From: Candidatus Kapaibacterium sp.
GTDB lineage: Bacteria; Bacteroidota; Ignavibacteria; Kapaibacteriales; UBA4661
Assembly: GCA_025455065.1 (NCBI GenBank)
Contig: JALONG010000001.1
Location: 1-64,000, forward strand
DNA length: 64,000 bases
Direction: 5' to 3'
In this document: positions 1-64,000 of the stretch, piece after piece
Layout: every line of letters begins with the position of its first letter
Position numbering within the stretch: the first letter of the stretch is position 1
Program-made: the position numbers and the translations under genes
Notes under the pieces: model-generated
Told to the model about the DNA's origin: nothing
The model's database searches: none
What the model saw: the letters and a program-made list of their open reading frames with translations, nothing else

Positions 1-514
1 CAAACACTTCTTCAATCGGAATTTCGATTCCCACTGCCGAATCCTGCACCATGCCGGAAGTAAAGGTTTTAGGCGGTGTTTGGGGATGCAGCACGGAAAC
101 AATCTGCAACTCCGGCTGCACTATCCAGCAGGATGTTACACCGTGAGCAAAGTATTTATCGGCTTTGTCGAGCATTTCCACGAGTGTTTGCGAGGGAGAA
201 ATAATTTCAATCGCTACAAGCGGCGGTTCTGCTTTCGCGGCGGGAACACGTTTTGCCCAATCCAGTTCAAAGTACGGATAAATAGCAATGTCCGGCGTTG
301 CTGTTGTTTCTCCGACCACGATAGTCAATTCAGAAAACATTTTGAACTTTTTTTTGTAACGGCTCACTAAGGCTACAATAAGGTTTGCTTGCACAGAGCC
401 GTGTATTTCGTTTGGCATGGGTTTTCCTCGTTCTAATTCATATTCAGAAATACGTTCTTCCTGCTCCAAAAAAGTAACATCATCGTCCAATTCAAGTGTA
501 TGTGCGGCTTCCAT
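1..514 (-). CDS. Uma2 family (DUF820) endonuclease-like protein, 3' end cut by the window
   Basis: The complement reads openly from an ATG at 514 to the window edge, giving at least 171 residues beginning MEAAHTLELDDDVTFLEQEE. It matches the Uma2/DUF820 pattern, a PD-(D/E)XK nuclease-like fold: an N-terminal 'RISEYELERGKPMPN' stretch, then 'TPDIAIYP' carrying the predicted metal-binding Asp, then 'PPLVAIEIISPSQT' with the E-x-(I/V) element, then 'DKADKYFAHGVTSCWIV'. Uma2 proteins are common in multicopy in cyanobacteria and in some FCB bacteria; their cellular role is not settled. A decayed relative lies just upstream at 737-950. Family assignment is firm; function is not known. Confidence 0.8.
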   Translation of the reverse strand, partial: MEAAHTLELDDDVTFLEQEERISEYELERGKPMPNEIHGSVQANLIVALVSRYKKKFKMFSELTIVVGETTATPDIAIYPYFELDWAKRVPAAKAEPPLVAIEIISPSQTLVEMLDKADKYFAHGVTSCWIVQPELQIVSVLHPQTPPKTFTSGMVQDSAVGIEIPIEEVF

Positions 515-611
515 AGCGGTATTCCGTGAAAAATGTGGGACAATTTGACAGGCTAATTTGCGCAATTTTCCTCTCAGTTCAAAAAGGAAAGAACGGCGCA
601 GCGTCAGTGTT

Positions 612-635
612 TTTCAGCGACGATTCCGCGCCGTT
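612..635. repeat. 24-bp intergenic repeat, copy 1
   Basis: A 24-bp sequence containing CAGCGACGATTCCGCGCCG is repeated exactly at 3024-3047. In this copy the closing GCGCCGTT is also the inverse of AACGGCGC about 30 bp earlier (near 591), so a stem is possible. Both copies are intergenic and upstream of rightward-reading sequence. Whether it is a dispersed family cannot be judged from one window. Confidence 0.6.
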
Positions 636-736
636 TGGCGAAGATTATACCCCCACTTCCGCAACACCGAAAAAGCTTTTGCATTCAATACAAAAGAAAA
701 CACTTTGAACAATCAAACATGCTTGGCTTTGATCTC

Positions 737-950
737 GGATGCAGCACGGAAACTGTTTGTGATTTCGGTTGCACAATCCCGCACGATTTCACGCATCATG
801 CAAAGTATTAATGAGCTTTTTAGTGCATTTCGGCGAGTGTTTGTGACGGCGAAATAATTTCAATCGCTACATTCTGCGTGGTTCACCTTTTGCTGCGGGG
901 AAGCACTTTGACCAATCAATCTTAAAGTACGGATAGAAGGTAATATCGGG
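737..950 (-). pseudogene. Decayed Uma2-family gene remnant
   Basis: This stretch aligns base by base with the interior of the Uma2 gene at about 85-300: shared blocks include GGATGCAGCACGGAAAC, GAAATAATTTCAATCGCTAC and AAAGTACGGATA, in the same order and orientation. Small indels break the frame and no open frame spans it. It is best read as the residue of a tandem Uma2 duplicate or a displaced paralogue. The rest of the gene-free stretch 515-952 holds the 24-bp repeat and nothing else recognisable. Confidence 0.75.
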
Positions 951-952
951 AC

Positions 953-1717
953 TTACCTTAATGCAACACTTGCTACAACTGACGCATATTGAGCGTTAGG
1001 GTTCAAAATAAATGAGACACTTATTGGAAGAGACCATCGGTCAGAAATTGGGACAGAATATCTTGCTCGAACGCCGAGAGAACTGATTCCACCTTGCTCT
1101 TGAATAAGGCTGTACGGGGAGGAGTACCACATAGAATTTGATGTAAGCAACGCACCAACAAAAAAGTGTGTTTCTACTTCTGCCAACGATGTTGTGTAGG
1201 AGGCTTCGATGTATGAGGAAAAACGAGGGTCGTTGAAAATATTCATTGCTGCAAATACTTGTATTGGCAAGCCTTTTGGAGCTGTATACAAAAATGCCCC
1301 TTCTAACGTATGTGCGCCTGTGCCATCGTTATTAACCCAAAACCATGACTTACGATTCATTGGGAAATAGTAATCTGTGAGCGTTGGCACAAAACTTCCC
1401 CAGTTCGTTTCAATCGTGTATCCAATTTGTAAAACCGTAGCATTAAAGCCGTTTCCCAGTGCTTGTGTTCCGAAAAATGCGGCATGAAATTTATCCACTC
1501 CAAAACGGCATTGTGCTTGAGCAACGGGCAGTCGTTCCAACGCAATACCGCGCCAAATAAGGCTCGAATGAAATTCTACTTGAAGAGCAATGGTCATTGA
1601 AGGTTCTTGTGCAACACTTTGTGCAAAACATTGAACCGAGAGACGTAAGGCGATTGTTAGTATTAGCATCAGCGTCCCTAACGTATTGATGAAAGCTATG
1701 GTTGAAGGCTTTTGCAT
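953..1717 (-). CDS. Exported outer-membrane beta-barrel-like protein
   Basis: 254 residues. An N-terminal hydrophobic segment (about 8-32, ending CFAQS) looks like a signal peptide. The rest alternates short polar and aromatic/hydrophobic stretches, as in 'YTIETNWGSFVPTLTDYYF', and ends in a strand-like 'YASVVASVALR', as expected for a small outer-membrane barrel. No specific family was recognised. It lies only 11 bp after the ada stop on the same strand, with AAGGA about 7 bp before its ATG, so it is probably co-transcribed with ada. Role unknown; a functional link to alkylation repair is not implied. Confidence 0.65.
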   Translation of the reverse strand: MQKPSTIAFINTLGTLMLILTIALRLSVQCFAQSVAQEPSMTIALQVEFHSSLIWRGIALERLPVAQAQCRFGVDKFHAAFFGTQALGNGFNATVLQIGYTIETNWGSFVPTLTDYYFPMNRKSWFWVNNDGTGAHTLEGAFLYTAPKGLPIQVFAAMNIFNDPRFSSYIEASYTTSLAEVETHFFVGALLTSNSMWYSSPYSLIQEQGGISSLGVRARYSVPISDRWSLPISVSFILNPNAQYASVVASVALR

Positions 1718-1728
1718 GATATTTTTCC

Positions 1729-2796
1729 TTAAAAAATTGTTTTGGATGGTATATTTTTCGTCGTTGTTTGTTCAAAATCAAGCAACCATTTTTTACGATG
1801 CACCCCACCACCATAGCCCTTTAATGCGCCATTTTCGCCAATAACACGATGACAGGGAATAAGAATAGCAATGCGATTCATACCGTTGGCATGAGCGACG
1901 GCTCGAACAGCATTCGGCATTCCCAGAAGTATCGATTGCTGCTTATAGGAGATTGTTTGCCCGAAAGGAATAGTTTGCAAAGTCTTCCATACAGTAGTTT
2001 GAAATTCCGACGCAGGAGCATGAAGAGCGCACGAGAACTGCGTTCGTTTTGCGGCAAAATATTCTTGCAGTTCTTGCTCAAGTTGCAATAGATGTATGTT
2101 GGATTGAGAGGGTAAGAGTGTTGCGTCAAGTCGCTGCATTATATCTCGGAGTTCTTGTTCGAGCATTCTTCTATCCAAAAACTCCAGTAAACATATTCCT
2201 TCAGGCGATGCGCAAGCAAGCATTGGTCCAAGCGGCGTGAGAATACGGGTATAATAAATTACAAGACTGTACCGTGCAGAGCGTGGTGATTTCTCAAAAA
2301 TTTCTCGAAAGCGTGTATTGAAGCCACTGAGAGAGTTATACCCCACATCAAAAGCACTTGCCGTTATACTTTCTCCCTCGTGAATTTGCGTAAATGCGTG
2401 TCCCACACGCATCATTCGTTGGTAGGCCTGAAAGGTCATATTATGGTGCTTCTTAAACCATCGACGAATTGTATGCGGCTCTAGTCCTCGTGTTGCAATA
2501 TCGCAATCTTTAATTTTGGCAAAAGGATTCTGTGCAATTTCATCTAAAAGTTTTTGAATCTCTGTCGGTGTTTCTCCCAATGGAAGCATTGGCTGGCATA
2601 CCTTACACGGTCTGTAACCATGTTGCATTGCGAGCGTTGGTGTAGAATAAAATTCAACATTTTCACGCTTTGGTTTCCTTGCGGTGCAGCTTGGTTTGCA
2701 AAAAATCCCCGTTGTTTTGACTGCCGTTACAAAAATGCCTTCAAAAGAAACATCTTTGTCCAAAATCGCTTGATACATCCGTTCTGCTGTTAGCAT
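1729..2796 (-). CDS. ada: Bifunctional Ada: methyl-phosphotriester sensor, AraC regulator and O6-methylguanine-DNA methyltransferase
   Basis: 355 residues from the ATG at 2796; a longer reading begins with TTG at 2820 and is less likely. Domains in order: Ada zinc domain with the four Cys ligands in FCKPSC and RPCKVC (about C33, C37, C64, C67); an AraC-type helix-turn-helix ('GHAFTQIHEGESITASAFD', 'GYNSLSGFNTRFREIF'); and the methyltransferase domain with the acceptor Cys in IPCHRVIG (about C315) and 'FGQTISYKQ'. Length and order match E. coli Ada. The protein removes methyl groups from DNA onto its own cysteines, and the methylated N-terminal domain then activates adaptive-response promoters. 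An outer-membrane protein gene follows closely and may share its transcript. Confidence 0.95.
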   Translation of the reverse strand: MLTAERMYQAILDKDVSFEGIFVTAVKTTGIFCKPSCTARKPKRENVEFYSTPTLAMQHGYRPCKVCQPMLPLGETPTEIQKLLDEIAQNPFAKIKDCDIATRGLEPHTIRRWFKKHHNMTFQAYQRMMRVGHAFTQIHEGESITASAFDVGYNSLSGFNTRFREIFEKSPRSARYSLVIYYTRILTPLGPMLACASPEGICLLEFLDRRMLEQELRDIMQRLDATLLPSQSNIHLLQLEQELQEYFAAKRTQFSCALHAPASEFQTTVWKTLQTIPFGQTISYKQQSILLGMPNAVRAVAHANGMNRIAILIPCHRVIGENGALKGYGGGVHRKKWLLDFEQTTTKNIPSKTIF

Positions 2797-2874
2797 AAAA
2801 AGCTTTGAAATGTGGTTCAATCAATGATTTGGTGCAAATCTACGCCAGGAAGATTCACAGAAACTACCGAAAAT

Positions 2875-2903
2875 TTGACAAGTATTTTTTTGCACATTAT
2901 CTT
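2875..2903 (+). promoter_or_regulatory. Candidate promoter for the LytS/LytTR pair
   Basis: TTGACA (2875-2880), 17 bp, then TATCTT (2898-2903), about 190 bp before the kinase start, in the divergent ada/kinase gap. This fits a sigma-70-type promoter. Bacteroidota-type sigma factors use other boxes, so this is a guess from sequence alone. Confidence 0.3.
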
Positions 2904-3023
2904 TTCATCGCTCATTGCCAATCATTACGTACTGCGCCTTGCGGCATAGCTCATATGAAGTATTGAAGCAGTGTTCACGATACTTCTGTACGTTAGCTTT
3001 GGTTCACGGGGCGTATTATTCCC

Positions 3024-3047
3024 TTTCAGCGACGATTCCGCGCCGTT
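3024..3047. repeat. 24-bp intergenic repeat, copy 2
   Basis: Exact copy of the 24-bp sequence at 612-635, same orientation, about 50 bp before the sensor kinase start. Flanking bases differ, which argues for a short dispersed element rather than a recent large duplication. Confidence 0.6.
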
Positions 3048-3095
3048 CAGCGATTTTCCCTTTCCCGCACTCAAAATTTCCGTAGCTTGCGTGGC

Positions 3096-4322
3096 ATGGA
3101 AACCTTTTTTACCAATATCGTCTTTTCCAATGTCCGCTCGTGGCGTGTGGTGCGGCATACAGCCTTTTGGCTGTGGTGGGTGATGTTTTTGTCGTGGCTC
3201 TATGCTGTGAAACTGGCACAGGTGAACACGCAAACGCTTTGGGGCGTGAATACCGCCTATTGGCTATCGTTTGTGGAAACGCTGGTCTATCTGCCTTGTC
3301 ATCTGCTCGTAACGTACAGCCTACTCTACGTCGTGATTTTGCGGTTCTTCCTTCAACAACGCTTTGTGGCTGTCGCCTTGGGCTTTGTTGTCACATACGC
3401 CGCAGCAGTGCTGCTTTCGCTGCCAATTACCTTTTTCATTACCATTCCGCTTCGCACAGCATTTGGGTTTGAACCGCCTTGGAACAGCGTTTTTGCGTCG
3501 TTTTCGACGGCGGTCAAAGGTGGAAGTTCGGTGTTGGGATTTGCTATTGGCATCAAACTGCTCAAACTCTGGTACGAAAAGCAGCGCGACAATCAACTTC
3601 TCACGCAAAAAAACCTTGAAGCCGAGTTGCAGAGCCTGAAAGCGCAGATTCACCCGCATTTTCTTTTCAACACCCTGAACAGCGTCTATGCTCTCACGCT
3701 GGAGCGCACCTTTTCGGGCATGGAAGCCGCATCGGAAGCGGTCTTGCGGCTTTCTGCCATGCTTCGCACAATGCTCTACGACGGCGCACAGGAACGTATT
3801 CCGCTCCGCACAGAACTTGACCTTATTCGCAATTACATCGAACTTGAGCGTTTGCGCTACGGAGACCGCGTTGATGTCTCGCTGGCGTGGAATAATGCGG
3901 ATTCGGAGGAGTTTAGTCTTGCCCCGCTTGTGCTTTTGCCGTTTGTGGAGAACGCCTTCAAGCACGGTGTAAGCGCAAGCACGGAAGCGGCGTGGGTGAG
4001 CCTTGAAACCAGCATCAAATCGAATGTTCTGACGTTTCGCCTTGTGAACAGCAAGCCGGAAGCCTCTCTTGCAATAGCAAACAATCTTCAAGAATACGCA
4101 GCAAGCACTATTCCAAGCGGCTTGGGGTTGATGAACGTCCGCAAACGTTTGGAACTGCTCTATCCCGACAAGCACACGCTTCGCATCAATGATGACGGTG
4201 AGACCTTTGTTGTGGCTTTGACGCTTGTTCTTAATCCAAGCAACCAAGCACTAAGCAGCAAAGCACTAAGTAACCAAGCACTAAGTAACCAAACAACGAC
4301 CCATGCGCTGTATCCTCATTGA
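3096..4322 (+). CDS. LytS/YpdA-type sensor histidine kinase (His_kinase family)
   Basis: 408 residues from ATG 3096; a TTG nine bases earlier is in frame but less likely. The N-terminal part has four hydrophobic membrane segments (about 18-165). A short coiled region leads to the phospho-acceptor motif 'QIHPHFLFNTLNS' with His about 186. The HATPase follows: 'LVLLPFVENAFKHGV' (N box) and 'GLGLMNVRKRLELLY' (G box). Such kinases lack a classical HisKA helix pair and usually signal to a LytTR regulator, which is the next gene, overlapping by 20 bp. The C-terminal tail is a tandem pentapeptide-like repeat (see 4242-4286) just before the overlap. The stimulus is unknown. Confidence 0.9.
   Translation: METFFTNIVFSNVRSWRVVRHTAFWLWWVMFLSWLYAVKLAQVNTQTLWGVNTAYWLSFVETLVYLPCHLLVTYSLLYVVILRFFLQQRFVAVALGFVVTYAAAVLLSLPITFFITIPLRTAFGFEPPWNSVFASFSTAVKGGSSVLGFAIGIKLLKLWYEKQRDNQLLTQKNLEAELQSLKAQIHPHFLFNTLNSVYALTLERTFSGMEAASEAVLRLSAMLRTMLYDGAQERIPLRTELDLIRNYIELERLRYGDRVDVSLAWNNADSEEFSLAPLVLLPFVENAFKHGVSASTEAAWVSLETSIKSNVLTFRLVNSKPEASLAIANNLQEYAASTIPSGLGLMNVRKRLELLYPDKHTLRINDDGETFVVALTLVLNPSNQALSSKALSNQALSNQTTTHALYPH
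4242..4286 (+). repeat. 3 x 15-bp in-frame tandem repeat at the kinase C-terminus
   Basis: Three consecutive 15-bp units related to AACCAAGCACTAAGT encode SNQAL/SSKAL-type pentapeptides. Units 1 and 3 differ at one base; unit 2 differs more. The repeat ends just before the start of the response regulator, so unit gain or loss would move the kinase stop and the coupled start together without breaking the frame. Confidence 0.8.
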
Positions 4323-5049
4323 CGACGAACCCCGCGCTTTAGACGTGCTGGAACGCCATATTTACGCGCTGCCGTCTTTGTGCCTTGTAGCCAAGTGTGG
4401 AAGCGCGGTGCAGGCATTTGAGGTGCTTCAGCGTGAGGCGTTACGAGGTGAGGCTGTTGAATTGATGTTGTTGGATATTACCATGCCACAGCTCACGGGA
4501 CTAGATTTTCTGCGGTCTTTAGACAAACCTCCGCTTACTATTCTCACAACGGCATACCAAGAATACGCCTTGCAAGGCTATGATTTGGATGTGGTTGATT
4601 ACCTTTTGAAACCGATTTCCTTCGACCGTTTTTTACGCGCCGTGCAGAAAGCCGGGCGGCGTTTGCAGAAAACGGAAGTATTGCCTCCGCTCACCACAAG
4701 TACGAATGCGCCCTCCACGCCTCCAAGCGATGAGCGTTTTTTGTATTTTCGGGTAGAGCGGAAAATGGTCAAAGTTTTTCTGCGGGATATTTGCGTGGTG
4801 GAAAGCCTGAAAGATTACGTGCAGATTATCGTTCAGACTCCGCATGGTGGCTGGCAAAAGCTCATCACCAAGCAAAGCATGAACGCGCTTGAACTCATGC
4901 TGCCGTCGGAGGAGTTCGTGCGCGTCCACCGCTCGTACATTGTGGCGGTGAAAAAAATTTCCTCCTACACCGCATCTACACTGGATATTGCGGGGATGGC
5001 GATACCGATTGGGCGGGGGTTTAAGGGGAATGTGGTGGATGTGTTGTGA
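4303..5049 (+). CDS. LytTR-family DNA-binding response regulator
   Basis: 248 residues. The receiver domain (about 1-120) has the acidic pair D7-D8, the phospho-acceptor D58 in 'LMLLDITMP', a conserved Thr region 'ILTTAYQEYAL' and the Lys in 'DYLLKPISF'. After a linker of about 20 residues comes a LytTR domain (about 145-248) with 'VESLKDYVQI' and 'FVRVHRSYIVAVKKI', typical of the AgrA/LytR DNA-binding fold. The start lies inside the kinase gene, so translation is probably coupled. LytTR regulators usually bind repeated sites upstream of targets; no target could be assigned here. Confidence 0.92.
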   Translation: MRCILIDDEPRALDVLERHIYALPSLCLVAKCGSAVQAFEVLQREALRGEAVELMLLDITMPQLTGLDFLRSLDKPPLTILTTAYQEYALQGYDLDVVDYLLKPISFDRFLRAVQKAGRRLQKTEVLPPLTTSTNAPSTPPSDERFLYFRVERKMVKVFLRDICVVESLKDYVQIIVQTPHGGWQKLITKQSMNALELMLPSEEFVRVHRSYIVAVKKISSYTASTLDIAGMAIPIGRGFKGNVVDVL

Positions 5050-5061
5050 AGCGCAATCGCA

Positions 5062-7263
5062 CTATTCTTCCATGCGTATCTGCGCAAGGGCAGCATGAGT
5101 TTCTTCAATTGTTTTCACTAACTCCTCGGTAACTGTTTTGACTTCATCACCCATTCTCAAATACTCATCTGGGAATTCACTGCGGAGAAAGTGCATGAGG
5201 GCATACCATATTGGTTTATGGCTCTCTTTTAACCGAGGAAATTGAAAGAGTGAAAGCGCAACGTGGTATTGGCGATAAATGAGAAGCCGGAATAGAATAA
5301 GCCAAATTGCTATATAGTAATGAGTGTAAACTCGTTCAATTTGTAAGACGCAACTCATTCTTTCTTGAATTTCCGAAAACGGTAATTGCGGATGTTTCGT
5401 GAGAATCCAAAACAAATGCTCTTGAATAGTTTCTTCATGCTGTGGCGCGTTTACAAGTGCTTTAGTTAGTTGTTTTGTAAGCGTTTTGTTATTCCAGAAA
5501 AACCCCTCAAGAAGATACACTATTAAAACTACTTGAATAGCCTCAAAACTACCTTGTTGCATTGCCTTCTGTAAATATGGCATCCCGTCTCTTGCTTTTT
5601 TCAACTTACAATACATGAGACCAATTCCGTAAAGTGTTTCTGCATCTTGATGACGAATATCTTTCAATATTGTAATTGCCTCATGAATGTTCACTTCATT
5701 GAGAAGTTCGCGTTTGCCTTGGTCAAGTGCTTGTTTAATCAACTTTTTAGCTTTGAGCAGTAAATTATAATCTGATTCCGAAAGATTCTCCGCTAAACTT
5801 GGTGAATGCTGCAAAAGGTATTGCTTGGTCGTAGATAATAATTCGTCTTGTATTTCATGGGGCAATTTCCCCGATTGCGCAAGCCCTTCAGCAAGCAAAT
5901 ACGCATAGCGAGGGTAAAGTTCCTGACCATTTTGTATGGAAGAAACAAGCCCTGATGCCCTTTCGTTGAGCATATCTTCCGGCAATATCTCAAGAAATCG
6001 CACAAACCAAATGACACTACGCTTGCCATCTTTCCTCCCATTTCGCATCAAATACCAGATATTAAAAAATCGCTCCTGCAACCGATAAAAATAGTTTTTC
6101 GTGCTGGTCGGGACTTTTTCGATAATGCCCTGCTGCTCAAGCGTGTTCAACTGTGCCGAAATCACCTTGCTTTCAAGCCGTGTGGAGGCAGTAAGCTCTT
6201 TCACACTCACAGCATCCCACGCCAGCGCGACGGCATCCACCACCACGCGCTGCTGCGTCGGCAAATCATCCACACGCTGCCCGTAAAATGGGGTTAGTTG
6301 GTCTAAAAGCCGCTCCAAATCTTGCATGGTGTCCCCACCTGTGTTATCGGCAAAAATATCAAACAGCAAAACCATCGTGCGCGGAAAACCGCCCGTCAGA
6401 GTGCGCAGAATCTCCACTCGGCGCGGCTGTTCGTTGATGATGCGCAGCACATTTTCTCGCTCGTTTGCGGGGCGATATTGCGCTAGATTCTTGAGCAGTT
6501 CAATAGTTTCCGCCTGCTTCAGCCCTTTTAGCTGCACAGTGGCAAAAAAATCAAAGAAGGGTTTGTCGTAACGGTAGGTGTGTTCCAAAACACTCGCCGA
6601 AGCAGCAATTATCAGGATTTCAGGACACGTCATCAACAATTCACGGAGGCGTTGATGCTCTTGTTTGCTGAATTTATCCAACATCACACCAAAATTATCA
6701 ACAAGCAGCACCAGTCTTTTCTTCCGCTCTCTGAGCGGGCGCAAGAGGTACTCAAAAGCGCGGTCTTCGTAATCCTTATCGTAGAAATGCTTCTCCGCTT
6801 CGTCATAGACACCGCTCCAATCCTTACCGTATTCGTCCTGCAAGATTCCCAGCACTTTTTCCCACAGGCGCGATAGCTTGAAAATACCATGCTGCTCTTC
6901 GTTCAAACGCACCGCAACGATGCGCTTCTGCACCTCCGCATCGGCGCACAGTTCATCGTAAATTTTAAGCAAAAGCGTGGTTTTTCCGCTTCCGCGCACT
7001 CCCTGAATAAGCCAATGCTGCGGTAGAGTATTTACCGGATGCTCCGCAATATCCTTGAAAATCCGCTCAAAGAGTGGCTTCCGCACCACAAAGAGCGCGT
7101 TACGCTCTTCGGGTGTGAGTTGGTCGGGATTGAAGGCGCGGGCAACGATTTTTTTATGCAACATTGGATGCTGGTCTGCGGGGTCGCTACTTGCTTTTAC
7201 GCTTGTTTTGCTAACCGTTTTGCTTGCCGTTTTGCCATTCGGCATTTGTTTAGTGCGCGACAT
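5062..7263 (-). CDS. P-loop ATPase with winged helix and long helical/TPR-like C-terminus
   Basis: 733 residues from ATG 7263, chosen because GGAGG lies 4 bp before it; an open frame continues upstream to 7356 but would overlap the preceding gene by over 100 bp. Walker A is GVRGSGKTT (about 87-95). A Walker B-like 'RLVLLVDNFG' follows, then 'TLTGGFPRTMVLLFDIF' and a winged-helix-like part ('VVVDAVALAWDAVSVKELTA'). The last half is alpha-helical with TPR/Sel1-like elements ('ETLYGIGLMYCKLKKARDG'). The general type is the STAND/archaeal-ATPase-like group. Its start overlaps the end of a second ATPase gene by 14 bp, so both are made together. Substrate and role are unknown; sensing or defence is possible but unproven. 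Confidence 0.75.
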   Translation of the reverse strand: MSRTKQMPNGKTASKTVSKTSVKASSDPADQHPMLHKKIVARAFNPDQLTPEERNALFVVRKPLFERIFKDIAEHPVNTLPQHWLIQGVRGSGKTTLLLKIYDELCADAEVQKRIVAVRLNEEQHGIFKLSRLWEKVLGILQDEYGKDWSGVYDEAEKHFYDKDYEDRAFEYLLRPLRERKKRLVLLVDNFGVMLDKFSKQEHQRLRELLMTCPEILIIAASASVLEHTYRYDKPFFDFFATVQLKGLKQAETIELLKNLAQYRPANERENVLRIINEQPRRVEILRTLTGGFPRTMVLLFDIFADNTGGDTMQDLERLLDQLTPFYGQRVDDLPTQQRVVVDAVALAWDAVSVKELTASTRLESKVISAQLNTLEQQGIIEKVPTSTKNYFYRLQERFFNIWYLMRNGRKDGKRSVIWFVRFLEILPEDMLNERASGLVSSIQNGQELYPRYAYLLAEGLAQSGKLPHEIQDELLSTTKQYLLQHSPSLAENLSESDYNLLLKAKKLIKQALDQGKRELLNEVNIHEAITILKDIRHQDAETLYGIGLMYCKLKKARDGMPYLQKAMQQGSFEAIQVVLIVYLLEGFFWNNKTLTKQLTKALVNAPQHEETIQEHLFWILTKHPQLPFSEIQERMSCVLQIERVYTHYYIAIWLILFRLLIYRQYHVALSLFQFPRLKESHKPIWYALMHFLRSEFPDEYLRMGDEVKTVTEELVKTIEETHAALAQIRMEE

Positions 7264-8467
7264 TGTTCCTCCACCAATCTTGAAGCATCGGGGAGACAAA
7301 CCGATACGACACGCCAAAGCCCGTTCTACCTTCGATTTGAACAATATAGCCGTCATGCGTGAGTGCGGCGATGATTGATTTGTGCTGCTCTATGCTGAAT
7401 TTTTGTGCAAGGTCGCTTATCTCCGCCGCATCAATCGTGTCTTTCGTCGCAGCAGCATTCAAAACAGCCATAACAAACGCCCGCTCATCACCCTTAAACG
7501 CCTTGCGCAAACGCTCTTCCCACCACACGAAATACTGACGATTGCTCAAAACGTGGTTGTAGGCAAGCGTGATAATGTCAGGCGAAAGCCGTGAAACCTC
7601 GTTCTCAGCCGTGTAGGTGTGCAATTCGGCTAAGAGAATTTGTAGATAATACGGCACCAACCAGCGAATTTGTTGCAAAATCTGAGCAATAATCTCATCG
7701 GTAAATTCATTGTGCGCAAGAGAATACGCCGGATGCGCTACGATGCTGCGAATCATGGACTCCGCTTCTTCCTTGCGAAGCGGCTGCAAATGGCTTGTGC
7801 GCACATCATTGATTGCGTTGCTTGCACCAAGCCTTTCGGCAACGTATTCCAAGCCAATCGAACCGCAGTAGAGAAACTGCACCTTTGCGCTGATAGCCCT
7901 ATTTTGACGAAGTTCACGATGCGCCAAAAGCAGCATTTTCGCGTCGTCTGGGGTCTTGTCGGCAATATTTTGTACGGCTTGAGCAAATTCATCTATCATT
8001 ATCACCAGCCGTTCGCCGTCGGGAATATTTTTGACTATTCGTCCCAAAAGCCGCTCAAATGCTTTGTGTGGAAGCATTTTTTCTCCTTCTGTAAATTCAA
8101 ATTTGCCGACTGCATCACCACCAATACTCCGAATGCGTTTCAAGAATCCTCGCGTTTTTTCACCAACGCGAATACTGGTGGAAGTATATTCATCATCATG
8201 CAAAAGTGCGCTGGCAAGACGCGAGAAAAAATCCTCAACGCTTGATACAGACTCCACTTCAAGGAAGAGTAATGCTTTATCTTCTTGCGGATTATCTTGC
8301 AAATAGTAGAGAAGCGAAGTCTTGCCGGAACGACGCGGAGCAACGAATAAAATATGTTCACCAGAAGCCAAAGCATCCCACAGTTTTTTGGTTTCACGCG
8401 GGCGCTCAAAGAAATTGTCCTTGTCTGCGGTTTGCCCGACGAGGTTTTTGATTGGTTTTATCATCAT
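7250..8467 (-). CDS. P-loop ATPase of the archaeal-ATPase-like group
   Basis: 405 residues; ATG codons at 8467 and 8464 are both usable. Walker A APRRSGKTS spans 43-51; Walker B-like 'RLVIMIDEFAQAV' is near 150-165. The C-terminal part holds a winged-helix-like region ending in 'SYRFVSPMLQDWWRNN', a signature seen at the end of many prokaryotic AAA-type ATPases of this group. It is the first gene of a two-ATPase unit and is read away from a region carrying three regularly spaced inverted repeats at 8484-8564, which probably control it. Such ATPases are often linked to mobile or defence functions, but nothing in the sequence gives a substrate. Confidence 0.8.
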   Translation of the reverse strand: MMIKPIKNLVGQTADKDNFFERPRETKKLWDALASGEHILFVAPRRSGKTSLLYYLQDNPQEDKALLFLEVESVSSVEDFFSRLASALLHDDEYTSTSIRVGEKTRGFLKRIRSIGGDAVGKFEFTEGEKMLPHKAFERLLGRIVKNIPDGERLVIMIDEFAQAVQNIADKTPDDAKMLLLAHRELRQNRAISAKVQFLYCGSIGLEYVAERLGASNAINDVRTSHLQPLRKEEAESMIRSIVAHPAYSLAHNEFTDEIIAQILQQIRWLVPYYLQILLAELHTYTAENEVSRLSPDIITLAYNHVLSNRQYFVWWEERLRKAFKGDERAFVMAVLNAAATKDTIDAAEISDLAQKFSIEQHKSIIAALTHDGYIVQIEGRTGFGVSYRFVSPMLQDWWRNNVAH

Positions 8468-8483
8468 GGTTTACCGATGAATT

Positions 8484-8564
8484 TTGACAATAGAATTATT
8501 GTCAAAATACTTAACAAAATTTTCATTGTCAAGTTTTTTGACAATAAATTTTTTGTCAAGTTTT
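8484..8564. promoter_or_regulatory. Array of three 22-bp inverted repeats at a 27-bp period (operator-like)
   Basis: Three sites of the form TTGACAA-N8-TTGTCAA begin at 8484, 8511 and 8538, exactly 27 bp apart; the middle one has TTAACAA as its left half. Site 1 extends to 11-bp perfect arms. The array sits directly upstream of the leftward ATPase pair (start 8467) and about 100 bp before the TspO-like gene, in the only gap between the divergent genes. The half-site contains TTGACA, so the array may also include -35 boxes on both strands. A dimeric repressor binding cooperatively is the simplest reading. Confidence 0.65.
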
Positions 8565-8660
8565 TCAAAACCCATTCCGATTATCAATCTACAAGCATTC
8601 GGCAAGTTCATCGTCCTTATCATCAATTCACCTACAACGCATCTTTTCAAGGATTTGACG

Positions 8661-9449
8661 ATGAACGCACAATCTTCTTCTTCGGCTAGCACCCTGCTCC
8701 GCCCGATACTAACGGCTCTGGCGGTGATTATCACTCTCATCACCAACACGCTTGCCGTCGTCTTACCGCTCAACAATCGTTCTACCGAAGCTATTTCCGA
8801 TAGTTTTAAGGTCTTTTTTACACCGGCAGGATATGTGTTCTCCATTTGGAGCGTGATTTACACCGGTTTACTTGCCTTTGCGGTATATTGTTTTCTCCCA
8901 AGAAACCGCACCAATCCTACCCTTACAGCCATTTTCCCTTGGTTTATGCTCAGTTGCGCGACAAATAGCGCATGGATATTTTTGTGGCATTACGGCTTTT
9001 ATCCGCTCACGATGCTGGTGATGCTGGTTTTACTGGTGTCACTCGTGATGATTTACCTCCGTGCTGACATCGGCGTACAACCGTATTCGGGTAGTAATTT
9101 TTGGTGCTTACGTTTCCCCTTCAGTGTGTATCTGGGCTGGATTTGCGTGGCTACGATTGCAAATGCAACAGCGCTTCTCTACGATATTGGCTGGAGCGGC
9201 TTTGGCGTAAGCCCGGAATTGTGGACAGCAATCATGATTGCCGTAGCTTTAGCAGTTGGTGGTTTTTTCATTGAGCTAAGGCGTGATGCGGTATTGGTGG
9301 GTGTTCTCGTGTGGGCGTTTATCGGTATTGGCGTGAAACATACAGCCGTGCCGATTGTGGGAATGAGTGCTTGGATTGCGGCTACGTGTGCGGGAGCCTT
9401 GATGCTGCGCGGGGTGTGGCTTTCGAGGAAGCAGAGGCAGACAGTCTAG
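8661..9449 (+). CDS. TspO/MBR-like tryptophan-rich membrane protein
   Basis: 262 residues from ATG 8661, preceded by AAGGA at about 7 bp. The open frame extends back to 8484 but would run through the operator array, so that start is rejected. About seven or eight membrane segments are visible, rich in Trp and Tyr, with 'FTPAGYVFSIWSVIYTGLLA', typical of the TspO-like family, and later 'FPFSVYLGWICVATIANATA'. Longer than classical TspO (about 160) because of an extra C-terminal helix set. TspO proteins bind porphyrins or sterol-like ligands in membranes; the ligand of this longer branch is not established. It is divergent from the ATPase pair. Confidence 0.7.
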   Translation: MNAQSSSSASTLLRPILTALAVIITLITNTLAVVLPLNNRSTEAISDSFKVFFTPAGYVFSIWSVIYTGLLAFAVYCFLPRNRTNPTLTAIFPWFMLSCATNSAWIFLWHYGFYPLTMLVMLVLLVSLVMIYLRADIGVQPYSGSNFWCLRFPFSVYLGWICVATIANATALLYDIGWSGFGVSPELWTAIMIAVALAVGGFFIELRRDAVLVGVLVWAFIGIGVKHTAVPIVGMSAWIAATCAGALMLRGVWLSRKQRQTV

Positions 9450-9487
9450 ACTTATACAATCCTTCAAACAGTTCCACATTTTTTGCA

Positions 9488-9853
9488 ATGCCCCACATCC
9501 TCCAAAACCACTACGTTCTCGCCGTTCACGACCTTCGTGCAAACGCAGAATTTTTTGCAAAACTCGGCTTCCGCGTTGTCAATGAACCGCCCGGATGGGT
9601 CTTTTTGCAGCGCGACAACTGTATGATTATGCTCGGCGATTGCCGCACATCCATTCCTGCCAGCGAACTCGGCGACCACAGTTATTTCGGGTATCTGCTC
9701 GTTAGTAATGCTCAAGAATACTACGATGAGGTGTGCAATAGCGGCGTTCCCATCCACCACGCTCTTGGCGATAAGCCTTGGGGAATGCGTGAATTTGGCT
9801 TACGGTCTCCTGAAGGGCATCGAGTAATGATTGGTCAGGTCTTGGAGCAGTAA
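9488..9853 (+). CDS. VOC (glyoxalase/bleomycin-resistance-like) protein
   Basis: 121 residues from ATG 9488; the frame is open further upstream but overlaps the TspO-like gene. The sequence shows a paired beta-alpha-beta-beta-beta pattern: 'HYVLAVHDLRANAEFFAKLG', 'GWVFLQRDNCMIMLGD', 'YFGYLLVSNAQEYYDEV' and a closing 'REFGLRSPEGHRVMIGQ', in which the Glu is a usual VOC metal ligand. Members include glyoxalase I, dioxygenases and drug-binding resistance proteins. The substrate cannot be told from sequence. It follows the TspO-like gene by 38 bp and may be in the same transcript. Confidence 0.8.
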   Translation: MPHILQNHYVLAVHDLRANAEFFAKLGFRVVNEPPGWVFLQRDNCMIMLGDCRTSIPASELGDHSYFGYLLVSNAQEYYDEVCNSGVPIHHALGDKPWGMREFGLRSPEGHRVMIGQVLEQ

Positions 9854-10161
9854 GCAGATTATTCGCCATGCGCTTCCATTGTCCATGCCCCCATAGCCTG
9901 CGTAAATCCTCACTATTTCACACTCACGCGGCTGACGCGCCGCATAGTTGTAGGGGCGAAAAAATTTTCGCCCTCACAGCAAATACTTTTTTTTTCACGT
10001 TCCAGAAAAAGATATTTTCCAATAAAAAATATCTTTACAATTTGTGAATTTATCAAAATTGCGTATTTTCCCGCAACATTCTACCTCTCGGAACAACAGC
10101 ACAACAAAGCCCGATTCTCCAAGCAATTTCACACTACGTTGTTTATTTTGGGATCATCGTA
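9854..10161. other. Gene-free stretch with two hairpins
   Basis: Two perfect inverted repeats are present: GGGCGAAAA-AA-TTTTCGCCC at 9954-9973, followed after about 13 bases by a run of nine T, and AAAGATATTTT/AAAATATCTTT with arms at 10008-10018 and 10026-10036. The first may end transcription of the VOC gene; the second lies about 125 bp before the next kinase gene and may be regulatory. No coding potential was seen. Confidence 0.4.
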
Positions 10162-12285
10162 ATGAGGCAATTCATCCGAATAATGCCGATGGCATTACTG
10201 TTTGGTATGGTCTGCACTTCTGTCTCTTTGGGGTTTGCATCTCAAGACCGCAGGACCAATACCGCAACAATTCAGAGCAAAAAAGTACAGACAATAACAG
10301 TACAAAGCCTAACAGCACAGCAGCTTCTGGACTCGCTACTTCGACTAAACGCCACTATTCAAGAGGACTCCCTGCAAATCGCCGACTTGCTTTCACAAGC
10401 AGGAGCGTTCAATATTGTCCGCCCCGAACTCGCCTTACTTCTTGCCCAAGAAGCTGCTTCTCGCTCCGCCAAACTCTCGAATAACCGCTTGCTGGCTGAA
10501 TCAAAACGTTTGATTGCTTTTGCGAATCAGCGGCTTGGCTTAATGTCGGTCGCTATGAAAAATTATTTGAGTGCAGTCGAACTTTTTGAACAACTACGCG
10601 ACAGTAATGGTCTGGCGTACTGCTATAACGGACTTGGCATTATTAATTTTGAGCAAAAAAGGTATGAACAAGCATTGCAGAATTACCACGATGCAGCGAT
10701 TATTTTCTCACGTCTGGGGAATATTGAGCGCCATGCTGCCACGTTGTCTAATTCTGCATATTGCTTCATCAAACAACAACGTGTAGATTCCGCAATGTAC
10801 TACAACCAACGAGCTATCGCCATCCAAAGAACATTGCAAAATGATACGGCTGCGTTTACTGTCATGAGTTTAGGAGAAATAGCACTGCTGCAAAGGGCAT
10901 ACACCGAAGCGGAAAACTATGCACTGCGGTCTTTGCAAAAAATTCAAACAGCTCCAAACAAAATTGTCGAAACACGTGCGTTTAATCTTTTGGGGCAACT
11001 ATACCTTGCTAAAGCTGAATATGCCAAATCAATATATTATTTGGAATTAGGCTTAAAAACCGCCTCCGAGACGAAATTGGCTTACCGCATTTGGGACAGT
11101 TACGAAATTCTTGCTCTTGCCGAACAAACGATGGGAAATTTTCGCAAAGCGCTTTTTTACAAAACAAAAGCCCAAGAATTCCGAGATACGTTAATCTCGG
11201 AAGAGATTTCGCTTTCGCGGGTAGTCATTGAAGCCAAGCGTGAACGCGAAGAGCGCATCCGTGAAACAACGATACTTGAAGTGAACAATCAACGACAGAG
11301 AATGTTTCTTATCATTCTTGGAGCGTTCACAATTCTCCTCGCGGCGTTAGCTCTTGCTCTTTTCAATTTATACAAACGTATCTCCCTATACAGCAAGCGC
11401 TTGGAACTCCAGCGCAATGAGACTCTGCGCCAAAAAACGATTGTCGAGCAGCAAGCGACCTCCATTCAGCAAATCAATGCCCTTCTTGAGTCACAAAATG
11501 CAGAACTGGAACACGCAAACAACGAATTATTTCAACTCAATCATAATCTTCAGGAAGCCGATGAAAAAAGAGTTCAGATGCTCAGTATCGTATCGCATGA
11601 CCTTAAATCGCCTTTGAGTTCAATATTTATGACCACTGAATTTTTATTACAAAAAGAATTTTTAGATGACGTATCAAAAGAGCTGTTGTCGAATCAGATG
11701 CGTTCAATAAGCAGAATGAATCACCTTATCAAAGAGTTGCTTGACACTGCTGCACAAGAATTGGGTAAAATGAATCTTGTGAACCATCCGTTTGATTTTT
11801 TGTCGGTGCTGGATGCCGTTGTGAATGAATTATACCCCATTATTGAGGGCAAAGGGCAAATCATCGTTGCACCCACATCACGGGAAATCACAAGACCGAT
11901 AATCATGCTCGGGGACGAAAATAAAATCTTACAAGTCGTTGAAAATCTTATTAGTAATGCAAGTAAATTTTCTCCTCTCGGCTCAACGATCACCGTTGAT
12001 GTTTCGGAAACGACCGAAACCGTGACTGTTAGCGTCAAAGACCAAGGTCCAGGGCTTACAGACAACGACAAATCAAAACTGTTCGGATTTTTTCAACGCC
12101 TTTCAGCTACGCCCACCGGCAAAGAACATTCAAGCGGCGTAGGTCTGGCAATTATTCATAAAATTGTTAAATTACACGGCGGCAACATTTGGTGTGAATC
12201 GGAGTTTGGTCACGGAGCTACGTTTTTTGTCGAAATCCCCAAACCCGCTCCGGGAGACCTTCTTGAAGAAACCGTAACAGCATAG
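10162..12285 (+). CDS. TPR-sensor hybrid: periplasmic TPR, one membrane helix, histidine kinase
   Basis: 707 residues. N-terminal signal-like segment (about 5-27), then a region of tetratricopeptide repeats (about 95-335; 'LAYCYNGLGIINFEQKRYEQ' is one), a membrane helix at about 381-403, a coiled-coil linker, a HisKA domain with 'MLSIVSHDLKSPLSS' (His about 479), and HATPase motifs 'VVENLISNASKFSP', 'DQGPGLTD' and 'SSGVGLAIIHKIVKLHGG'. This architecture is frequent in Bacteroidota, where the TPR part is thought to face the periplasm. There is no receiver domain and no regulator gene beside it, so it is an orphan kinase whose partner lies elsewhere. Confidence 0.9.
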   Translation: MRQFIRIMPMALLFGMVCTSVSLGFASQDRRTNTATIQSKKVQTITVQSLTAQQLLDSLLRLNATIQEDSLQIADLLSQAGAFNIVRPELALLLAQEAASRSAKLSNNRLLAESKRLIAFANQRLGLMSVAMKNYLSAVELFEQLRDSNGLAYCYNGLGIINFEQKRYEQALQNYHDAAIIFSRLGNIERHAATLSNSAYCFIKQQRVDSAMYYNQRAIAIQRTLQNDTAAFTVMSLGEIALLQRAYTEAENYALRSLQKIQTAPNKIVETRAFNLLGQLYLAKAEYAKSIYYLELGLKTASETKLAYRIWDSYEILALAEQTMGNFRKALFYKTKAQEFRDTLISEEISLSRVVIEAKREREERIRETTILEVNNQRQRMFLIILGAFTILLAALALALFNLYKRISLYSKRLELQRNETLRQKTIVEQQATSIQQINALLESQNAELEHANNELFQLNHNLQEADEKRVQMLSIVSHDLKSPLSSIFMTTEFLLQKEFLDDVSKELLSNQMRSISRMNHLIKELLDTAAQELGKMNLVNHPFDFLSVLDAVVNELYPIIEGKGQIIVAPTSREITRPIIMLGDENKILQVVENLISNASKFSPLGSTITVDVSETTETVTVSVKDQGPGLTDNDKSKLFGFFQRLSATPTGKEHSSGVGLAIIHKIVKLHGGNIWCESEFGHGATFFVEIPKPAPGDLLEETVTA

Positions 12286-12365
12286 CCGCCTAGAAGCATC
12301 TCGCTCCGAGTATCATCGTACATCATTCCCGCCGGAAACCACTTTACAATCTATCAAGCCAGCCA

Positions 12366-13670
12366 ATGAAACACAGGGTTTTCAACTTCCCTCAAACAAC
12401 CGCTTTCGTCATCGCCGCAATGATTGGTACAGGGGTTTTTACATCGCTCGGCTTACAAGTGAAAGCTATTCCTTCCGTGCCTGCGGTGCTGCTGTTGTGG
12501 GTGATTGGCGGTGTTGCCTCACTGACGGGTGCATTAGCATACGCTGAACTTGGTGCGGCACACCCGCGTTCCGGGGGCGAATACCACTTACTGAGTACGA
12601 TTTATACCCCAACCCTTGGCTTTATAGCAGGTGTGGCGACGCTTATTGCGGGGCTTGCCGCACCAATGGCACTTTCCTCCGTCGCTTTTGCGAAATACGC
12701 ACAAAACCTTGTTCCTCTCTTTGGTATTTCCCTTCCCGAATGGACATTCAGCATCGGCGTATTGATACTGACGACGCTTTTGCATAGCATCAATATCCGT
12801 GCGGGTTCGCTGCTGCATAGTGGTATCACCTACTTCAATGTCGGGTTGATTGTAGTGTTTATTATTTCTGCCTTTATTTCCCCTAATCCTGCACCAAATC
12901 TTACGTTTGCGGCACAAGATTGGTCATTGATTCTTTCCCCCGGGTACGCCGTAGCGTTTGTGTTTGTGAGCTATGCGTATTTGGGCTGGAACACGTCCGT
13001 GTATGTGATTGACGAAATCCATGATGTGCAAAAAACACTGCCGCGCTCGGTGTTCGCCGGAGTTGTCGTGGTTACGGTGCTGTATGTGGTCTTGAATTTT
13101 GCATTTCTTAAAGCCGCACCAATAGAAATACTTTCAGGAAAAGTTGATGTTGGCTACGTCGCCGCACAAGCAATTTTTGGTCAGCAAGGTGCGGGCATCA
13201 TGAGTGCGCTTATTGCTTTGGTGTTGCTGGCAAGCGTCAGTTCCTACACGGTCTTGGGTCCAAGAGTGTGGAACGTTATGGGGGAAGATTACTCACTCTT
13301 CCGCTCTATTGCAAAGAAAAACGCAAACCACATTCCTGTTCGCGCTTTTTGGCTGCAATGCGCCATAGCGGTCATTATTGTTCTTACGTCAAGTTTTGAA
13401 GCTATTTTGATTTACACGGGATTTTTGCTGAATGTTTTTAATATGCTTGCCGTTATCGGGGTGATTATTCTTCGCCGCAAATACCCCGCTCTGCCTCGTC
13501 CTTACAAGGTTTGGGGCTATCCCCTCACGCCGCTTATTTTCGCAGTTATCAGTTTTTGGATGGCGGCATCTGTTGTGGTGGAACGTCCGAAAGAATCGCT
13601 TGCCGTTCTCGCAACCTTTGTAGTGGGTTTTCTTCTGAATGCCCGCAAGAATGACCGCAAAATCTCATAA
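12366..13670 (+). CDS. APC-family amino-acid permease
   Basis: 434 residues with about 12 hydrophobic segments. The first contains the APC motif 'FVIAAMIGTGVFTSLG', where the unwound helix binds substrate, followed by 'VASLTGALAYAELGAAHPRS', a strong APC signature. It transports amino acids across the inner membrane, probably as a proton symporter or exchanger. The exact substrate is not evident. A threonine-synthase-like gene begins 40 bp downstream on the same strand, which suggests, but does not prove, a link to hydroxy amino-acid metabolism. Confidence 0.88.
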   Translation: MKHRVFNFPQTTAFVIAAMIGTGVFTSLGLQVKAIPSVPAVLLLWVIGGVASLTGALAYAELGAAHPRSGGEYHLLSTIYTPTLGFIAGVATLIAGLAAPMALSSVAFAKYAQNLVPLFGISLPEWTFSIGVLILTTLLHSINIRAGSLLHSGITYFNVGLIVVFIISAFISPNPAPNLTFAAQDWSLILSPGYAVAFVFVSYAYLGWNTSVYVIDEIHDVQKTLPRSVFAGVVVVTVLYVVLNFAFLKAAPIEILSGKVDVGYVAAQAIFGQQGAGIMSALIALVLLASVSSYTVLGPRVWNVMGEDYSLFRSIAKKNANHIPVRAFWLQCAIAVIIVLTSSFEAILIYTGFLLNVFNMLAVIGVIILRRKYPALPRPYKVWGYPLTPLIFAVISFWMAASVVVERPKESLAVLATFVVGFLLNARKNDRKIS

Positions 13671-13710
13671 AACCTCATTTCTCACCAGCAATATTTTTTT
13701 AGTTGGATAT

Positions 13711-14916
13711 ATGCAAATACCAAATCCGCACTCAGAAAACACCGCTTCCACCCTCACTCATCTCGAATGTAGTATGACGGGCGAACGCTACGAAGCCGAC
13801 CAAATCTGGAATCTTTCCCCAAGCGCCCAGCGCCCCCTTCTTGCCCGTTACGACCTTCCCAAAGCCGCACAAACACTCACCCGCGAGAGCCTCACGAACC
13901 GCCGCCGTGATTTATGGCGCTACGAGGAAGTTTTACCCGTGCGAAGGCGAGAAAATATCATTGCTTTGGGCGAAGGCTGGACACCACTTGTTCATGCCGA
14001 ACGGCTGGGAACGCAGATTGGATGCGCTCAGACACTCATCAAAGATGAATCCCCAAACCCAACAGGCAGCTTCAAAGCACGTGGTCAAGCCGTTGCCGTG
14101 AGCCGTGCGAAAGAACTTGGCGTAACATCGCTGGCAATTCCAAGTGCCGGTAACGCCGGAGGCGCGATGAGTGCGTACGCGGCAGCCGCAGGGATTCCGG
14201 CACACGTGTTTATGCCTGCCGATGTGCCGCTTGCTTTCCGAGCTGAGTGTAATGCCTTTGGTGCAAATCTCACGCTTGTTAATGGGTTAATCAATGATTG
14301 CGGAGCAAAAGTCCGCGAAGGCGCACAAACACACGGATGGTTTGATGTCAGTACGCTGAAAGAGCCGTACCGATTGGAAGGCAAAAAAACAATGGGCTAC
14401 GAACTCGCCGAACAACTTGATTGGACACTGCCCGATGTGATAATCTACCCCGCAGGCGGCGGCACGGGGCTGATTGGGCTTTGGAAGGCATTTCAGGAAA
14501 TGGAAGAACTGGGCTTGCTCCCACGTGGAATGAAGCGCCCGCGCATGGTGTGTGTGCAAAGTACAGGCTGTGCGCCGATTATCAAAGCCTTTCACGAAGG
14601 CAACGAACACGCACCGCTGTGGGAAGGCGCAAAAACAATTGCCGACGGGCTGCGTGTGCCGGTGGCGGTGGGTGATTTTTTGATGATTCGCGCCATCAAA
14701 GAAAGCGGCGGAACAGCGCTTGCCGTCAGTGATGAAGATATGATAACGTATTCCAACATGATTGCCCGCACAACAGGCATTTTCCCTGCTCCTGAAGGCG
14801 GAGCGTGTTTGGCGGCACAGGTGGAATTGCTTGAGCAAGGTTGGATACGACCCGATGAGAGTGTTGTACTTTTCAATACGGGAACAGGCTTAAAATATGC
14901 GCATTTGTGGGGGTAA
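13711..14916 (+). CDS. Threonine synthase-like PLP enzyme
   Basis: 401 residues from ATG 13711; an in-frame start at 13639 lies inside the permease gene and is less likely. Fold-type II PLP features: 'NPTGSFKARG' with the PLP Lys about 122, 'IPSAGNAGGAMSAYAAAAG' (phosphate/Asn element) and a Gly-rich 'IIYPAGGGTGLIGLWKA'. The N-terminus 'LECSMTGERYEADQIWNLS' resembles the degenerate zinc-ribbon start of the threonine synthase branch. It would convert O-phosphohomoserine to threonine, or act as a related threonine dehydratase/synthase homologue. No hom or thrB gene lies in the window, so pathway assignment rests on family resemblance. Confidence 0.8.
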   Translation: MQIPNPHSENTASTLTHLECSMTGERYEADQIWNLSPSAQRPLLARYDLPKAAQTLTRESLTNRRRDLWRYEEVLPVRRRENIIALGEGWTPLVHAERLGTQIGCAQTLIKDESPNPTGSFKARGQAVAVSRAKELGVTSLAIPSAGNAGGAMSAYAAAAGIPAHVFMPADVPLAFRAECNAFGANLTLVNGLINDCGAKVREGAQTHGWFDVSTLKEPYRLEGKKTMGYELAEQLDWTLPDVIIYPAGGGTGLIGLWKAFQEMEELGLLPRGMKRPRMVCVQSTGCAPIIKAFHEGNEHAPLWEGAKTIADGLRVPVAVGDFLMIRAIKESGGTALAVSDEDMITYSNMIARTTGIFPAPEGGACLAAQVELLEQGWIRPDESVVLFNTGTGLKYAHLWG

Positions 14917-14933
14917 ATTTCCGATGGTTTGCG

Positions 14934-15143
14934 TCATCGCCGATTCCTCATTGTTTCTCTAATTGCCTCAATGGGCAGATACAGCACGGAAGCAACTTGT
15001 TCCATGGGAATTCCAAGCTGAATCATAGCGACGGCACTCTCAAGTTTGCCTTCAAGTTTACCTTCCTTACGCTGCTCCTGCCCGTATTCTTGAACAGCAA
15101 GGCTCTCATGAATATCATCAAAAATTTCTCTGGTGTCTATCAT
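14934..15143 (-). CDS. Orphan C-terminal cassette duplicated from the Rpn-like gene
   Basis: 69 residues. The first 35 repeat the C-terminal part of the upstream Rpn-like protein almost exactly ('MIDTREIFDDIHESLAVQEY' and the following KLEGKLE stretch). The last 34 differ ('MIQLGIPMEQVASVLYLP' here against 'LLRLGLSVAQVADALDLP' there) yet keep the same helix-turn-helix-like spacing. The ATG corresponds to an internal Met of the parent, preceded by GAGG 8 bp upstream, so it could be translated on its own. It could equally be a silent spare tail. Confidence 0.55.
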   Translation of the reverse strand: MIDTREIFDDIHESLAVQEYGQEQRKEGKLEGKLESAVAMIQLGIPMEQVASVLYLPIEAIRETMRNRR

Positions 15144-15155
15144 GGCGCGTACCTC
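15043..15155 (-). repeat. 113-bp direct repeat, distal copy
   Basis: About 95 percent identical to 15263-15375, with start points exactly 220 bp apart. It covers the shared first half of the C-terminal cassette and the 13 bp before its ATG. The sequences beyond the repeat diverge, giving two different tail ends. Confidence 0.85.
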
Positions 15156-15996
15156 AAGCGATATGGCGATGAATACCTTCTACGACATCAAGGGGCAAGT
15201 CGAGAGCATCGGCAACTTGAGCAACAGAAAGTCCGAGACGAAGTAACTTAGGCACACCTTCGAGTTTGCCTTCAAGTTTGCCTTCTTCACGCTGCTCCTG
15301 CCCGTATTCTTGAACAGCAAGGCTCTCATGAATATCATCAAAAATTTCTCTGGTATCTATCATGGCGCGTACCTCTTGAATGGTTAAGGTTTTGTATTTG
15401 CTGACGTACAAACTTACGAATAAATCTTTGAACATCTTCTGCAAGACAAGGCTTTTTGTTTGGGAAATCCTCGCACTGAGTTTGGAAATAATCTCGTCGT
15501 CGGAAGGGCGATGTTCCGGCGTTACGGTCATTCGCATAAGCAGCATGGCAGCTTGTTCTTCGGGCGTTGTGAAGAGTTCTTCCTTTTCGGTTGCTTCGTC
15601 GAGATAGACCACGTGAATAACACCATCATCGCACAAAGATTTCCACTGCCCTGCGCCTGTGTCAATGCTGCGGGAACGCAGAAGCAGTACCATTTGAAAG
15701 CGTGTCAATTCCGGCATTTGCAAAAGCAAGAGAGAAGTTTCGCTCACAAGGCGCGTGTAAATGAGTTTGTCCGCCCAAAACTGCACTTCGCAGACAATCA
15801 CAGGCGCATCCGGTATAGCACCAGCGCCGGCTTCAGTATCGGGAAGTAAGATTCCATCGGCTCGTTGGGCTTTTTCTTTCAGTTCCACCGATTGAAAGTG
15901 GTAAGGAACATCCACCAAAGAATCCAAGTGCGCCATATGAAGCAACAATGCGGGTTGCGCCTCCAAAAGTTTGTAAAAAAGCGTATCGGTTTTCAT
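15154..15996 (-). CDS. Rpn-like (DUF2887/PD-(D/E)XK) putative transposase/nuclease family protein
   Basis: 280 residues. The N-terminal region has nuclease-fold elements: 'QRADGILLPD' with the likely catalytic Asp, then 'DAPVIVCEVQFWAD' with the E-x-Q motif, typical of Rpn/DUF2887 proteins. The tail has a charged repeat ('EEGKLEGKLEG') and a helix-turn-helix-like end ('LGLSVAQVADALDLP'). Rpn proteins of E. coli are DNA endonucleases that raise recA-independent recombination and are linked to defence in recent work; DUF2887 members are abundant in cyanobacteria. The ATG overlaps the moaA stop (ATGA), so translation is coupled to moaA. The next gene is a duplicate of its own tail. Confidence 0.75.
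   Translation of the reverse strand: MKTDTLFYKLLEAQPALLLHMAHLDSLVDVPYHFQSVELKEKAQRADGILLPDTEAGAGAIPDAPVIVCEVQFWADKLIYTRLVSETSLLLLQMPELTRFQMVLLLRSRSIDTGAGQWKSLCDDGVIHVVYLDEATEKEELFTTPEEQAAMLLMRMTVTPEHRPSDDEIISKLSARISQTKSLVLQKMFKDLFVSLYVSKYKTLTIQEVRAMIDTREIFDDIHESLAVQEYGQEQREEGKLEGKLEGVPKLLRLGLSVAQVADALDLPLDVVEGIHRHIA
15263..15375 (-). repeat. 113-bp direct repeat, copy within the Rpn-like gene
   Basis: Partner of 15043-15155. It encodes 'EVRAMIDTREIFDDIHESL' and the GKLEGKLE stretch of the full-length protein. Recombination between the copies would delete 220 bp and swap the tail of the Rpn-like protein while keeping its frame. Confidence 0.85.
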
Positions 15997-17048
15997 CCGC
16001 CAATCTCCGACATTGAATCAAACGCCGCCGAAGCGCTGTGCGTATGCCGTTCTGCCTCGAAACCATCGCGGAAGCGGTGTTGCACGGCGATGATGATTGC
16101 TTCTTTCACTGCATCATCACTCGCTCCTTCCCTTAAAAGCCGCTTCAAATCAAGCACACCGTTGTCGTACAAACAGGTTTTGAGAATGCCTTTTGCCGTG
16201 ATGCGAATACGGTTACAGGCTCCACAAAATGTTCTTGAAAACCCAGCAATAATGCCTACTTGCCCCGCGTAGCCCGGAATCCGGTAAAGTTCCGCCGTTG
16301 CTGCATGGTCATGCCTACCAAGCGCTTCAATGCTCGGAAAAGCCTCTTGCAGCGCGGAAAGGATTTTTTTGTACGTCCACACAGGCGCTACAACCTTGTG
16401 CGTACCGCCATTAAACGGCATTTCTTCGATAAACCGCATGATAAAGTTTCTGTGTTTTGTTTGTTCAGACATCGCAATAACATCATCCGAATTTTTTCCG
16501 TCCATGATAACCGCATTCACACTGAGCGGAATAGGACTTGCCGCAAGCGCTTCAAAACTGCCCCAGACCGCCCGAAACTCATTGCGCCGCGTCAGTTCAA
16601 AAAAGCGCTTCTCGTCAAAGGTGTCCATACTGAGGTTCACCGACGCAATGCCCAATTTCTCCATTTCCGGTACGTGCGGTGCAGTGAGTACGCCGTTTGT
16701 GGTGATATGCACATCCTCAATGCCGCGTGTTTGCTTGATTTCACGGAGTAATCCCATGATGCCTTTGCGGACAAACGGCTCGCCCCCTGTTACACGCACT
16801 TTGCGGATTCCTAATGCGGCACAAACCTCCACAAGCCGCACGATTTCTGCATCGGTGAGGAGTTCTTTTGTCGGCAAAAAGCGCATATCTTCGGGCATAC
16901 AGTACGCGCAGCGCAAGTTGCAACGGTCTGTTACCGCAAGGCGTAAATACGTGATTGCCCTGCCGAAGTTATCCACAAGCGTTGTGGATGCTTGATTTGT
17001 TAGGGTTTGTGCGCTAAGAACGGGTAATTGCATAATCTCTGAGTGCAT
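15993..17048 (-). CDS. moaA: GTP 3',8-cyclase MoaA
   Basis: 351 residues. The radical-SAM cluster motif is 'TDRCNLRCAYCMP' (C43, C47, C50). 'VRVTGGEPFVRKGI' is the SAM-binding glycine motif, and the second iron-sulfur cluster is 'TFCGACNRIRITAKGILKTC'. The conserved GG end is present ('MSEIGG'). It makes (8S)-3',8-cyclo-7,8-dihydro-GTP, the first step of molybdenum cofactor synthesis, in the cytoplasm. A MoeB-rhodanese fusion lies divergent 103 bp away, supporting a small molybdopterin cluster; other moa genes are not in the window. Confidence 0.96.
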   Translation of the reverse strand: MHSEIMQLPVLSAQTLTNQASTTLVDNFGRAITYLRLAVTDRCNLRCAYCMPEDMRFLPTKELLTDAEIVRLVEVCAALGIRKVRVTGGEPFVRKGIMGLLREIKQTRGIEDVHITTNGVLTAPHVPEMEKLGIASVNLSMDTFDEKRFFELTRRNEFRAVWGSFEALAASPIPLSVNAVIMDGKNSDDVIAMSEQTKHRNFIMRFIEEMPFNGGTHKVVAPVWTYKKILSALQEAFPSIEALGRHDHAATAELYRIPGYAGQVGIIAGFSRTFCGACNRIRITAKGILKTCLYDNGVLDLKRLLREGASDDAVKEAIIIAVQHRFRDGFEAERHTHSASAAFDSMSEIGG

Positions 17049-17075
17049 TATTTCTGTTGGATGATGAAAGGAAGA

Positions 17076-17090
17076 TTGCTAATATAGCAA
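17076..17090. promoter_or_regulatory. Palindrome TTGCTA-ATA-TAGCAA between moaA and the MoeB-like gene
   Basis: Perfect 6-bp arms with a 3-bp centre in the 103-bp gap between divergent molybdopterin genes. It may be a regulator site or overlap a -10 box; it is short enough to be chance. A Moco riboswitch is not evident. Confidence 0.3.
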
Positions 17091-17151
17091 GAAATCATGC
17101 GGCTTCACGCAGATTTTTCGTTTTTTCACCCTACCATACTCGCTCTCGACC

Positions 17152-18321
17152 GTGAACAACACTCATTTTACCAATCAAGAACGCGACCGATACAGTCGGC
17201 ATCTACTCTTGCCGGAAGTCGGTTTTGAAGGACAACAGCGCCTGAAAGAAGCGAAAATACTCGTTATCGGTGCGGGAGGTTTAGGCAGTCCGGCGGCACT
17301 GTACCTTGCTGCGGCGGGCATTGGCACGCTTGGCATTGCGGACGGTGACGTGGTTGAACTGTCCAATTTGCAGCGACAAATACTTCATTCTACACAAAAC
17401 ATCGGCAAAAGTAAGGTTTCATCGGCTGTGGAACACATTCACGCCCTTAATCCGCTTGTGCGCGTCATTCCGCACACTATGGCGCTTACCCGCGACAACG
17501 CGCTTGCAATCATCGCTGATTACGATGTCGTTGTAGATGGAACGGACAATTTTGCAACGCGGTATCTCGTGAACGACGCTTCAGGGCTGCTCGGAAAGCC
17601 GCTTGTTTATGGCAGCGTGTTTCGGTTTACGGGGCAAGTGAGTGTGTTCGATGCCGCAAAAGGCGGATGTTATCGGTGTTTGTACCCTGAGCCGCCTCCG
17701 CCGCATCTTGTTCCGAACTGTGCCGAAGGCGGTGTTTTAGGTGTGCTGCCCGGAATTATCGGCACCATACAAGCCACAGAAGCGCTTAAAATCGTGCTTG
17801 GTATTGGCGAGACGCTGCACCGCCGCTTGCTCCTGTTCGATGCACTTTCGATGAATATTTCCACCATCAATTTCCCCCACAATCCGCATTGTGCCTTGTG
17901 TGGAAGCGAACCCGGCATCACGGAGCTGCAAGACTACGAAGCATTTTGCAATACCGCCCAAAGCACGGAAAAATCGGCATTTTCTCAGGAAGAAACCGAC
18001 CTTTCGCCGCACGAAATCGCTGCCATGCAAGAAAGCATCCTCTTTGTGGATGTGCGCGAAGCACAAGAGCGCGAAGTGCGGATGATTCCCGGAACAGTCC
18101 ACATACCGCTTGCTGCCCTGCCAGAAGCGCTTACCGAATTATCGAAACAGGAAAAACCGATTGTGTTTCACTGTCATTCCGGCAAGCGCAGCCGGGCGGC
18201 GGTGGACCTGTGCAGAAAGAATGGTATTGCGGCAAAACACCTTGCAGGCGGCATTCTTGCTTGGGAAAAGTTTTTTTTCGATGCGCAGTTTATGAGCGAT
18301 TTACGAGCAGGTTTGAAATAA
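17152..18321 (+). CDS. MoeB/ThiF-type adenylyltransferase fused to rhodanese (MoeZ/MOCS3-like)
   Basis: 389 residues from a GTG start. The N-terminal E1-like domain has the nucleotide-binding 'VIGAGGLGSPAALYLAAAG', the conserved 'RYSRHLLLPEVGFEGQQRL' entry and DxxxxSNLxRQ as DVVELSNLQRQ. Zinc ligands lie in GGCYRCLY and HCALCG. After about residue 275 comes a rhodanese domain with active-site Cys in FHCHSGKRS. The enzyme adenylates the C-terminus of a sulfur carrier (MoaD or ThiS type) and may pass sulfur to it. It faces moaA. A hairpin begins two bases after the stop. Confidence 0.93.
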   Translation: MNNTHFTNQERDRYSRHLLLPEVGFEGQQRLKEAKILVIGAGGLGSPAALYLAAAGIGTLGIADGDVVELSNLQRQILHSTQNIGKSKVSSAVEHIHALNPLVRVIPHTMALTRDNALAIIADYDVVVDGTDNFATRYLVNDASGLLGKPLVYGSVFRFTGQVSVFDAAKGGCYRCLYPEPPPPHLVPNCAEGGVLGVLPGIIGTIQATEALKIVLGIGETLHRRLLLFDALSMNISTINFPHNPHCALCGSEPGITELQDYEAFCNTAQSTEKSAFSQEETDLSPHEIAAMQESILFVDVREAQEREVRMIPGTVHIPLAALPEALTELSKQEKPIVFHCHSGKRSRAAVDLCRKNGIAAKHLAGGILAWEKFFFDAQFMSDLRAGLK

Positions 18322-18322
18322 A

Positions 18323-18356
18323 AAACTTGCACTTTTGCTTCCGAAGTGCTAAGTTT
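18323..18356 (+). terminator. Hairpin directly after the MoeB-rhodanese stop
   Basis: AAACTT-GCACTT pairs with AAGTGC-(T)-AAGTTT across a 9-base loop, a 12-bp stem with one bulge, but with little T-run after it. Probably a transcript end or an mRNA 3' protecting stem. Confidence 0.45.
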
Positions 18357-18422
18357 GTCGGGTGCAGTTCAATAATTGAGTAGAATTGCAAATACTCTGC
18401 GAAAAACACAACGACACCATTC

Positions 18423-18851
18423 ATGGATTCGCACCGCACAACCACAAGCAAGTGGCAATCGCTCTTCCGCAGCACACGTTTTTCAGTGTGCCTGCTTAGT
18501 GTGATTGTGCTTTCGCTTGTTGTTCGGACGGCTGCCTACAATTATGACCTTTCACAAAGTGCAACAAACAACGCCTATAACCTTAACCCACTCTACAAGC
18601 CCGTAAAACAGCAACCCGTTAAAGCAAAGAACCCACGCGCTTTGGCGAGTATTACGCTTCCGATGGCTCAAAGCCAACAGCATATTCGCACCTTTACACC
18701 GGAATCGAAAAACCTACTTGGTACGGTGCCTCCGCTCCCTGCCCTCCCAACTTCTTCGAGCAACCATCTCCCCTTTCAATCCCCAGACGCTCTTTGCCTT
18801 CAGGCTACATCGCCTAACCTCTGCGTTCTCCACGCTGTATTTAGAATTTAG
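18423..18851 (+). CDS. Hypothetical membrane-anchored or exported protein
   Basis: 142 residues with a clear N-terminal hydrophobic segment after basic residues ('RFSVCLLSVIVLSLVVRTAA', about 20-40), then an Asn/Tyr-rich and Pro-rich stretch. No family was recognised. The last 40 residues look less protein-like (Pro/Ser/Cys-rich), and an overlapping frame stays open to 18945, so a frameshift near 18730 is possible. No clear Shine-Dalgarno. It is included because nothing else explains the 890-bp gap between the MoeB-like and FAS1 genes. Confidence 0.4.
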   Translation: MDSHRTTTSKWQSLFRSTRFSVCLLSVIVLSLVVRTAAYNYDLSQSATNNAYNLNPLYKPVKQQPVKAKNPRALASITLPMAQSQQHIRTFTPESKNLLGTVPPLPALPTSSSNHLPFQSPDALCLQATSPNLCVLHAVFRI

Positions 18852-19212
18852 ACACTCCCTTATTATTTTTTTAAGCGCAAGCAACCTTGTTGTTATGCGC
18901 CCCGTGCGCATTGTTCTTTTCGCGCTCATAGCTTCTGCATCGTAGTTCGACTGCCGTTAATATCCATCTGAAAATACTGTGTATTGCCTCAAGCCCCGAT
19001 GTCCTCTCTAGCGCATCATGTTTACACTCATTATGCTGCATTTGGCTTCTACCTCCCCCGATGCCATTTGTAATCATGGTGCGCTTTTTTTTGGCATGAC
19101 AGACAACGTATTTTCCAAAACTTCATTGCACAAAATATCATTGTACAGAACATCACCAACCACGCGCTTTTGCGTGTCTTTTTTCATTCACCCTCATTTA
19201 TAGGAGTTCGTT
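18852..19212. other. Gene-free leader of the FAS1 gene
   Basis: 361 bp with no credible coding frame. It contains an imperfect 15-16 bp direct repeat (ATTGCACAAAATATC / ATTGTACAGAACATC, about 19125-19157) some 60 bp before the FAS1 start. AGGAG lies about 6 bp before the ATG at 19213. Promoter elements were not identified with confidence. Confidence 0.4.
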
Positions 19213-19722
19213 ATGAACAATTCCTTCCTTCGTAGAAATCTCGTTTCTACGTTTCTCGCTTTGTTCGTTGTTGTTTTGAGCGCTAGCGCACAAGACAAAA
19301 AACCAATGAACATCATCGAAACGGCAACCGCCGCAGGTACTTTCAAGACGCTGGCAACAGCACTCACCGAAGCCGGACTGGTCGAAACGCTGAACGGCGC
19401 AGGACCATTCACGGTATTTGCCCCGACGGATGCGGCTTTTGCCAAAATCCCGAAAGAAAAGTTGGATGCCCTCATCAAAGACAAAGAGGCACTCAAAAAA
19501 GTCTTGCTCTATCATGTTGTGAGCGGTAAAGTTATGGCGAAAGATGTGGTCGGCATGAACGGCAAAACAGCAAAAACCGTACAGGGTTCGGAAGCCGCTA
19601 TCAAAGTTGATGGCGCTGTTGTTATGGTTGATGCTGCAAAAGTCGAAAAAACCGACATTGAATGCTCCAACGGTGTGATTCACGTGATTGATTCCGTGAT
19701 GATGCCCGCAGAGAAGAAATAA
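19213..19722 (+). CDS. Secreted fasciclin (FAS1) domain protein
   Basis: 169 residues: signal peptide (about 1-26, cleavage near SAQD), then one FAS1 domain with both conserved boxes, H1 '[17 protein letters not shown]' and H2 '[15 protein letters not shown]', and the '[15 protein letters not shown]' centre. Single FAS1 proteins are exported and take part in adhesion or cell-surface interaction. AGGAG about 6 bp before the ATG and a strong terminator after the stop suggest a well-expressed single-gene unit. Confidence 0.93.
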
Positions 19723-19750
19723 TCCCACTCCGAGAGATTATTTCTTTCCG

Positions 19751-19794
19751 TCCCGCAGTTCATAGGGCAAAAGGGCTGCGGGATGATTTTTTTT
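19751..19794 (+). terminator. Rho-independent terminator of the FAS1 gene
   Basis: Perfect 8-bp stem TCCCGCAG / CTGCGGGA (19751-19758, 19776-19783), a 17-base loop, then eight T at 19787-19794. It separates the FAS1 gene from the efflux operon. Confidence 0.85.
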
Positions 19795-19863
19795 CGTATC
19801 ATTGTGGGGTACGTTGTTCTACTGTGAAATCACGTCCTTTTTCTCCGCTACCAACAAGCAATT

Positions 19864-22800
19864 ATGATTCGCCTCGCCTTCAAAAACCCGTATCTTATTG
19901 TTGTTCTGGCAATTCTTGTTGCCGTGATGAGCATTGTTGCGGCGCTCCGGCTTCCGGTGGATATTTTGCCGCAATTCAAAATCCCTGCCGTGCAGGTGCT
20001 GACGATTTACAACGGGATGCAGGCAAGCATTCTCGACCGTAATATCACCAGCCGCTTGGAACGCTGGACCGGTCAGGCAGACGGCATTCAACAGCAACAA
20101 TCGAAAAGTATTAATGGCGCAAGCATTGTAAAAAATTTTTTCACCCCCGAAACACCGCCCTCTGCCGCATTAACACAGGTTTCTGCGCTGGCTTTTTCTG
20201 CCATGCGTAATCTTCCGCCCGGCACATTGCCGCCGCTTATCACGCAGTTCGACCCGACAGCCTCCGTGCCGCTTGCACTCTTGGCTGTGAGTAGCGATTC
20301 CCTCACCGAAAAAGAAATTTACGACCTTGCAAATTTTGAAATCCGCACGCTGCTTGGCGCGGTGGAAGGCGTTACCGTGCCAACGGTCTTTGGCGGGCAG
20401 ATTCGGCGCGTGTTCGTGTATGTGGACCCCGACAAACTCCAAGCCCGCAAGCTCTCCCAACTCGACATCGTGGAGGCACTTTCCAACAGCAATGTGATGA
20501 TTCCGACGGGCAATGCGCAAATCGGCGGCGTGAATTACAATGTGAACGCCAATGCCCTCGTGCAGAACGTAAAAGACTTTGATAATGTTGTGATAAAATT
20601 CGATGAAAGCGGCGCACCGATTTACGTCCGCGACATTGGACGAACACTGGATGCAAACGCCGTGCAGACGAATATCGTTCACGTAAACGGTAAATCGCAA
20701 GTCTATATCCCGATTTACAAGCGTCCGGGAGCAAATACGATTCGCGCCATCAGCAACGTCCAAGCAAGCATACAGCGCATCAGTGAACGCTTGCAAGGTG
20801 CTGCGCGAATGGATGTGATTATGGACCAATCCACATTTGTGCGCACGGCGATTGAGGGTTTATCGCGTGAAGCGGTGATAGGTTTGGTGCTGGTTTGCGT
20901 AATGTTGCTTATCTTTTTGGGTGGTTTTCGTCCGGCGTTTATTGTTGCGCTCAGTCTGCCGCTTTCGGCAATGTTTGCGTTTATCGGGATGCTGGTCATG
21001 GGTGAATCCATCAACACCATGACGCTGGGCGGTCTGGCGCTTGCTATCGGGCTTTTGGTGGATAATTCGATTGTGGTTTTGGAGAACATTGACAAACACC
21101 TCAAACTGCACAAAACCCCTAAACAAGCCGCTTTCGATGGTGCTTCGGAAGTTGCCCTGCCCGTTACCGTTACAACGCTTGTGCTTATCATTGTGTTTTT
21201 GCCGATTGTTTTTCTGACGGGCGTGGCAAAGTTCCTTTTTCCGCCGCTTGCCGTTGCAGTTTCGCTTTCGATGATTGGCTCGATAGTGTTTTCGCTGACG
21301 TTGATTCCAATAGCTGCGGCGTATTTGCTGAAGCCGCATGAAGGCGAGACAAGTGCTGTCGGGCGCTGGCTGGAACGCTTGGAACACACGTATCAATCCT
21401 TCTTGCAGCAAGTTTTGCGCTTTCGGTGGTTTGTGCTGGCTGGTAGTGTTGGGCTGTTTCTTTTGGCATTGTTTCTTGCCACACGGCTTGGAACGGAGCT
21501 GTTCCCCGCTTCCGATGCCGGACAATTCACGGTGTATGTGCGCATGGAACCGGGCTACACGGTGGAACGCAGCGAAAAAATCATCACCAAAGTCGAAAAT
21601 GCCATTCGCCGTGAACTTGGCAATGACGCGGGAACGATTGTATCGAATATCGGTATTCTCTACGGCTTACCTGCTGCTTACACGCCTAATTCCGGCACGT
21701 TTGATGCGTTTATCAACGTGCAGCTTCGGCACGAAAGCGAGGAAAGCACGTTTGAGTATGTACGCCGTTTGCGCGGGAAACTTGCCCACGAATTTGGCGG
21801 TGTAGAATTTGCCTTCGATGCAGGCGGCATCATCACGGCAGCACTGAATCTTGGCGCGATTGCGCCGATTGACGTGCAGATTTTGGGCAAAAATCCCGAA
21901 AAACTTCATGCACTCGGCAAACAAGTCCGCGATATTGTGCGCAGCGTGGAAGGCGCAGCCGATGTGCGCGTACAGCAACGCCAAAACCAGCCCGAACTTT
22001 TTGTGCAAGTAGATAGAGAAAAAGCCGCCGAACTAGGTCTGACGCAAGATGAAGTGATAAAAAATCTGCTCACCGCCGTTAGTTCCAGCGTGAATTTTAA
22101 CCGTAATATCTGGACAGATGAGCGCACGGGGAATTTTTACTACGTCGGCGTGATGTACCCTGAAGGCAAGGTGGATGCTCAAAATGCGCTTGAAAACATC
22201 ACTATCAACAACAAAAAGAAAAATATTTCCACGCTGCTGAAAAATATCGCAACGGTCAAGGTGAGCGCAAGCCCGCCCGAAATTAACCACACCGATTTGC
22301 AAGCGGTGGTGAACGTTTTTGCAAGCCCCGAAGGGCGTGATGTCGGCTCAGTTTCGGCGGAAATTGAAACGAAACTTACGCCTTTGCAGCAAACGCTACC
22401 CGCAGGCTACACGATTCGCGTACGCGGCGAGTATCAATCGCTCAAAGAAGCGTTTGGCGGCTTGGCATTTGGTTTGGTGCTGGCGGTGATTATGGTGTAT
22501 TTGGTTATTGTGCCGCTATTGCGGTCGTTCAAACTGCCGCTCATTATTCTTTTGACCGTTCCGCTTGGGCTGACGGGCGTAGTATTTGCGCTGTTTTTGA
22601 CGAATACCACACTCAATATCCAATCTTTTTTGGGCGTGATAATGATGGTTGGCATTACGGTCGCCTACACCAATTTGCTGGTAGATAAAATCAACGCCCT
22701 GCGCACGGAAGAGCGTTTGCCGCTTGTGGAAGCGATTACGGTCGGAGCCGCATCCCGTCTGCGTCCGGTGCTGATGACGGCGATTACGGCGGTGATGTCG

Positions 22801-23046
22801 CTGCTGCCGATGGCGCTTGGTTTGGAGCGCGGCGGCGAGGCAAATGTACCGCTCGGACGCGCCATTATAGGCGGAACGCTTGCGGCGGCGGTTTTGACGA
22901 TGTTCGTTGCGCCGTGTTTGTTTTATGTGTTTTCTTCCAGCGAAGAGCGAGGAGTTGCCCAAACACTTGTAACGGAACGTGATTCGGCAACTTCGGCTTC
23001 GGTAGTACATCACAACGATAACGATTCACCTAACACATTTTCCTGA
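19864..23046 (+). CDS. RND efflux permease, HAE-type (system 1)
   Basis: 1060 residues with the usual duplicated RND layout: one helix, large periplasmic loop, six helices, repeated. The N-terminus 'MIRLAFKNPYLIVVLAILVA' and 'RLPVDILPQFKIPAVQV' are typical. The TM4 proton-relay region reads GLLVDNSIVVLEN (an Asp present, the second position Asn). The TM10 region reads 'VGITVAYTNLLVDKIN' and lacks the Lys found in AcrB, as in some other RND branches. It would be the inner-membrane proton-driven pump exporting organic compounds or metals. Adaptor and outer-membrane factor genes follow, completing a tripartite pump. Confidence 0.93.
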   Translation: MIRLAFKNPYLIVVLAILVAVMSIVAALRLPVDILPQFKIPAVQVLTIYNGMQASILDRNITSRLERWTGQADGIQQQQSKSINGASIVKNFFTPETPPSAALTQVSALAFSAMRNLPPGTLPPLITQFDPTASVPLALLAVSSDSLTEKEIYDLANFEIRTLLGAVEGVTVPTVFGGQIRRVFVYVDPDKLQARKLSQLDIVEALSNSNVMIPTGNAQIGGVNYNVNANALVQNVKDFDNVVIKFDESGAPIYVRDIGRTLDANAVQTNIVHVNGKSQVYIPIYKRPGANTIRAISNVQASIQRISERLQGAARMDVIMDQSTFVRTAIEGLSREAVIGLVLVCVMLLIFLGGFRPAFIVALSLPLSAMFAFIGMLVMGESINTMTLGGLALAIGLLVDNSIVVLENIDKHLKLHKTPKQAAFDGASEVALPVTVTTLVLIIVFLPIVFLTGVAKFLFPPLAVAVSLSMIGSIVFSLTLIPIAAAYLLKPHEGETSAVGRWLERLEHTYQSFLQQVLRFRWFVLAGSVGLFLLALFLATRLGTELFPASDAGQFTVYVRMEPGYTVERSEKIITKVENAIRRELGNDAGTIVSNIGILYGLPAAYTPNSGTFDAFINVQLRHESEESTFEYVRRLRGKLAHEFGGVEFAFDAGGIITAALNLGAIAPIDVQILGKNPEKLHALGKQVRDIVRSVEGAADVRVQQRQNQPELFVQVDREKAAELGLTQDEVIKNLLTAVSSSVNFNRNIWTDERTGNFYYVGVMYPEGKVDAQNALENITINNKKKNISTLLKNIATVKVSASPPEINHTDLQAVVNVFASPEGRDVGSVSAEIETKLTPLQQTLPAGYTIRVRGEYQSLKEAFGGLAFGLVLAVIMVYLVIVPLLRSFKLPLIILLTVPLGLTGVVFALFLTNTTLNIQSFLGVIMMVGITVAYTNLLVDKINALRTEERLPLVEAITVGAASRLRPVLMTAITAVMSLLPMALGLERGGEANVPLGRAIIGGTLAAAVLTMFVAPCLFYVFSSSEERGVAQTLVTERDSATSASVVHHNDNDSPNTFS

Positions 23047-23058
23047 GAATACACCGCA

Positions 23059-24141
23059 ATGAAACGATACAAACGTAATCAAATCGTAGGAGCCGTATTA
23101 TTACTTGCGTTCACGCTATTCTTTTCCGCCTGTTCGCAGCATAAAAACGATGCAACGACACAAAAGAAAGCCGAAAAAACAACCGTTATGGTTGCAAAAC
23201 CGGAGCGGCGTACGTTGGAAGGTAACGTAGAACTGACGGGCAGCGTAACGCCGAATCAGGAAGTGAAGCTGTATGCTATGGTAAGCGGCATGGTTACTGC
23301 GCTGACGGTAGATATTGGCACGTTTGTCCAAAACGGACAGATGATTGCCGCCATTCAAAACCCCGACATCACACAGCGACAGCAAAAGGCGGAGGCGGAT
23401 TTTCTTGCTGCAAAAACGAATTATGAGCGAATGGCGACGATTGCAAAACAAACACCCGATTTGGTTACGCCGCGAGATATTGAGCGGGCTAAAGCAGATT
23501 TTGACGGTGCAAAAGCGATTTTGAAAGGAATGGACGAAACCGTAGAACTTATGACCATTCGTGCGCCTTTTTCGGGTGTGATAACCAAACGCTACGTGAA
23601 CAAAGGAGCGATTGTGCAAAGCGGCACATCAAGCGGTGCTGCGCCACTTGTGGATATTATTGATTTGTCCGTGATGCGGATTGTTGTGGATGTGCCGGAA
23701 ACCGATGTGCCGCTTGTGCGCGAAGGTACGCCCACAAAAATCACGTTTATCGAAATGCCCGATATGACCGTCAAAGCCACCGTAAGCCGTATTTCCTACG
23801 CTCTCAAAGCAGAATCGAAGACCATGCGCATTGAAATTGATGTTCGCAATCCTAACCGTGCCATTCGCCCCGGAATGTCTGCATCGGTGCTGATGGAGTT
23901 CGAGGCTCACCCGAACGCTTTGGTTATTCCCAACGAGGCAATTACGATTAGCAAAGGCGAGCCGTGCGTTTTCCGCGTCGTCAATGGCGCAGTGGAGCGC
24001 GTTGCAGTGCGTTTAGGCTTTCGAGAAACGAAGTTTAGCGAAGTGCTTCCGGGCGGAAAACTTCGTGCGGAAGATTTGGTCATCGTTCGCGGAAAAGAAC
24101 TTATTACGGAGGGCGAAAATGTTTCGACAACGCAGCAATAA
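23059..24141 (+). CDS. RND periplasmic adaptor lipoprotein (system 1)
   Basis: 360 residues. A lipobox is visible in 'LFFSACSQ' (Cys about 26), so it is a lipoprotein. The membrane-fusion-protein layout follows: 'VELTGSVTPNQEVKLYAMV' (barrel-sandwich half), 'DIGTFVQNGQMIAAI', a short hairpin with 'KAEADFLAAKTNYERM', 'IRAPFSGVITKRYVNKGAIV' (second lipoyl half) and a beta-barrel domain. It bridges pump and outer-membrane channel. It starts 12 bp after the permease stop and overlaps the next gene by 23 bp. Confidence 0.93.
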   Translation: MKRYKRNQIVGAVLLLAFTLFFSACSQHKNDATTQKKAEKTTVMVAKPERRTLEGNVELTGSVTPNQEVKLYAMVSGMVTALTVDIGTFVQNGQMIAAIQNPDITQRQQKAEADFLAAKTNYERMATIAKQTPDLVTPRDIERAKADFDGAKAILKGMDETVELMTIRAPFSGVITKRYVNKGAIVQSGTSSGAAPLVDIIDLSVMRIVVDVPETDVPLVREGTPTKITFIEMPDMTVKATVSRISYALKAESKTMRIEIDVRNPNRAIRPGMSASVLMEFEAHPNALVIPNEAITISKGEPCVFRVVNGAVERVAVRLGFRETKFSEVLPGGKLRAEDLVIVRGKELITEGENVSTTQQ

Positions 24142-25537
24142 TTACCGACAACCTGTATTGCAAACCTTATTATTCCTTGCTTTCCGGCTCTTTAGTTGTG
24201 TTACCGCATCGCCTGAAGTTTCCGCGCAAACGCTCGCAAGTACGGCAACAGTTTCCACAAATTCCCTCGTTGCGCCTGTACTGCTGGGCTTGAACGTACC
24301 ATTGCTGCACGTGGGATTAAACGAAGTTTTGCAGCGTACAGGAGCAGAAAACCTTCTCATCAAAGAATCCGAGGCGCGTTTGAATGTAGCTCGTGCAACG
24401 GAAACTCGCATAAATGCTTGGTATTTGCCAACATTTTCAGCAGGAATCGGAACCTACGGTGCACTGGGAACGGTGATGAATGCACGGGGCGAGTTTTTTC
24501 AAAACGTCCAGCCCAATAACACCTCGCTCATGGGCGGTGTCATGGGCGAATGGCGTATAGCCGATGCGGTCTATGCCACAAAAGCCGCAGAATTGCGGTC
24601 ATTGGCGGCAACGGAGGATCTTGCGGCTCAACGATTGCGCACAGTTGCTTTAGCGATTGCGACCTATTTCGATATTGCTGCCGCGCAAGAGCGCATCAGG
24701 CTTCTGGGTGAAACCTACAAACTGAACGAGCGCCTTTACACGCAGCTTTCACTGCAACAAGGCGCGGGATTAACCTACAAATCCGATGTCTTGCTGGTGC
24801 AAAGTTCGCTCAGTCGCTTGAAATTGCTCACGCAGCAAGCAGCCGCCGAATCGTATCGCCGTTCTGCGGAACTTTCTGCTATCCTCAATCTTGACCGACT
24901 GCACCTCGTCATTGCTGACGAAGCAGCATTAGTGCCTGTACGCTTGAACGATACACTAGCAGTGGATTCCTTGATTCAAAGCGCTCTCAAAGCCCGCCCG
25001 GAACTGCGCAGCATCAACAACGAAATGGACGCTATTCGCCACGAAGCCGATGCACTCACACTTGGAAGGCTCTTACCCACAATCACACTGAATCTTTCTA
25101 CAATGCTTTTTGGTGCCGTACCTCTTCCGCAATACGGCAGAGCCGCATCAACGCTTGGTGTTTCGTGGTCTGCACCCTTAGCAGATATGCTCGGACGCGG
25201 ACAGGCACAACAAACCGAAGCCGCATTAAACCTACGCACGGCACAACTTCACGTTGTAGAAAACCAGATAGAACGAGAAATCGCCTCATTTACGGGTGCA
25301 TTAGCAATGCTCCGTCCCGCTTTGGCATTTGCCCGTGACGAACTCTCGGCAGCACAAGAAGCGCTTCGGCAAAGTGTTGAACGGCAAAAACTCGGCACGG
25401 CAAAGCCGCTTGAAGTCTTACAAGCATATGATGCCGTTACGCGGGCGCAAGGAGATTTCGTACAGGTTGTCAGCGAGTACAACAAGGCAGAATATGGATT
25501 ATTTTTGGCACGAGGCAAGATTATTTCGGAAAAGTAA
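24119..25537 (+). CDS. TolC-family outer-membrane factor (system 1)
   Basis: 472 residues from ATG 24119, chosen for GGAGG 6-7 bp upstream and for its signal-like N-terminus; the open frame begins at 24065. Two OEP domains with long heptad-like helices are visible: 'SEARLNVARATETRINAWYLP' without its last residue, 'QERIRLLGETYKLNERLY' and 'SVERQKLGTAKPLEVLQAYD', the last being a common TolC-family sequence. It forms the trimeric channel through periplasm and outer membrane for the system 1 pump. Translation is coupled to the adaptor by overlap. Confidence 0.9.
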   Translation: MFRQRSNNYRQPVLQTLLFLAFRLFSCVTASPEVSAQTLASTATVSTNSLVAPVLLGLNVPLLHVGLNEVLQRTGAENLLIKESEARLNVARATETRINAWYLPTFSAGIGTYGALGTVMNARGEFFQNVQPNNTSLMGGVMGEWRIADAVYATKAAELRSLAATEDLAAQRLRTVALAIATYFDIAAAQERIRLLGETYKLNERLYTQLSLQQGAGLTYKSDVLLVQSSLSRLKLLTQQAAAESYRRSAELSAILNLDRLHLVIADEAALVPVRLNDTLAVDSLIQSALKARPELRSINNEMDAIRHEADALTLGRLLPTITLNLSTMLFGAVPLPQYGRAASTLGVSWSAPLADMLGRGQAQQTEAALNLRTAQLHVVENQIEREIASFTGALAMLRPALAFARDELSAAQEALRQSVERQKLGTAKPLEVLQAYDAVTRAQGDFVQVVSEYNKAEYGLFLARGKIISEK

Positions 25538-25609
25538 TCTTCCAACAATCCTTTGCAACCCGCATCGTTTATATTCGTATAAGAAATTTTTCACCATGTT
25601 GAGGGAATT

Positions 25610-26740
25610 ATGCTCCGCCACGCTTACCGATTTCTCCTACTGTTCCTAGTCCTCGTGCTTGTTTCGCTGCAAGCCTGCAAGCAAGAGCGCACCGTATCCG
25701 AAACAGAAACATACCAAATAACACGCCCCTTTGTCAAAACCGTGAGTTTTGAAAATGAATACGTCGCCGAAATTGTTTCTGTACAGTACGTCGAGGTACG
25801 AAGCCGCGTCAAAGGCTATATCGAAAAAGTTCACGTGGACGAAGGACAACTTGTTCAGGAGGGACAACTGCTTTTCACCATCAGTAGCCGTGTCTATCAA
25901 CAAGAACTCCACAAAGCGGAGGCTGCCGTTAAAAACGCCATTGCCGATTTGAAATCCGTTGAAGTGGAATTAGGCAATGTGCGCAGCCTTGTAGAAAAAA
26001 ATATCGTTTCCAAAGCCGAACTAAAAATGCTGGAAGCCAAGGTGGATGCGCTCAAAGCGAAAATTGAAGAGGAACAGGCAAACCGCGAACAAGCCTCTAT
26101 TCGCCTTTCGTTCTCGAAAATCACCGCACCCTACAGAGGGATTTTGAATCGCATAGCGCATAAAATGGGCAGTTTGATTGAAGAAGGTATGATGCTTACT
26201 TCTATTTCCGATAACAAAGAAGTCTTTGCGTATTTTCACCTTTCCGAAAGCGATTATTTGAACTATATCGCTGCCAAAGACAATCCCGAATCCAAGCGCG
26301 TAAGCCTGATGCTCGCTAATCACACACGCTATGCGCACGAAGGGAAAATTGAAATTATCGAAAGCGAGTTCGACCGCTCCACCGGCAATATCGCCTTTCG
26401 CGCACGCTTTCCGAACCCTGATAGAATCTTGAAACACGGTGCAAACGGGAAAATTATTGTCAAAGAGCAGCTCGAAAATGCCGTGCTTGTGCCGCAAAAA
26501 TCTACCTTTGAAATCCAAGACCAACTGTACGTTTTTGTGGTGAAGCCCGACAAAACCGTTGAACAGCGCACCATCGTCGCAAAAATGCGCCTTCCGCATT
26601 ATTTTGTGATTGAATCCGGCATTTCGCCCAATGAAAACATCGTCTATGAAGGTGTGCAGAATATCAAAAGCGGCGAGAAAATTGTTGCCGAAGAAATTTC
26701 TGCCGATTCGGTGCAAGCGGCTGTGGGGTTAAACGAATAA
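25610..26740 (+). CDS. RND periplasmic adaptor lipoprotein (system 2)
   Basis: 376 residues. Lipobox in 'LVSLQACKQ' (Cys about 23). AcrA/MexA-like order: 'VQYVEVRSRVKGYIEKVHVD' (lipoyl half 1), 'EGQLLFTISSRVYQQELHKA', an alpha hairpin with 'SKAELKMLEAKVDALKAKIE', 'KITAPYRGILNRIAHKMGSL' (lipoyl half 2), then the beta-barrel and membrane-proximal parts. GAGGG lies about 5 bp before the ATG. It begins the second efflux operon, 72 bp after system 1. Confidence 0.93.
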   Translation: MLRHAYRFLLLFLVLVLVSLQACKQERTVSETETYQITRPFVKTVSFENEYVAEIVSVQYVEVRSRVKGYIEKVHVDEGQLVQEGQLLFTISSRVYQQELHKAEAAVKNAIADLKSVEVELGNVRSLVEKNIVSKAELKMLEAKVDALKAKIEEEQANREQASIRLSFSKITAPYRGILNRIAHKMGSLIEEGMMLTSISDNKEVFAYFHLSESDYLNYIAAKDNPESKRVSLMLANHTRYAHEGKIEIIESEFDRSTGNIAFRARFPNPDRILKHGANGKIIVKEQLENAVLVPQKSTFEIQDQLYVFVVKPDKTVEQRTIVAKMRLPHYFVIESGISPNENIVYEGVQNIKSGEKIVAEEISADSVQAAVGLNE

Positions 26741-26834
26741 TTTTCGCAAAATATTGATATTCAAAATTTTAACGCACCTTTGCACAAAAATCACCCAAAC
26801 CCCGCACGGCATCTTGCCCACAGGGTTTGACCGC

Positions 26835-26866
26835 GCAAAGGGCAAAATCAAAAAAAATGCCTTTGC
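26835..26866. other. Hairpin in the adaptor-permease gap of system 2
   Basis: GCAAAGGGCA pairs with TGCCTTTGC (one bulged G) around an A-rich loop, 65 bp before the permease start in an otherwise silent 190-bp gap. It may tune permease expression relative to the adaptor. Confidence 0.3.
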
Positions 26867-26930
26867 AGCAAGATTCCGTCTGCGTTTGAGCATGGTTAAA
26901 GTATCTTGACTTTCACCCTTACCACTCATT

Positions 26931-29900
26931 ATGACATCCACCTTTATTCACCGCCCCGTTCTTTCGATTGTTATTTCGATTTTAATAACGCTTCTGGGCG
27001 CAATTTCTCTCGGACAACTGCCTATCACGCAGTTTCCCGACATTGCACCACCGGAGGTGAACGTAACGACGCGCTATACAGGTGCAAATGCCGAAACGTG
27101 TGTCAAAGCGGTTGCAACGACTCTGGAACGTGCAATAAACGGCGTTCCGGGCATGGCGTATATGGCTTCAGTCTCCAGCAACGACGGCACGAGTGTCATA
27201 CAAATTATCTTCAAAGCCGGCATCAATCCTGATGTTGCGTCGGTGAATGTGCAAAACCGCGTTTCTGCCGTTTTGGATGAATTGCCGCAAGAGGTCATAA
27301 AATCAGGCGTTATCGTGGAGAAAGTGCAAAACAGTATGCTCATGTATATCAACATCCTGAGCAATGATTCACTGTTGGATGAAAAATTTCTGTTTAACTT
27401 CACCGACATCAATGTTTTGAAAGAATTGAAGCGCATTGAGGGCGTTGGTTTTGCGGAAATTGTCGGCTCAAAGGATTATGCCATGCGGGTTTGGCTGAAG
27501 CCTGACAAAATGCTCATGTACAACATTTCCGCTAACGACGTGATTGAAGCCTTGCAGAAGCAGAACGTGGAAGCCGCTCCGGGAAAAATCGGCGAAAGTT
27601 CCGGCAAAGCCGCACAAACACTGCAATACGTCTTGCGCTACACAGGCAAATTCACCACCGAAGAGGCATACCGCAACATCGTCATTCGCGGCAGTGAAAC
27701 GGGCGATATTCTGCGCTTGGAAGACATTGCCGAGATAGATTTCGACGCACAAACCTACGGCGTAGTCTCAAAAGAAAACGGTCGCCCTTCGGCGGCAATT
27801 ATGCTCAAACAGCGCCCCGGCTCTAATGCGAAGCAGGTTATCAGCAACCTCAAAGAAAAAATGGCGGAATTGAAAGCCTCTTCATTCCCGCCCGGCATGG
27901 ATTACACCGTCAGTTACGACGTTTCTGCGTTTTTGGACGCTTCTATTTACGAGGTGCTGAAAACGCTGGTGGAAGCATTTGTGCTGGTTGCGCTGGTGGT
28001 TTTCATTTTTTTACAAGACGTTCGCTCCACCGTCATTCCGATTATCGCTGTTCCCGTCTCGCTTGTCGGCACGTTCTTTTTTATGCAGATTTTGGGCTTT
28101 TCGCTGAATTTGATAACACTCTTTGCGCTGGTGCTGGCAATCGGCATCGTGGTTGATAACGCGATTGTGGTGATTGAAGCCGTTCATGCGAAAATGGAAC
28201 ATTCCCGCATGGGCGCTCGCAAAGCCACGGAACACGCCATGCGGGAGATTTCGGGTGCAATCATCGCAATTACGCTGGTTATGGCGGCGGTGTTTATTCC
28301 GGTTTCTTTTTTGGATGGTCCCACGGGCATTTTTTACCGCCAATTTTCGCTCACCATGGCGGTTTCTATCGTGCTTTCGGGCGTTACGGCTCTCACGCTT
28401 ACACCTGCCCTGTGCGCGATGTTTTTGCAAAATCCGCATGATGTTCACCATAAAACGCATAACCACATTCCGGGCGAACTTCCCTCTCGAAAAGTACGGT
28501 TTTTTGCGGGCTTCAACCGTTGGTACGCGAATCTTTCCGACCGATACAAAGGGCTTTTGGAACGTATTGCCAATCGCCGCATCGTAACATTTGGGATATT
28601 GCTTGCTTTCAGCATCGGCACTGGACTTCTGGGCAATGTTGTTCCGTCGGGATTCATCCCCGAAGAAGACCAAGGCGCGATTTACGCCAACATCACTGCA
28701 CCGACGGGTGCAACGCTGGAACGCACCGAAAACGTCGTGGATGAAGTACAGCGCGTGGCTTCACGACTGGGCGCGGTGAACTCTGTGTCGAGTTTGTCCG
28801 GGTACAGCCTGCTTTCCGAAGGCACAGGTTCGATTTACGGGATGAATTTGATTAGCCTGAAAAATTGGAAGGAGCGCAAGGAATCGGATAAAGACCTGAT
28901 GAAACGTTTGGACGAAGAAACTAAGCACATCAAAGACGCGGATATTGAATTTTTTACGCCGCCGCCTGTGCCGGGATACGGCAATTCAAGCGGCTTTGAG
29001 CTACGTTTGCTGGATAAAACAGGTTCCGGCGATTTGAGCAAAATGCAGCGTGTTGCCGATGATTTTGTGCAAGAACTGAACAAACGTCCTGAAATCAGCA
29101 ACGCTTTTACGACGTTTAATGCAACATTTCCGCAGCTTTTGCTGAACATAGACGGCGACAAAGCCGCACAAAAAGGCGTTTCGGCGGATAATGCCATGAG
29201 TACGCTTCAAACCTTGATTGGCAGCGAATATGCCACAAACTTCATCCGTTTTGCGCAGATGTACAAAGTGATGGTGCAAGCACTCCCCGAATACCGCGCC
29301 GAACCTGACGACATTCTCAAACTGACGGTCAAAAACGACAAAGGCGAACTGGTGCCGTTTTCGGCGTTTTTGCGCATTGAAAAAGTCTATGGACCGGAGC
29401 AAATCACACGCTACAATATGTACACCTCCGCGATGGTGAACGGTCAGCCTGCAAAAGGCTATTCAAGCGGTCAAGCAATCAAGGCAATAAAGGAAGTGGC
29501 TGCAAGCAAGCTCCCACGTGGCTTTGGGTATGATTGGGCGGGGTCGTCGCGTGACCAAGCGCAGGCAGGAAATCAGGCAATCGTGATTTTTGCCATATCG
29601 CTGCTGTTTGTGTATTTGCTGCTTTCGGCACAATATGAAAGTTTTTTACTACCCTTGCCCGTGATTTTATCGCTTCCGACGGGCATTTTCGGCGCGTTTG
29701 CATTTTTGGCGGCATTGCGCTTGGAAAACAATATCTATGCGCAAATTGCGATGATTATGCTTATTGGTATTTTAGGCAAAAACGCAATTTTGATTATCGA
29801 ATTTGCTGCCGAAAAACACCGCCACGGCAAAAAACCTCTGCAAGCAGCCATAGAAGCGGCTTCTGAGCGTTTACGCCCAATTTTGATGACCTCGTTTGCG

Positions 29901-30113
29901 TTTATTGCAGGGCTTATTCCCCTAATAATTGCTTCGGGTGCAGGTGAAATCGGCAATCGCACCATAGGCAGCGCTGCGGCGGGCGGTATGGTCTTTGGAA
30001 CGGTCTTTGGCGTGATTGTGGTGCCGGGCTTATACGTCGTATTTGCCAGCATCGAAGAACGGCGCAATACCAAACACCGCAAAGAAGAGCTACCTTTGGG
30101 AGATTTGGTGTAA
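26931..30113 (+). CDS. RND efflux permease, AcrB/HAE1-type (system 2)
   Basis: 1060 residues. It starts 'MTSTFIHRPVLSIVISILIT', with 'QLPITQFPDIAPPEVNVTTR' as in HAE1 pumps. TM4 carries GIVVDNAIVVIEAV. TM10 has GILGKNAILIIEFA with the conserved Lys of the AcrB proton relay. 'VPSGFIPEEDQGAIYANITA' is the usual start of the second periplasmic loop. It differs from system 1 in retaining the TM10 Lys, so the two pumps belong to distinct branches. Its adaptor is upstream; the likely outer-membrane factor at 30787 is separated from it by an inverted HEPN pair. Confidence 0.95.
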   Translation: MTSTFIHRPVLSIVISILITLLGAISLGQLPITQFPDIAPPEVNVTTRYTGANAETCVKAVATTLERAINGVPGMAYMASVSSNDGTSVIQIIFKAGINPDVASVNVQNRVSAVLDELPQEVIKSGVIVEKVQNSMLMYINILSNDSLLDEKFLFNFTDINVLKELKRIEGVGFAEIVGSKDYAMRVWLKPDKMLMYNISANDVIEALQKQNVEAAPGKIGESSGKAAQTLQYVLRYTGKFTTEEAYRNIVIRGSETGDILRLEDIAEIDFDAQTYGVVSKENGRPSAAIMLKQRPGSNAKQVISNLKEKMAELKASSFPPGMDYTVSYDVSAFLDASIYEVLKTLVEAFVLVALVVFIFLQDVRSTVIPIIAVPVSLVGTFFFMQILGFSLNLITLFALVLAIGIVVDNAIVVIEAVHAKMEHSRMGARKATEHAMREISGAIIAITLVMAAVFIPVSFLDGPTGIFYRQFSLTMAVSIVLSGVTALTLTPALCAMFLQNPHDVHHKTHNHIPGELPSRKVRFFAGFNRWYANLSDRYKGLLERIANRRIVTFGILLAFSIGTGLLGNVVPSGFIPEEDQGAIYANITAPTGATLERTENVVDEVQRVASRLGAVNSVSSLSGYSLLSEGTGSIYGMNLISLKNWKERKESDKDLMKRLDEETKHIKDADIEFFTPPPVPGYGNSSGFELRLLDKTGSGDLSKMQRVADDFVQELNKRPEISNAFTTFNATFPQLLLNIDGDKAAQKGVSADNAMSTLQTLIGSEYATNFIRFAQMYKVMVQALPEYRAEPDDILKLTVKNDKGELVPFSAFLRIEKVYGPEQITRYNMYTSAMVNGQPAKGYSSGQAIKAIKEVAASKLPRGFGYDWAGSSRDQAQAGNQAIVIFAISLLFVYLLLSAQYESFLLPLPVILSLPTGIFGAFAFLAALRLENNIYAQIAMIMLIGILGKNAILIIEFAAEKHRHGKKPLQAAIEAASERLRPILMTSFAFIAGLIPLIIASGAGEIGNRTIGSAAAGGMVFGTVFGVIVVPGLYVVFASIEERRNTKHRKEELPLGDLV

Positions 30114-30135
30114 TCGTGGCGTTTTGCTGAAGGTT

Positions 30136-30405
30136 TTAGGCAAATTCCGGCGCAAGCGGAATCATAGACAAATAATACCCTGTTTCCTCAAAAATATCTG
30201 CAGTCAAAGCGCCTGAAAAATTCATCATCTCGATCTCTTCTTCTTCGCTTAAATGCGAAATAACGTAGAGAATAATATGCTCTTTATCTTCAGCAAAATA
30301 GCTGACTTCATGCCTTTCGATGTTGGGAAATCGCTCATGAACTTTTTCAAACATGGTATGCAGCAATTCTTCTTGCTTATGGTTAAGAGTTGGTAGGGGT
30401 CTCAT
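30136..30405 (-). CDS. Small partner of the HEPN protein, unknown
   Basis: 89 residues from the ATG that overlaps the HEPN stop (TGATG) with AAGGA 6 bp before; the frame is open to 30426. Acidic, with 'EDKEHIILYVISHLSEEEEI' and a C-terminal 'ADIFEETGYYLSMIPLA'. The strand-rich end resembles small partner proteins encoded beside UPF0332/HEPN genes, possibly reduced nucleotidyltransferase-like proteins, but no GSxxxG-D catalytic motif is present. A toxin-antitoxin partnership is inferred from gene order only. Confidence 0.6.
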   Translation of the reverse strand: MRPLPTLNHKQEELLHTMFEKVHERFPNIERHEVSYFAEDKEHIILYVISHLSEEEEIEMMNFSGALTADIFEETGYYLSMIPLAPEFA

Positions 30406-30770
30406 CAAAGTTCCTTTTCGATACATGAAAGAAAATATTTTGCTTTATGGATTTGCTCTTTTGCTTTTTGCTTTGAAACTCCGGGTTTTTCGTAATCAGC
30501 AATCGCTCGACAGTTGTGCATCGTGGGCAAATACTGTTTCAATTCACTCGAAAGATGCTTTGAACGTCGCAAAACCTCATTGCTAAAGGTTGATTGTACT
30601 TTTTTATGGTCGCTGATAAATTGCAGCCCTTTCACTTCAATAATAGTCGCAGCAGCATGAAACGCCGCATAATACGCACGATTAGCGGCTGCGTTGAATA
30701 ATGATGCCGTAAAGAGCATCTCGGCGGCTTGCAAATTTTCGTTTGCTCGCTCCCAAAATTCGTTTGTCAT
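30405..30770 (-). CDS. HEPN-domain (UPF0332) protein
   Basis: 121 residues, all helical. 'ANENLQAAEMLFTASLFNAA' and 'ANRAYYAAFHAAATIIEV' form the first HEPN helices; the C-terminal part has 'CRAIADYEKPGVSKQKAKEQ', the R-x-x-A-D-Y pattern of UPF0332. The strict R-x4-6-H RNase motif is not visible, so nuclease activity is uncertain. HEPN proteins are commonly toxins paired with a small nucleotidyltransferase-like antitoxin. It is coupled to a small downstream gene and lies in reverse orientation between an RND permease and its outer-membrane factor. Confidence 0.85.
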   Translation of the reverse strand: MTNEFWERANENLQAAEMLFTASLFNAAANRAYYAAFHAAATIIEVKGLQFISDHKKVQSTFSNEVLRRSKHLSSELKQYLPTMHNCRAIADYEKPGVSKQKAKEQIHKAKYFLSCIEKEL

Positions 30771-30786
30771 ACTTTCACCTGTTATT

Positions 30787-32232
30787 ATGAAATATCTTCA
30801 CCAATCTACGAAAATTTTCTCGGCTTTCATTATTTCCTGTACGGTGCTTTTTTCGTGCAAAAGCCTCGACACGACAGTCTCCGTGCCGTCTCGTGCGATT
30901 CCGCTTACCTTTTCGGAACGCCTCGCAAGCGACACGGTGAACATTGCAACAGTGCCTTGGCGCGAGTATTTTCGGGATTCCCTGCTTGTGCGGCTCATTG
31001 ACACTGCTTTAGCGAATAATTTCGACCTGCAAACCGTCCTTGAGCGCATCCAAATAGCAAACGCAAATGCTCAATTTACCAGAGGTGAACTTTTACCCAA
31101 AGTGATAGGCAGTATTGGCGGCGGCGTGAGAAAATACGGGCTTTATACGATGGACGGCGCGGGAAATATCTCTACCGAAATTCTTCCGGGAAAAATTGTT
31201 CCGGTGGATTTGCCGGATTTGAGCATCGGCGTACAAACCGCTTGGGAAGTGGATATTTGGGGGAAATTGCGCAGTAAAAACGAAGCTGCTGCCGCTCAGT
31301 ACCTCGCAAGCATAGAAGGAACGCGCTTTGTCGCTACGTCGCTGATTGCGGAGGTTGCGGAAACATATTTCGACTTGGTTGCGTTGGATAACGAACTGGA
31401 CATCGTGCGGCGCACCATTCAAAAACACCGCGAGGCACTTAACACGATTGAACTGCAAAAAGAAGCCGGACGCGCAAACGAACTCGCTGTGCAGCAATTT
31501 GAGGCGCAAGTTTTGAGTTTGCAAGTGCAAGAGCGCGAAACACTGCACCACATCACGCTTCTGGAAAATAGGCTGAATATGCTTTTAGGGCGTTTTCCGC
31601 AAACTATTTTGCGGCAACGGTCGGCTCTTGCTGTGCCTGTGCCGGAGCAGATTTCATCGGGACTTCCGGCACAATTACTAGCAAACCGCCCCGACATCCG
31701 CGAAGCCGAACTGCACGTCCGCGCAAGCAAATTCGATGTGGAAGCCGCCAAAGCTGCATTTTTTCCGTCGCTCACCCTTTCCGCAGGAATCGGTTTTCAG
31801 GCGTTTGACCCGCAACTGCTCTTTCTTTCACCGGCTTCGATTGCCTACAACGCGCTTGGGGGCTTGGTTGCGCCGCTTGTGAATTGGCAGGGATTGGAAG
31901 CACAATTTTCTGCGGCAAAATCGCAGCAAAAACAAGCGCTCTACCGCTACCAACAAAGCATTGTGCATGGTTTCACGGAAGTTGTGAACGAACTTTCGGC
32001 TTTGGAGAATTTGCGCCAAATCAATGCACTCAAAACACAAGAAAATGCGGTTTTGAAAGAATCGGAGGACATCGCAGCAGAACTCTATAAGTCTGCTAAA
32101 GCGACGTATTTGGAAGTGCTGTTGGCACAGGAAAACGCTTTGCACGCTCAATTACAGTTGGTCAATATCCGCAAACGGCAACAAATCGCACTGGTGCATC
32201 TTTACAAAGCGTTAGGTGGGGGGTGGCGGTAA
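30787..32232 (+). CDS. NodT-type outer-membrane factor lipoprotein (system 2)
   Basis: 481 residues from ATG 30787; the frame is open to 30694 inside the opposite HEPN gene. The lipobox is 'CTVLFSCKS' (Cys about 24). OEP-domain features include 'WREYFRDSLLVRLIDTALAN', 'GVQTAWEVDIWGKLRSKNEA' and 'LLANRPDIREAELHVRASKF', typical of NodT/OprM-type factors. It would complete the system 2 pump. Only 16 bp separate its start from the divergent HEPN start, so its promoter must lie within the HEPN gene or it depends on read-through from the permease. Confidence 0.93.
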   Translation: MKYLHQSTKIFSAFIISCTVLFSCKSLDTTVSVPSRAIPLTFSERLASDTVNIATVPWREYFRDSLLVRLIDTALANNFDLQTVLERIQIANANAQFTRGELLPKVIGSIGGGVRKYGLYTMDGAGNISTEILPGKIVPVDLPDLSIGVQTAWEVDIWGKLRSKNEAAAAQYLASIEGTRFVATSLIAEVAETYFDLVALDNELDIVRRTIQKHREALNTIELQKEAGRANELAVQQFEAQVLSLQVQERETLHHITLLENRLNMLLGRFPQTILRQRSALAVPVPEQISSGLPAQLLANRPDIREAELHVRASKFDVEAAKAAFFPSLTLSAGIGFQAFDPQLLFLSPASIAYNALGGLVAPLVNWQGLEAQFSAAKSQQKQALYRYQQSIVHGFTEVVNELSALENLRQINALKTQENAVLKESEDIAAELYKSAKATYLEVLLAQENALHAQLQLVNIRKRQQIALVHLYKALGGGWR

Positions 32233-32242
32233 ATCATGGCAG

Positions 32243-32458
32243 CTATTGCCGTGATAGCCAGTTTTTCAATACTTTTTGCAATAACGGCAGCATTACCCAC
32301 ACCATAATCGGCACGACAATAAGCGTCAAACACAAGGTTTTAAGCGGCAAAGGAAACTCAGCCACGAAGGGTTGCAAAAGAAAAAACACCGTTGTAATCG
32401 TAGGATAAATTCCCAGCCAAATCACGATTGCTGTTTTCCAACGTGGTGGTTGCTTCAT
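32243..32458 (-). CDS. Small two-helix membrane protein
   Basis: 71 residues with two membrane helices (about 9-28 and 38-60). 'PPRWKTAIVIWLGIYPTIT' and 'PLPLKTLCLTLIVVPIMVW' resemble the C-terminal membrane part of antibiotic-biosynthesis-monooxygenase-type proteins that carry two such helices. Here the soluble domain is absent, so it may be a stand-alone relative. Convergent with the outer-membrane factor, 10 bp away. Function unknown. Confidence 0.6.
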   Translation of the reverse strand: MKQPPRWKTAIVIWLGIYPTITTVFFLLQPFVAEFPLPLKTLCLTLIVVPIMVWVMLPLLQKVLKNWLSRQ

Positions 32459-32497
32459 ATGTTCAAGCCATTTTTAGCGTAAATGATGGAGAAAAGG

Positions 32498-32637
32498 TAT
32501 CCACGAATCGCACGAATCATCACGAATAAAAAGCATGGGCAATACATTCTTTGCAGAATATTCTTTGCAGAATATTTTTTGCAGAACAATACTCGCATCA
32601 ATCAAGGATTCGTGCCGATTCGTGAGATTCGTGGATA
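32498..32637. repeat. Composite intergenic repeat: inverted CACGAAT clusters around a 14-bp tandem
   Basis: Left end: three CACGAAT motifs spaced about 10 bp (32498-32527, entering as TATCCACGAAT). Right end: the inverse, three ATTCGTG motifs ending ATTCGTGGATA (32608-32637). Between them lie three 14-bp units ATTCTTTGCAGAAT (32546-32587; the third diverged). The whole forms a large stem-loop-capable element between two leftward genes. It looks like a small non-coding repetitive element. Confidence 0.75.
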
Positions 32638-32671
32638 ATGTTTCTTTAGACCAAAGGTTATGGTAACGTGG

Positions 32672-33577
32672 TTACTGATTTTTCACGAAACGCTGCGACA
32701 CGGTGCGTTTGCTATTCGAGAAAATCACTGTGTATGAGCCTCGTGCCCAATCTTCGATGTTGAGTTGGCGATTGTCGGTCAGCGATTCATCATCTACAAG
32801 AACCTGCCCAAGTTGATTGATAATGCGCACTTTATACTGCTCCGGTGTGCGCAAAGAAAGCATTTCCGTAGCAGGGTTTGGCGCAACCGTGATTTCCGTT
32901 ACGGGTGCTTGCTGCGCTGTTTCCTGCTTCACGGCAACAATACCCGTTGCAAGTTGATTCCACGTTGCACGGCGCACAAAACCGACAAATTCGGGACGAG
33001 CATTTGTGCGATTGCGATAGACAACAGCATCACTCCAATCAATGGCAGGAGCACCAATACGATTATAGAGTGTATCACCAAAGGTAATGCCGTGTGTTAC
33101 CAGCACGGTATTCGTGCCTTGAGGAGGAATCGGTGAAGCTAAAGAATCTATTGTGCGCGTTCTAAGAGCATCGGTATAAAGCGTCATTGTTAATCCGGGA
33201 GATAGAAGAATCGGCAAGCCTGTGTTCATCAACACTGCCGTTTCATAGCACCGACAAAATTCGCTCGAAGCAATGCGACTGACACGGATATTGAGACGCT
33301 TCAATGTCCGTCCGATATTCATTGCTTCGTTACGCCCTTGAAAACTGAGTTGGCGGGAATAATTGGCATCGCAACGCATCCACCAAAGCGAATCTTGGGG
33401 AACGCTCGTATCGTTGCCTGTACCTGTGGGCGGCAATCCTCCGGGAGCAGAAGAATGGCGGAAAATGAGGGTGTAACCGCCTTGTTGCAAAAATCGGAGG
33501 TCTTGTAATTCTTGCGAAAATGCTTGAGCGGCAATAACAACAATCAAGCAGAGGGAAAGCGAGACCAAACGGCTCAT
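32672..33577 (-). CDS. T9SS-exported histidine-phosphatase-like protein
   Basis: 301 residues from ATG 33577; an upstream ATG at 33598 abuts the T-run of a terminator and is less likely. Signal peptide to about residue 24. Histidine phosphatase signatures follow: 'GYTLIFRHSSAPGG' (RH catalytic motif), 'RIASSEFCRCYETAVLM' (second Arg) and 'NTVLVTHG' (second His). From about residue 225 comes a T9SS type-A sorting domain: 'ITVAPNPATEMLSLRTP' and a closing 'GSYTVIFSNSKRTVSQRFV'. The protein would be exported to the cell surface and act on phosphoesters there; the substrate is unknown. Confidence 0.85.
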   Translation of the reverse strand: MSRLVSLSLCLIVVIAAQAFSQELQDLRFLQQGGYTLIFRHSSAPGGLPPTGTGNDTSVPQDSLWWMRCDANYSRQLSFQGRNEAMNIGRTLKRLNIRVSRIASSEFCRCYETAVLMNTGLPILLSPGLTMTLYTDALRTRTIDSLASPIPPQGTNTVLVTHGITFGDTLYNRIGAPAIDWSDAVVYRNRTNARPEFVGFVRRATWNQLATGIVAVKQETAQQAPVTEITVAPNPATEMLSLRTPEQYKVRIINQLGQVLVDDESLTDNRQLNIEDWARGSYTVIFSNSKRTVSQRFVKNQ

Positions 33578-33598
33578 AATCGTGTAAAAAAAGTGCAT

Positions 33599-33622
33599 AA
33601 AAAAATGCAGTAGTGTACTGCA
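33599..33622 (-). terminator. Terminator of the kdpDE transcript
   Basis: On the minus strand, TGCAGTA-CAC-TACTGCA (7-bp perfect stem) is followed directly by seven T. It lies 63 bp after the kdpE stop and just before the phosphatase gene, separating the two transcripts. Confidence 0.7.
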
Positions 33623-33684
33623 ACGGAGTAAATGAAGCCGCTAACTTACTGCTTTTTCTGCCATTGTACAAAGACAAAATGCCC

Positions 33685-34380
33685 TTATTCTACTTTGCCT
33701 GAAAGCCGATACCCAATCCCTGATTCCGTCAGTATGAGTGCGGGTTCGGCAGGATTTTCCTCAATTTTTCGCCGCAAAGCCGCAACGTGAACGTGGACAT
33801 AATGCGTGGCATCGGCATACTGATTTCCCCAGACCTCGCGTAGAATCTGGGCGTAGGTCAGCACGCGCCCTTCGTGTTTTGCCAGAAAACTGAGAATGTT
33901 GTACTCCGTTGTTGTGAGTTTAACAAGAGTACCACTGCGCTTGACGGTACGCGCCGCAAAGTCAATTTCGAGAAAATGATGCTCGTCGCCCACACGAAAT
34001 ATTGGAGATTCCACCCCTTTTGTCGCAGCATGACGCAAGGCGACTCGCACTCTGGCAAGCAATTCCTGCGGTGAAAAGGGCTTGGTAACATAATCATCTG
34101 CGCCTGCATCCAGCATCATCACTTTGTCTGCCTCGCTCCCACGCACCGACAGGACAATGACCGAAATACTGCTCCATGAGCGCACAGACCGCAGCACTTC
34201 TACCCCCGGCACGTCCGGCAACCCCATATCCAGCACAATCGCGTCGGGACGTTGCATGGCGGCTTGTGTGATGCCATCCTTCCCTGTTTCGGCTTCAAGA
34301 ACCGCGTAATCACTTGCTTCCAGCGTAATGCGCAGCAAACGCCGCATCTGCTCTTCGTCGTCAATAATAAGAATGGTCAT
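33685..34380 (-). CDS. kdpE: KdpE response regulator
   Basis: 231 residues. Receiver domain with D7-D8, phospho-acceptor D51 in 'DAIVLDMGLPDVPGVEVL' and 'DAGADDYVTKPFSPQELLAR'. An OmpR-type winged helix follows ('LTTTEYNILSFLAKHEGRVL', 'DATHYVHVHVAALRRKIEEN'). The close match to KdpE and the 4-bp ATGA overlap with kdpD make the call firm. It activates the kdp potassium-uptake operon when phosphorylated by KdpD. Confidence 0.95.
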   Translation of the reverse strand: MTILIIDDEEQMRRLLRITLEASDYAVLEAETGKDGITQAAMQRPDAIVLDMGLPDVPGVEVLRSVRSWSSISVIVLSVRGSEADKVMMLDAGADDYVTKPFSPQELLARVRVALRHAATKGVESPIFRVGDEHHFLEIDFAARTVKRSGTLVKLTTTEYNILSFLAKHEGRVLTYAQILREVWGNQYADATHYVHVHVAALRRKIEENPAEPALILTESGIGYRLSGKVE

Positions 34381-37175
34381 ATAGTTTCCGCTCTTTCTTC
34401 CAATGGTTCGTTTGGTACTTCCGCGCCGCGTGGCAAGAGTATCGTGAACTGCAAGCCACCATTTGCGCGGTTCTCAGCAACAATGCTTCCGCCGTGCGCT
34501 TCAACAAATCCCTTCACAATCGGAAGCCCAAGCCCCGTACCGCCTGCTTTTGCGCCATCGGCTCGGAAAAATTTGTCGAATAAATGCGGCAAAGATTCGG
34601 GCGGGACACCCTGACCGTTGTCGGTGATGGTCAAAGAAAAACCGTCGGTAGTGTGTCGTAAGGCGCATTGTATCTGCGTTCCGGGCGGTGTGTGCCGTGC
34701 GGCATTCAGCAAAATGTTCACAAGAGATTGTTCAATGAGTGCCGTGTCGCAATAACACAACATCACATCCGAAGCCGTCTCCAAATGCACGACGTGTTGC
34801 GCACATTCCGTGCGGGTGCGAAAGAGCGCGGTTTGGAACGTTTCGGTAAGATTGCACCATTGCTTGCGAAGGCGCAAGTGACCTGCTTCCAAGCGCGTCA
34901 TATCCAGCAAATTTTCGACCAACGTATTCAAACGGCGGCTGGCGTTGTAGATTTCACGGGCGTATTCGGCTTGTACGGGCTGAAGCGTTGATGGCTGAAG
35001 CAGCGTGGGCTGCACGAGCAGCGATTCCGCCGAAGCACTCATCACCGCAAGCGGCGTGCGAAATTCGTGCGAAATGGAGTTCAACAGCGTTGTTGTGAGA
35101 CGTTCCGACTGCGCGGTAATTTCGGCTTGCAAGCGGCTTTGTTCGGATTCTTTCCCAAGCTGTTCGCGCTCTAATGCCGATGCAATCTGCCCTGCAAGGT
35201 GTTCTACCAAATGCCGCCAATCCGAGCGAATGTTGTCGCCCTGAATCAAAATCCCCAATACTCCCACCGCACCACGCGGCGCAAGAAGCGGCGCATAATG
35301 CCCACGCACCGCAGGAAGCGTTGCCGTAAAGCGTCCGGCAGAGCGGTTATTGCGGAATACCCATTCTGCCGTGCCACGCTCTTTGGCATCGGGCGTAAAT
35401 GTGCTTGTGGGATGCACTTCGGTATGCAAGCGTTCATCGGCTCCGGTAGCACTTCCGCCGATATGTTCCGACAGCAACACCGCCACATCCGCATCAAAGA
35501 GTGCGCCGATGTGCTTCACGCTGCAAGCAACCACTTCATCTACCGTGCGGGCAACAGAGAGTTCACGGGCAAGGTCGTAGAGGGCGGCAGTACGCTCTTC
35601 ACGGCTTCTGACGGCGCGTTCCCGAAGTCGGATGCGGCTTGTGAGAATGCCAAGCGCAAGGGCTATCACAAAATACAACAAAAACATGAGACGGTCTTCC
35701 ACCGAGCCGATGACAAAAGTAAAGCGTGGCGGAATAAACAGAAAATTCCACAGCACTGCACTCAGCGCGGACATAAGAATAATGCCACTTCCCGACAAAA
35801 ACAATGCCGAAAGCGCAACGCCAAAAAGCATGATTAAGCCGATGGATTGATAGCTAATGAAGGGCAAAAGCGGCAAACACACGAGCGCAAGAACCGCAGC
35901 CATTCCCACTGCCAGCGCGTAGGTTTGCCAACGCTTGGAGGATGTGGACAACACCTCACGAAAGAAGGATTGAAGCCGCGTCCAGCGTGTGAGGCGTTTT
36001 GTGCGCGTGAAACGCTGTTCGGGCAAATCCTCCACACGCACAACGTGAACATCAATCGTGCCGCTTGATTCGATGAGCCTTTCGACAATCGTTGCACTGC
36101 TTTGGTGCGTGGGCTTGCCGACGACAATCTGCGAAATATTATGCTGCCGTGCGGCTCGGATAATGCCTCGCACCACATCGTCATCGGCAATCGTGTGAAT
36201 ATCCGCGCCGAGTTCTCGTGCCAATGCAAGGTTTTTTGCCAAACGTGCCGTATTTTCAGGGCTTTGCGGCTGTAGTGTTTCCACATTGAGCGCAATCCAT
36301 GAGGATTTCATCGTATAAGCCATGCGGCGCGTCCAGCGAACAAGCTGCTCGGAATAGGGACTACCGCTCACGGCAACCAGCAAGCGGTCGCCGGATTTCC
36401 ACGATTCGGCGATAAAATGCGCTCGGCGGTATTCGTTCAGTTGCCCTTCGACGCGATCTGCCGTCAAGCGCAGAGCCATTTCGCGGAGTGCCGTCAAATT
36501 CCCTTTCCGAAAAAAGTTCCGCCGCGCCTCTTCGGAACGCTCCGGCGCATAGACTTTGCCTTCTTCCAAGCGGTCTAAGAGTTCTTCGGGCGAAATATCA
36601 ATGAGTTCGATTTCATCCGCCCGCTCCAACACCGAATCCGGCACGGTTTCCCGAATCGTAATGCCGGTGATGCTGCGCACCGTATCGGCGCGGCTTTCGA
36701 GGTGCTGCACATTCAGCGTGGAATACACATCAATTCCTGCTTCCAGAATTTCCAACACATCCTGCCAGCGTTTTTCATGGCGCGGGGGCGCATCATCGCT
36801 TGCGGCGTTGGTGTGGGCGAGTTCATCTACAAGGATTAAAGCGGGTTTACGGGCGAGAGCAGCATCAAGGTCAAATTCCTCCATGATTGTACCGCGATAG
36901 GACAGTTGCTTACGCGGCAGCACCTCCAAACCCCGCACTAATGCTTCGGTTTCGGCGCGTCCGTGTGTCTCCACGTAGCCTACCAGCACGTATGCGCCTT
37001 CCGCCAAGCGTGCGTACGCCTCTTGGAGCATAGCGTAAGTTTTCCCAACGCCGGGCGACATTCCGAAGAAGAGTTTGAGTTTGCCGCGTGAAGGGTGTTC
37101 CGATGCTTCCTGTGCTTGGATAGCGGCGAGGAGGTCGTCAGGATTGGGGCGGGAGGCGGAGGAATGAGTGTTCAT
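34377..37175 (-). CDS. kdpD: KdpD potassium/turgor sensor histidine kinase
   Basis: 932 residues. Order: KdpD domain with Walker A GMSPGVGKT (about 38-46) and 'PALILVDELAHTNA'; a Usp-like domain ('DRLLVAVSGSPYSEQLVRWT'); four membrane helices (about 415-510); a GAF domain; HisKA with 'SISHEFRTPLAVM' (His about 700); and HATPase motifs 'SLVNILLNAARHTPPG' and 'GGTGLGLPIVKGFVEAHGG'. It is full length relative to the family. It senses low potassium or osmotic stress and phosphorylates KdpE. It is separated from kdpFABC by about 2.4 kb of unrelated genes. Confidence 0.97.
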   Translation of the reverse strand: MNTHSSASRPNPDDLLAAIQAQEASEHPSRGKLKLFFGMSPGVGKTYAMLQEAYARLAEGAYVLVGYVETHGRAETEALVRGLEVLPRKQLSYRGTIMEEFDLDAALARKPALILVDELAHTNAASDDAPPRHEKRWQDVLEILEAGIDVYSTLNVQHLESRADTVRSITGITIRETVPDSVLERADEIELIDISPEELLDRLEEGKVYAPERSEEARRNFFRKGNLTALREMALRLTADRVEGQLNEYRRAHFIAESWKSGDRLLVAVSGSPYSEQLVRWTRRMAYTMKSSWIALNVETLQPQSPENTARLAKNLALARELGADIHTIADDDVVRGIIRAARQHNISQIVVGKPTHQSSATIVERLIESSGTIDVHVVRVEDLPEQRFTRTKRLTRWTRLQSFFREVLSTSSKRWQTYALAVGMAAVLALVCLPLLPFISYQSIGLIMLFGVALSALFLSGSGIILMSALSAVLWNFLFIPPRFTFVIGSVEDRLMFLLYFVIALALGILTSRIRLRERAVRSREERTAALYDLARELSVARTVDEVVACSVKHIGALFDADVAVLLSEHIGGSATGADERLHTEVHPTSTFTPDAKERGTAEWVFRNNRSAGRFTATLPAVRGHYAPLLAPRGAVGVLGILIQGDNIRSDWRHLVEHLAGQIASALEREQLGKESEQSRLQAEITAQSERLTTTLLNSISHEFRTPLAVMSASAESLLVQPTLLQPSTLQPVQAEYAREIYNASRRLNTLVENLLDMTRLEAGHLRLRKQWCNLTETFQTALFRTRTECAQHVVHLETASDVMLCYCDTALIEQSLVNILLNAARHTPPGTQIQCALRHTTDGFSLTITDNGQGVPPESLPHLFDKFFRADGAKAGGTGLGLPIVKGFVEAHGGSIVAENRANGGLQFTILLPRGAEVPNEPLEERAETI

Positions 37176-37250
37176 GCGGGGTTAGGGGCATGGTGAAAAA
37201 ACTAGCCGTTTTTCAACGAAATAGCGTGTCAAAGATAAAAACCTTCATCC

Positions 37251-37616
37251 TCAATGCGCCTCTGCTTTGCGATGACGTTCTTGCAATTCCCGCAATTTTT
37301 CAGGGTTAGAAAGGTCTTCAATTTTTTCAATGTGAATGAGATTATGCCTGTTGTTCGTGTCTTCTATTGCTTGCAAAATGCGGCGTTTATTTGCCTCAAA
37401 GCGCATCCAATATTCTGTTTCATCCATTCCCAATAAATCAGCTAAATCCATGCTGACTTCTTCATTTTCGTCTGTATCTGTTTCCTCCTCTTGACAGTTG
37501 GCATCAGAGAGGTTATCGGTGAGAGTGATGCGGAGTATTTTGCCATGAAATATAGATTTGATGCTCTCTGCAAAGCGAGGAAATTCCTCAGCATGAAGTG
37601 TGTACGATTTTTTCAT
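37251..37616 (-). CDS. Hypothetical small acidic protein
   Basis: 121 residues from ATG 37616; the frame is open to 37760 over the neighbouring gene, which is unlikely. It starts 'MKKSYTLHAEEFPRFAESIK', then an acidic stretch ('EEETDTDENEEVSMDLADLL') and a charged helical C-terminus ('LRELQERHRKAEAH'). The N-terminus is reminiscent of small antitoxin-like proteins, but no toxin gene is adjacent. It lies within the insert that splits the kdp genes. No family assigned. Confidence 0.55.
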   Translation of the reverse strand: MKKSYTLHAEEFPRFAESIKSIFHGKILRITLTDNLSDANCQEEETDTDENEEVSMDLADLLGMDETEYWMRFEANKRRILQAIEDTNNRHNLIHIEKIEDLSNPEKLRELQERHRKAEAH

Positions 37617-37702
37617 GTTTTCCAAAAGTGAATGGTGAAATATCAAAATACCGTATTTGACCAGCAATCTAGCCATTGTGTGCCGAATGTGCAAGTGCGG
37701 AT

Positions 37703-38218
37703 TTATTGCACTTTTTGTGCGATATTTTTTACCTCTGTGAATATCCGTAGCGTCCACCATCCCATACCGCCCAAAAATACCATTGTCAAAAGCAGACCAA
37801 ACACAAGGGGTAAACTTGCCGGAACACGAGTATTTGCAAGCAGTATCAGTCCATCAATCGCAAGAAACATTCCGGCAAGCAAACATCCGAAACTCCACGA
37901 ATGTACATCCATAAACCCTGCAAAGAGATGTTTTTGTGTGTCGGAAAACGTGCGGTATTCGGGAATATTGATACCTTGTTGCCAACGTGCCGAAGCGGCA
38001 ATGAACCAGCGCACAGCAAGTATCAATGCGGTCATCCAGCAATGAAACATCAAAAAACCGCCGCTTGACATCCAATCATTTGCTCTACCGTCCAGCCCGA
38101 AATGTGTGGCGATAGGAGTGTCGGCACCCGCAACAACCAAGGCTTGCAGCCAATACAATGCTATGAGGGCGATAAACACAATTTTTGCGCGAGTAAGAGT
38201 GCGCGTAATACTTTGCAT
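37703..38218 (-). CDS. DUF1648/SdpI-like membrane protein
   Basis: 171 residues from ATG 38218; the GTG at 38230 is an alternative. Four membrane helices. After the first comes 'PIATHFGLDGRANDWMS', the P-x-H-F-x-x-x-G pattern of DUF1648. That domain occurs in SdpI-type immunity proteins and in other small membrane proteins; the role here is unknown. Part of the insert between kdpC and kdpD. A small acidic gene follows after 86 bp on the same strand. Confidence 0.7.
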   Translation of the reverse strand: MQSITRTLTRAKIVFIALIALYWLQALVVAGADTPIATHFGLDGRANDWMSSGGFLMFHCWMTALILAVRWFIAASARWQQGINIPEYRTFSDTQKHLFAGFMDVHSWSFGCLLAGMFLAIDGLILLANTRVPASLPLVFGLLLTMVFLGGMGWWTLRIFTEVKNIAQKVQ

Positions 38219-38275
38219 GATACTTTCCACATTGTGTGGCAGAATGATATTGGAAAAAGATGTATTGTTGGAAAG

Positions 38276-38326
38276 AAAATAATCCCGTAATTTTACAAAA
38301 AATCTACAAAATTGCGGGATTATTTT
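38276..38326. other. 12-bp perfect hairpin before the DUF4143 ATPase
   Basis: AAAATAATCCCG (38276-38287) pairs with CGGGATTATTTT (38315-38326), with further TAATTTT/AAAATT pairing inside and a T-run on the 3' side. It lies between divergent genes, 20 bp before the ATPase start, so it is not a simple gene-end terminator; it may act as an attenuator or cap on the ATPase transcript. Confidence 0.55.
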
Positions 38327-38346
38327 TGCTCATTATTATCGTTACC

Positions 38347-39570
38347 ATGATTCAACGTCATCTCGAAGCAAGTGTTCTTGCGCTTTTGAAGCAGTTTCCT
38401 TGCGTTGGTGTCGTCGGTGCGCGGCAAGTCGGAAAAACAACGCTGGTGAAGACACTTCAGGGAACAGCAAAGAAAACGCTTGGCAAAACAACGCAGTATC
38501 TGGACTTGGAACTGCCCGAAGACCGCACCAAACTTACCGATGCGGTGCTGTATCTTTCGCGCTTTCAAGACCACCTCATCATCATTGACGAAATTCAACA
38601 AATGCCTGAACTCTTTCCGATTCTCCGCGCACTCATTGACCAACACCGCATTCCGAGCCGTTTTTTGATATTGGGTTCGGCTTCGCCGGCGCTGCTCACG
38701 CGAAGCGGGGAGTCCTTAGCCGGTAGAATTGCCTACACAGAACTGCATCCGCTCATGCTCACAGAACTGCAAAACGCCCAAAAGCCGCATAAAACCTCCG
38801 ATTCCGCGCTTTGGGAAGAACATTGGCTGAAAGGCGGCTTTCCCGATGCGTTTTTGGCTTCGGAGGCGCAATCCTGGACGTGGCGCGGGAATTTTCTCCA
38901 AAGTTACCGCACACGCGATTTACCGCAACTCGGCATCAATGCTACGCCCGTCGTCCTTGACCGACTGCTCAAAATGACGGCTTCGCTCAGTGGCGAGATT
39001 TTGAACGAATCCATGATTGCCAAATCACTGGCTATTCCTTCGGCGACGGTCGGCGCGTACATTGATGTCCTTGAGAACAGCTACATTCTACGCCGTGTGC
39101 AGAGTTTTGAGGCGAATATTCGCAAGCGTTTGGTGAAGCGCCCCAAACTCTATTTCCTTGACACGGGGCTTCTCCACAGGCTTGTGGGCGTACAGACCGC
39201 AGAAGAACTCTACGGCAGCCCGCTTTCGGGCGCGTCGTTTGAAACCTACGCCGTGCAACAAATTATTGCCGCATTGGATGAAACTATTACGCCGTATTTC
39301 TATCGTACTGCCGATGGTGCGGAACTTGATTTGGTCTTGGTCAAAGGGGTACGGGCGATTGCAAGCATTGAAATCAAACGCTCCAACAGCCCGACCATTC
39401 AGCGCGGAACAACGGTTGCCGTGCAAGATGTCGGCACCAAACACAATTTCGTACTCACACCTACCGGAGGTGATTATCCTTTGAACGCGACGCTTTGGCT
39501 GACGGATTTGCAGCATATTTGGGCGCATTTGGCGGAGTTGAAGCTGTTGCACACAAACGAATTTGCATGA
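38347..39570 (+). CDS. AAA ATPase with DUF4143 domain
   Basis: 407 residues from ATG 38347; an earlier frame would read through the hairpin. Walker A GARQVGKTT (about 23-31), 'DHLIIIDEIQQMPELFPILR' (Walker B), 'SRFLILGSASPALL' and 'RIAYTELHPLMLTEL', then the DUF4143 part ('YFLDTGLLHRLVGVQTAEEL') and a nuclease-like end with 'ELDLVLVKGVRAIASIEIKR' (D...E-x-K). This is a standard DUF4143 ATPase, a large family found in mobile or accessory positions with poorly known function. It is the only rightward gene in the kdp region, convergent with kdpC. Confidence 0.9.
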   Translation: MIQRHLEASVLALLKQFPCVGVVGARQVGKTTLVKTLQGTAKKTLGKTTQYLDLELPEDRTKLTDAVLYLSRFQDHLIIIDEIQQMPELFPILRALIDQHRIPSRFLILGSASPALLTRSGESLAGRIAYTELHPLMLTELQNAQKPHKTSDSALWEEHWLKGGFPDAFLASEAQSWTWRGNFLQSYRTRDLPQLGINATPVVLDRLLKMTASLSGEILNESMIAKSLAIPSATVGAYIDVLENSYILRRVQSFEANIRKRLVKRPKLYFLDTGLLHRLVGVQTAEELYGSPLSGASFETYAVQQIIAALDETITPYFYRTADGAELDLVLVKGVRAIASIEIKRSNSPTIQRGTTVAVQDVGTKHNFVLTPTGGDYPLNATLWLTDLQHIWAHLAELKLLHTNEFA

Positions 39571-39606
39571 GTGAACTACCTTGTAAACCCCTCATCAAAC
39601 CTAACA

Positions 39607-40191
39607 TCACAGCCCATTCAGCGCAAGATTTAATCTCAGCACATTCACCCGCGCATTACCGAATATACCAAATTGCGGCTGCTCCACCGAGCGCTCCACA
39701 AGGTTGTTCAAGGCTTCCGAGCGTTTTGTATCGAAAGAACGTGCCGCAACAATGCGTGCAATCTGCATCCGTGCGGCTTCGGGACTGATGTGCGGGTCTA
39801 AGCCGCTTCCTGATGCAAACGCCATTTCTGCGGGGACATTTTGCGAAACGCCTTGCGTGGCAGCAAGATTATTACTTGCGCGGAAGGCAGTGCGGCGCTC
39901 TTGAACGGATTTTTGCAGTGCCTCGCTTGTCGGACCTTTATTGCTTGCGCCGCTTGCAACCGTGCCGTAATCACACGCCGAAGGACGGGCTTGGAAATAG
40001 ATAACGCTGTCAAATTTTTGCGCAAGCAATTCCGAGCCAATGACCTGATTTTGTGCGCCTTTCAGCACAGAGCCGTTTGCTTGCTTGGCAAACAATCCTT
40101 GTCCGATGCCCGTTACGACAAGCGGATAAAGTATGCCTGTGATAAGAGTCATAACGAGAAATAAGCGGAGAGCGATGAGAAATGTTTTCAT
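39607..40191 (-). CDS. kdpC: KdpC, chaperone-like subunit of the K+ ATPase
   Basis: 194 residues from ATG 40191; a longer frame to 40329 overlaps the porin. One N-terminal membrane helix (about 6-30, 'LFLVMTLITGILYPLVVTGI'), then the KdpC periplasmic part: 'GSELLAQKFDSVIYFQARPS', 'ASGSGLDPHISPEAARMQI' and 'LNNLVERSVEQPQFGIFGNA'. It holds ATP near KdpB and stabilises the complex. It lies 31 bp after the porin gene. Confidence 0.95.
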   Translation of the reverse strand: MKTFLIALRLFLVMTLITGILYPLVVTGIGQGLFAKQANGSVLKGAQNQVIGSELLAQKFDSVIYFQARPSACDYGTVASGASNKGPTSEALQKSVQERRTAFRASNNLAATQGVSQNVPAEMAFASGSGLDPHISPEAARMQIARIVAARSFDTKRSEALNNLVERSVEQPQFGIFGNARVNVLRLNLALNGL

Positions 40192-40222
40192 GGTTGTCAG
40201 TTGAAATGTTGATTGAATTTCA

Positions 40223-41362
40223 TTAAAAAGAAAATGCCAGTGATGTAACAACAAAGCCATCTGTGGGGCGCGGCGCGGCGTTTTCCGTCGGATAAATCGC
40301 ATCACGCGACGAAAACCAGCGCCCTTCAATGCGCCAGAGCAGATTTGCCGTCAAAGCCACATCCACATTTGCCGAAATACCAAGCGTCTGGAAATTATTG
40401 CTTGTTCCGGTGGGAATGATAATGCCCTGCGGGTCGCTGTAATACTCACCCCGTGCGGCAAGCGTTATACGGTCGCTAAGGGAATATCTTACCAAAACAG
40501 TACCGCCAAACCAGACGGAAAGCGTATTATTCGGGCGCTGCTGAACACCGACATCACCAAGCAAAGCAAGGCTGAATTTCTCCGAAAGACCGATTTGTGC
40601 GTAGAAATTGTTAAAATACCGCATTTCCCGTGCTGCTGTGTCCGGTCGGTCGTTACCGATGTAGGTACTCCAGTTCAACAGCAGATTTGATGAGGGTTTC
40701 CACTGTACTTGCGTTCCAAAGGATTTATCGCTGTTGGTTTCACGGATAATCTGCCAGCCGTTTAGTACCAATGCGCTTAAAAGCCATTCGCTGCTTGGTG
40801 TCCACGTGAGTTTTACGCCTGTTTCGTAGTATGGCGAATAATCGGCAACTATGGAGCGGGAATACGTCCAGTTATCTTTGGAAACAGCAGATTCAAAGCC
40901 GATATGCGAGGCAAAAATGCCTGCATCCAACCACAGATTTTCCACAGCGCGGTAGCCAACATTTGCTTCAAAGATATTCCGCCAAAACTGCGGCTCGGCG
41001 GCGTAGTTTGATTCCACGTAAGAGCCAACCTGTGCGGCAAAGCGCCCACGCACACGGTCGGACGAATACGCAAGCGAAAGAAAGGCAAAGTTGATGCTAA
41101 ATTCGTTGTGATAAAGCGGCTGCGTGGTAAAAGCACGAGTTTTTGCGGGCGGCGTGGCAAAAGCAAGCGCGTAATACGCATCCACAAAGCCGCTGACCGT
41201 CAGCGCGGAGGCTGCGACTGTGCTTGAAGAATCGTTCATTGGTGCGGCATACAGGCTTTTGGAACAGAGTGCAAATGCGCAGAGTGTAAATGCGCAGAGT
41301 GCAAATGCACAAACTACCGATGAAAGCAAAGAGCCGCGTATTGTGGTTAGAAAAGAGAACAT
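40223..41362 (-). CDS. Outer-membrane porin encoded inside the kdp operon
   Basis: 379 residues from ATG 41362; a GTG at 41407 directly after the kdpB stop is an alternative. The signal peptide holds a repeated FALCA-type hydrophobic core (three 15-bp units at 41266-41310) and ends near LYAAP. The mature part shows porin-like alternation ('FEANVGYRAVENLWLDAGIF', 'GVKLTWTPSSEWLLSALVLN') and ends in 'DGFVVTSLAFSF' with a C-terminal Phe, as outer-membrane barrels do. It is placed between kdpB and kdpC with short gaps, so it probably helps K+ cross the outer membrane. Confidence 0.85.
   Translation of the reverse strand: MFSFLTTIRGSLLSSVVCAFALCAFTLCAFALCSKSLYAAPMNDSSSTVAASALTVSGFVDAYYALAFATPPAKTRAFTTQPLYHNEFSINFAFLSLAYSSDRVRGRFAAQVGSYVESNYAAEPQFWRNIFEANVGYRAVENLWLDAGIFASHIGFESAVSKDNWTYSRSIVADYSPYYETGVKLTWTPSSEWLLSALVLNGWQIIRETNSDKSFGTQVQWKPSSNLLLNWSTYIGNDRPDTAAREMRYFNNFYAQIGLSEKFSLALLGDVGVQQRPNNTLSVWFGGTVLVRYSLSDRITLAARGEYYSDPQGIIIPTGTSNNFQTLGISANVDVALTANLLWRIEGRWFSSRDAIYPTENAAPRPTDGFVVTSLAFSF
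41266..41310 (-). repeat. 3 x 15-bp tandem repeat in the porin signal peptide
   Basis: Three adjacent 15-bp units (AGAGTGCAAATGCGC on the + strand, with one or two changes) encode the repeated core CAFAL/CAFTL/CAFAL. Change in unit number would lengthen or shorten the hydrophobic core by five residues in frame. Confidence 0.85.
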
Positions 41363-41407
41363 TGTTGTTGATGAAAATGAAAATTCTGGTTGTACTGATT
41401 GCAGCAC

Positions 41408-43591
41408 TTACACCAAATGGAGCGCAACGATAATCACATCAATCGCCTTAATCCCTACAAACGGAACAAGAACACCACCAACGCCATAAATCAAAAAGTT
41501 CTTCCAAAGCAGTGTTGATGCGGGAAGTGGCTGATACGGCACACCACGCAAGGCAATCGGAATAAGTGCCACAATCACCAGCGCGTTGAAAATAATTGCC
41601 GATAATATTGCGCTTTCCGGCGTTGCTAATTGCATGATGTTGAGCGCAGACAAGGCACCAACGCTTTTTGTAGCGTACAATGTTGCAAAAATTGCGGGAA
41701 TAATAGCAAAGTATTTCGCAATGTCATTCGCAATACTAAACGTGGTCAGTGCGCCGCGTGTCATCAGTAGTTGTTTGCCGATTTCGACCACTTCCAAAAG
41801 TTTTGTGGGGTTATTGTCCAAATCCACCATATTTCCTGCTTCGCGGGCGGCTTGTGTGCCGGAGTTCATCGCTACGCCTACGTCAGCTTGTGCCAGTGCG
41901 GGCGCGTCGTTTGTGCCGTCGCCGACCATTGCCACCAAATGTCCCGCAGCTTGTTCGTCGCGTATGCGCTTCAATTTCGTTTCCGGTGTTGCTTCGGCGA
42001 TATAGTCATCCACGCCTGCTTCGGCAGCAATAGCGGCGGCGGTAAGCGGATTGTCGCCCGTTATCATCACCGTTTTAATGCCTGCTTTACGCAATTCCGC
42101 AAAACGTTCTTTTATGCCGCCTTTTACGATGTCTTTGAGATGAATTACGCCGAGGATGGTTACTTGGTCATTGGTTGATTGGTCATTGGTCATTGGTTGA
42201 TTGGTCATTGGTACATTAGTCATTGGTTGATTGCTGCTGTCGTTTGACGAATGACCAATGGCTAATGACGAATGACTAATCACCGCTACAACAAGCGGCG
42301 TTCCGCCTGTTTTGGCAATATCTTCCACAGTCCGCTTCACATCTTGTGGGAAGACTGCTCCGTGTTCTTCGGCAAGACGCATCATCGTATCCGACGCACC
42401 TTTGCGAATAGAGCGTTTTCCCAAATCTACCCCACTCATGCGGGTTTGCGCCGTGAAGGGGATGAACGTGGCTTGTTGCCCCATGCCGTCCTGTCCGCGA
42501 ATACCAAATTTTTCCTTTGCCAAGACCACAATCGAGCGTCCTTCAGGCGTTTCGTCGGCAAGTGAAGAAAGCTGTGCGGCTTCTGCAAGACGCTTCACAT
42601 CTATCCCTTGAGCCGGAACAAACTCCGATGCCATGCGGTTTCCAAGCGTGATTGTGCCTGTTTTGTCGAGCAGAAGTACATCCACATCGCCTGCCGCTTC
42701 GACCGCACGACCGCTTGTGGCAATCACATTGCGCTGAATGAGCCTATCCATGCCGCTTATACCGATAGCAGAAAGCAAACCGCCAATCGTCGTAGGAATG
42801 AGGCAGACCAAAAGCGCAATCAAGACGGGAACGGACAACAACGAGGAAGTCAGCCCCGATGCGGTTTCGGAGTATTGTGCAAAACCTTTTAGTGTTACAA
42901 CAGCAAGTAAAAATACGATAGACAGTGCCGCAAGCAAAATCGAAAGGGCAATTTCGTTGGGAGTTTTCTGACGCTGTGCGCCCTCCACAAGAGCAATCAT
43001 GCGGTCAAGGAAGGATGTTCCCTGCTCGGTGGTGATGCGGACATAAATACAATCGCTGATAACCTGCGTACCGCCTGTTACCGCGCTTCGGTCGCCGCCA
43101 GCTTCACGGATAACGGGTGCAGATTCGCCCGTAATGGCAGATTCATTCACGCTGGCAATGCCTTTGACGACTTCGCCGTCGCCCGGAATCACGTCGCCTG
43201 CTTCGCAGATAACGATGTCGCCAACTTTCAGTGAAGCAGCTCCCACGCGCTGTTCTGCCGATGATGGATAATTTGTGAGCAAACGTGCCATCGTTCCCGT
43301 ACGGGTTTTGCGGAGTGCATCGGCTTGTGCTTTGCCACGCCCTTCGGCGATTGCTTCGGCGAAATTCGCAAAGAGAACCGTAAACCAGAGCCAAAGTGTG
43401 ATTTGGAGATTGAAGCCGGAAAATGCGCCGCTTGCCACATCCCGCACAACAACAAGCGTGGAAAGCACTGCGCCGACGGCAACAATGAACATAACGGGGT
43501 TTTTAAGCTGCACACGCGGGCTGAGTTTGGTAAAAGCCTCCAAAGCCGCACGGCGCGTAATGGCGGGGTCGAAAAGAGAATGAGATTGCAT
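41408..43591 (-). CDS. kdpB: KdpB, catalytic P-type ATPase subunit
   Basis: 727 residues, about 40 more than usual. Motifs: '[20 protein letters not shown]' (TGES), '[20 protein letters not shown]' (phosphorylated Asp about 309), '[19 protein letters not shown]' and '[20 protein letters not shown]', with the KdpB ending '[20 protein letters not shown]'. ATP hydrolysis here drives K+ uptake through KdpA. The excess length is a Ser/Asn/Met-Thr-rich insert at about residues 438-476 between '[10 protein letters not shown]' and '[14 protein letters not shown]', encoded by the short-repeat cluster at 42164-42280; in E. coli KdpB these flanks are nearly contiguous. All catalytic motifs are intact, so the protein is probably active. 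Confidence 0.96.
42164..42280. repeat. In-frame 7/8-bp repeat cluster inside kdpB
   Basis: On the + strand, units TTGGTCA and TTGGTTGA alternate about nine times (42164-42232) and are followed by inverse-sense units (GACGAATGACCAATGGCTAA and more) to 42280, so the cluster can fold on itself. It encodes 'MTNQPMTN'-type peptide in KdpB. The 32 bp at 42238-42269 recur with two changes at 43664-43695 in the kdpA-kdpB gap. Confidence 0.85.
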
Positions 43592-43595
43592 GATT

Positions 43596-43695
43596 GGTTG
43601 GTAGTTTTTGGTTGGTAGTTTTTGGTTTTTGGCTGCTTAGAACTTCGTCATTATCGCTATCATTGTCGTCCGACGAATGACCAATGGCTAATGAC
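43596..43695. repeat. Repeat-rich kdpA-kdpB gap
   Basis: Two 14-bp units GGTTGGTAGTTTTT (43596-43623) plus a partial third, then a 32-bp sequence (43664-43695) shared with the cluster inside kdpB. The gap is 103 bp, long for a kdp operon, and holds no gene. The shared 32-mer runs up to the first base of the kdpA stop codon. Confidence 0.8.
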
Positions 43696-45386
43696 TAAAA
43701 CGCCCGCCCTGCATTCATCAGCAAATGCTCCACTATCGGACCCAGCGACAATGCGGGGAAGAAGGTGAGTGCGCCCACGATGAGAATAACGGCAATAAGC
43801 AGCATCACAAACAGCGGCGTATCGGTGGGAAATGTACCTAATGACGGCGGTGTATATTTTTTCGTAACCATACTTCCCGCAATCGCTAAAGCAGGAAGAA
43901 TCACACCAAAACGTCCGATGAGCATTCCAAATCCAAGCGCAATGTTGTAAAACGGCGTATCCACCGTTAAACCCGCAAATGCGCTTCCGTTGTTGCCTGC
44001 AGCCGATGTGAAGGCGTAGAGAATTTCCGAAAATCCGTGTGGACCTTGGTTGTTCAAGCTATTTAAGCCTTGCGGAATAAGCACCGCTATCATTGTACCA
44101 ATCAGAATGACCGCACTGGGCGCGAGAATAGCTATCATCGCCATTTGCACCTCGAATGCTTCAATTTTTTTGCCCAAATATTCGGGAGTGCGCCCAACCA
44201 TCAATCCCGCAATAAAGACCGTCAGCACAACAAACATCAACATTCCGTACATCCCTGCGCCAACACCGCCGAAAATCACTTCGCCGAGCATCATGTTCAA
44301 AAGTGCCATTCCGCCCGCAAGCGGCGAGGAACTGTCGTGCATGGAATTAACCGAGCCGTTGGAAGCGACTGTGGTGGTCATTTGCCACAGGATGCTGTTC
44401 GCCACACCAAAGCGTTGTTCTTTGCCTTCCATTTGCTGCGCGGTCTGCATGACCGGGTTGTACTGGGTTTCCGACCACAACGACACACCCAACACCACGA
44501 CAAGCACCGTGAGCATTGCCGCAAAAATCGTCCAGCCTTGTTTAGCCGAACCGATGAGTTTGCCGTAGGTTACGGTGAGTGCCGCCGGAATGAGCAAAAT
44601 TGCAAACACTTGCAGAAAGTTGCTGAAGGGCGTGGGATTTTCAAACGGATGCGCACTGTTTACGCCAAAGAAGCCGCCGCCATTGGTGCCAAGCTGCTTG
44701 ATAGCAATTTGCGACGCGGCAGGACCAAGAGGAATCATCTGTGAGCGTCCTTCGAGCGTTGTGGCTTGAACGTAAGAGTCAAATGACTGCACAACACCTT
44801 GCGAAATAAGCACTATCGCCAAAAGAAGGGACAACGGCAGGAGAATGTAGAGCGTTGCACGGGTCAAATCCACCCAAAAATTTCCAAGGCTTGAAGCCTG
44901 ACGACGTGCAATTCCACGCGCCATAGCGACGATAACGGCAATACCCGTTGCCGCGCTCACGAAATTCTGCACACCTAAGCCCAGCATTTGTGTAGCGTAG
45001 GAAAGTGCTGCCTCGCCGGAATAGGCTTGCCAGTTGGTGTTGGTCATAAAACTGACCGCCGTATTAAACGCGAGATAGACTGATGTGCCGTTCACGCCTT
45101 GTGGATTCAAGGGGAGAACATTTTGCAGAAGCATCAAGCCAAAGACCGCCAGAAAACCAAAGAGATTAAACGCCAGAAGCGAGGCTGCATACCGCTTCCA
45201 GGACATTTCTTCGACGGAATCAATGCCGGAAACACGGTAGGTGAGGCGTTCAAGTGGTGCAATCACGGGAGAAAGCCACGTTTTTTCACCATTAAACACC
45301 GTTGCCATAAAACCGCCTAAAAGCGGCGTACAGACGAGAAGAAGCCCGAAATAGAGGGCAAGCTGGAGGTAGTCGTGTGGTTGCAT
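43695..45386 (-). CDS. kdpA: KdpA, K+-channel-like subunit
   Basis: 563 residues, about ten membrane helices. The four selectivity-filter-like segments are visible: 'VSFMTNTNWQAYSGEAALSY', 'QLGTNGGGFFGVNSAHPFEN', 'TVASNGSVNSMHDSSSPLAG' and 'FTSAAGNNGSAFAGL'. It binds and translocates K+ in the inner membrane. The start is set by AGGAG 9 bp before ATG 45386; this site overlaps the kdpF stop. Confidence 0.97.
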   Translation of the reverse strand: MQPHDYLQLALYFGLLLVCTPLLGGFMATVFNGEKTWLSPVIAPLERLTYRVSGIDSVEEMSWKRYAASLLAFNLFGFLAVFGLMLLQNVLPLNPQGVNGTSVYLAFNTAVSFMTNTNWQAYSGEAALSYATQMLGLGVQNFVSAATGIAVIVAMARGIARRQASSLGNFWVDLTRATLYILLPLSLLLAIVLISQGVVQSFDSYVQATTLEGRSQMIPLGPAASQIAIKQLGTNGGGFFGVNSAHPFENPTPFSNFLQVFAILLIPAALTVTYGKLIGSAKQGWTIFAAMLTVLVVVLGVSLWSETQYNPVMQTAQQMEGKEQRFGVANSILWQMTTTVASNGSVNSMHDSSSPLAGGMALLNMMLGEVIFGGVGAGMYGMLMFVVLTVFIAGLMVGRTPEYLGKKIEAFEVQMAMIAILAPSAVILIGTMIAVLIPQGLNSLNNQGPHGFSEILYAFTSAAGNNGSAFAGLTVDTPFYNIALGFGMLIGRFGVILPALAIAGSMVTKKYTPPSLGTFPTDTPLFVMLLIAVILIVGALTFFPALSLGPIVEHLLMNAGRAF

Positions 45387-45398
45387 CTGTGCGTACTC

Positions 45399-45488
45399 CT
45401 AAAATTTTTCAGGGCGCAACATCGCATACCCCAAATATCCCAAAAGCAGCACCGCAAGCACTAAGCCGATGATAAATTCGAGTGCCAT
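45399..45488 (-). CDS. kdpF: KdpF small membrane peptide
   Basis: 29 residues: one hydrophobic helix MALEFIIGLVLAVLLLGYLG followed by YAMLRPEKF, matching KdpF in size and in the LLLGYLxYA core. It stabilises the Kdp complex. It is the first gene of the operon, 12 bp before kdpA, and is usually missed because of its size. An inverted repeat lies directly upstream. Confidence 0.9.
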   Translation of the reverse strand: MALEFIIGLVLAVLLLGYLGYAMLRPEKF

Positions 45489-45505
45489 AACAGTTGAAAC
45501 AAAAA

Positions 45506-45625
45506 AGTTTTGCTTTCGCAATACCGAACAAATCGTGAATTACAAAAGCAAAACTACGGCGTATTTTCTCAAGAGGCGTTCAAATCTGAAGGGGTAGTTC
45601 TAAAGATTTTCTCAAGATTTTCTCA
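45506..45625 (-). promoter_or_regulatory. kdp operon leader: 11-bp inverted repeat and repeated ATTTTCTCA boxes
   Basis: AGTTTTGCTTT (45506-45516) and AAAGCAAAACT (45545-45555) form an 11-bp perfect inverted repeat with a 28-base centre; on the minus strand the second arm runs into six T, 17 bp before kdpF, so it may be an attenuator or the end of the amidase transcript. Upstream lie three ATTTTCTCA boxes (+ strand starts 45563, 45606, 45617), candidates for KdpE or another regulator. Confidence 0.5.
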
Positions 45626-45635
45626 TCGTCGTTCA

Positions 45636-47111
45636 TCAACGTAAAACCCCTTTCGGCGGCACAAATCCCATACCCAAACCTTCAATCTGCTGGGCAATGG
45701 TTAGCAAACGCCAATCGTGCCAGCGTTTTCCATGAACCGAAACGCTGATAGGAAGACCATCGCTGCTCATACCCATTGGCAGCGTTACAATCGGTGTCGC
45801 TTGTAATACCGTCGTGCAAGCAAAGGGCGCGTGTGCTTCGGTGTAGGGTACATTCACCCCGTCAATACTGAGCGGCGTTCCCGGTCGTACGTGTGGGAAG
45901 GCTGCGTGGGCGGCAGTTGGTGTTAGCCAACCATCATAATCGTTAAAAAAACTGTCTGTTTCTTGTACGATTGCATCCCGTACATCCAATGTTTTTGCGA
46001 AATCTCGCTCCGAATTTATCAATCCGCGAATGAGAGCGCCCGAACCACCACGAAAACTTGCCAGATGAAACCCGGCAATAAGCGGCTTCACAAGCCAGTT
46101 TGGGACAAACGGCGGAAGTTCAGGCAAAATTTCCATCGTCATCAGTTCTCCCCAAACACGAAGAGCGCGGTCTGTAGCAAGCCTTGTGTGCAGCTCGGCG
46201 GGCGCTTTTTCTTCGAGTTTGCAACCTACTTGGCGGAGTTTGGTGAGAAGTTCCGAAAATACCCGCTCTGTGTCGCGGGAAACCTTGCGCTCGCCAATGG
46301 TGGGAGAATATGCAATGCGCAAAGAACTAAGCGGCACATCTTCCACCTTCAGCGAGTTTTGAAGCGGCATGGGAGGATTCTGCCACATCCGTTCATCATA
46401 GCCCCACAGCACTTCCAAGAGCATTTTTACGTCATCCACGCTTCGCGCCATGGGTCCGACGGTTATCATTGAGCGCAACATTTTCGGGGAGTTTGGCGTT
46501 GCTATATGCCCAAAATCCGACAAACTTCGCTCGGTTGGGCGAAACCCGACCACACCACAGTAATGCGCCGGAATACGCAATGAACCACCAATATCACTCC
46601 CCAATTCCATCGGTGTAAACCCCGCCGCCAAAGCCGCCGCAGAGCCTCCGGAACTCCCGCCCACGACGTGCAGTTCGTTGTAAGGATTGTTTGTTCTGCC
46701 CCAAAACGTGCTTTGCCAATCAAAGGCAAACATGGGAAGATTGGTCTTTCCAAGCACGATTCCGCCTGCTTTTTTCACCCTTTCGACTAAGGTTGCATCG
46801 AAATCGGGAATGTGCTTTCGCAACAGTGGGTTTGCAAACGATGTTCTCATGCCATTTGTGGCAAACGTGTCCTTCACCGTAAAAGGAATACCGTGAAACA
46901 CGCCCCAATCCTCACCACGTTCACGTGCAGCATCAGCCTTTGCAGCCTCAGCCAAGGCGTTTTGGTCATCCATGATACAAATGGCGTTAATACGAGGGTT
47001 GTGGCGATTGATTTGCTCAAGAATGGCACGGGTATAGTCCACTGAAGAAAGTTCACGGGAATGAATACGCCGAGCAACTTCGCGGAGAGCGAGAAACGGC
47101 AGGTCGTTCAT
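45636..47111 (-). CDS. Amidase-signature family hydrolase
   Basis: 491 residues from ATG 47111; a TTG 12 bases earlier is in frame. The Ser-cisSer-Lys triad is evident: Lys in 'GIPFTVKDTFATNG', Ser pair in 'VVGGSSGGSAAALAAGF' and 'GSDIGGSLRIPAHYCGVVGF'. The C-terminal 'GMSSDGLPISVSVHGKRWHD' fits the amidase family. It hydrolyses amide bonds; it is not GatA on context, because no gatB/gatC genes are near and its closest look is to the fatty-acid-amide or general amidase branch. It lies 32 bp after the MBL hydrolase on the same strand. Confidence 0.88.
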   Translation of the reverse strand: MNDLPFLALREVARRIHSRELSSVDYTRAILEQINRHNPRINAICIMDDQNALAEAAKADAARERGEDWGVFHGIPFTVKDTFATNGMRTSFANPLLRKHIPDFDATLVERVKKAGGIVLGKTNLPMFAFDWQSTFWGRTNNPYNELHVVGGSSGGSAAALAAGFTPMELGSDIGGSLRIPAHYCGVVGFRPTERSLSDFGHIATPNSPKMLRSMITVGPMARSVDDVKMLLEVLWGYDERMWQNPPMPLQNSLKVEDVPLSSLRIAYSPTIGERKVSRDTERVFSELLTKLRQVGCKLEEKAPAELHTRLATDRALRVWGELMTMEILPELPPFVPNWLVKPLIAGFHLASFRGGSGALIRGLINSERDFAKTLDVRDAIVQETDSFFNDYDGWLTPTAAHAAFPHVRPGTPLSIDGVNVPYTEAHAPFACTTVLQATPIVTLPMGMSSDGLPISVSVHGKRWHDWRLLTIAQQIEGLGMGFVPPKGVLR

Positions 47112-47155
47112 AGTGATTTCCAAGAATACTCGTGAAAGAATAGTATGTTGCCGGT

Positions 47156-47857
47156 TTATTGCGGTAGTGCCTTCAGAAATGTTTGTAATTTCTCACCGTG
47201 GCGAAGCGGCGCACCATGCCCAAAGCATACACATTCAGGCATCAATGCTCCTATTTTGCGTATGGAACGGCGATTTTCGGGTATGTCTGCCGTAAAAAAT
47301 GTTGGCGGTTCGTGCAAGCCCGGAAGCCCTGTTGCAAGGTTCATTCCGTTCAGCACATCCCCCAGAATCAAGCACTTATCAGCCTCACGCCAGAAAGCAC
47401 AGTGTCCGGGAGTATGCCCCGGTGTTTCAAGAACACGAAACCCCGCAACCACGTCCCCTTCCCGCAAACGCTTTGTTACGGGATACGCCGGACCAGCCCA
47501 CGTGCGCCCTAACAACCCCAAAAGACCTTGCATTTCGCCGCTTTCAACGATTCCTCGTTCCATTGCTTCGGCATCTTTTTCACCGCACCAAAGCGGCACA
47601 CCGTAAGCGTCGCAGACAGCCTTGCTTGCGCCTTGGTGGTCGGGGTGAACGTGTGTGAGAACGTGTGCTGTCAGGCGCTTTGCTTGGTGTTCCGGCAAAG
47701 CAAAAAAGCGGCGCAGTATTCGCAAAAGACGATTGGTCATAAAGCGCGTTCCTGCATCAATCAGCACGACATCGTTTCCGTCTGCGATGAGGTAGGTGTT
47801 GATGATGTTGTTCGGGAAACCGGAAATTTGCCAGAGGTTGGGAGCTACAAGGCGCAT
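47156..47857 (-). CDS. MBL-fold metal-dependent hydrolase
   Basis: 233 residues. Metal ligands: 'VLTHVHPDHQGAS' (H-x-H-x-D-H), 'LETPGHTPGHCAFW' and 'CLILGDVLNG', plus a late 'CVCFGHGAPL'. This is the glyoxalase-II-like group of the metallo-beta-lactamase fold. The substrate is unknown. It starts 2 bp after the TOPRIM gene stop, so it is very likely co-transcribed with the AAA/TOPRIM pair, which is either chance or a sign of a third component. Confidence 0.88.
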   Translation of the reverse strand: MRLVAPNLWQISGFPNNIINTYLIADGNDVVLIDAGTRFMTNRLLRILRRFFALPEHQAKRLTAHVLTHVHPDHQGASKAVCDAYGVPLWCGEKDAEAMERGIVESGEMQGLLGLLGRTWAGPAYPVTKRLREGDVVAGFRVLETPGHTPGHCAFWREADKCLILGDVLNGMNLATGLPGLHEPPTFFTADIPENRRSIRKIGALMPECVCFGHGAPLRHGEKLQTFLKALPQ

Positions 47858-47859
47858 AA

Positions 47860-48594
47860 TTACTCAGAGGAAGGGAGAACAATCTCATCAAGGAATGTTC
47901 TGAGTCTTTGAAGATATAGTTGGTTAGGGTCTAAATTCCAAAAGTCGTTACGGTATTGCCTCCGCGCTCCACCTGCATTATCAGCATTGCGCAGAACTGC
48001 TTCCGAATAAGCATAAAACTTGGTTTTAGTGCCGGGCGGTTGGTATTTTTTTTCCTCCTCATGCGCATTGTTTCGGACACACTCTTCATACTTCTCCCAA
48101 CATTCCAACAAACGACGTTCAACTGCAATGTGGTGCAAAATGGTCTCCAAATCACCCGTTTCATCGCCCCGCTTGATAACCGTTTTGTTTTCCACGTCAA
48201 GAATGGTGTTCGGAAAAATAAATGCTTTGCTGACGGTGATATTGTGTTTTACTTGCAGGCTTAGACACAATTCTATTGTCTTGTCCAATCCTCCAACTGT
48301 TTCATCTTTTTGCAGAGAGTCGGCATCCAAAAATACAATGTTCGTCAAGCCCTGAAGTGTACTATCCTGAAATGCGGGAGCGTTTTTCTCGAACTGCGTT
48401 TTGCCTCCGCAGTGCATAAAATCTGTGAACTCACCTGCACCTGCCTTACCGCTTTTTTCCTGTTCAGCGGTCTTTTTTTCGGCTTCAGGGCGTGTTACTT
48501 TCATGTGATACCACTCCCGCATCAGTTCTCGTAAAAACTGACTGTCTTCGGGTCCTTCAACAAAAATGGTGTGATTTGGAAGGGCTTTGCTCAT
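47860..48594 (-). CDS. TOPRIM-like (DUF3226-type) putative nuclease, partner of the AAA ATPase
   Basis: 244 residues. 'HTIFVEGPEDSQFLRELMRE' carries the TOPRIM Glu (E13) and 'NIVFLDADSL' the DxD pair (D90, D92), as in OLD-family and DUF3226 proteins. The middle has 'CGGKTQFEKNAPAF' and the end is helical. In OLD nucleases a TOPRIM domain is fused to an ATPase; in PARIS and similar defence systems they are separate genes. Here the ATG overlaps the ATPase stop (ATGA), so the two are made together. Nuclease or effector role is inferred. Confidence 0.8.
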   Translation of the reverse strand: MSKALPNHTIFVEGPEDSQFLRELMREWYHMKVTRPEAEKKTAEQEKSGKAGAGEFTDFMHCGGKTQFEKNAPAFQDSTLQGLTNIVFLDADSLQKDETVGGLDKTIELCLSLQVKHNITVSKAFIFPNTILDVENKTVIKRGDETGDLETILHHIAVERRLLECWEKYEECVRNNAHEEEKKYQPPGTKTKFYAYSEAVLRNADNAGGARRQYRNDFWNLDPNQLYLQRLRTFLDEIVLPSSE

Positions 48595-49697
48595 ACTCTC
48601 ATTACTGCGCGAGGGTCAATGTGATGGTTAATTGCGTGTTGGAATTGCTCAAAGGTGTAGGTAATTGCTTGCGTGCTGCCTTCTTTGTCTGTTGTCAGTT
48701 TGATACCACGTGCTTTTTCTTGTAAGGGCTGCATTTCTTCTTCTTCTTCCAATACTTCCTTGAAAAACTGCAAACATTCCCAATTATGCGTAGTGGCGAA
48801 AATTTGGACTTCATGTTTTGAGGCAGCTTTGAGAATAGTTCGCCAAAAGTCGTGAAAGCGGCTTACATGAACGCCCGAATCAATTTCATCTATCATCAAT
48901 CGCTCGCCTTTATGAACAATAATCTCCAATAAAATCCGAAAAAGTTTGATTGCGCCGTCACCAAATGTCCCCAACGGCATTGCCAAGTCCTGCCCTTTTT
49001 GGCGAATCAGTAAAATCGGGTTATTCGGGGAAGTTTCGTTGGGTTCTACCAAAATATCGGTGATTGTCGGAATCATACAGCGCAAGTCTTCTTTCATCTG
49101 CTCTGCAAGCGAGGCAAAACGCTGTATGTGGTGAGTGTATTTTTTTGTTAAACGGTGTTCGTAGCCAAGAAAAAAAGGGATGAGCGGCATTTCGGGGTGT
49201 GGGTAAAACTTTCCGTCGAATTTTATTGAGCCGTCAAAGCGAAAGGTACCATCCATACGGGGTGTAAGGGTGTTTGACATAAACAATTCATCAGGGTTAT
49301 CTGCTATTACAGAATTATCAACCCTCGTAGTAAAATCTGCACGTATCCAAGTCGTATGGCTATCTTTGAAAAATGTGAGAGAATCTACAAACTCTGCACT
49401 CGTAAGATATTTAGTCCTAAAATGTACACTACCAACACCATCTTGGACATTCAAACTGTTCGCATAATACAGCCAATAGGAGCGAGTAATATCATCAAAA
49501 TTACGAAAAACAAACAGGTTGGTTAATAGGCGATGCTTGAATATATGCGGGTCAGGATGAAATAACAGCGCCTCCAAAATACTCGTTTTCCCAACATTAT
49601 TATCACCCCAAAGCAGATTAATCTGCCCCAGATTATTCATCGAAAAACGTTCAAAACGCTTAAAATTTTCGACACCGAAAGAAGTAAGATGAGCCAT
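48591..49697 (-). CDS. AAA ATPase of the OLD/AAA_15/AAA_21 type
   Basis: 368 residues from ATG 49697; the frame is open to 49721. SMC-like N-terminus 'LTSFGVENFKRFERFSMNNL', Walker A GDNNVGKTS (31-39), a Gln/signature-like region 'LGTFGDGAIKLFRILLEIIV', Walker B 'ERLMIDEIDSGVHVSRF' (about 265-280) and 'QIFATTHNWECLQFF'. This is the ABC-type ATPase core of OLD proteins without the nuclease domain, which is supplied by the next gene. It would sense or clamp a trigger and license the TOPRIM partner. The 191-bp gap to the divergent HerA-like gene is the shared promoter region. Confidence 0.88.
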   Translation of the reverse strand: MAHLTSFGVENFKRFERFSMNNLGQINLLWGDNNVGKTSILEALLFHPDPHIFKHRLLTNLFVFRNFDDITRSYWLYYANSLNVQDGVGSVHFRTKYLTSAEFVDSLTFFKDSHTTWIRADFTTRVDNSVIADNPDELFMSNTLTPRMDGTFRFDGSIKFDGKFYPHPEMPLIPFFLGYEHRLTKKYTHHIQRFASLAEQMKEDLRCMIPTITDILVEPNETSPNNPILLIRQKGQDLAMPLGTFGDGAIKLFRILLEIIVHKGERLMIDEIDSGVHVSRFHDFWRTILKAASKHEVQIFATTHNWECLQFFKEVLEEEEEMQPLQEKARGIKLTTDKEGSTQAITYTFEQFQHAINHHIDPRAVMRV

Positions 49698-49888
49698 TAT
49701 GAGCAAAAAAAAGTGAAACACTGCATCAAATCTACATACTTAGCAGCACTTCTGCAACAAGAACAATGCAATTTTCTTCTCCTTTCTCCCGGTATATCAT
49801 TTATGGCGTGAAAAAAATTTTTTGCACAACAAGTATTTCCCGTAGTTTGGCAAATAGTTGTACTATTCTTGTAGAAATTCTACCCCCA

Positions 49889-51496
49889 ATGACCGCACAA
49901 ACACTTGACTTCACCGCTATTCGCCAAGCCGAACACCTTCCCCCGCTCCTTACCTTGCTCAAAGACCGCTTGGAATCTGTCTTGAATCTTCCAGAGTATT
50001 CAGGAGAACTGCAACCAAGCAGCGTCAATACGAATCTTGTGCTGCGTTTGGTTTTTGCCGCAGGCTTAGGAATGGACGCGGTAAGAAGTTTGGAAACACT
50101 AGATTCTGTGCAGCTTTCCGCAACAACCTACATTCACGAAACCGTGTTTACGCGGAATAATCTCACGCCGCTTTGGTCGGCACTGGTGAAACTTCGGTAT
50201 CATCATTGTTGTGGAGAACAGGATATTGCGAGCAAAATAAGTGAAATTGTTGCAAGCGAGATGCTACGCGGTGCGGAGTTCCTTGCACAAGAAAATTCAC
50301 TCCTTGACTGGCTAACGGCAATCCCCTCCGAAGCAAGCAATCAAGCCGCACAGCAAATACCGGTGCTTAATCTGCTTATCGGAACATTTACCGACGGCGA
50401 CCGCTCCCAAGCCTCATTAAATCTCAACGGACGGGAAATTCCGAATACGCAAATCCTCATTGCCGGAGCGACGGGTTCAGGAAAAACCAATCTTCTCGCC
50501 GTCTTGCTAAAGCAAATTCGCACCGCATCGGTGGAAACGCCCTATCCGGTCAATTTTCTACTGTTCGATTACAAAGGGGAATTTTCCGACCCCGCCAATA
50601 GCGCATGGTTACAGCACTTTGAAGTGCAGCGCCGCGCCATTATTGACCCGCTCCATGAGCCTCTGCCCTTTAATCCGTTCAAGGATTTCTCCGGTAAAAC
50701 TACCTCGCGCAGTGAAATTAACCTCTATGCAACCGAACTCGCCGAAGCACTCTTGGCTCTTGACCGCGCCACGATTAGCGCGAATATGTCCAATCGTCTG
50801 ACCGAAGCCGTCATACAAGCGTACGGGCGCACCAACGGCGCTCCGGTGAGTTTTGAACGCATTTATGATGAATATACCGCCTTACAAGAGCCGAAAGAAC
50901 AAGCAAAATCGGATTCGGTAAAATCTATGCTCTCTCAACTTATTCGTTCCAATCTTTTTGCCAATGCCGATACACTTGATTTAGTGCGCTCCAGCAATAT
51001 CATCAAAATGGATACCTTCCCCAAAGATGGCATTTTGGCAAAGGCTCTTGTCTATTTCACAATTGCCAAATTGAACGCACTCTATGAAGCACTCCCCGTA
51101 CAGGCAGTGAACGAAAAACACGTGGAATTACGCCATTTTACGGTGATTGACGAAGCACACTATATGCTGGATTTCGATAACAAACCGCTCAGAAACCTCA
51201 TTGCTGTTGGGCGGAACAAGGGTTTGAGCATTATTTTGGCGACACAAAACATGGAAAGTTTCCGCTCGGAGTATTTCGATTTTTATGCTAATGCCGAATA
51301 CCCGCTCATTATGCGCCAACAAACCATGAATGACCGCGTCTTACGGGATTTATTCGGACTTTCGGGACAAGATTTTGCCAAACTGAAAGAAGCGATTGCA
51401 AATTTGAAAAAAGGCGAAGTGATTTTGCGGACAGGCTCATCAAATCTAGGTTCTTCGAGAAAATTTCGGAAAATTGCGCTGACGCATTTGGTGTGA
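49889..51496 (+). CDS. HerA/FtsK-type ATPase with a possible DndE-like N-terminal domain
   Basis: 535 residues from ATG 49889; the frame is open to 49766. The N-terminal 130 residues ('SSVNTNLVLRLVFAAGLGMD', 'HETVFTRNNLTPLWSALVKL', 'EMLRGAEFLAQE') resemble DndE/DUF1832 in layout; this is a moderate-confidence resemblance. Then comes a HerA-type ATPase: Walker A AGATGSGKT (about 192-200), 'PVNFLLFDYKGEFSDPANSA', Walker B 'FTVIDEAHYML' (about 419) and 'GRNKGLSIILATQNMESFRS'. HerA proteins are hexameric DNA translocases found in repair and in anti-phage systems, including phosphorothioate-linked ones. It is divergent from the AAA/TOPRIM pair. Confidence 0.8.
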   Translation: MTAQTLDFTAIRQAEHLPPLLTLLKDRLESVLNLPEYSGELQPSSVNTNLVLRLVFAAGLGMDAVRSLETLDSVQLSATTYIHETVFTRNNLTPLWSALVKLRYHHCCGEQDIASKISEIVASEMLRGAEFLAQENSLLDWLTAIPSEASNQAAQQIPVLNLLIGTFTDGDRSQASLNLNGREIPNTQILIAGATGSGKTNLLAVLLKQIRTASVETPYPVNFLLFDYKGEFSDPANSAWLQHFEVQRRAIIDPLHEPLPFNPFKDFSGKTTSRSEINLYATELAEALLALDRATISANMSNRLTEAVIQAYGRTNGAPVSFERIYDEYTALQEPKEQAKSDSVKSMLSQLIRSNLFANADTLDLVRSSNIIKMDTFPKDGILAKALVYFTIAKLNALYEALPVQAVNEKHVELRHFTVIDEAHYMLDFDNKPLRNLIAVGRNKGLSIILATQNMESFRSEYFDFYANAEYPLIMRQQTMNDRVLRDLFGLSGQDFAKLKEAIANLKKGEVILRTGSSNLGSSRKFRKIALTHLV

Positions 51497-51529
51497 AAGG
51501 AATCTGCCTACCAATACCCTTCATTCTCA

Positions 51530-54500
51530 TTACCGCACAATAACAACCTGAACAGTCCGTGTTTCCTGCTCGGAACGAAGAATTATCGAATATGTTCCGC
51601 TTGGAAAGGCACTACATTGTACTTTGACGCTTTGAGTTCCTTCTTTTCCCGATTGAACTTGCTCACGATACACTTCTTTTCCTGTGATGTCGTTGATAAC
51701 CAAGGTAATTACACTTGCTGCGCTAAGACTGTACTGCACTTCAACAATATCCCTCGCGGGATTGGGTTGTACACTCACGGTGCTTATCAGGCTTTTTGGT
51801 CTGTTCGGCACGATAAGTCGCGTTCCGCCTGCTCTTGAAGGCAATGCTTCAAACCTCCCGTTGTTGAAAGGCTCCAGAAATAATTGTTTTGCATCGTTGC
51901 TTGGCGTAAACTCCATAGCGTTCAATCGCAGTACCGTCGCAGTTGTCGCTCCGGCTACCACACGGCATCGAATCCGTGCAAGGACGCGGTCGCGGTTATT
52001 GGCTAGCCTGTTTGAAATTGCCACACTCACCACACTCCGCCCTGCTTCGGAGGTGTCATTATTCTGCATCAGACGAACACCACTGCCCTGACCGTCTATC
52101 AATGCCAACACATTTCTATCAAACTGCACCTGCGCCGTCCAATCAGGCTGTACGGAGGTGATGAGCTGCTGGGCGCTCCCCGAATCTATCACGATTTCCA
52201 ATGACGTTTCGCTGCCCGGAGCAAGCAATGTTGCACTTGCACGAACCCCAAAGCGCATAACAACATCTTCTTTTGTCAATTCACGGGCAAAACGCTCGAC
52301 CGGTATTTGGGCATTATCAAGTTCTTGCAGCCCCATTGCACCTTGCGCGAGTGCTTTGAGCGACAATCCCGCAGAAACGTTCCCTACCTTTTTTGCCGTC
52401 ATGGTAAAAGCTACAACGGCAGTGTCTAACTTACCAAGTGTGCTGCGTGCTTGATCTTCGGAAAACGTGATCTCTGCCGATGGAGTATTGAGTCCATCGG
52501 TAAGCCCGCGCAGATTGTCTAGCTGCACCGTAGTTTGCCCACGATTCACAACTTTGATGAAGCCGATAATACGGCGATTCAACGCAAGCGTGTCCTGAAG
52601 CCGAACTTCAGTGGAAAGAATCCCTACATCGGCTTGAAATGTTGCCGTCGTTGCTTGTTGTGCGGGAACAGAACCAAGCGTAAATCGCGCTTCTAACTGC
52701 GCAATTTTGCGTCCGCCCGATTGAGGAGCGAACTGTACTTCACGGTCAATACTCGAATCAGGCAGTATCACCAAAGGCGAAGGAAGATTGGCAATCGTAA
52801 ACTCCGACCTATCGGCACCAATGAAAATGAGCGATTGCAACGTAAGAGTGTTTCGCGTTTGATTGGAAATGCGAACAGTTCTGCGTGAGCGTTCTTGAAT
52901 AACTGTCCGGGTAAAGGGCAAAAAGGTGAAAATGAGTTCTGCATTGCCCGGAGCCGTGATAAACCGACCTGTTTCCGACCACACGCCGTTCCCGCCCCGA
53001 TTCACCGCCCGTACACGCCATGCAAAGGACGTTAATTGGTCTAAACCAGACACGAATGCTTGCGCCGAAGCCGTTGTCGTGCGGCGGACATTTTGGCGGA
53101 ATGTGGAATCGGACGAAACCTCTACTTCATACCACAATTCACGACGATTCCCCGAAAGCGTGTTCTGAAGCGATGTCCAGCGCAGCGTCGCGTCCGTTGC
53201 AACATTAACACTACCCGTAAGCGGCGACAAAAGACTGGGTGCATCATTGGGAGCAAGCGGTAATGTGGTTTGCAGCGTGATAGTGTGTGTGGTCAGCGGC
53301 AAATCTCGCACACGGGCTGATTCTATCCGCAGTGAGTACGCGCCGACATCGGATGCTTGGACAAACGGCAGTACCAGTGAATCGTTCACGGCTCTGTCAA
53401 TCGGAATACCGTTTTTTAGCCATTGATAACTATTCCGACCGCCACCTACCCGCTCCCGAAGAACAGTGCGGCTTTCAAGCGGTGCGGTCATTTGTCGTCC
53501 GGGCTGCTCCAAACTGTCCTGCGGAATATAGGAAAAATTACGCACCGAAAGATTTGGCTCTATTGCCCCAAAATCCAAACGATTCCGCTCGGCGCTGAGG
53601 CGCTGCAAACGGCGCACATTCGCCATACTCGGCAAATTCGTCAGGCGGTTACCCGATACCCGCAGGTCTTCAAGCCGTGAGAGCGAAGCAAGTTCGTCAG
53701 GAACCGCCCCCTCAAAACGATTATCCGAACAATTCAAGACTTTGAGAAGTCCGAACGCGGCAAGTTCAGGCGGGATGCGCCCCGTGAGACTATTTTGCGA
53801 AACATCAAGTTCTTCCAGCACAGATTCTTCTTGTTGCAAGAGCGCTTGTGCGCGTTCTCGTTTTGCGGCAGTTTTGGCTTCTACGCCAAGTGTTAATGAG
53901 CCTTCCAGCTTATTTCGGGAAAGATTGATGCTTCGCAGTGTTGGCGATTGCAAAAGAATACTCGCAATCGTCCCCGAAAGCGCATTATTGCTCACATTCA
54001 AGGTTTCTAACGCGGAAAACGTTGTAAGAGCGTTCGGCAATGCGCCTACCAAACCACAACCGCTCAGAATCAAGGTTCTTAGCGCCGTGAGAGCCTTCAG
54101 CGTGTCGGGAATCTCCCCTTGCAAACTTGCCCCCGTAACGCTGATTCCCGTTACACGTCCGGCTTGCAGCGTGATTCCACGCCATTCCGTAAGCGGCAAA
54201 CCCGAAAGCCAATTCAGCGCAAGCGTAGAGCGATTTTGGCTGCGCTCCGCCCAGTACCACGCCGCACCACGCAGCGCCAGCGAATCTGTTTGAAGCGGGG
54301 TCAAGTAGGTAAAGCGCTCTTGAGAACGTGCCGTGCCGTTGGGGGTAAGCACGGAAATCCCACCGCTTTCGCCTGCACCGATAATTATGGCAATTTCGCT
54401 TGAAGACCTTACCGTTACTCGCTCCACAAGCACATTTCCTGCGTATGCCACAAGTGCGGAATCCAAATTCACACCCCGCACCGTTACAACCGTTCCCGTC

Positions 54501-57500
54501 CCGCCGCGCTCCGGCGAAAAACTTTCAATGCGCGGTGCGCGGACATTCGCTTCTGTGGGGACAATCGTAAAGAGTTCGGGAAAAACGATTGCCCGCCCGT
54601 CGCTTTGCACCGACGCAATGCCGCGTGAACGCTGGAGATTCGGCACAATAACCGAAATTTGCGTTGGAGAATCAATCGTGAAATTCCGTGTTGCCACACC
54701 GCCAATAGTTACGCCTGTTACCGAAGAAAAGTTTTGACCGCGCAAAACCACGACTGTTCCTTGCGTTGCGGCGATTGGTGCAAGAGTGCTTATCTGCACG
54801 GGAGGCGGAGAAAAATCGTCTTGTGATGTTGCTTCGCCTGTGGAGCCGCGCACAACGACTTTGCCTCGAAACCGCACTGTGCCTATTGTTGCGGTGATGG
54901 TACTATCAGAAGTGCTAAGAATTGTTGCCGACGTTCCCGCTATGGTCATCGTTTGAACGCCTCTCAGACCGCTTCCCCGCACCGTTACAAGTGTTCCTAG
55001 GCTGCCGGATTTGGGCGTAAAATCTCGAACTTGTGCCGGAAGGCTGATAAATACCGACATTGGAAAGGTGTTGCTGCCAAAGGGCGTTACGACTTGCACG
55101 GGAGCAAGTTGCATCGTAATTCCTGCCGGAACGCGCACCACCAGACGCTTTGCGCGAATTTCGATGATTGATGTCAAAACGCCGCCAATGCGTACTTCGC
55201 TGGCACGAAGGAAATTTTCGCCGATAATTGTGAGGGTGTTGCCTGTGGAAACGGCGCTCTCGTCAAACCGTGTGAGAACGGGCGGCGCTTCAAAACCAAA
55301 TTCCTCACGGGAGCTTGCCGTGCCGCTTGGTGTGCGCACCTGTACTTCGCCGCTTGTGCCTCTGCCAACAACGGCAGTGATACTTGTTTCAGAATTAACA
55401 ACAACATCCTCTGCCTGTACACCGCCAAAAAAGACCGTCGCCGGAGCGCTGAACTCTCGCCCGATGATGGAAATGCGAGCGCCCTCAGGGGCAGTTTTTG
55501 GGAGGAAATCTTCAACCGAAGGCGGAAGAAAATAGCGGAAATCTGTTTCCGTGCTTATTGTTCCAAATTCCGTTGTTACGGTGATTTTCCCCGTTGCTCC
55601 TGCGCCGACAACGACATCAAGTTCCGTTGCTGACAAAACACGCACCGAAGCTGCGCTGACGTTTCCAAACTGTACTCGCGGTGCCGTCCCAAAGAACTGT
55701 CCGCGAACCCGAACCACTGTACCGCTTGGTCCAAAGGCGGGGGAAAACCCTGTGATACGCGGTGGCGCATTGCCGCCCCATGTGAACGTACCCGTGAGCA
55801 ATGCTCCTTCGATTGGTGCGCTCAGAATTGCCGTTGTCGTGCGCTCTTGTGTGGGGAGGCTTTCAAAGATGACTTCGGGACTGGTTGCGCGAACAATGCT
55901 CGTCAATGGACTGATTTGCGTTCGAGGAATTATCCGTACTTGCGTCGCTGCCACAGAACCCGCTTGAATACTTGCCTGCCAATACCCAAACTCTGCCAAC
56001 ACACTGATACTCCCGCCCGGTCTTCCCCGAACAGGCAGGTTCAGAGCGCTTACCCGCACAAAGGCGCTATCGGTGGGCGTTTCAGGCGAGACTATGCTGA
56101 GTGGCATATACTCACCCTGCCCAAGCGGGAAGAGAAATTCTCGTCCATTCCCTTTTGCCAAGGAACGAGGAATGAAGCGCTCCAGAGTGCCTTCCACAAA
56201 GGATGTCCGTGAGCCGCCAACGATTGCACCGACACCGGTGTTCAAAAGCCGCAAAGGGTTATTGTCCGTCGTCCTGATTGTCCCGTTGGTAAGAGTGAGC
56301 GTTTCGGTGAGTGCAAGCGGCGAAGCAATGCCAAAGACCGCGCCAGTTCTGTTTATCGTCAAATTTCGTAAGCGCCCGAATGTCCCGTTGGACGTATTTT
56401 CGGGTGCTGCAATAGTAAACCCGCCACTAATTGCGCCGCTTCCTTCTATCACCAGCGTTCCTTGAGCGTCATCGGCAAAACGGCTGTTAAACGTGATTGC
56501 GCCTTGTAAACGAAGCGTAGCGCCACTGGTGTTACAAATCCCGCCGTTGCGAAGCTGAAAATGCGTTGAAACGTTCCGCGTCAAACCGCCCAGATTCACG
56601 CCGCCGCTATTTTCAATGCTCACGCTTGCTATGGTCATAGATTGCGGAAATTCGACTGTCGTTGCAAAAGTTGGAGCAGTGCCTGTGTAGAGCAGCATTG
56701 CGTCGGCACTGAGATAGCGAACAGCCTGCCCTCGAATAGCAGAGCGGTTGTCCAAAGCAAGCACCCCACCGACCTGCATTGTTCCGAGATTTGTCAAAAC
56801 GGCATCACCCGTGATGCTGCACGTTGCACCTGTTCCAATCGTCAGTGTCGCTCCTTGTGCCAGCGTAAAGGGAACCCGCAGTGATGCGACTTTGGAGCGA
56901 GGAACAATAAACTCTACCGGAGCGCTCATGCTCTGGGGTGCCGGAGCGTTGCCGTCCGGCGAAGCGCTCCACGAGGCGCGTTCGACCATATCCCCCGAAA
57001 TGTAGTAATACGGTCCCGTTACGTTTACATTGACCGTCGTTGTCGTTTGAAACCCTGCGGCATCAGTAATGGTGAGGGTGTAGCTAATATTGGCATTTGT
57101 AACCACGCTTGGCGCACTGGCATTGGTACTGCTCAGTCCAGCAGTAGGCGACCATGCGTATTGAAATGGAGCCGTTCCGCCATAGAGCGTGTGAGCATTG
57201 GCAAGCGAAACGGCTTGGTTCGGCAAACCGTAGGTGGTGCGGCTTTCCACTTCGGGGAAAAATCGCACTGTGAGACTGCTATTGACGGTATCGCGCTCTT
57301 GAGCAAGGCGGTAGCTCACGCGGTCGGTGAAGCCCTGTTGCACAGCACCCGTGCGGGGCGTGTATAGGAGTGTTTGTCCGTTTACGGTAACGTTTGCCAA
57401 GGGTGAGCCGCCGTTTACGCCTTGCAAGAGCAGATTAACAGGAAAGGACGATGAAAGCTGACCGATGCTTGGAAGGATTCGCGGAGCGAGATTTGACGGG

Positions 57501-60415
57501 CTACGTGGAGATGCCATGAGCGAATAGCCTTGCTCCGCAGGAACACTGGCATCGCCATACATACCGATAAGCGACGCACCATTTTTATTCGGCGAGATGT
57601 CCGTTGCGACAAGTCCTTCGTAGGTATTGAAATTCCAATAGCCAATGAGGTTTGACCAATTTGGATGCGTGGGGTCAATTTCCTGCCCAGCGAAGCGGGC
57701 AATGGTTGTTGCAGGCAGAGCGGTATTCCAATAGCGGGCTTCGTCTATTGTCCCTCGAAATCGTAGTAAGGGGCTTGCGCCAAATCCCATGATAACGGGA
57801 GTAGTATTGGGTTGCAAAGCAGAAGGAATACTTTGCTGCGAGGTCAAAATGCCGTCTTGATAGGCTCGCAGTGTCCTGCCGTCAAATGTTGCGGCAAGGT
57901 GATACCATGTATTTCCTTGGAGATTACCAAATTTTGCGGGAATAAAGGTAATCCCGTCTGCAAGCAAAACTTGTACCGACCCGCGAAATGCCGGATTTGT
58001 ATGATCCCAAACAAGAGCTATTCCCGGATTCGATCCGTGCGTGAAGGGATAGGTGGTCTTTGTGCCGCTTGGCGCTTCGGGTGAGCGCACCCAACACTCA
58101 ACTGTCCATTGTAGCGGTCTTGCAAAAGAGGTTTGGGTTTGAATCCGTTGTGTACCGTCGAATTCTATAGACGAGCCGAAGCCAGTGCGCAGGGGAAATT
58201 CGGGCGTGGGTTGGAGTTTCAGAAGAAATCCATCAGTCCCGCCACGCCTTGTTCTCTGAAAAGCCCTTGGAGAAACTGGGAAATTAGTAGAAGATGTAAA
58301 GCCCGTAATCACAGGTTGCCCGGCATTATCCAGAGCGAGATTTCGTCCTCCCTCGTCTGCTGCCCCACCAATAGCGGTAGAATATAACAACTGCGCTTTA
58401 CCGGAACGGCGAAGATCCATTTGAGAATAGAATACATCGCTACCACCTCTATTTGCGGTGAACATTGCACCGGGTGTGGTGATTGCTGCATATCCTAGCA
58501 AGGAAACAGTACCGTCTTTACCGACCTTAACATCGAAAATTATGTCATCCTCATTTACTCCAAAATAAGTGCCATAGATTAATCCCGCCGTGCCAGCAAT
58601 GTTAGGATCAATAACCGCGAGAAAGCCATCTTCTGTACCGCCGCCGAAGGTAGATTGGAAAGCATTTGGTGTGGTCGGAAATAAGGTACTTTGTGTACGT
58701 CCGGCAATATAACACCGCCCGTTGTCATCCACATCTACAGCAATATGATATTCACCACCCATTGTTCCGATATACGTTGAATATACCATATCGCTCACTC
58801 CGGCACCAACGGGGTTAATTTTCATAAGGAATACATCTCCGTCGACGTATGAAGAATAACGCGTTGGGGTAACAGGATAACCTGCAAAGGCTTGTCCGAC
58901 GATATAGACAAAACCATTCCTGTCCACACATATATCCTGAGGGTTGAAAGAATTTGATTGGGCACGAAGCGTATAATTTACTACTCCCAACGAACTCAGG
59001 CGCACAACAGTAACGCGCCCTGTACCTGTCCCACCGACGATAACGGTGGGCGAGTAGGCATTGGGTACATCGCTTGAGTTATTATGCCTAACAGCGAGAT
59101 ACGCATTTCCCTGATTGTCCGCCGCAACTAAGGCAGATTCACTATCACTACTACTACCGATATACGTTGAATACAAAAGTGAGCCGCCCTCGGAAAATTT
59201 TGCTACAAAAGCATCGAAAGTACCGCCCCCATACACCGACTGAAAAGCACTCTGAATCGGAAAATTTGTATTATCGTTTGTACTACCCGCAACAAGGATA
59301 TTGCCTGTTGCATCTATTGCCAAACCGCCTCCCGAAACGGCACCACCTAGTGCACCTATTTGATTCTCTGAGAAGGGCGTTGTACCACCAAAAAAGGTAG
59401 AAAAAACCAGACTCGAGACATCAGCAGTAAATTTGGAAATAAATAAATGGGTAGAAGAGGGAGTTTGAGTAATATTATATGCGCCGACTGTAAAGGGGAA
59501 GCCATTTGATGTAGTAAGTATAGTTCCTGCAATGATTGGGCGTTGCTGGGCATCTATCTGTACCGCCAATGGAGTTTCAGCCCCCGCTCCACCAAAATAG
59601 GTACTCCAGACAAGCGGGTCAATCACAAGCGGCAGTGCGGGGTCGTACTCGCCAAGGGCAAATGTTATGTTTTGTCTATTGTTTGCCGTAAAGCGGCACG
59701 AAATCTGCACTCGCCGCCCGTTCTTCACTTGATAGGCATACAATTTCCCATGAAGAAGTTCACCAACACTTGTTTTGAGGACAAGTTCACCATGGCGGTT
59801 CGTAAACACATCATCTGCGCCCTCAAACTCCAGCGCAATTTGGCTGGCATCCGCGCCCGGTTCCACAATCATGTCATACCGAACTTGTCCCGAATCGAAA
59901 TACACTCTCGCGGAAATACCTTCATACAGCCCGTGAATTCTTGTCTCCGAAAAGGACGGAACATTTGATGCCCATTTGGATTTATCATTGCCCAGAAAGT
60001 AATTAAAATAGGGAGTTTGTTTTTCCATGCCCTCTGCACGTGATGCTTGCTTACTTCCCAGAAAATTCATCTTCACGACATGACCTTGAAGAGGGGCAGA
60101 GGGCGAAGGTATAGGGGATAAGGGCGCACTAGCACGATGGTCTTTTTCCATTTGCCCTTTTCCTTCATCCCGTTGCCCTTGAAACACGTCATAGACCAAT
60201 CCTTTGTCGGTAATCCAAACGTTCATGCCGCGCAAACGAGCAAGGAAGCGGGCTTCAGCGTCCCACTGCCCTTTGTTTTCGATGAAAAGGTTTTGTTGCG
60301 GAGGAGAAATTGTCTTCAAACCAACAGATGTGGGCTGAGAACAAAGTTGTTGACCAAAGAGAAACACTGCCGCACAAAAGAGAGCGGTACGTTGAAAACT
60401 ATGAAGCACAGGCAT
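51530..60415 (-). CDS. Giant T9SS-exported multidomain surface protein
   Basis: 2961 residues. Order, by approximate residue: signal peptide (1-27); an N-terminal 'IENKGQWDAEARFLARLRGM' domain common in such proteins; beta-propeller (SBBP-type) repeats (265-740; 'LVWSTYFGGAGAETPLAVQI' is one); LamG-like domain (745-905; 'QWTVECWVRSPEAPSG'); a PKD-like part ('GGTAPFQYAWSPTAGLSS'); six IPT/TIG domains (1550-2035; 'ITGFSPAFGPSGTVVRVRGQ'); leucine-rich repeats (2055-2280; 'TLNVSNNALSGTIASILLQS'); Ig-like; Fn3-like (2385-2495); an ASH-like domain; a cohesin-like domain; and a T9SS type-A sorting domain (2875-2961; 'VSVQPNPARDIVEVQYSLS', 'FPSGTYSIILRSEQETRTVQ'). Probably a cell-surface adhesin or receptor. 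The gene is intact over 8.9 kb. Confidence 0.9.
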   Translation of the reverse strand: MPVLHSFQRTALFCAAVFLFGQQLCSQPTSVGLKTISPPQQNLFIENKGQWDAEARFLARLRGMNVWITDKGLVYDVFQGQRDEGKGQMEKDHRASAPLSPIPSPSAPLQGHVVKMNFLGSKQASRAEGMEKQTPYFNYFLGNDKSKWASNVPSFSETRIHGLYEGISARVYFDSGQVRYDMIVEPGADASQIALEFEGADDVFTNRHGELVLKTSVGELLHGKLYAYQVKNGRRVQISCRFTANNRQNITFALGEYDPALPLVIDPLVWSTYFGGAGAETPLAVQIDAQQRPIIAGTILTTSNGFPFTVGAYNITQTPSSTHLFISKFTADVSSLVFSTFFGGTTPFSENQIGALGGAVSGGGLAIDATGNILVAGSTNDNTNFPIQSAFQSVYGGGTFDAFVAKFSEGGSLLYSTYIGSSSDSESALVAADNQGNAYLAVRHNNSSDVPNAYSPTVIVGGTGTGRVTVVRLSSLGVVNYTLRAQSNSFNPQDICVDRNGFVYIVGQAFAGYPVTPTRYSSYVDGDVFLMKINPVGAGVSDMVYSTYIGTMGGEYHIAVDVDDNGRCYIAGRTQSTLFPTTPNAFQSTFGGGTEDGFLAVIDPNIAGTAGLIYGTYFGVNEDDIIFDVKVGKDGTVSLLGYAAITTPGAMFTANRGGSDVFYSQMDLRRSGKAQLLYSTAIGGAADEGGRNLALDNAGQPVITGFTSSTNFPVSPRAFQRTRRGGTDGFLLKLQPTPEFPLRTGFGSSIEFDGTQRIQTQTSFARPLQWTVECWVRSPEAPSGTKTTYPFTHGSNPGIALVWDHTNPAFRGSVQVLLADGITFIPAKFGNLQGNTWYHLAATFDGRTLRAYQDGILTSQQSIPSALQPNTTPVIMGFGASPLLRFRGTIDEARYWNTALPATTIARFAGQEIDPTHPNWSNLIGYWNFNTYEGLVATDISPNKNGASLIGMYGDASVPAEQGYSLMASPRSPSNLAPRILPSIGQLSSSFPVNLLLQGVNGGSPLANVTVNGQTLLYTPRTGAVQQGFTDRVSYRLAQERDTVNSSLTVRFFPEVESRTTYGLPNQAVSLANAHTLYGGTAPFQYAWSPTAGLSSTNASAPSVVTNANISYTLTITDAAGFQTTTTVNVNVTGPYYYISGDMVERASWSASPDGNAPAPQSMSAPVEFIVPRSKVASLRVPFTLAQGATLTIGTGATCSITGDAVLTNLGTMQVGGVLALDNRSAIRGQAVRYLSADAMLLYTGTAPTFATTVEFPQSMTIASVSIENSGGVNLGGLTRNVSTHFQLRNGGICNTSGATLRLQGAITFNSRFADDAQGTLVIEGSGAISGGFTIAAPENTSNGTFGRLRNLTINRTGAVFGIASPLALTETLTLTNGTIRTTDNNPLRLLNTGVGAIVGGSRTSFVEGTLERFIPRSLAKGNGREFLFPLGQGEYMPLSIVSPETPTDSAFVRVSALNLPVRGRPGGSISVLAEFGYWQASIQAGSVAATQVRIIPRTQISPLTSIVRATSPEVIFESLPTQERTTTAILSAPIEGALLTGTFTWGGNAPPRITGFSPAFGPSGTVVRVRGQFFGTAPRVQFGNVSAASVRVLSATELDVVVGAGATGKITVTTEFGTISTETDFRYFLPPSVEDFLPKTAPEGARISIIGREFSAPATVFFGGVQAEDVVVNSETSITAVVGRGTSGEVQVRTPSGTASSREEFGFEAPPVLTRFDESAVSTGNTLTIIGENFLRASEVRIGGVLTSIIEIRAKRLVVRVPAGITMQLAPVQVVTPFGSNTFPMSVFISLPAQVRDFTPKSGSLGTLVTVRGSGLRGVQTMTIAGTSATILSTSDSTITATIGTVRFRGKVVVRGSTGEATSQDDFSPPPVQISTLAPIAATQGTVVVLRGQNFSSVTGVTIGGVATRNFTIDSPTQISVIVPNLQRSRGIASVQSDGRAIVFPELFTIVPTEANVRAPRIESFSPERGGTGTVVTVRGVNLDSALVAYAGNVLVERVTVRSSSEIAIIIGAGESGGISVLTPNGTARSQERFTYLTPLQTDSLALRGAAWYWAERSQNRSTLALNWLSGLPLTEWRGITLQAGRVTGISVTGASLQGEIPDTLKALTALRTLILSGCGLVGALPNALTTFSALETLNVSNNALSGTIASILLQSPTLRSINLSRNKLEGSLTLGVEAKTAAKRERAQALLQQEESVLEELDVSQNSLTGRIPPELAAFGLLKVLNCSDNRFEGAVPDELASLSRLEDLRVSGNRLTNLPSMANVRRLQRLSAERNRLDFGAIEPNLSVRNFSYIPQDSLEQPGRQMTAPLESRTVLRERVGGGRNSYQWLKNGIPIDRAVNDSLVLPFVQASDVGAYSLRIESARVRDLPLTTHTITLQTTLPLAPNDAPSLLSPLTGSVNVATDATLRWTSLQNTLSGNRRELWYEVEVSSDSTFRQNVRRTTTASAQAFVSGLDQLTSFAWRVRAVNRGGNGVWSETGRFITAPGNAELIFTFLPFTRTVIQERSRRTVRISNQTRNTLTLQSLIFIGADRSEFTIANLPSPLVILPDSSIDREVQFAPQSGGRKIAQLEARFTLGSVPAQQATTATFQADVGILSTEVRLQDTLALNRRIIGFIKVVNRGQTTVQLDNLRGLTDGLNTPSAEITFSEDQARSTLGKLDTAVVAFTMTAKKVGNVSAGLSLKALAQGAMGLQELDNAQIPVERFARELTKEDVVMRFGVRASATLLAPGSETSLEIVIDSGSAQQLITSVQPDWTAQVQFDRNVLALIDGQGSGVRLMQNNDTSEAGRSVVSVAISNRLANNRDRVLARIRCRVVAGATTATVLRLNAMEFTPSNDAKQLFLEPFNNGRFEALPSRAGGTRLIVPNRPKSLISTVSVQPNPARDIVEVQYSLSAASVITLVINDITGKEVYREQVQSGKEGTQSVKVQCSAFPSGTYSIILRSEQETRTVQVVIVR

Positions 60416-60595
60416 AATACGGTGGTTGTAAAAGGAATGACCAAAAAATGCAACAAAAGTAACGTGCTTTAAGGGCTGACAAATATACGGTTTACCGATA
60501 AAAATGTCAATATCTGTTGAGGAAATCGGAGGTAAGCGGTTGATTTAGGGGGGTGAACGGTCATTGATACCGAAAGAAGGCATCATACCTAAGGT

Positions 60596-62854
60596 TCAAA
60601 ACCGCACATCTACTTGCATAACAAGCTGCGCGTCGGTATTGCCGTTAATTTGCGTTGCACCGCTCCCCAGCACGTTTACATCAAAGCGACGAGTAATTGA
60701 GCCTCGCGCCGACAGTGTGATGTTTAGCACAGGTTGAAGTTCCAGCATCAAATATGCCCTCAAACCCTGACCAAACAAAGCAGGATTAGAAAGCGTCCCA
60801 GCGACGGTTGTTTCATACTGCCAGACGGCGGAATCAAAACTATCGGTGCGAAAAGCAACAAAGCGCCCTGTGAGACTGCACCAGAGCGTAGGAGTCCACT
60901 GTGCGCCCACAAAGCCCAACATCCCCCATTCGGGCGTTTTGTTTCCCTCGTAACTCACGTAAGCCGCTTCGTATCTGGCTTGCAGACGCAGGACATCGGA
61001 GAAATCCCACTGCCCGTGCAGCCTCAGCCCGCTTCTACCGCGTCCGAAAATGACATTGCGGCTGTTGCGCCCTGTTCCAAGCGTGATTTCATCGGTTTTT
61101 GTTTCGTGGCGGAGCCTCATAACAATCTGCACATCGGACTGCACACGCCACGTTGTTTCGGTAAACACGTCCACACCCCGCACGGGAACAGGAATTGTCG
61201 CGGTGCTGGAAATGGTAGAATACACATCAGCATACATATTCACTCGCAAGCCCGGAAGCTGTTTCCAGACTGCTCCAACGTACAGTCCGGCTTCATTAGT
61301 TGGCTTGCCGTTTTCACCAAAATTTACGCCAAAGGGTGAGCGAAATTCCGTTGGAAAAGCCCTGACAAGAGCAGCCAGTTCCCAGCCTTGCAAACGAGTT
61401 TCCATGCCGATTCTGCCACCGACATTGCCTGCGCCGTCGCGTGAAAACTCCGCAGCAAGGACAGTTTGCCCTTTGGAAAGCGTTCCAAACGCTGATGCAA
61501 TAACGCCATTTTGCTGCGGGAACACCAATACCGAGCGTGAGGTAATCGTTTTATCATAACTCAGGTATTGCGCTCCTGCGCCCAACGTCCATGACCATTC
61601 CTCAGCATTGCTCACAAGCCGCTTCCCACCTTGTTCTTGGGAAGAAATCTCCCCCGAAATGCCGAAAATTTGTTCACCCAAATTACCCCGCAAGGCAAGT
61701 TCTGAGCGAGTACGAAAAAAACCGCCAAAATCGAGCGACGTTATCACATCCCGCACTGAATCTAATCGCGCCGCTCTTGTTTGCCAAGACCCCCAGCCAA
61801 TAAGCCGCAAGCCAAGGTTTTCTGAAACTTGACGCTCTATTTTCGCAGCAAAACCACGATAAAACTGCTGTTCCGTCGAAGAACGATAGGGCAGCAAATT
61901 CACATTGACTTGCGTTACAGGCGCAATCACTTCAGCACTTTTCCCTGCCCCGTTCAAACTCCAAAAGGCAGTTCCTTTGCCGCTTTCCACGAGAAAATCC
62001 CCCAGAACAAGGCTTGTACGCTGCGATTCATTGCCAAATTCCGCACGAACATAACCGCTCACAAAGTCCACCGCACTCAGTTCTCCTGCATCTTTCGCCG
62101 CCGTAACATTCACTTCAAAAAAGCCGACCGAATCCACGCGCAGCGATGCGGTGAGCCGTTGGTAGAGTTCTAATGCAGAGCCTTGAAATTGCTGACTTGC
62201 GGTTGCTTGCGGGGTGAAACCGCGCTGTGGGGTTGCCCAAAACCGTGTGCGAGTGCGATACCACAAAGCACTATTTTTAGGCAATAACGACAACACAGGC
62301 AGTGGTTCTATGCGCTTTTTGGGCTTTGGTGGAGAGGAAACTTGCGGTGAAGATATTTGTGGTGATGATGTTTGTGGTGATGATGTTTGTGGTACTTTTC
62401 CGCCGGAAACGGCTTCTTTTGGTTCTTCGAGCTTCTCGTCAGCTACTTCGATTGTCGTACAAAATTTCAGCAGATACGTTTGTGCAAATGATAAGTTCAA
62501 GGTGTCTTGGAGCATGGTAAAATCAGCTTCGGGGCGACGTTTGAGAAAACGTTTCAAGGAAATCGCGGTTTCGAGGGAAATGCCCGGAAGCGTCTGTAGT
62601 TCTCGCACGGATGCGGTTTTGAGGCGTAAAGGAAAGCGATGGTAATACTCCAGCAAATCAAGACTCGGCACAGCGATGTTTGCTTGAGCTAAAAACTCCA
62701 AAACCTGCTCTAATTCTTGGGTGGAGGGCGTTGCAGAAGATGATTGTGCAAGACAAATACCAGCGTTTGCAAACAGCACAACGACTGATGGGACAAGAAA
62801 AGTAAACGTTTTTCGGAAAAAAATCGTCAGAACAGATGAATAGAACTTGCTCAT
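60596..62854 (-). CDS. Helix-hairpin-helix plus outer-membrane beta-barrel protein
   Basis: 752 residues from ATG 62854; the frame is open to 62983 but would overlap the divergent gene. Signal peptide (to about residue 37, ending CLAQS). A ComEA-like HhH region (about 45-135) has 'LKTASVRELQTLPGISLETA' and 'KRFLKRRPEADFTMLQDTLN'. Then comes a Pro/Ser linker with QTSSP-type repeats, and a long barrel-like part with many alternating strands ('GGFFRTRSELALRGNLGEQI', 'VNMYADVYSTISSTATIPVP') ending 'DAQLVMQVDVRF' with a C-terminal Phe. This HhH-barrel type is seen in FCB bacteria; a DNA-uptake or DNA-binding role is suggested by the HhH part but not shown. Confidence 0.8.
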   Translation of the reverse strand: MSKFYSSVLTIFFRKTFTFLVPSVVVLFANAGICLAQSSSATPSTQELEQVLEFLAQANIAVPSLDLLEYYHRFPLRLKTASVRELQTLPGISLETAISLKRFLKRRPEADFTMLQDTLNLSFAQTYLLKFCTTIEVADEKLEEPKEAVSGGKVPQTSSPQTSSPQISSPQVSSPPKPKKRIEPLPVLSLLPKNSALWYRTRTRFWATPQRGFTPQATASQQFQGSALELYQRLTASLRVDSVGFFEVNVTAAKDAGELSAVDFVSGYVRAEFGNESQRTSLVLGDFLVESGKGTAFWSLNGAGKSAEVIAPVTQVNVNLLPYRSSTEQQFYRGFAAKIERQVSENLGLRLIGWGSWQTRAARLDSVRDVITSLDFGGFFRTRSELALRGNLGEQIFGISGEISSQEQGGKRLVSNAEEWSWTLGAGAQYLSYDKTITSRSVLVFPQQNGVIASAFGTLSKGQTVLAAEFSRDGAGNVGGRIGMETRLQGWELAALVRAFPTEFRSPFGVNFGENGKPTNEAGLYVGAVWKQLPGLRVNMYADVYSTISSTATIPVPVRGVDVFTETTWRVQSDVQIVMRLRHETKTDEITLGTGRNSRNVIFGRGRSGLRLHGQWDFSDVLRLQARYEAAYVSYEGNKTPEWGMLGFVGAQWTPTLWCSLTGRFVAFRTDSFDSAVWQYETTVAGTLSNPALFGQGLRAYLMLELQPVLNITLSARGSITRRFDVNVLGSGATQINGNTDAQLVMQVDVRF
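62331..62390 (-). repeat. 4 x 15-bp tandem repeat in the HhH-barrel linker
   Basis: Units at 62331 (diverged), 62346, 62361 and 62376; the last two are identical (GGTGATGATGTTTGT on the + strand). They encode four QxSSP pentapeptides joining the HhH part to the barrel. Confidence 0.9.
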
Positions 62855-62963
62855 ATCGGCACAAGAGCCTAATTTGTGAAACATTTTGGCTACATATCTT
62901 GAACTCAAGTAACGCCGAAAAAGTAGTAAAATCATCGTTTTTTTCATCAAGTATTTTGTTGTT

Positions 62964-63935
62964 ATGCTCAAATACCGCTTCATTGCTTGTTTTACAGCTC
63001 TTTCGTGCTTTCTTGCCGCCTCAACGATTCTTCATGCCCAAGAAATTCGTGCAACGGTGAATGTTGATTTTGCACCCGGTTTCGAGATTAACGAACAGGA
63101 CAATTTTGCTTCATTTCGGCAGGAAATCCAAGCCTATTTCAACACCCAAATTTTTACCGGAAAAGAATGGAAAAATGAGGCGGATAAAATCTTGTGGAAA
63201 GATGAACCTGTGCAAATGAATGTCACCATTACACTTCTGAACGGCACCCAAACAAGTTACTACAACGCGACGATGCTTGTTGTAGCAAAACGGACACTTT
63301 TTGGCACAAAAAAGCAATCAGTTACGATGCAAATTTTGGATACGAAGGTGAAATTTCCCTATCAGCGCGGTGCTTCTTTTTCCTTTCAGCCCTTGCGATT
63401 TGACGATTTGCTGAGTGTTTTGGACTATTATGCAATGTTGGCTATCGGCTATGACCTTGATTCGTTCTATCCTCTGGGTGGAACGCCCTACTTTCAAAAA
63501 GCGCAACAAATCTTGCAACTTGGCGCAAACACCCAAAGCCAATATATGAGCATGAGCGTAGATAACGGTTGGCGCGAAACGGCAATCGAACCCGGAAAAA
63601 TTTCCCGTACCAGCATCGTGGGCGAACTCTTGGAATCGCGCTACAATGATTTCCGTACGCTCAATGCCGCATATTACCTGAACGCGCTGGATTTTCTCGG
63701 CGACAAGCCCGATGAAGCAAAAGCAACAGTGGATGAATTACTGACAAAATATGCTGATTTTAAGGATAAACTTCCCAATCGCAGTGCGATTTTTCAACTT
63801 TTTTTTGACAGTAAATTTCGTGAACTTGCAGACCTCTTTCGCGGTTACAAAAATGACAAAGTGTGGGATAAACTCAAGTATAACGACCCTTCGCGGACAA
63901 TCATTTACGAGGATACTCGCACAGGCAGAAAATAA
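62964..63935 (+). CDS. DUF4835/PorD-like exported protein
   Basis: 323 residues. Signal peptide (about 1-26, ending LHAQE). The mature start 'EIRATVNVDFAPGFEINEQD' and following 'FRQEIQAYFNTQIFTGKEWK', then 'LDYYAMLAIGYDLDSFYPLG', match the DUF4835 pattern, which is annotated as T9SS protein PorD in Bacteroidota. It would be periplasmic or outer-membrane-associated and support T9SS assembly. This agrees with two T9SS sorting domains encoded in the same window. The PorD naming is from memory of family annotation and is moderate in confidence. Confidence 0.75.
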   Translation: MLKYRFIACFTALSCFLAASTILHAQEIRATVNVDFAPGFEINEQDNFASFRQEIQAYFNTQIFTGKEWKNEADKILWKDEPVQMNVTITLLNGTQTSYYNATMLVVAKRTLFGTKKQSVTMQILDTKVKFPYQRGASFSFQPLRFDDLLSVLDYYAMLAIGYDLDSFYPLGGTPYFQKAQQILQLGANTQSQYMSMSVDNGWRETAIEPGKISRTSIVGELLESRYNDFRTLNAAYYLNALDFLGDKPDEAKATVDELLTKYADFKDKLPNRSAIFQLFFDSKFRELADLFRGYKNDKVWDKLKYNDPSRTIIYEDTRTGRK

Positions 63936-64000
63936 CCGCACAGGATAATAACAAGTGTTTTTGGGGTAACTGAAGAAGCAACGTGTGTATGAAGTACGGC

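Follow-up and report, generated by a model that had tools for sequence, protein, structure and literature searches.

A probable DUF2887-branch Rpn toxin–antitoxin locus with an additional, stand-alone antitoxin gene in Candidatus Kapaibacterium

A pair of minus-strand genes in a 64,000-nt stretch of Candidatus Kapaibacterium sp. DNA (contig JALONG010000001.1, positions 1 to 64,000; this whole stretch is referred to here as the window) probably constitutes an Rpn-type toxin–antitoxin locus of the DUF2887 branch that contains an additional antitoxin gene standing on its own. The long, rpnL-like gene (15154..15996) encodes a 280-aa protein of the DUF2887/Rpn family, a predicted PD-(D/E)XQ nuclease, and the small, rpnS-like unit (14934..15143) follows 10 nt downstream and encodes 69 aa; both open reading frames are intact. 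The small unit has its head in common with the long gene and a tail that is different. Specifically, the two are joined by a direct repeat of 121 nt, with copy 1 (15255..15375, minus strand) lying within the long gene and spanning a Shine-Dalgarno (SD) motif and the head helix, and copy 2 (15035..15155, minus strand) spanning the SD motif and the head of the small unit. The copies are 94% identical and spaced exactly 220 bp apart, much as a first-pass annotation of these letters had described them, although it put the length of this near-identical repeat at 113 bp. Six codons differ within the repeat (four synonymous changes and two non-synonymous ones). Main and spare units are 98% identical over the first 20 codons, whereas beyond the repeat the tails are 49% identical at the DNA level, with the pattern of structural residues preserved, and the small unit is indeed the diverged C-terminal module that it had been taken for. 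This linkage of a long gene to a diverged small unit through a repeat is confirmed, and it is not a product of chance, since this layout recurs at two more loci of this genome and in three related genomes. The 121-nt repeat is one of two direct repeats of at least 60 nt in the 64-kb window; the other (84-225 and 737-878; 142 nt, 77% identical) is unrelated to the rpn locus.

The assignment of the long gene to the Rpn family, already made in the first pass, holds. The long protein matches Pfam PF11103 (DUF2887) with an E value of 2.4e-32, its sole Pfam match, and TIGR01784 (Rpn nucleases, COG5464) with 61.7 bits, above the cut-off of 52.1, over residues 2-273. E. coli RpnE matches the body domain PF04754 (Transposase_31), which the long protein does not match; because TIGR01784 recognises the window protein without PF04754, we place it in a sister branch rather than among the E. 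coli-type Rpn proteins. The catalytic residues D11, D63, E82, Q84 and R94 are required in E. coli RpnA (PMC5350276), and by spacing and motif we assign D4, D47, E70, Q72 and R82 of the long protein as their counterparts. Among 13 homologues D4, E70, Q72 and R82 are invariant and D47 is nearly so, and the E-x-Q motif and the spacing to the arginine are those of RpnA. AlphaFold2 predicts an alpha/beta core followed by a helical tail (pLDDT 80.4); the best Foldseek matches of the body model, to the restriction endonucleases MspJI and PspGI, are not significant. PADLOC contained no model matching the rpn locus, and the literature we searched yielded no expression, toxicity or binding data for DUF2887 proteins and no paper that names DUF2887.

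The repeat opens with GAGGTACGCGCCATG, which in the long gene forms codons 208-212 (EVRAM). Its first bases are a GAGG SD motif (15372..15375, minus strand) ahead of an internal ATG at 15363, and in the small unit the same combination of SD and ATG falls right at the stop codon of the long gene, the GAGG (15152..15155, minus strand) overlapping the TGA. The glutamate codon that forms the internal SD is GAG in all 16 of 16 related full-length genes, compared with a GAG background of 28% there, and in 15 of these 16 the internal site ranks within the top 5% of positions by anti-Shine-Dalgarno energy (the nominal p value of 1.5e-9 overstates independence, as the 16 genes are kin, though their protein sequences are widely diverged). 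Starts in this genome generally show no average excess of anti-SD pairing, so the internal motif stands out. A conserved internal SD and ATG of this kind is what an internal translation start giving a C-terminal piece should look like, and the predicted product would be an RpnS-like small protein encoded within the long gene (15154..15363, minus strand).

In E. coli, Zhong et al. (2023, PMC10327210) described RpnS as an antitoxin that is produced from an internal start and, in some cases, from a distinct rpnS gene lying downstream, and they also reported fusion of such genes to the nuclease body. By extension from the E. coli work, the long gene of the window would give rise to the nuclease RpnL, the internal SD and ATG would yield the C-terminal helical piece alone (RpnS), and RpnS would pair with RpnL through the common head helix and keep the nuclease off. 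The 69-aa gene would then be a duplicate RpnS unit with its own ribosome-binding site and a tail module from another lineage. The head helix of the long gene contains two four-residue repeats (KLEG-KLEG, 15256..15279, minus strand) and the small unit contains the same number (KLEG-KLES, 15036..15059, minus strand), making the helices equal in length. One extra repeat abolished inhibition in E. coli RpnC (PMC10327210), and in the light of that experiment the equal repeat numbers suggest that the small unit should still pair with the resident RpnL.

We consider the small unit most likely to be a stand-alone RpnS-type antitoxin gene rather than a silent cassette or a mere spare tail, since it comes with a start codon and SD motif of its own and since purifying selection acts on comparable units. 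It had been annotated in the first pass as a spare C-terminal cassette, a description that fits its diverged tail but not its own translation signals. By profile the small unit matches TIGR01784 at the C-terminal end only (E=1.3e-5), and it matches the RpnA-S structure 7TH0 weakly over almost its full length, a match that is not significant (E=0.13). AlphaFold2 predicts helices at residues 4-42, 47-53 and 58-68 (mean pLDDT 73.6), a long first helix and two short ones, as in the three-helix bundle of RpnS. A helix-turn-helix had been proposed earlier for the tail. The best Foldseek matches of the tail model, to helix-turn-helix domains of resolvases and regulators, are not significant, and we therefore claim no DNA-binding function for the tail.

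All the intact spares that we found in relatives come with an SD-like motif and a start codon of their own. Purifying selection was measured on these relatives, because the tails of the window pair have diverged too far to allow a clean test. Between stand-alone orthologues of two different species (G007 and G001) we counted 24.7 synonymous and 11.3 non-synonymous changes, for a pN/pS of 0.14, and an orphan unit of G005 gives a pN/pS of 0.15 when compared with a related main tail. These values indicate that stand-alone units are maintained as proteins, and we reject on this coding constraint the simple notion that the small unit is a tandem duplicate decaying without function. Such decay does occur in this genome, where one copy (C88) is frameshifted and truncated and other rpn remnants are found, but the window unit is intact and has an SD motif, and intact units are present at several independent loci, which makes decay a very unlikely account of the window unit.

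The surroundings of the pair are tight. The start codon of rpnL overlaps the stop codon of moaA (ATGA, 15993-15996), and 17 bp separate the end of the small unit from the stop codon of the threonine synthase gene. In the sister genome G001, moaA and the threonine synthase gene lie next to each other, separated by 57 bp that contain no rpn. This empty site, together with the tight flanks in the window, indicates that the insert is essentially the gene pair alone and begins exactly at the end of moaA. We therefore rejected the idea that the small unit is a transposing mobile element. Inverted repeats around the small unit were short and chance-like, and the 64-kb window contained none of 60 nt or more. 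An Rfam scan of the region gave no match, and a reading as a riboswitch or an RNA antitoxin was dropped on that ground. Promoter and terminator scans gave nothing decisive, and a search of viral contigs found no relatives.

Relatives were sought in this genome and in its family, and those named here are all metagenome-assembled genomes (MAGs) of Kapabacteria/Ignavibacteria. A separate downstream rpnS-type gene is present in the window, at a sister locus of the same genome (C46) and in G001, G005 and G007. At C46 the full gene is followed by two stand-alone units in tandem, and one intact stand-alone unit is found at each of G007 C9, G001 C345 and G005 C5. The unit is not always kept, as the degenerate spare at C88 attests. 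The spares are mosaics: their heads resemble the heads of their own locus, while their tails often come from other lineages. Main and spare are 93% identical in the head and 58% in the tail at G007 C9, and 97% and 55% at G001 C345. In the window, the resident tail (15154..15258, minus strand; type VPKLLxLGLS) is closest to the tails of its body clade at C88 and C46, whereas the spare tail (14934..15038, minus strand; type SAxAMIxLGIP) is nearest not to its own resident tail but to the main tails of G005 C12 and G001 C389 and to the spare of G001 C345. The number of KLEG-type repeats varies across related loci, and main and spare heads are unequal in length in the second spare of C46 and in G007, G001 and G005. 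Given the effect of an added repeat in RpnC, spares of this kind may not serve as antitoxins to the resident toxin.

Mosaic tails could also arise if a new tail displaced the old one, which stayed downstream and was kept as immunity against kin or paralogues that carry the old toxin, in the manner of orphan immunity in type VI secretion systems (T6SS). The different lineages of resident and spare tails and the two successive spares at C46 are in keeping with this possibility, as are the analogous immunity arrays of Vibrio T6SS (PMC5361080). In the window, however, it is the resident tail that is typical of the body clade and the spare that is foreign, the opposite of what simple displacement predicts, and we regard displacement as a doubtful explanation. 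The Vibrio arrays and the esaG arrays of the type VII secretion system (T7SS; PMC9484751) resemble the rpn loci in that tandem, diverged antitoxin or immunity genes stand behind a polymorphic toxin and in that homologous recombination through conserved blocks remodels the array. They differ from the window in that the proteins are unrelated and the genes confer immunity to secreted effectors and are separate from the toxin gene.

On the reading that we prefer, that of a stand-alone antitoxin gene, the shared heads would also allow homologous recombination to delete the resident tail and to fuse the spare tail to the nuclease. Such a swap would alter RpnL and the internal RpnS together, such that a new toxin would be born with its matching antitoxin. 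That recombination across the repeat exchanges the tail had been proposed in the first pass, and products of the kind expected exist in relatives. G007 carries rpn genes at C9 (L050 2300-10200) and C73 (L051 6300-14000), on two related mobile elements, which encode ParA, a ParB-like protein, a helicase/primase-like protein of 1150-1185 aa, a RecA-like ATPase and a serine recombinase. C9 and C73 are essentially identical over ~900 bp around rpn and mostly 80-95% identical elsewhere. The C73 locus is that of C9 minus exactly one 225-bp repeat unit, with the body running into the spare tail of C9, and synonymous markers place the crossover within the repeat. G007 is a MAG in which a mixed assembly is possible, although the coverage of the two contigs is similar (12.0 and 10.6). 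In G001 the locus has two units, with the tail types seen in G007, which identifies the single-unit copy of G007 as the derived state. G005 and G006 share a further orthologous locus, whose flanks are 87-92% identical; G005 has a spare there and G006 has none. Taken together, these comparisons support recombination across the repeat as an evolutionary process that has swapped the tails of toxin genes in nature, in relatives of the window. Among the relatives, the two units are thus neither unchanged throughout nor free of coding constraint. The strain comparison is drawn from sister species and from E. coli.

The earlier description of the locus as having a tail-switching layout stands insofar as swaps occur in relatives, but the deletion is one-way and would lead to diversification or loss rather than to a reversible switch. 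We rejected reversible phase variation: there is no inverted arrangement, and deletion loses the resident tail. The natural fusion products in G007 and E. coli, the exchange of tails between lineages and the heads of several spares that differ in length from that of the resident would suit a unit that is kept because recombination yields new RpnL/RpnS specificities, like orphan Rhs tips, with no need for an antitoxin role beforehand. Weighing on the other side, translation start signals (a start codon and an SD-like motif) are retained in all intact spares, purifying selection acts on stand-alone units, G005 keeps an orphan unit that has no nuclease close by, and an irreversible deletion gives no switch unless the tail is resupplied. 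We therefore consider it possible but unlikely that the unit is held purely as a store of tails. In orphan Rhs toxin tips, a displaced C-terminal module is fused to the main gene by recombination at shared sequence (Koskiniemi et al. 2014, PMC3967940). The window locus is like them in having a C-terminal module displaced downstream of the main gene and open to fusion by recombination. Unlike orphan Rhs tips, which are toxins with separate immunity genes and lack a translation start, the window unit has a start codon of its own and probably acts as an antitoxin. The Rhs core repeats and start-less tip likewise do not describe this locus, in which the body is DUF2887 and the small unit has an SD and ATG. 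The window locus resembles Rhs in its working and is not a member.

Tandem antitoxin units might, furthermore, act as a device for changing specificity, in which one crossover in the head exchanges the tail of the toxin and its antitoxin at once. In that case the spare would already be translated when the new toxin appears, such that no exchange would be lethal; tails would differ in the phages that they answer, and arrays would record tails that were used in the past or are available. We put this forward only tentatively and think it rather unlikely.

The preferred reading, with a separate antitoxin gene, has a close parallel in rpnE-ypaA of E. coli K-12, where a 72-nt, 97% identical repeat opens with AAAAGGAGAGATTAATG, 12 nt separate stop from start and the tails are diverged. 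Like the window locus, this locus has a nuclease body, an internal SD and ATG, and a C-terminal helical module with four-residue repeats, as well as a stand-alone copy 10-12 nt downstream and a repeat that begins at an SD overlapping the stop codon; in both, the heads are near identical and the tails diverged. On these grounds the window locus is best read as belonging to the known RpnL/RpnS kind with a separate downstream rpnS, which would carry that arrangement beyond the E. coli-type Rpn proteins and into the DUF2887 branch, in Kapabacteria. The two differ in the family of the body (DUF2887, PF11103, versus PF04754 in rpnE), and the predicted internal start at the window locus is displaced upstream by ~18 residues relative to the helical bundle. 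Moreover, the two tails of the window locus come from separate lineages. In E. coli, by contrast, downstream copies are reported by Zhong et al. (PMC10327210) to cluster with their own upstream partner. The two tandem spares of the sister locus C46 are a further difference from rpnE-ypaA.

Of 5,426 complete E. coli genomes, 5,363 contain the distal tail and 2,977 contain the junction with the proximal tail, such that ~55% have two units and ~2,390 (~45%) appear to have one, a share that comes from a 66-nt probe and is similar by length in an even sample of 60 records. The near-universal distal tail and the variable proximal one look as though the proximal tail arrived later or was lost by deletion, and in that respect the pattern lends something to the displacement explanation above. 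In all four single-unit strains that we read (BL21, NCTC9008, 2015C-3905 and CDC#03-98), the distal tail is fused to the rpnE body, in agreement with the prediction from deletion between the heads and as in G007. The rpnE gene of BL21 combines the internal head of K-12, which has no KLEG, with the ypaA tail, and the number of four-residue repeats varies in E. coli too. The evolution of the hypervariable Rpn tail may accordingly be framed in a testable way, as head recombination that would swap the tails of toxin and antitoxin jointly, and the mixed E. coli population makes tail swapping measurable in laboratory strains.

We note several further rpn genes and fragments. The genome of the window (G000) contains at least four more, distant DUF2887-type genes (C70, C52, C15 and C51), beside which we found no small-unit relative, as well as further rpn remnants. 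The orphan RpnS-like unit of G005 (C2; L074 2534-2806) has its own SD and lies directly behind a gene for an ECF-type sigma factor, with no nuclease gene near it. At G006 C95 (L072 ~2560-3660), a ~1.1-kb insertion with short duplicated target flanks breaks the rpnL body near codon 202, and the tail unit beyond the insertion is intact with an SD and ATG. In a remnant at G001 C415 (L040) that has lost the nuclease body, codons 1-17 of rpnL run straight into the start of a small unit.
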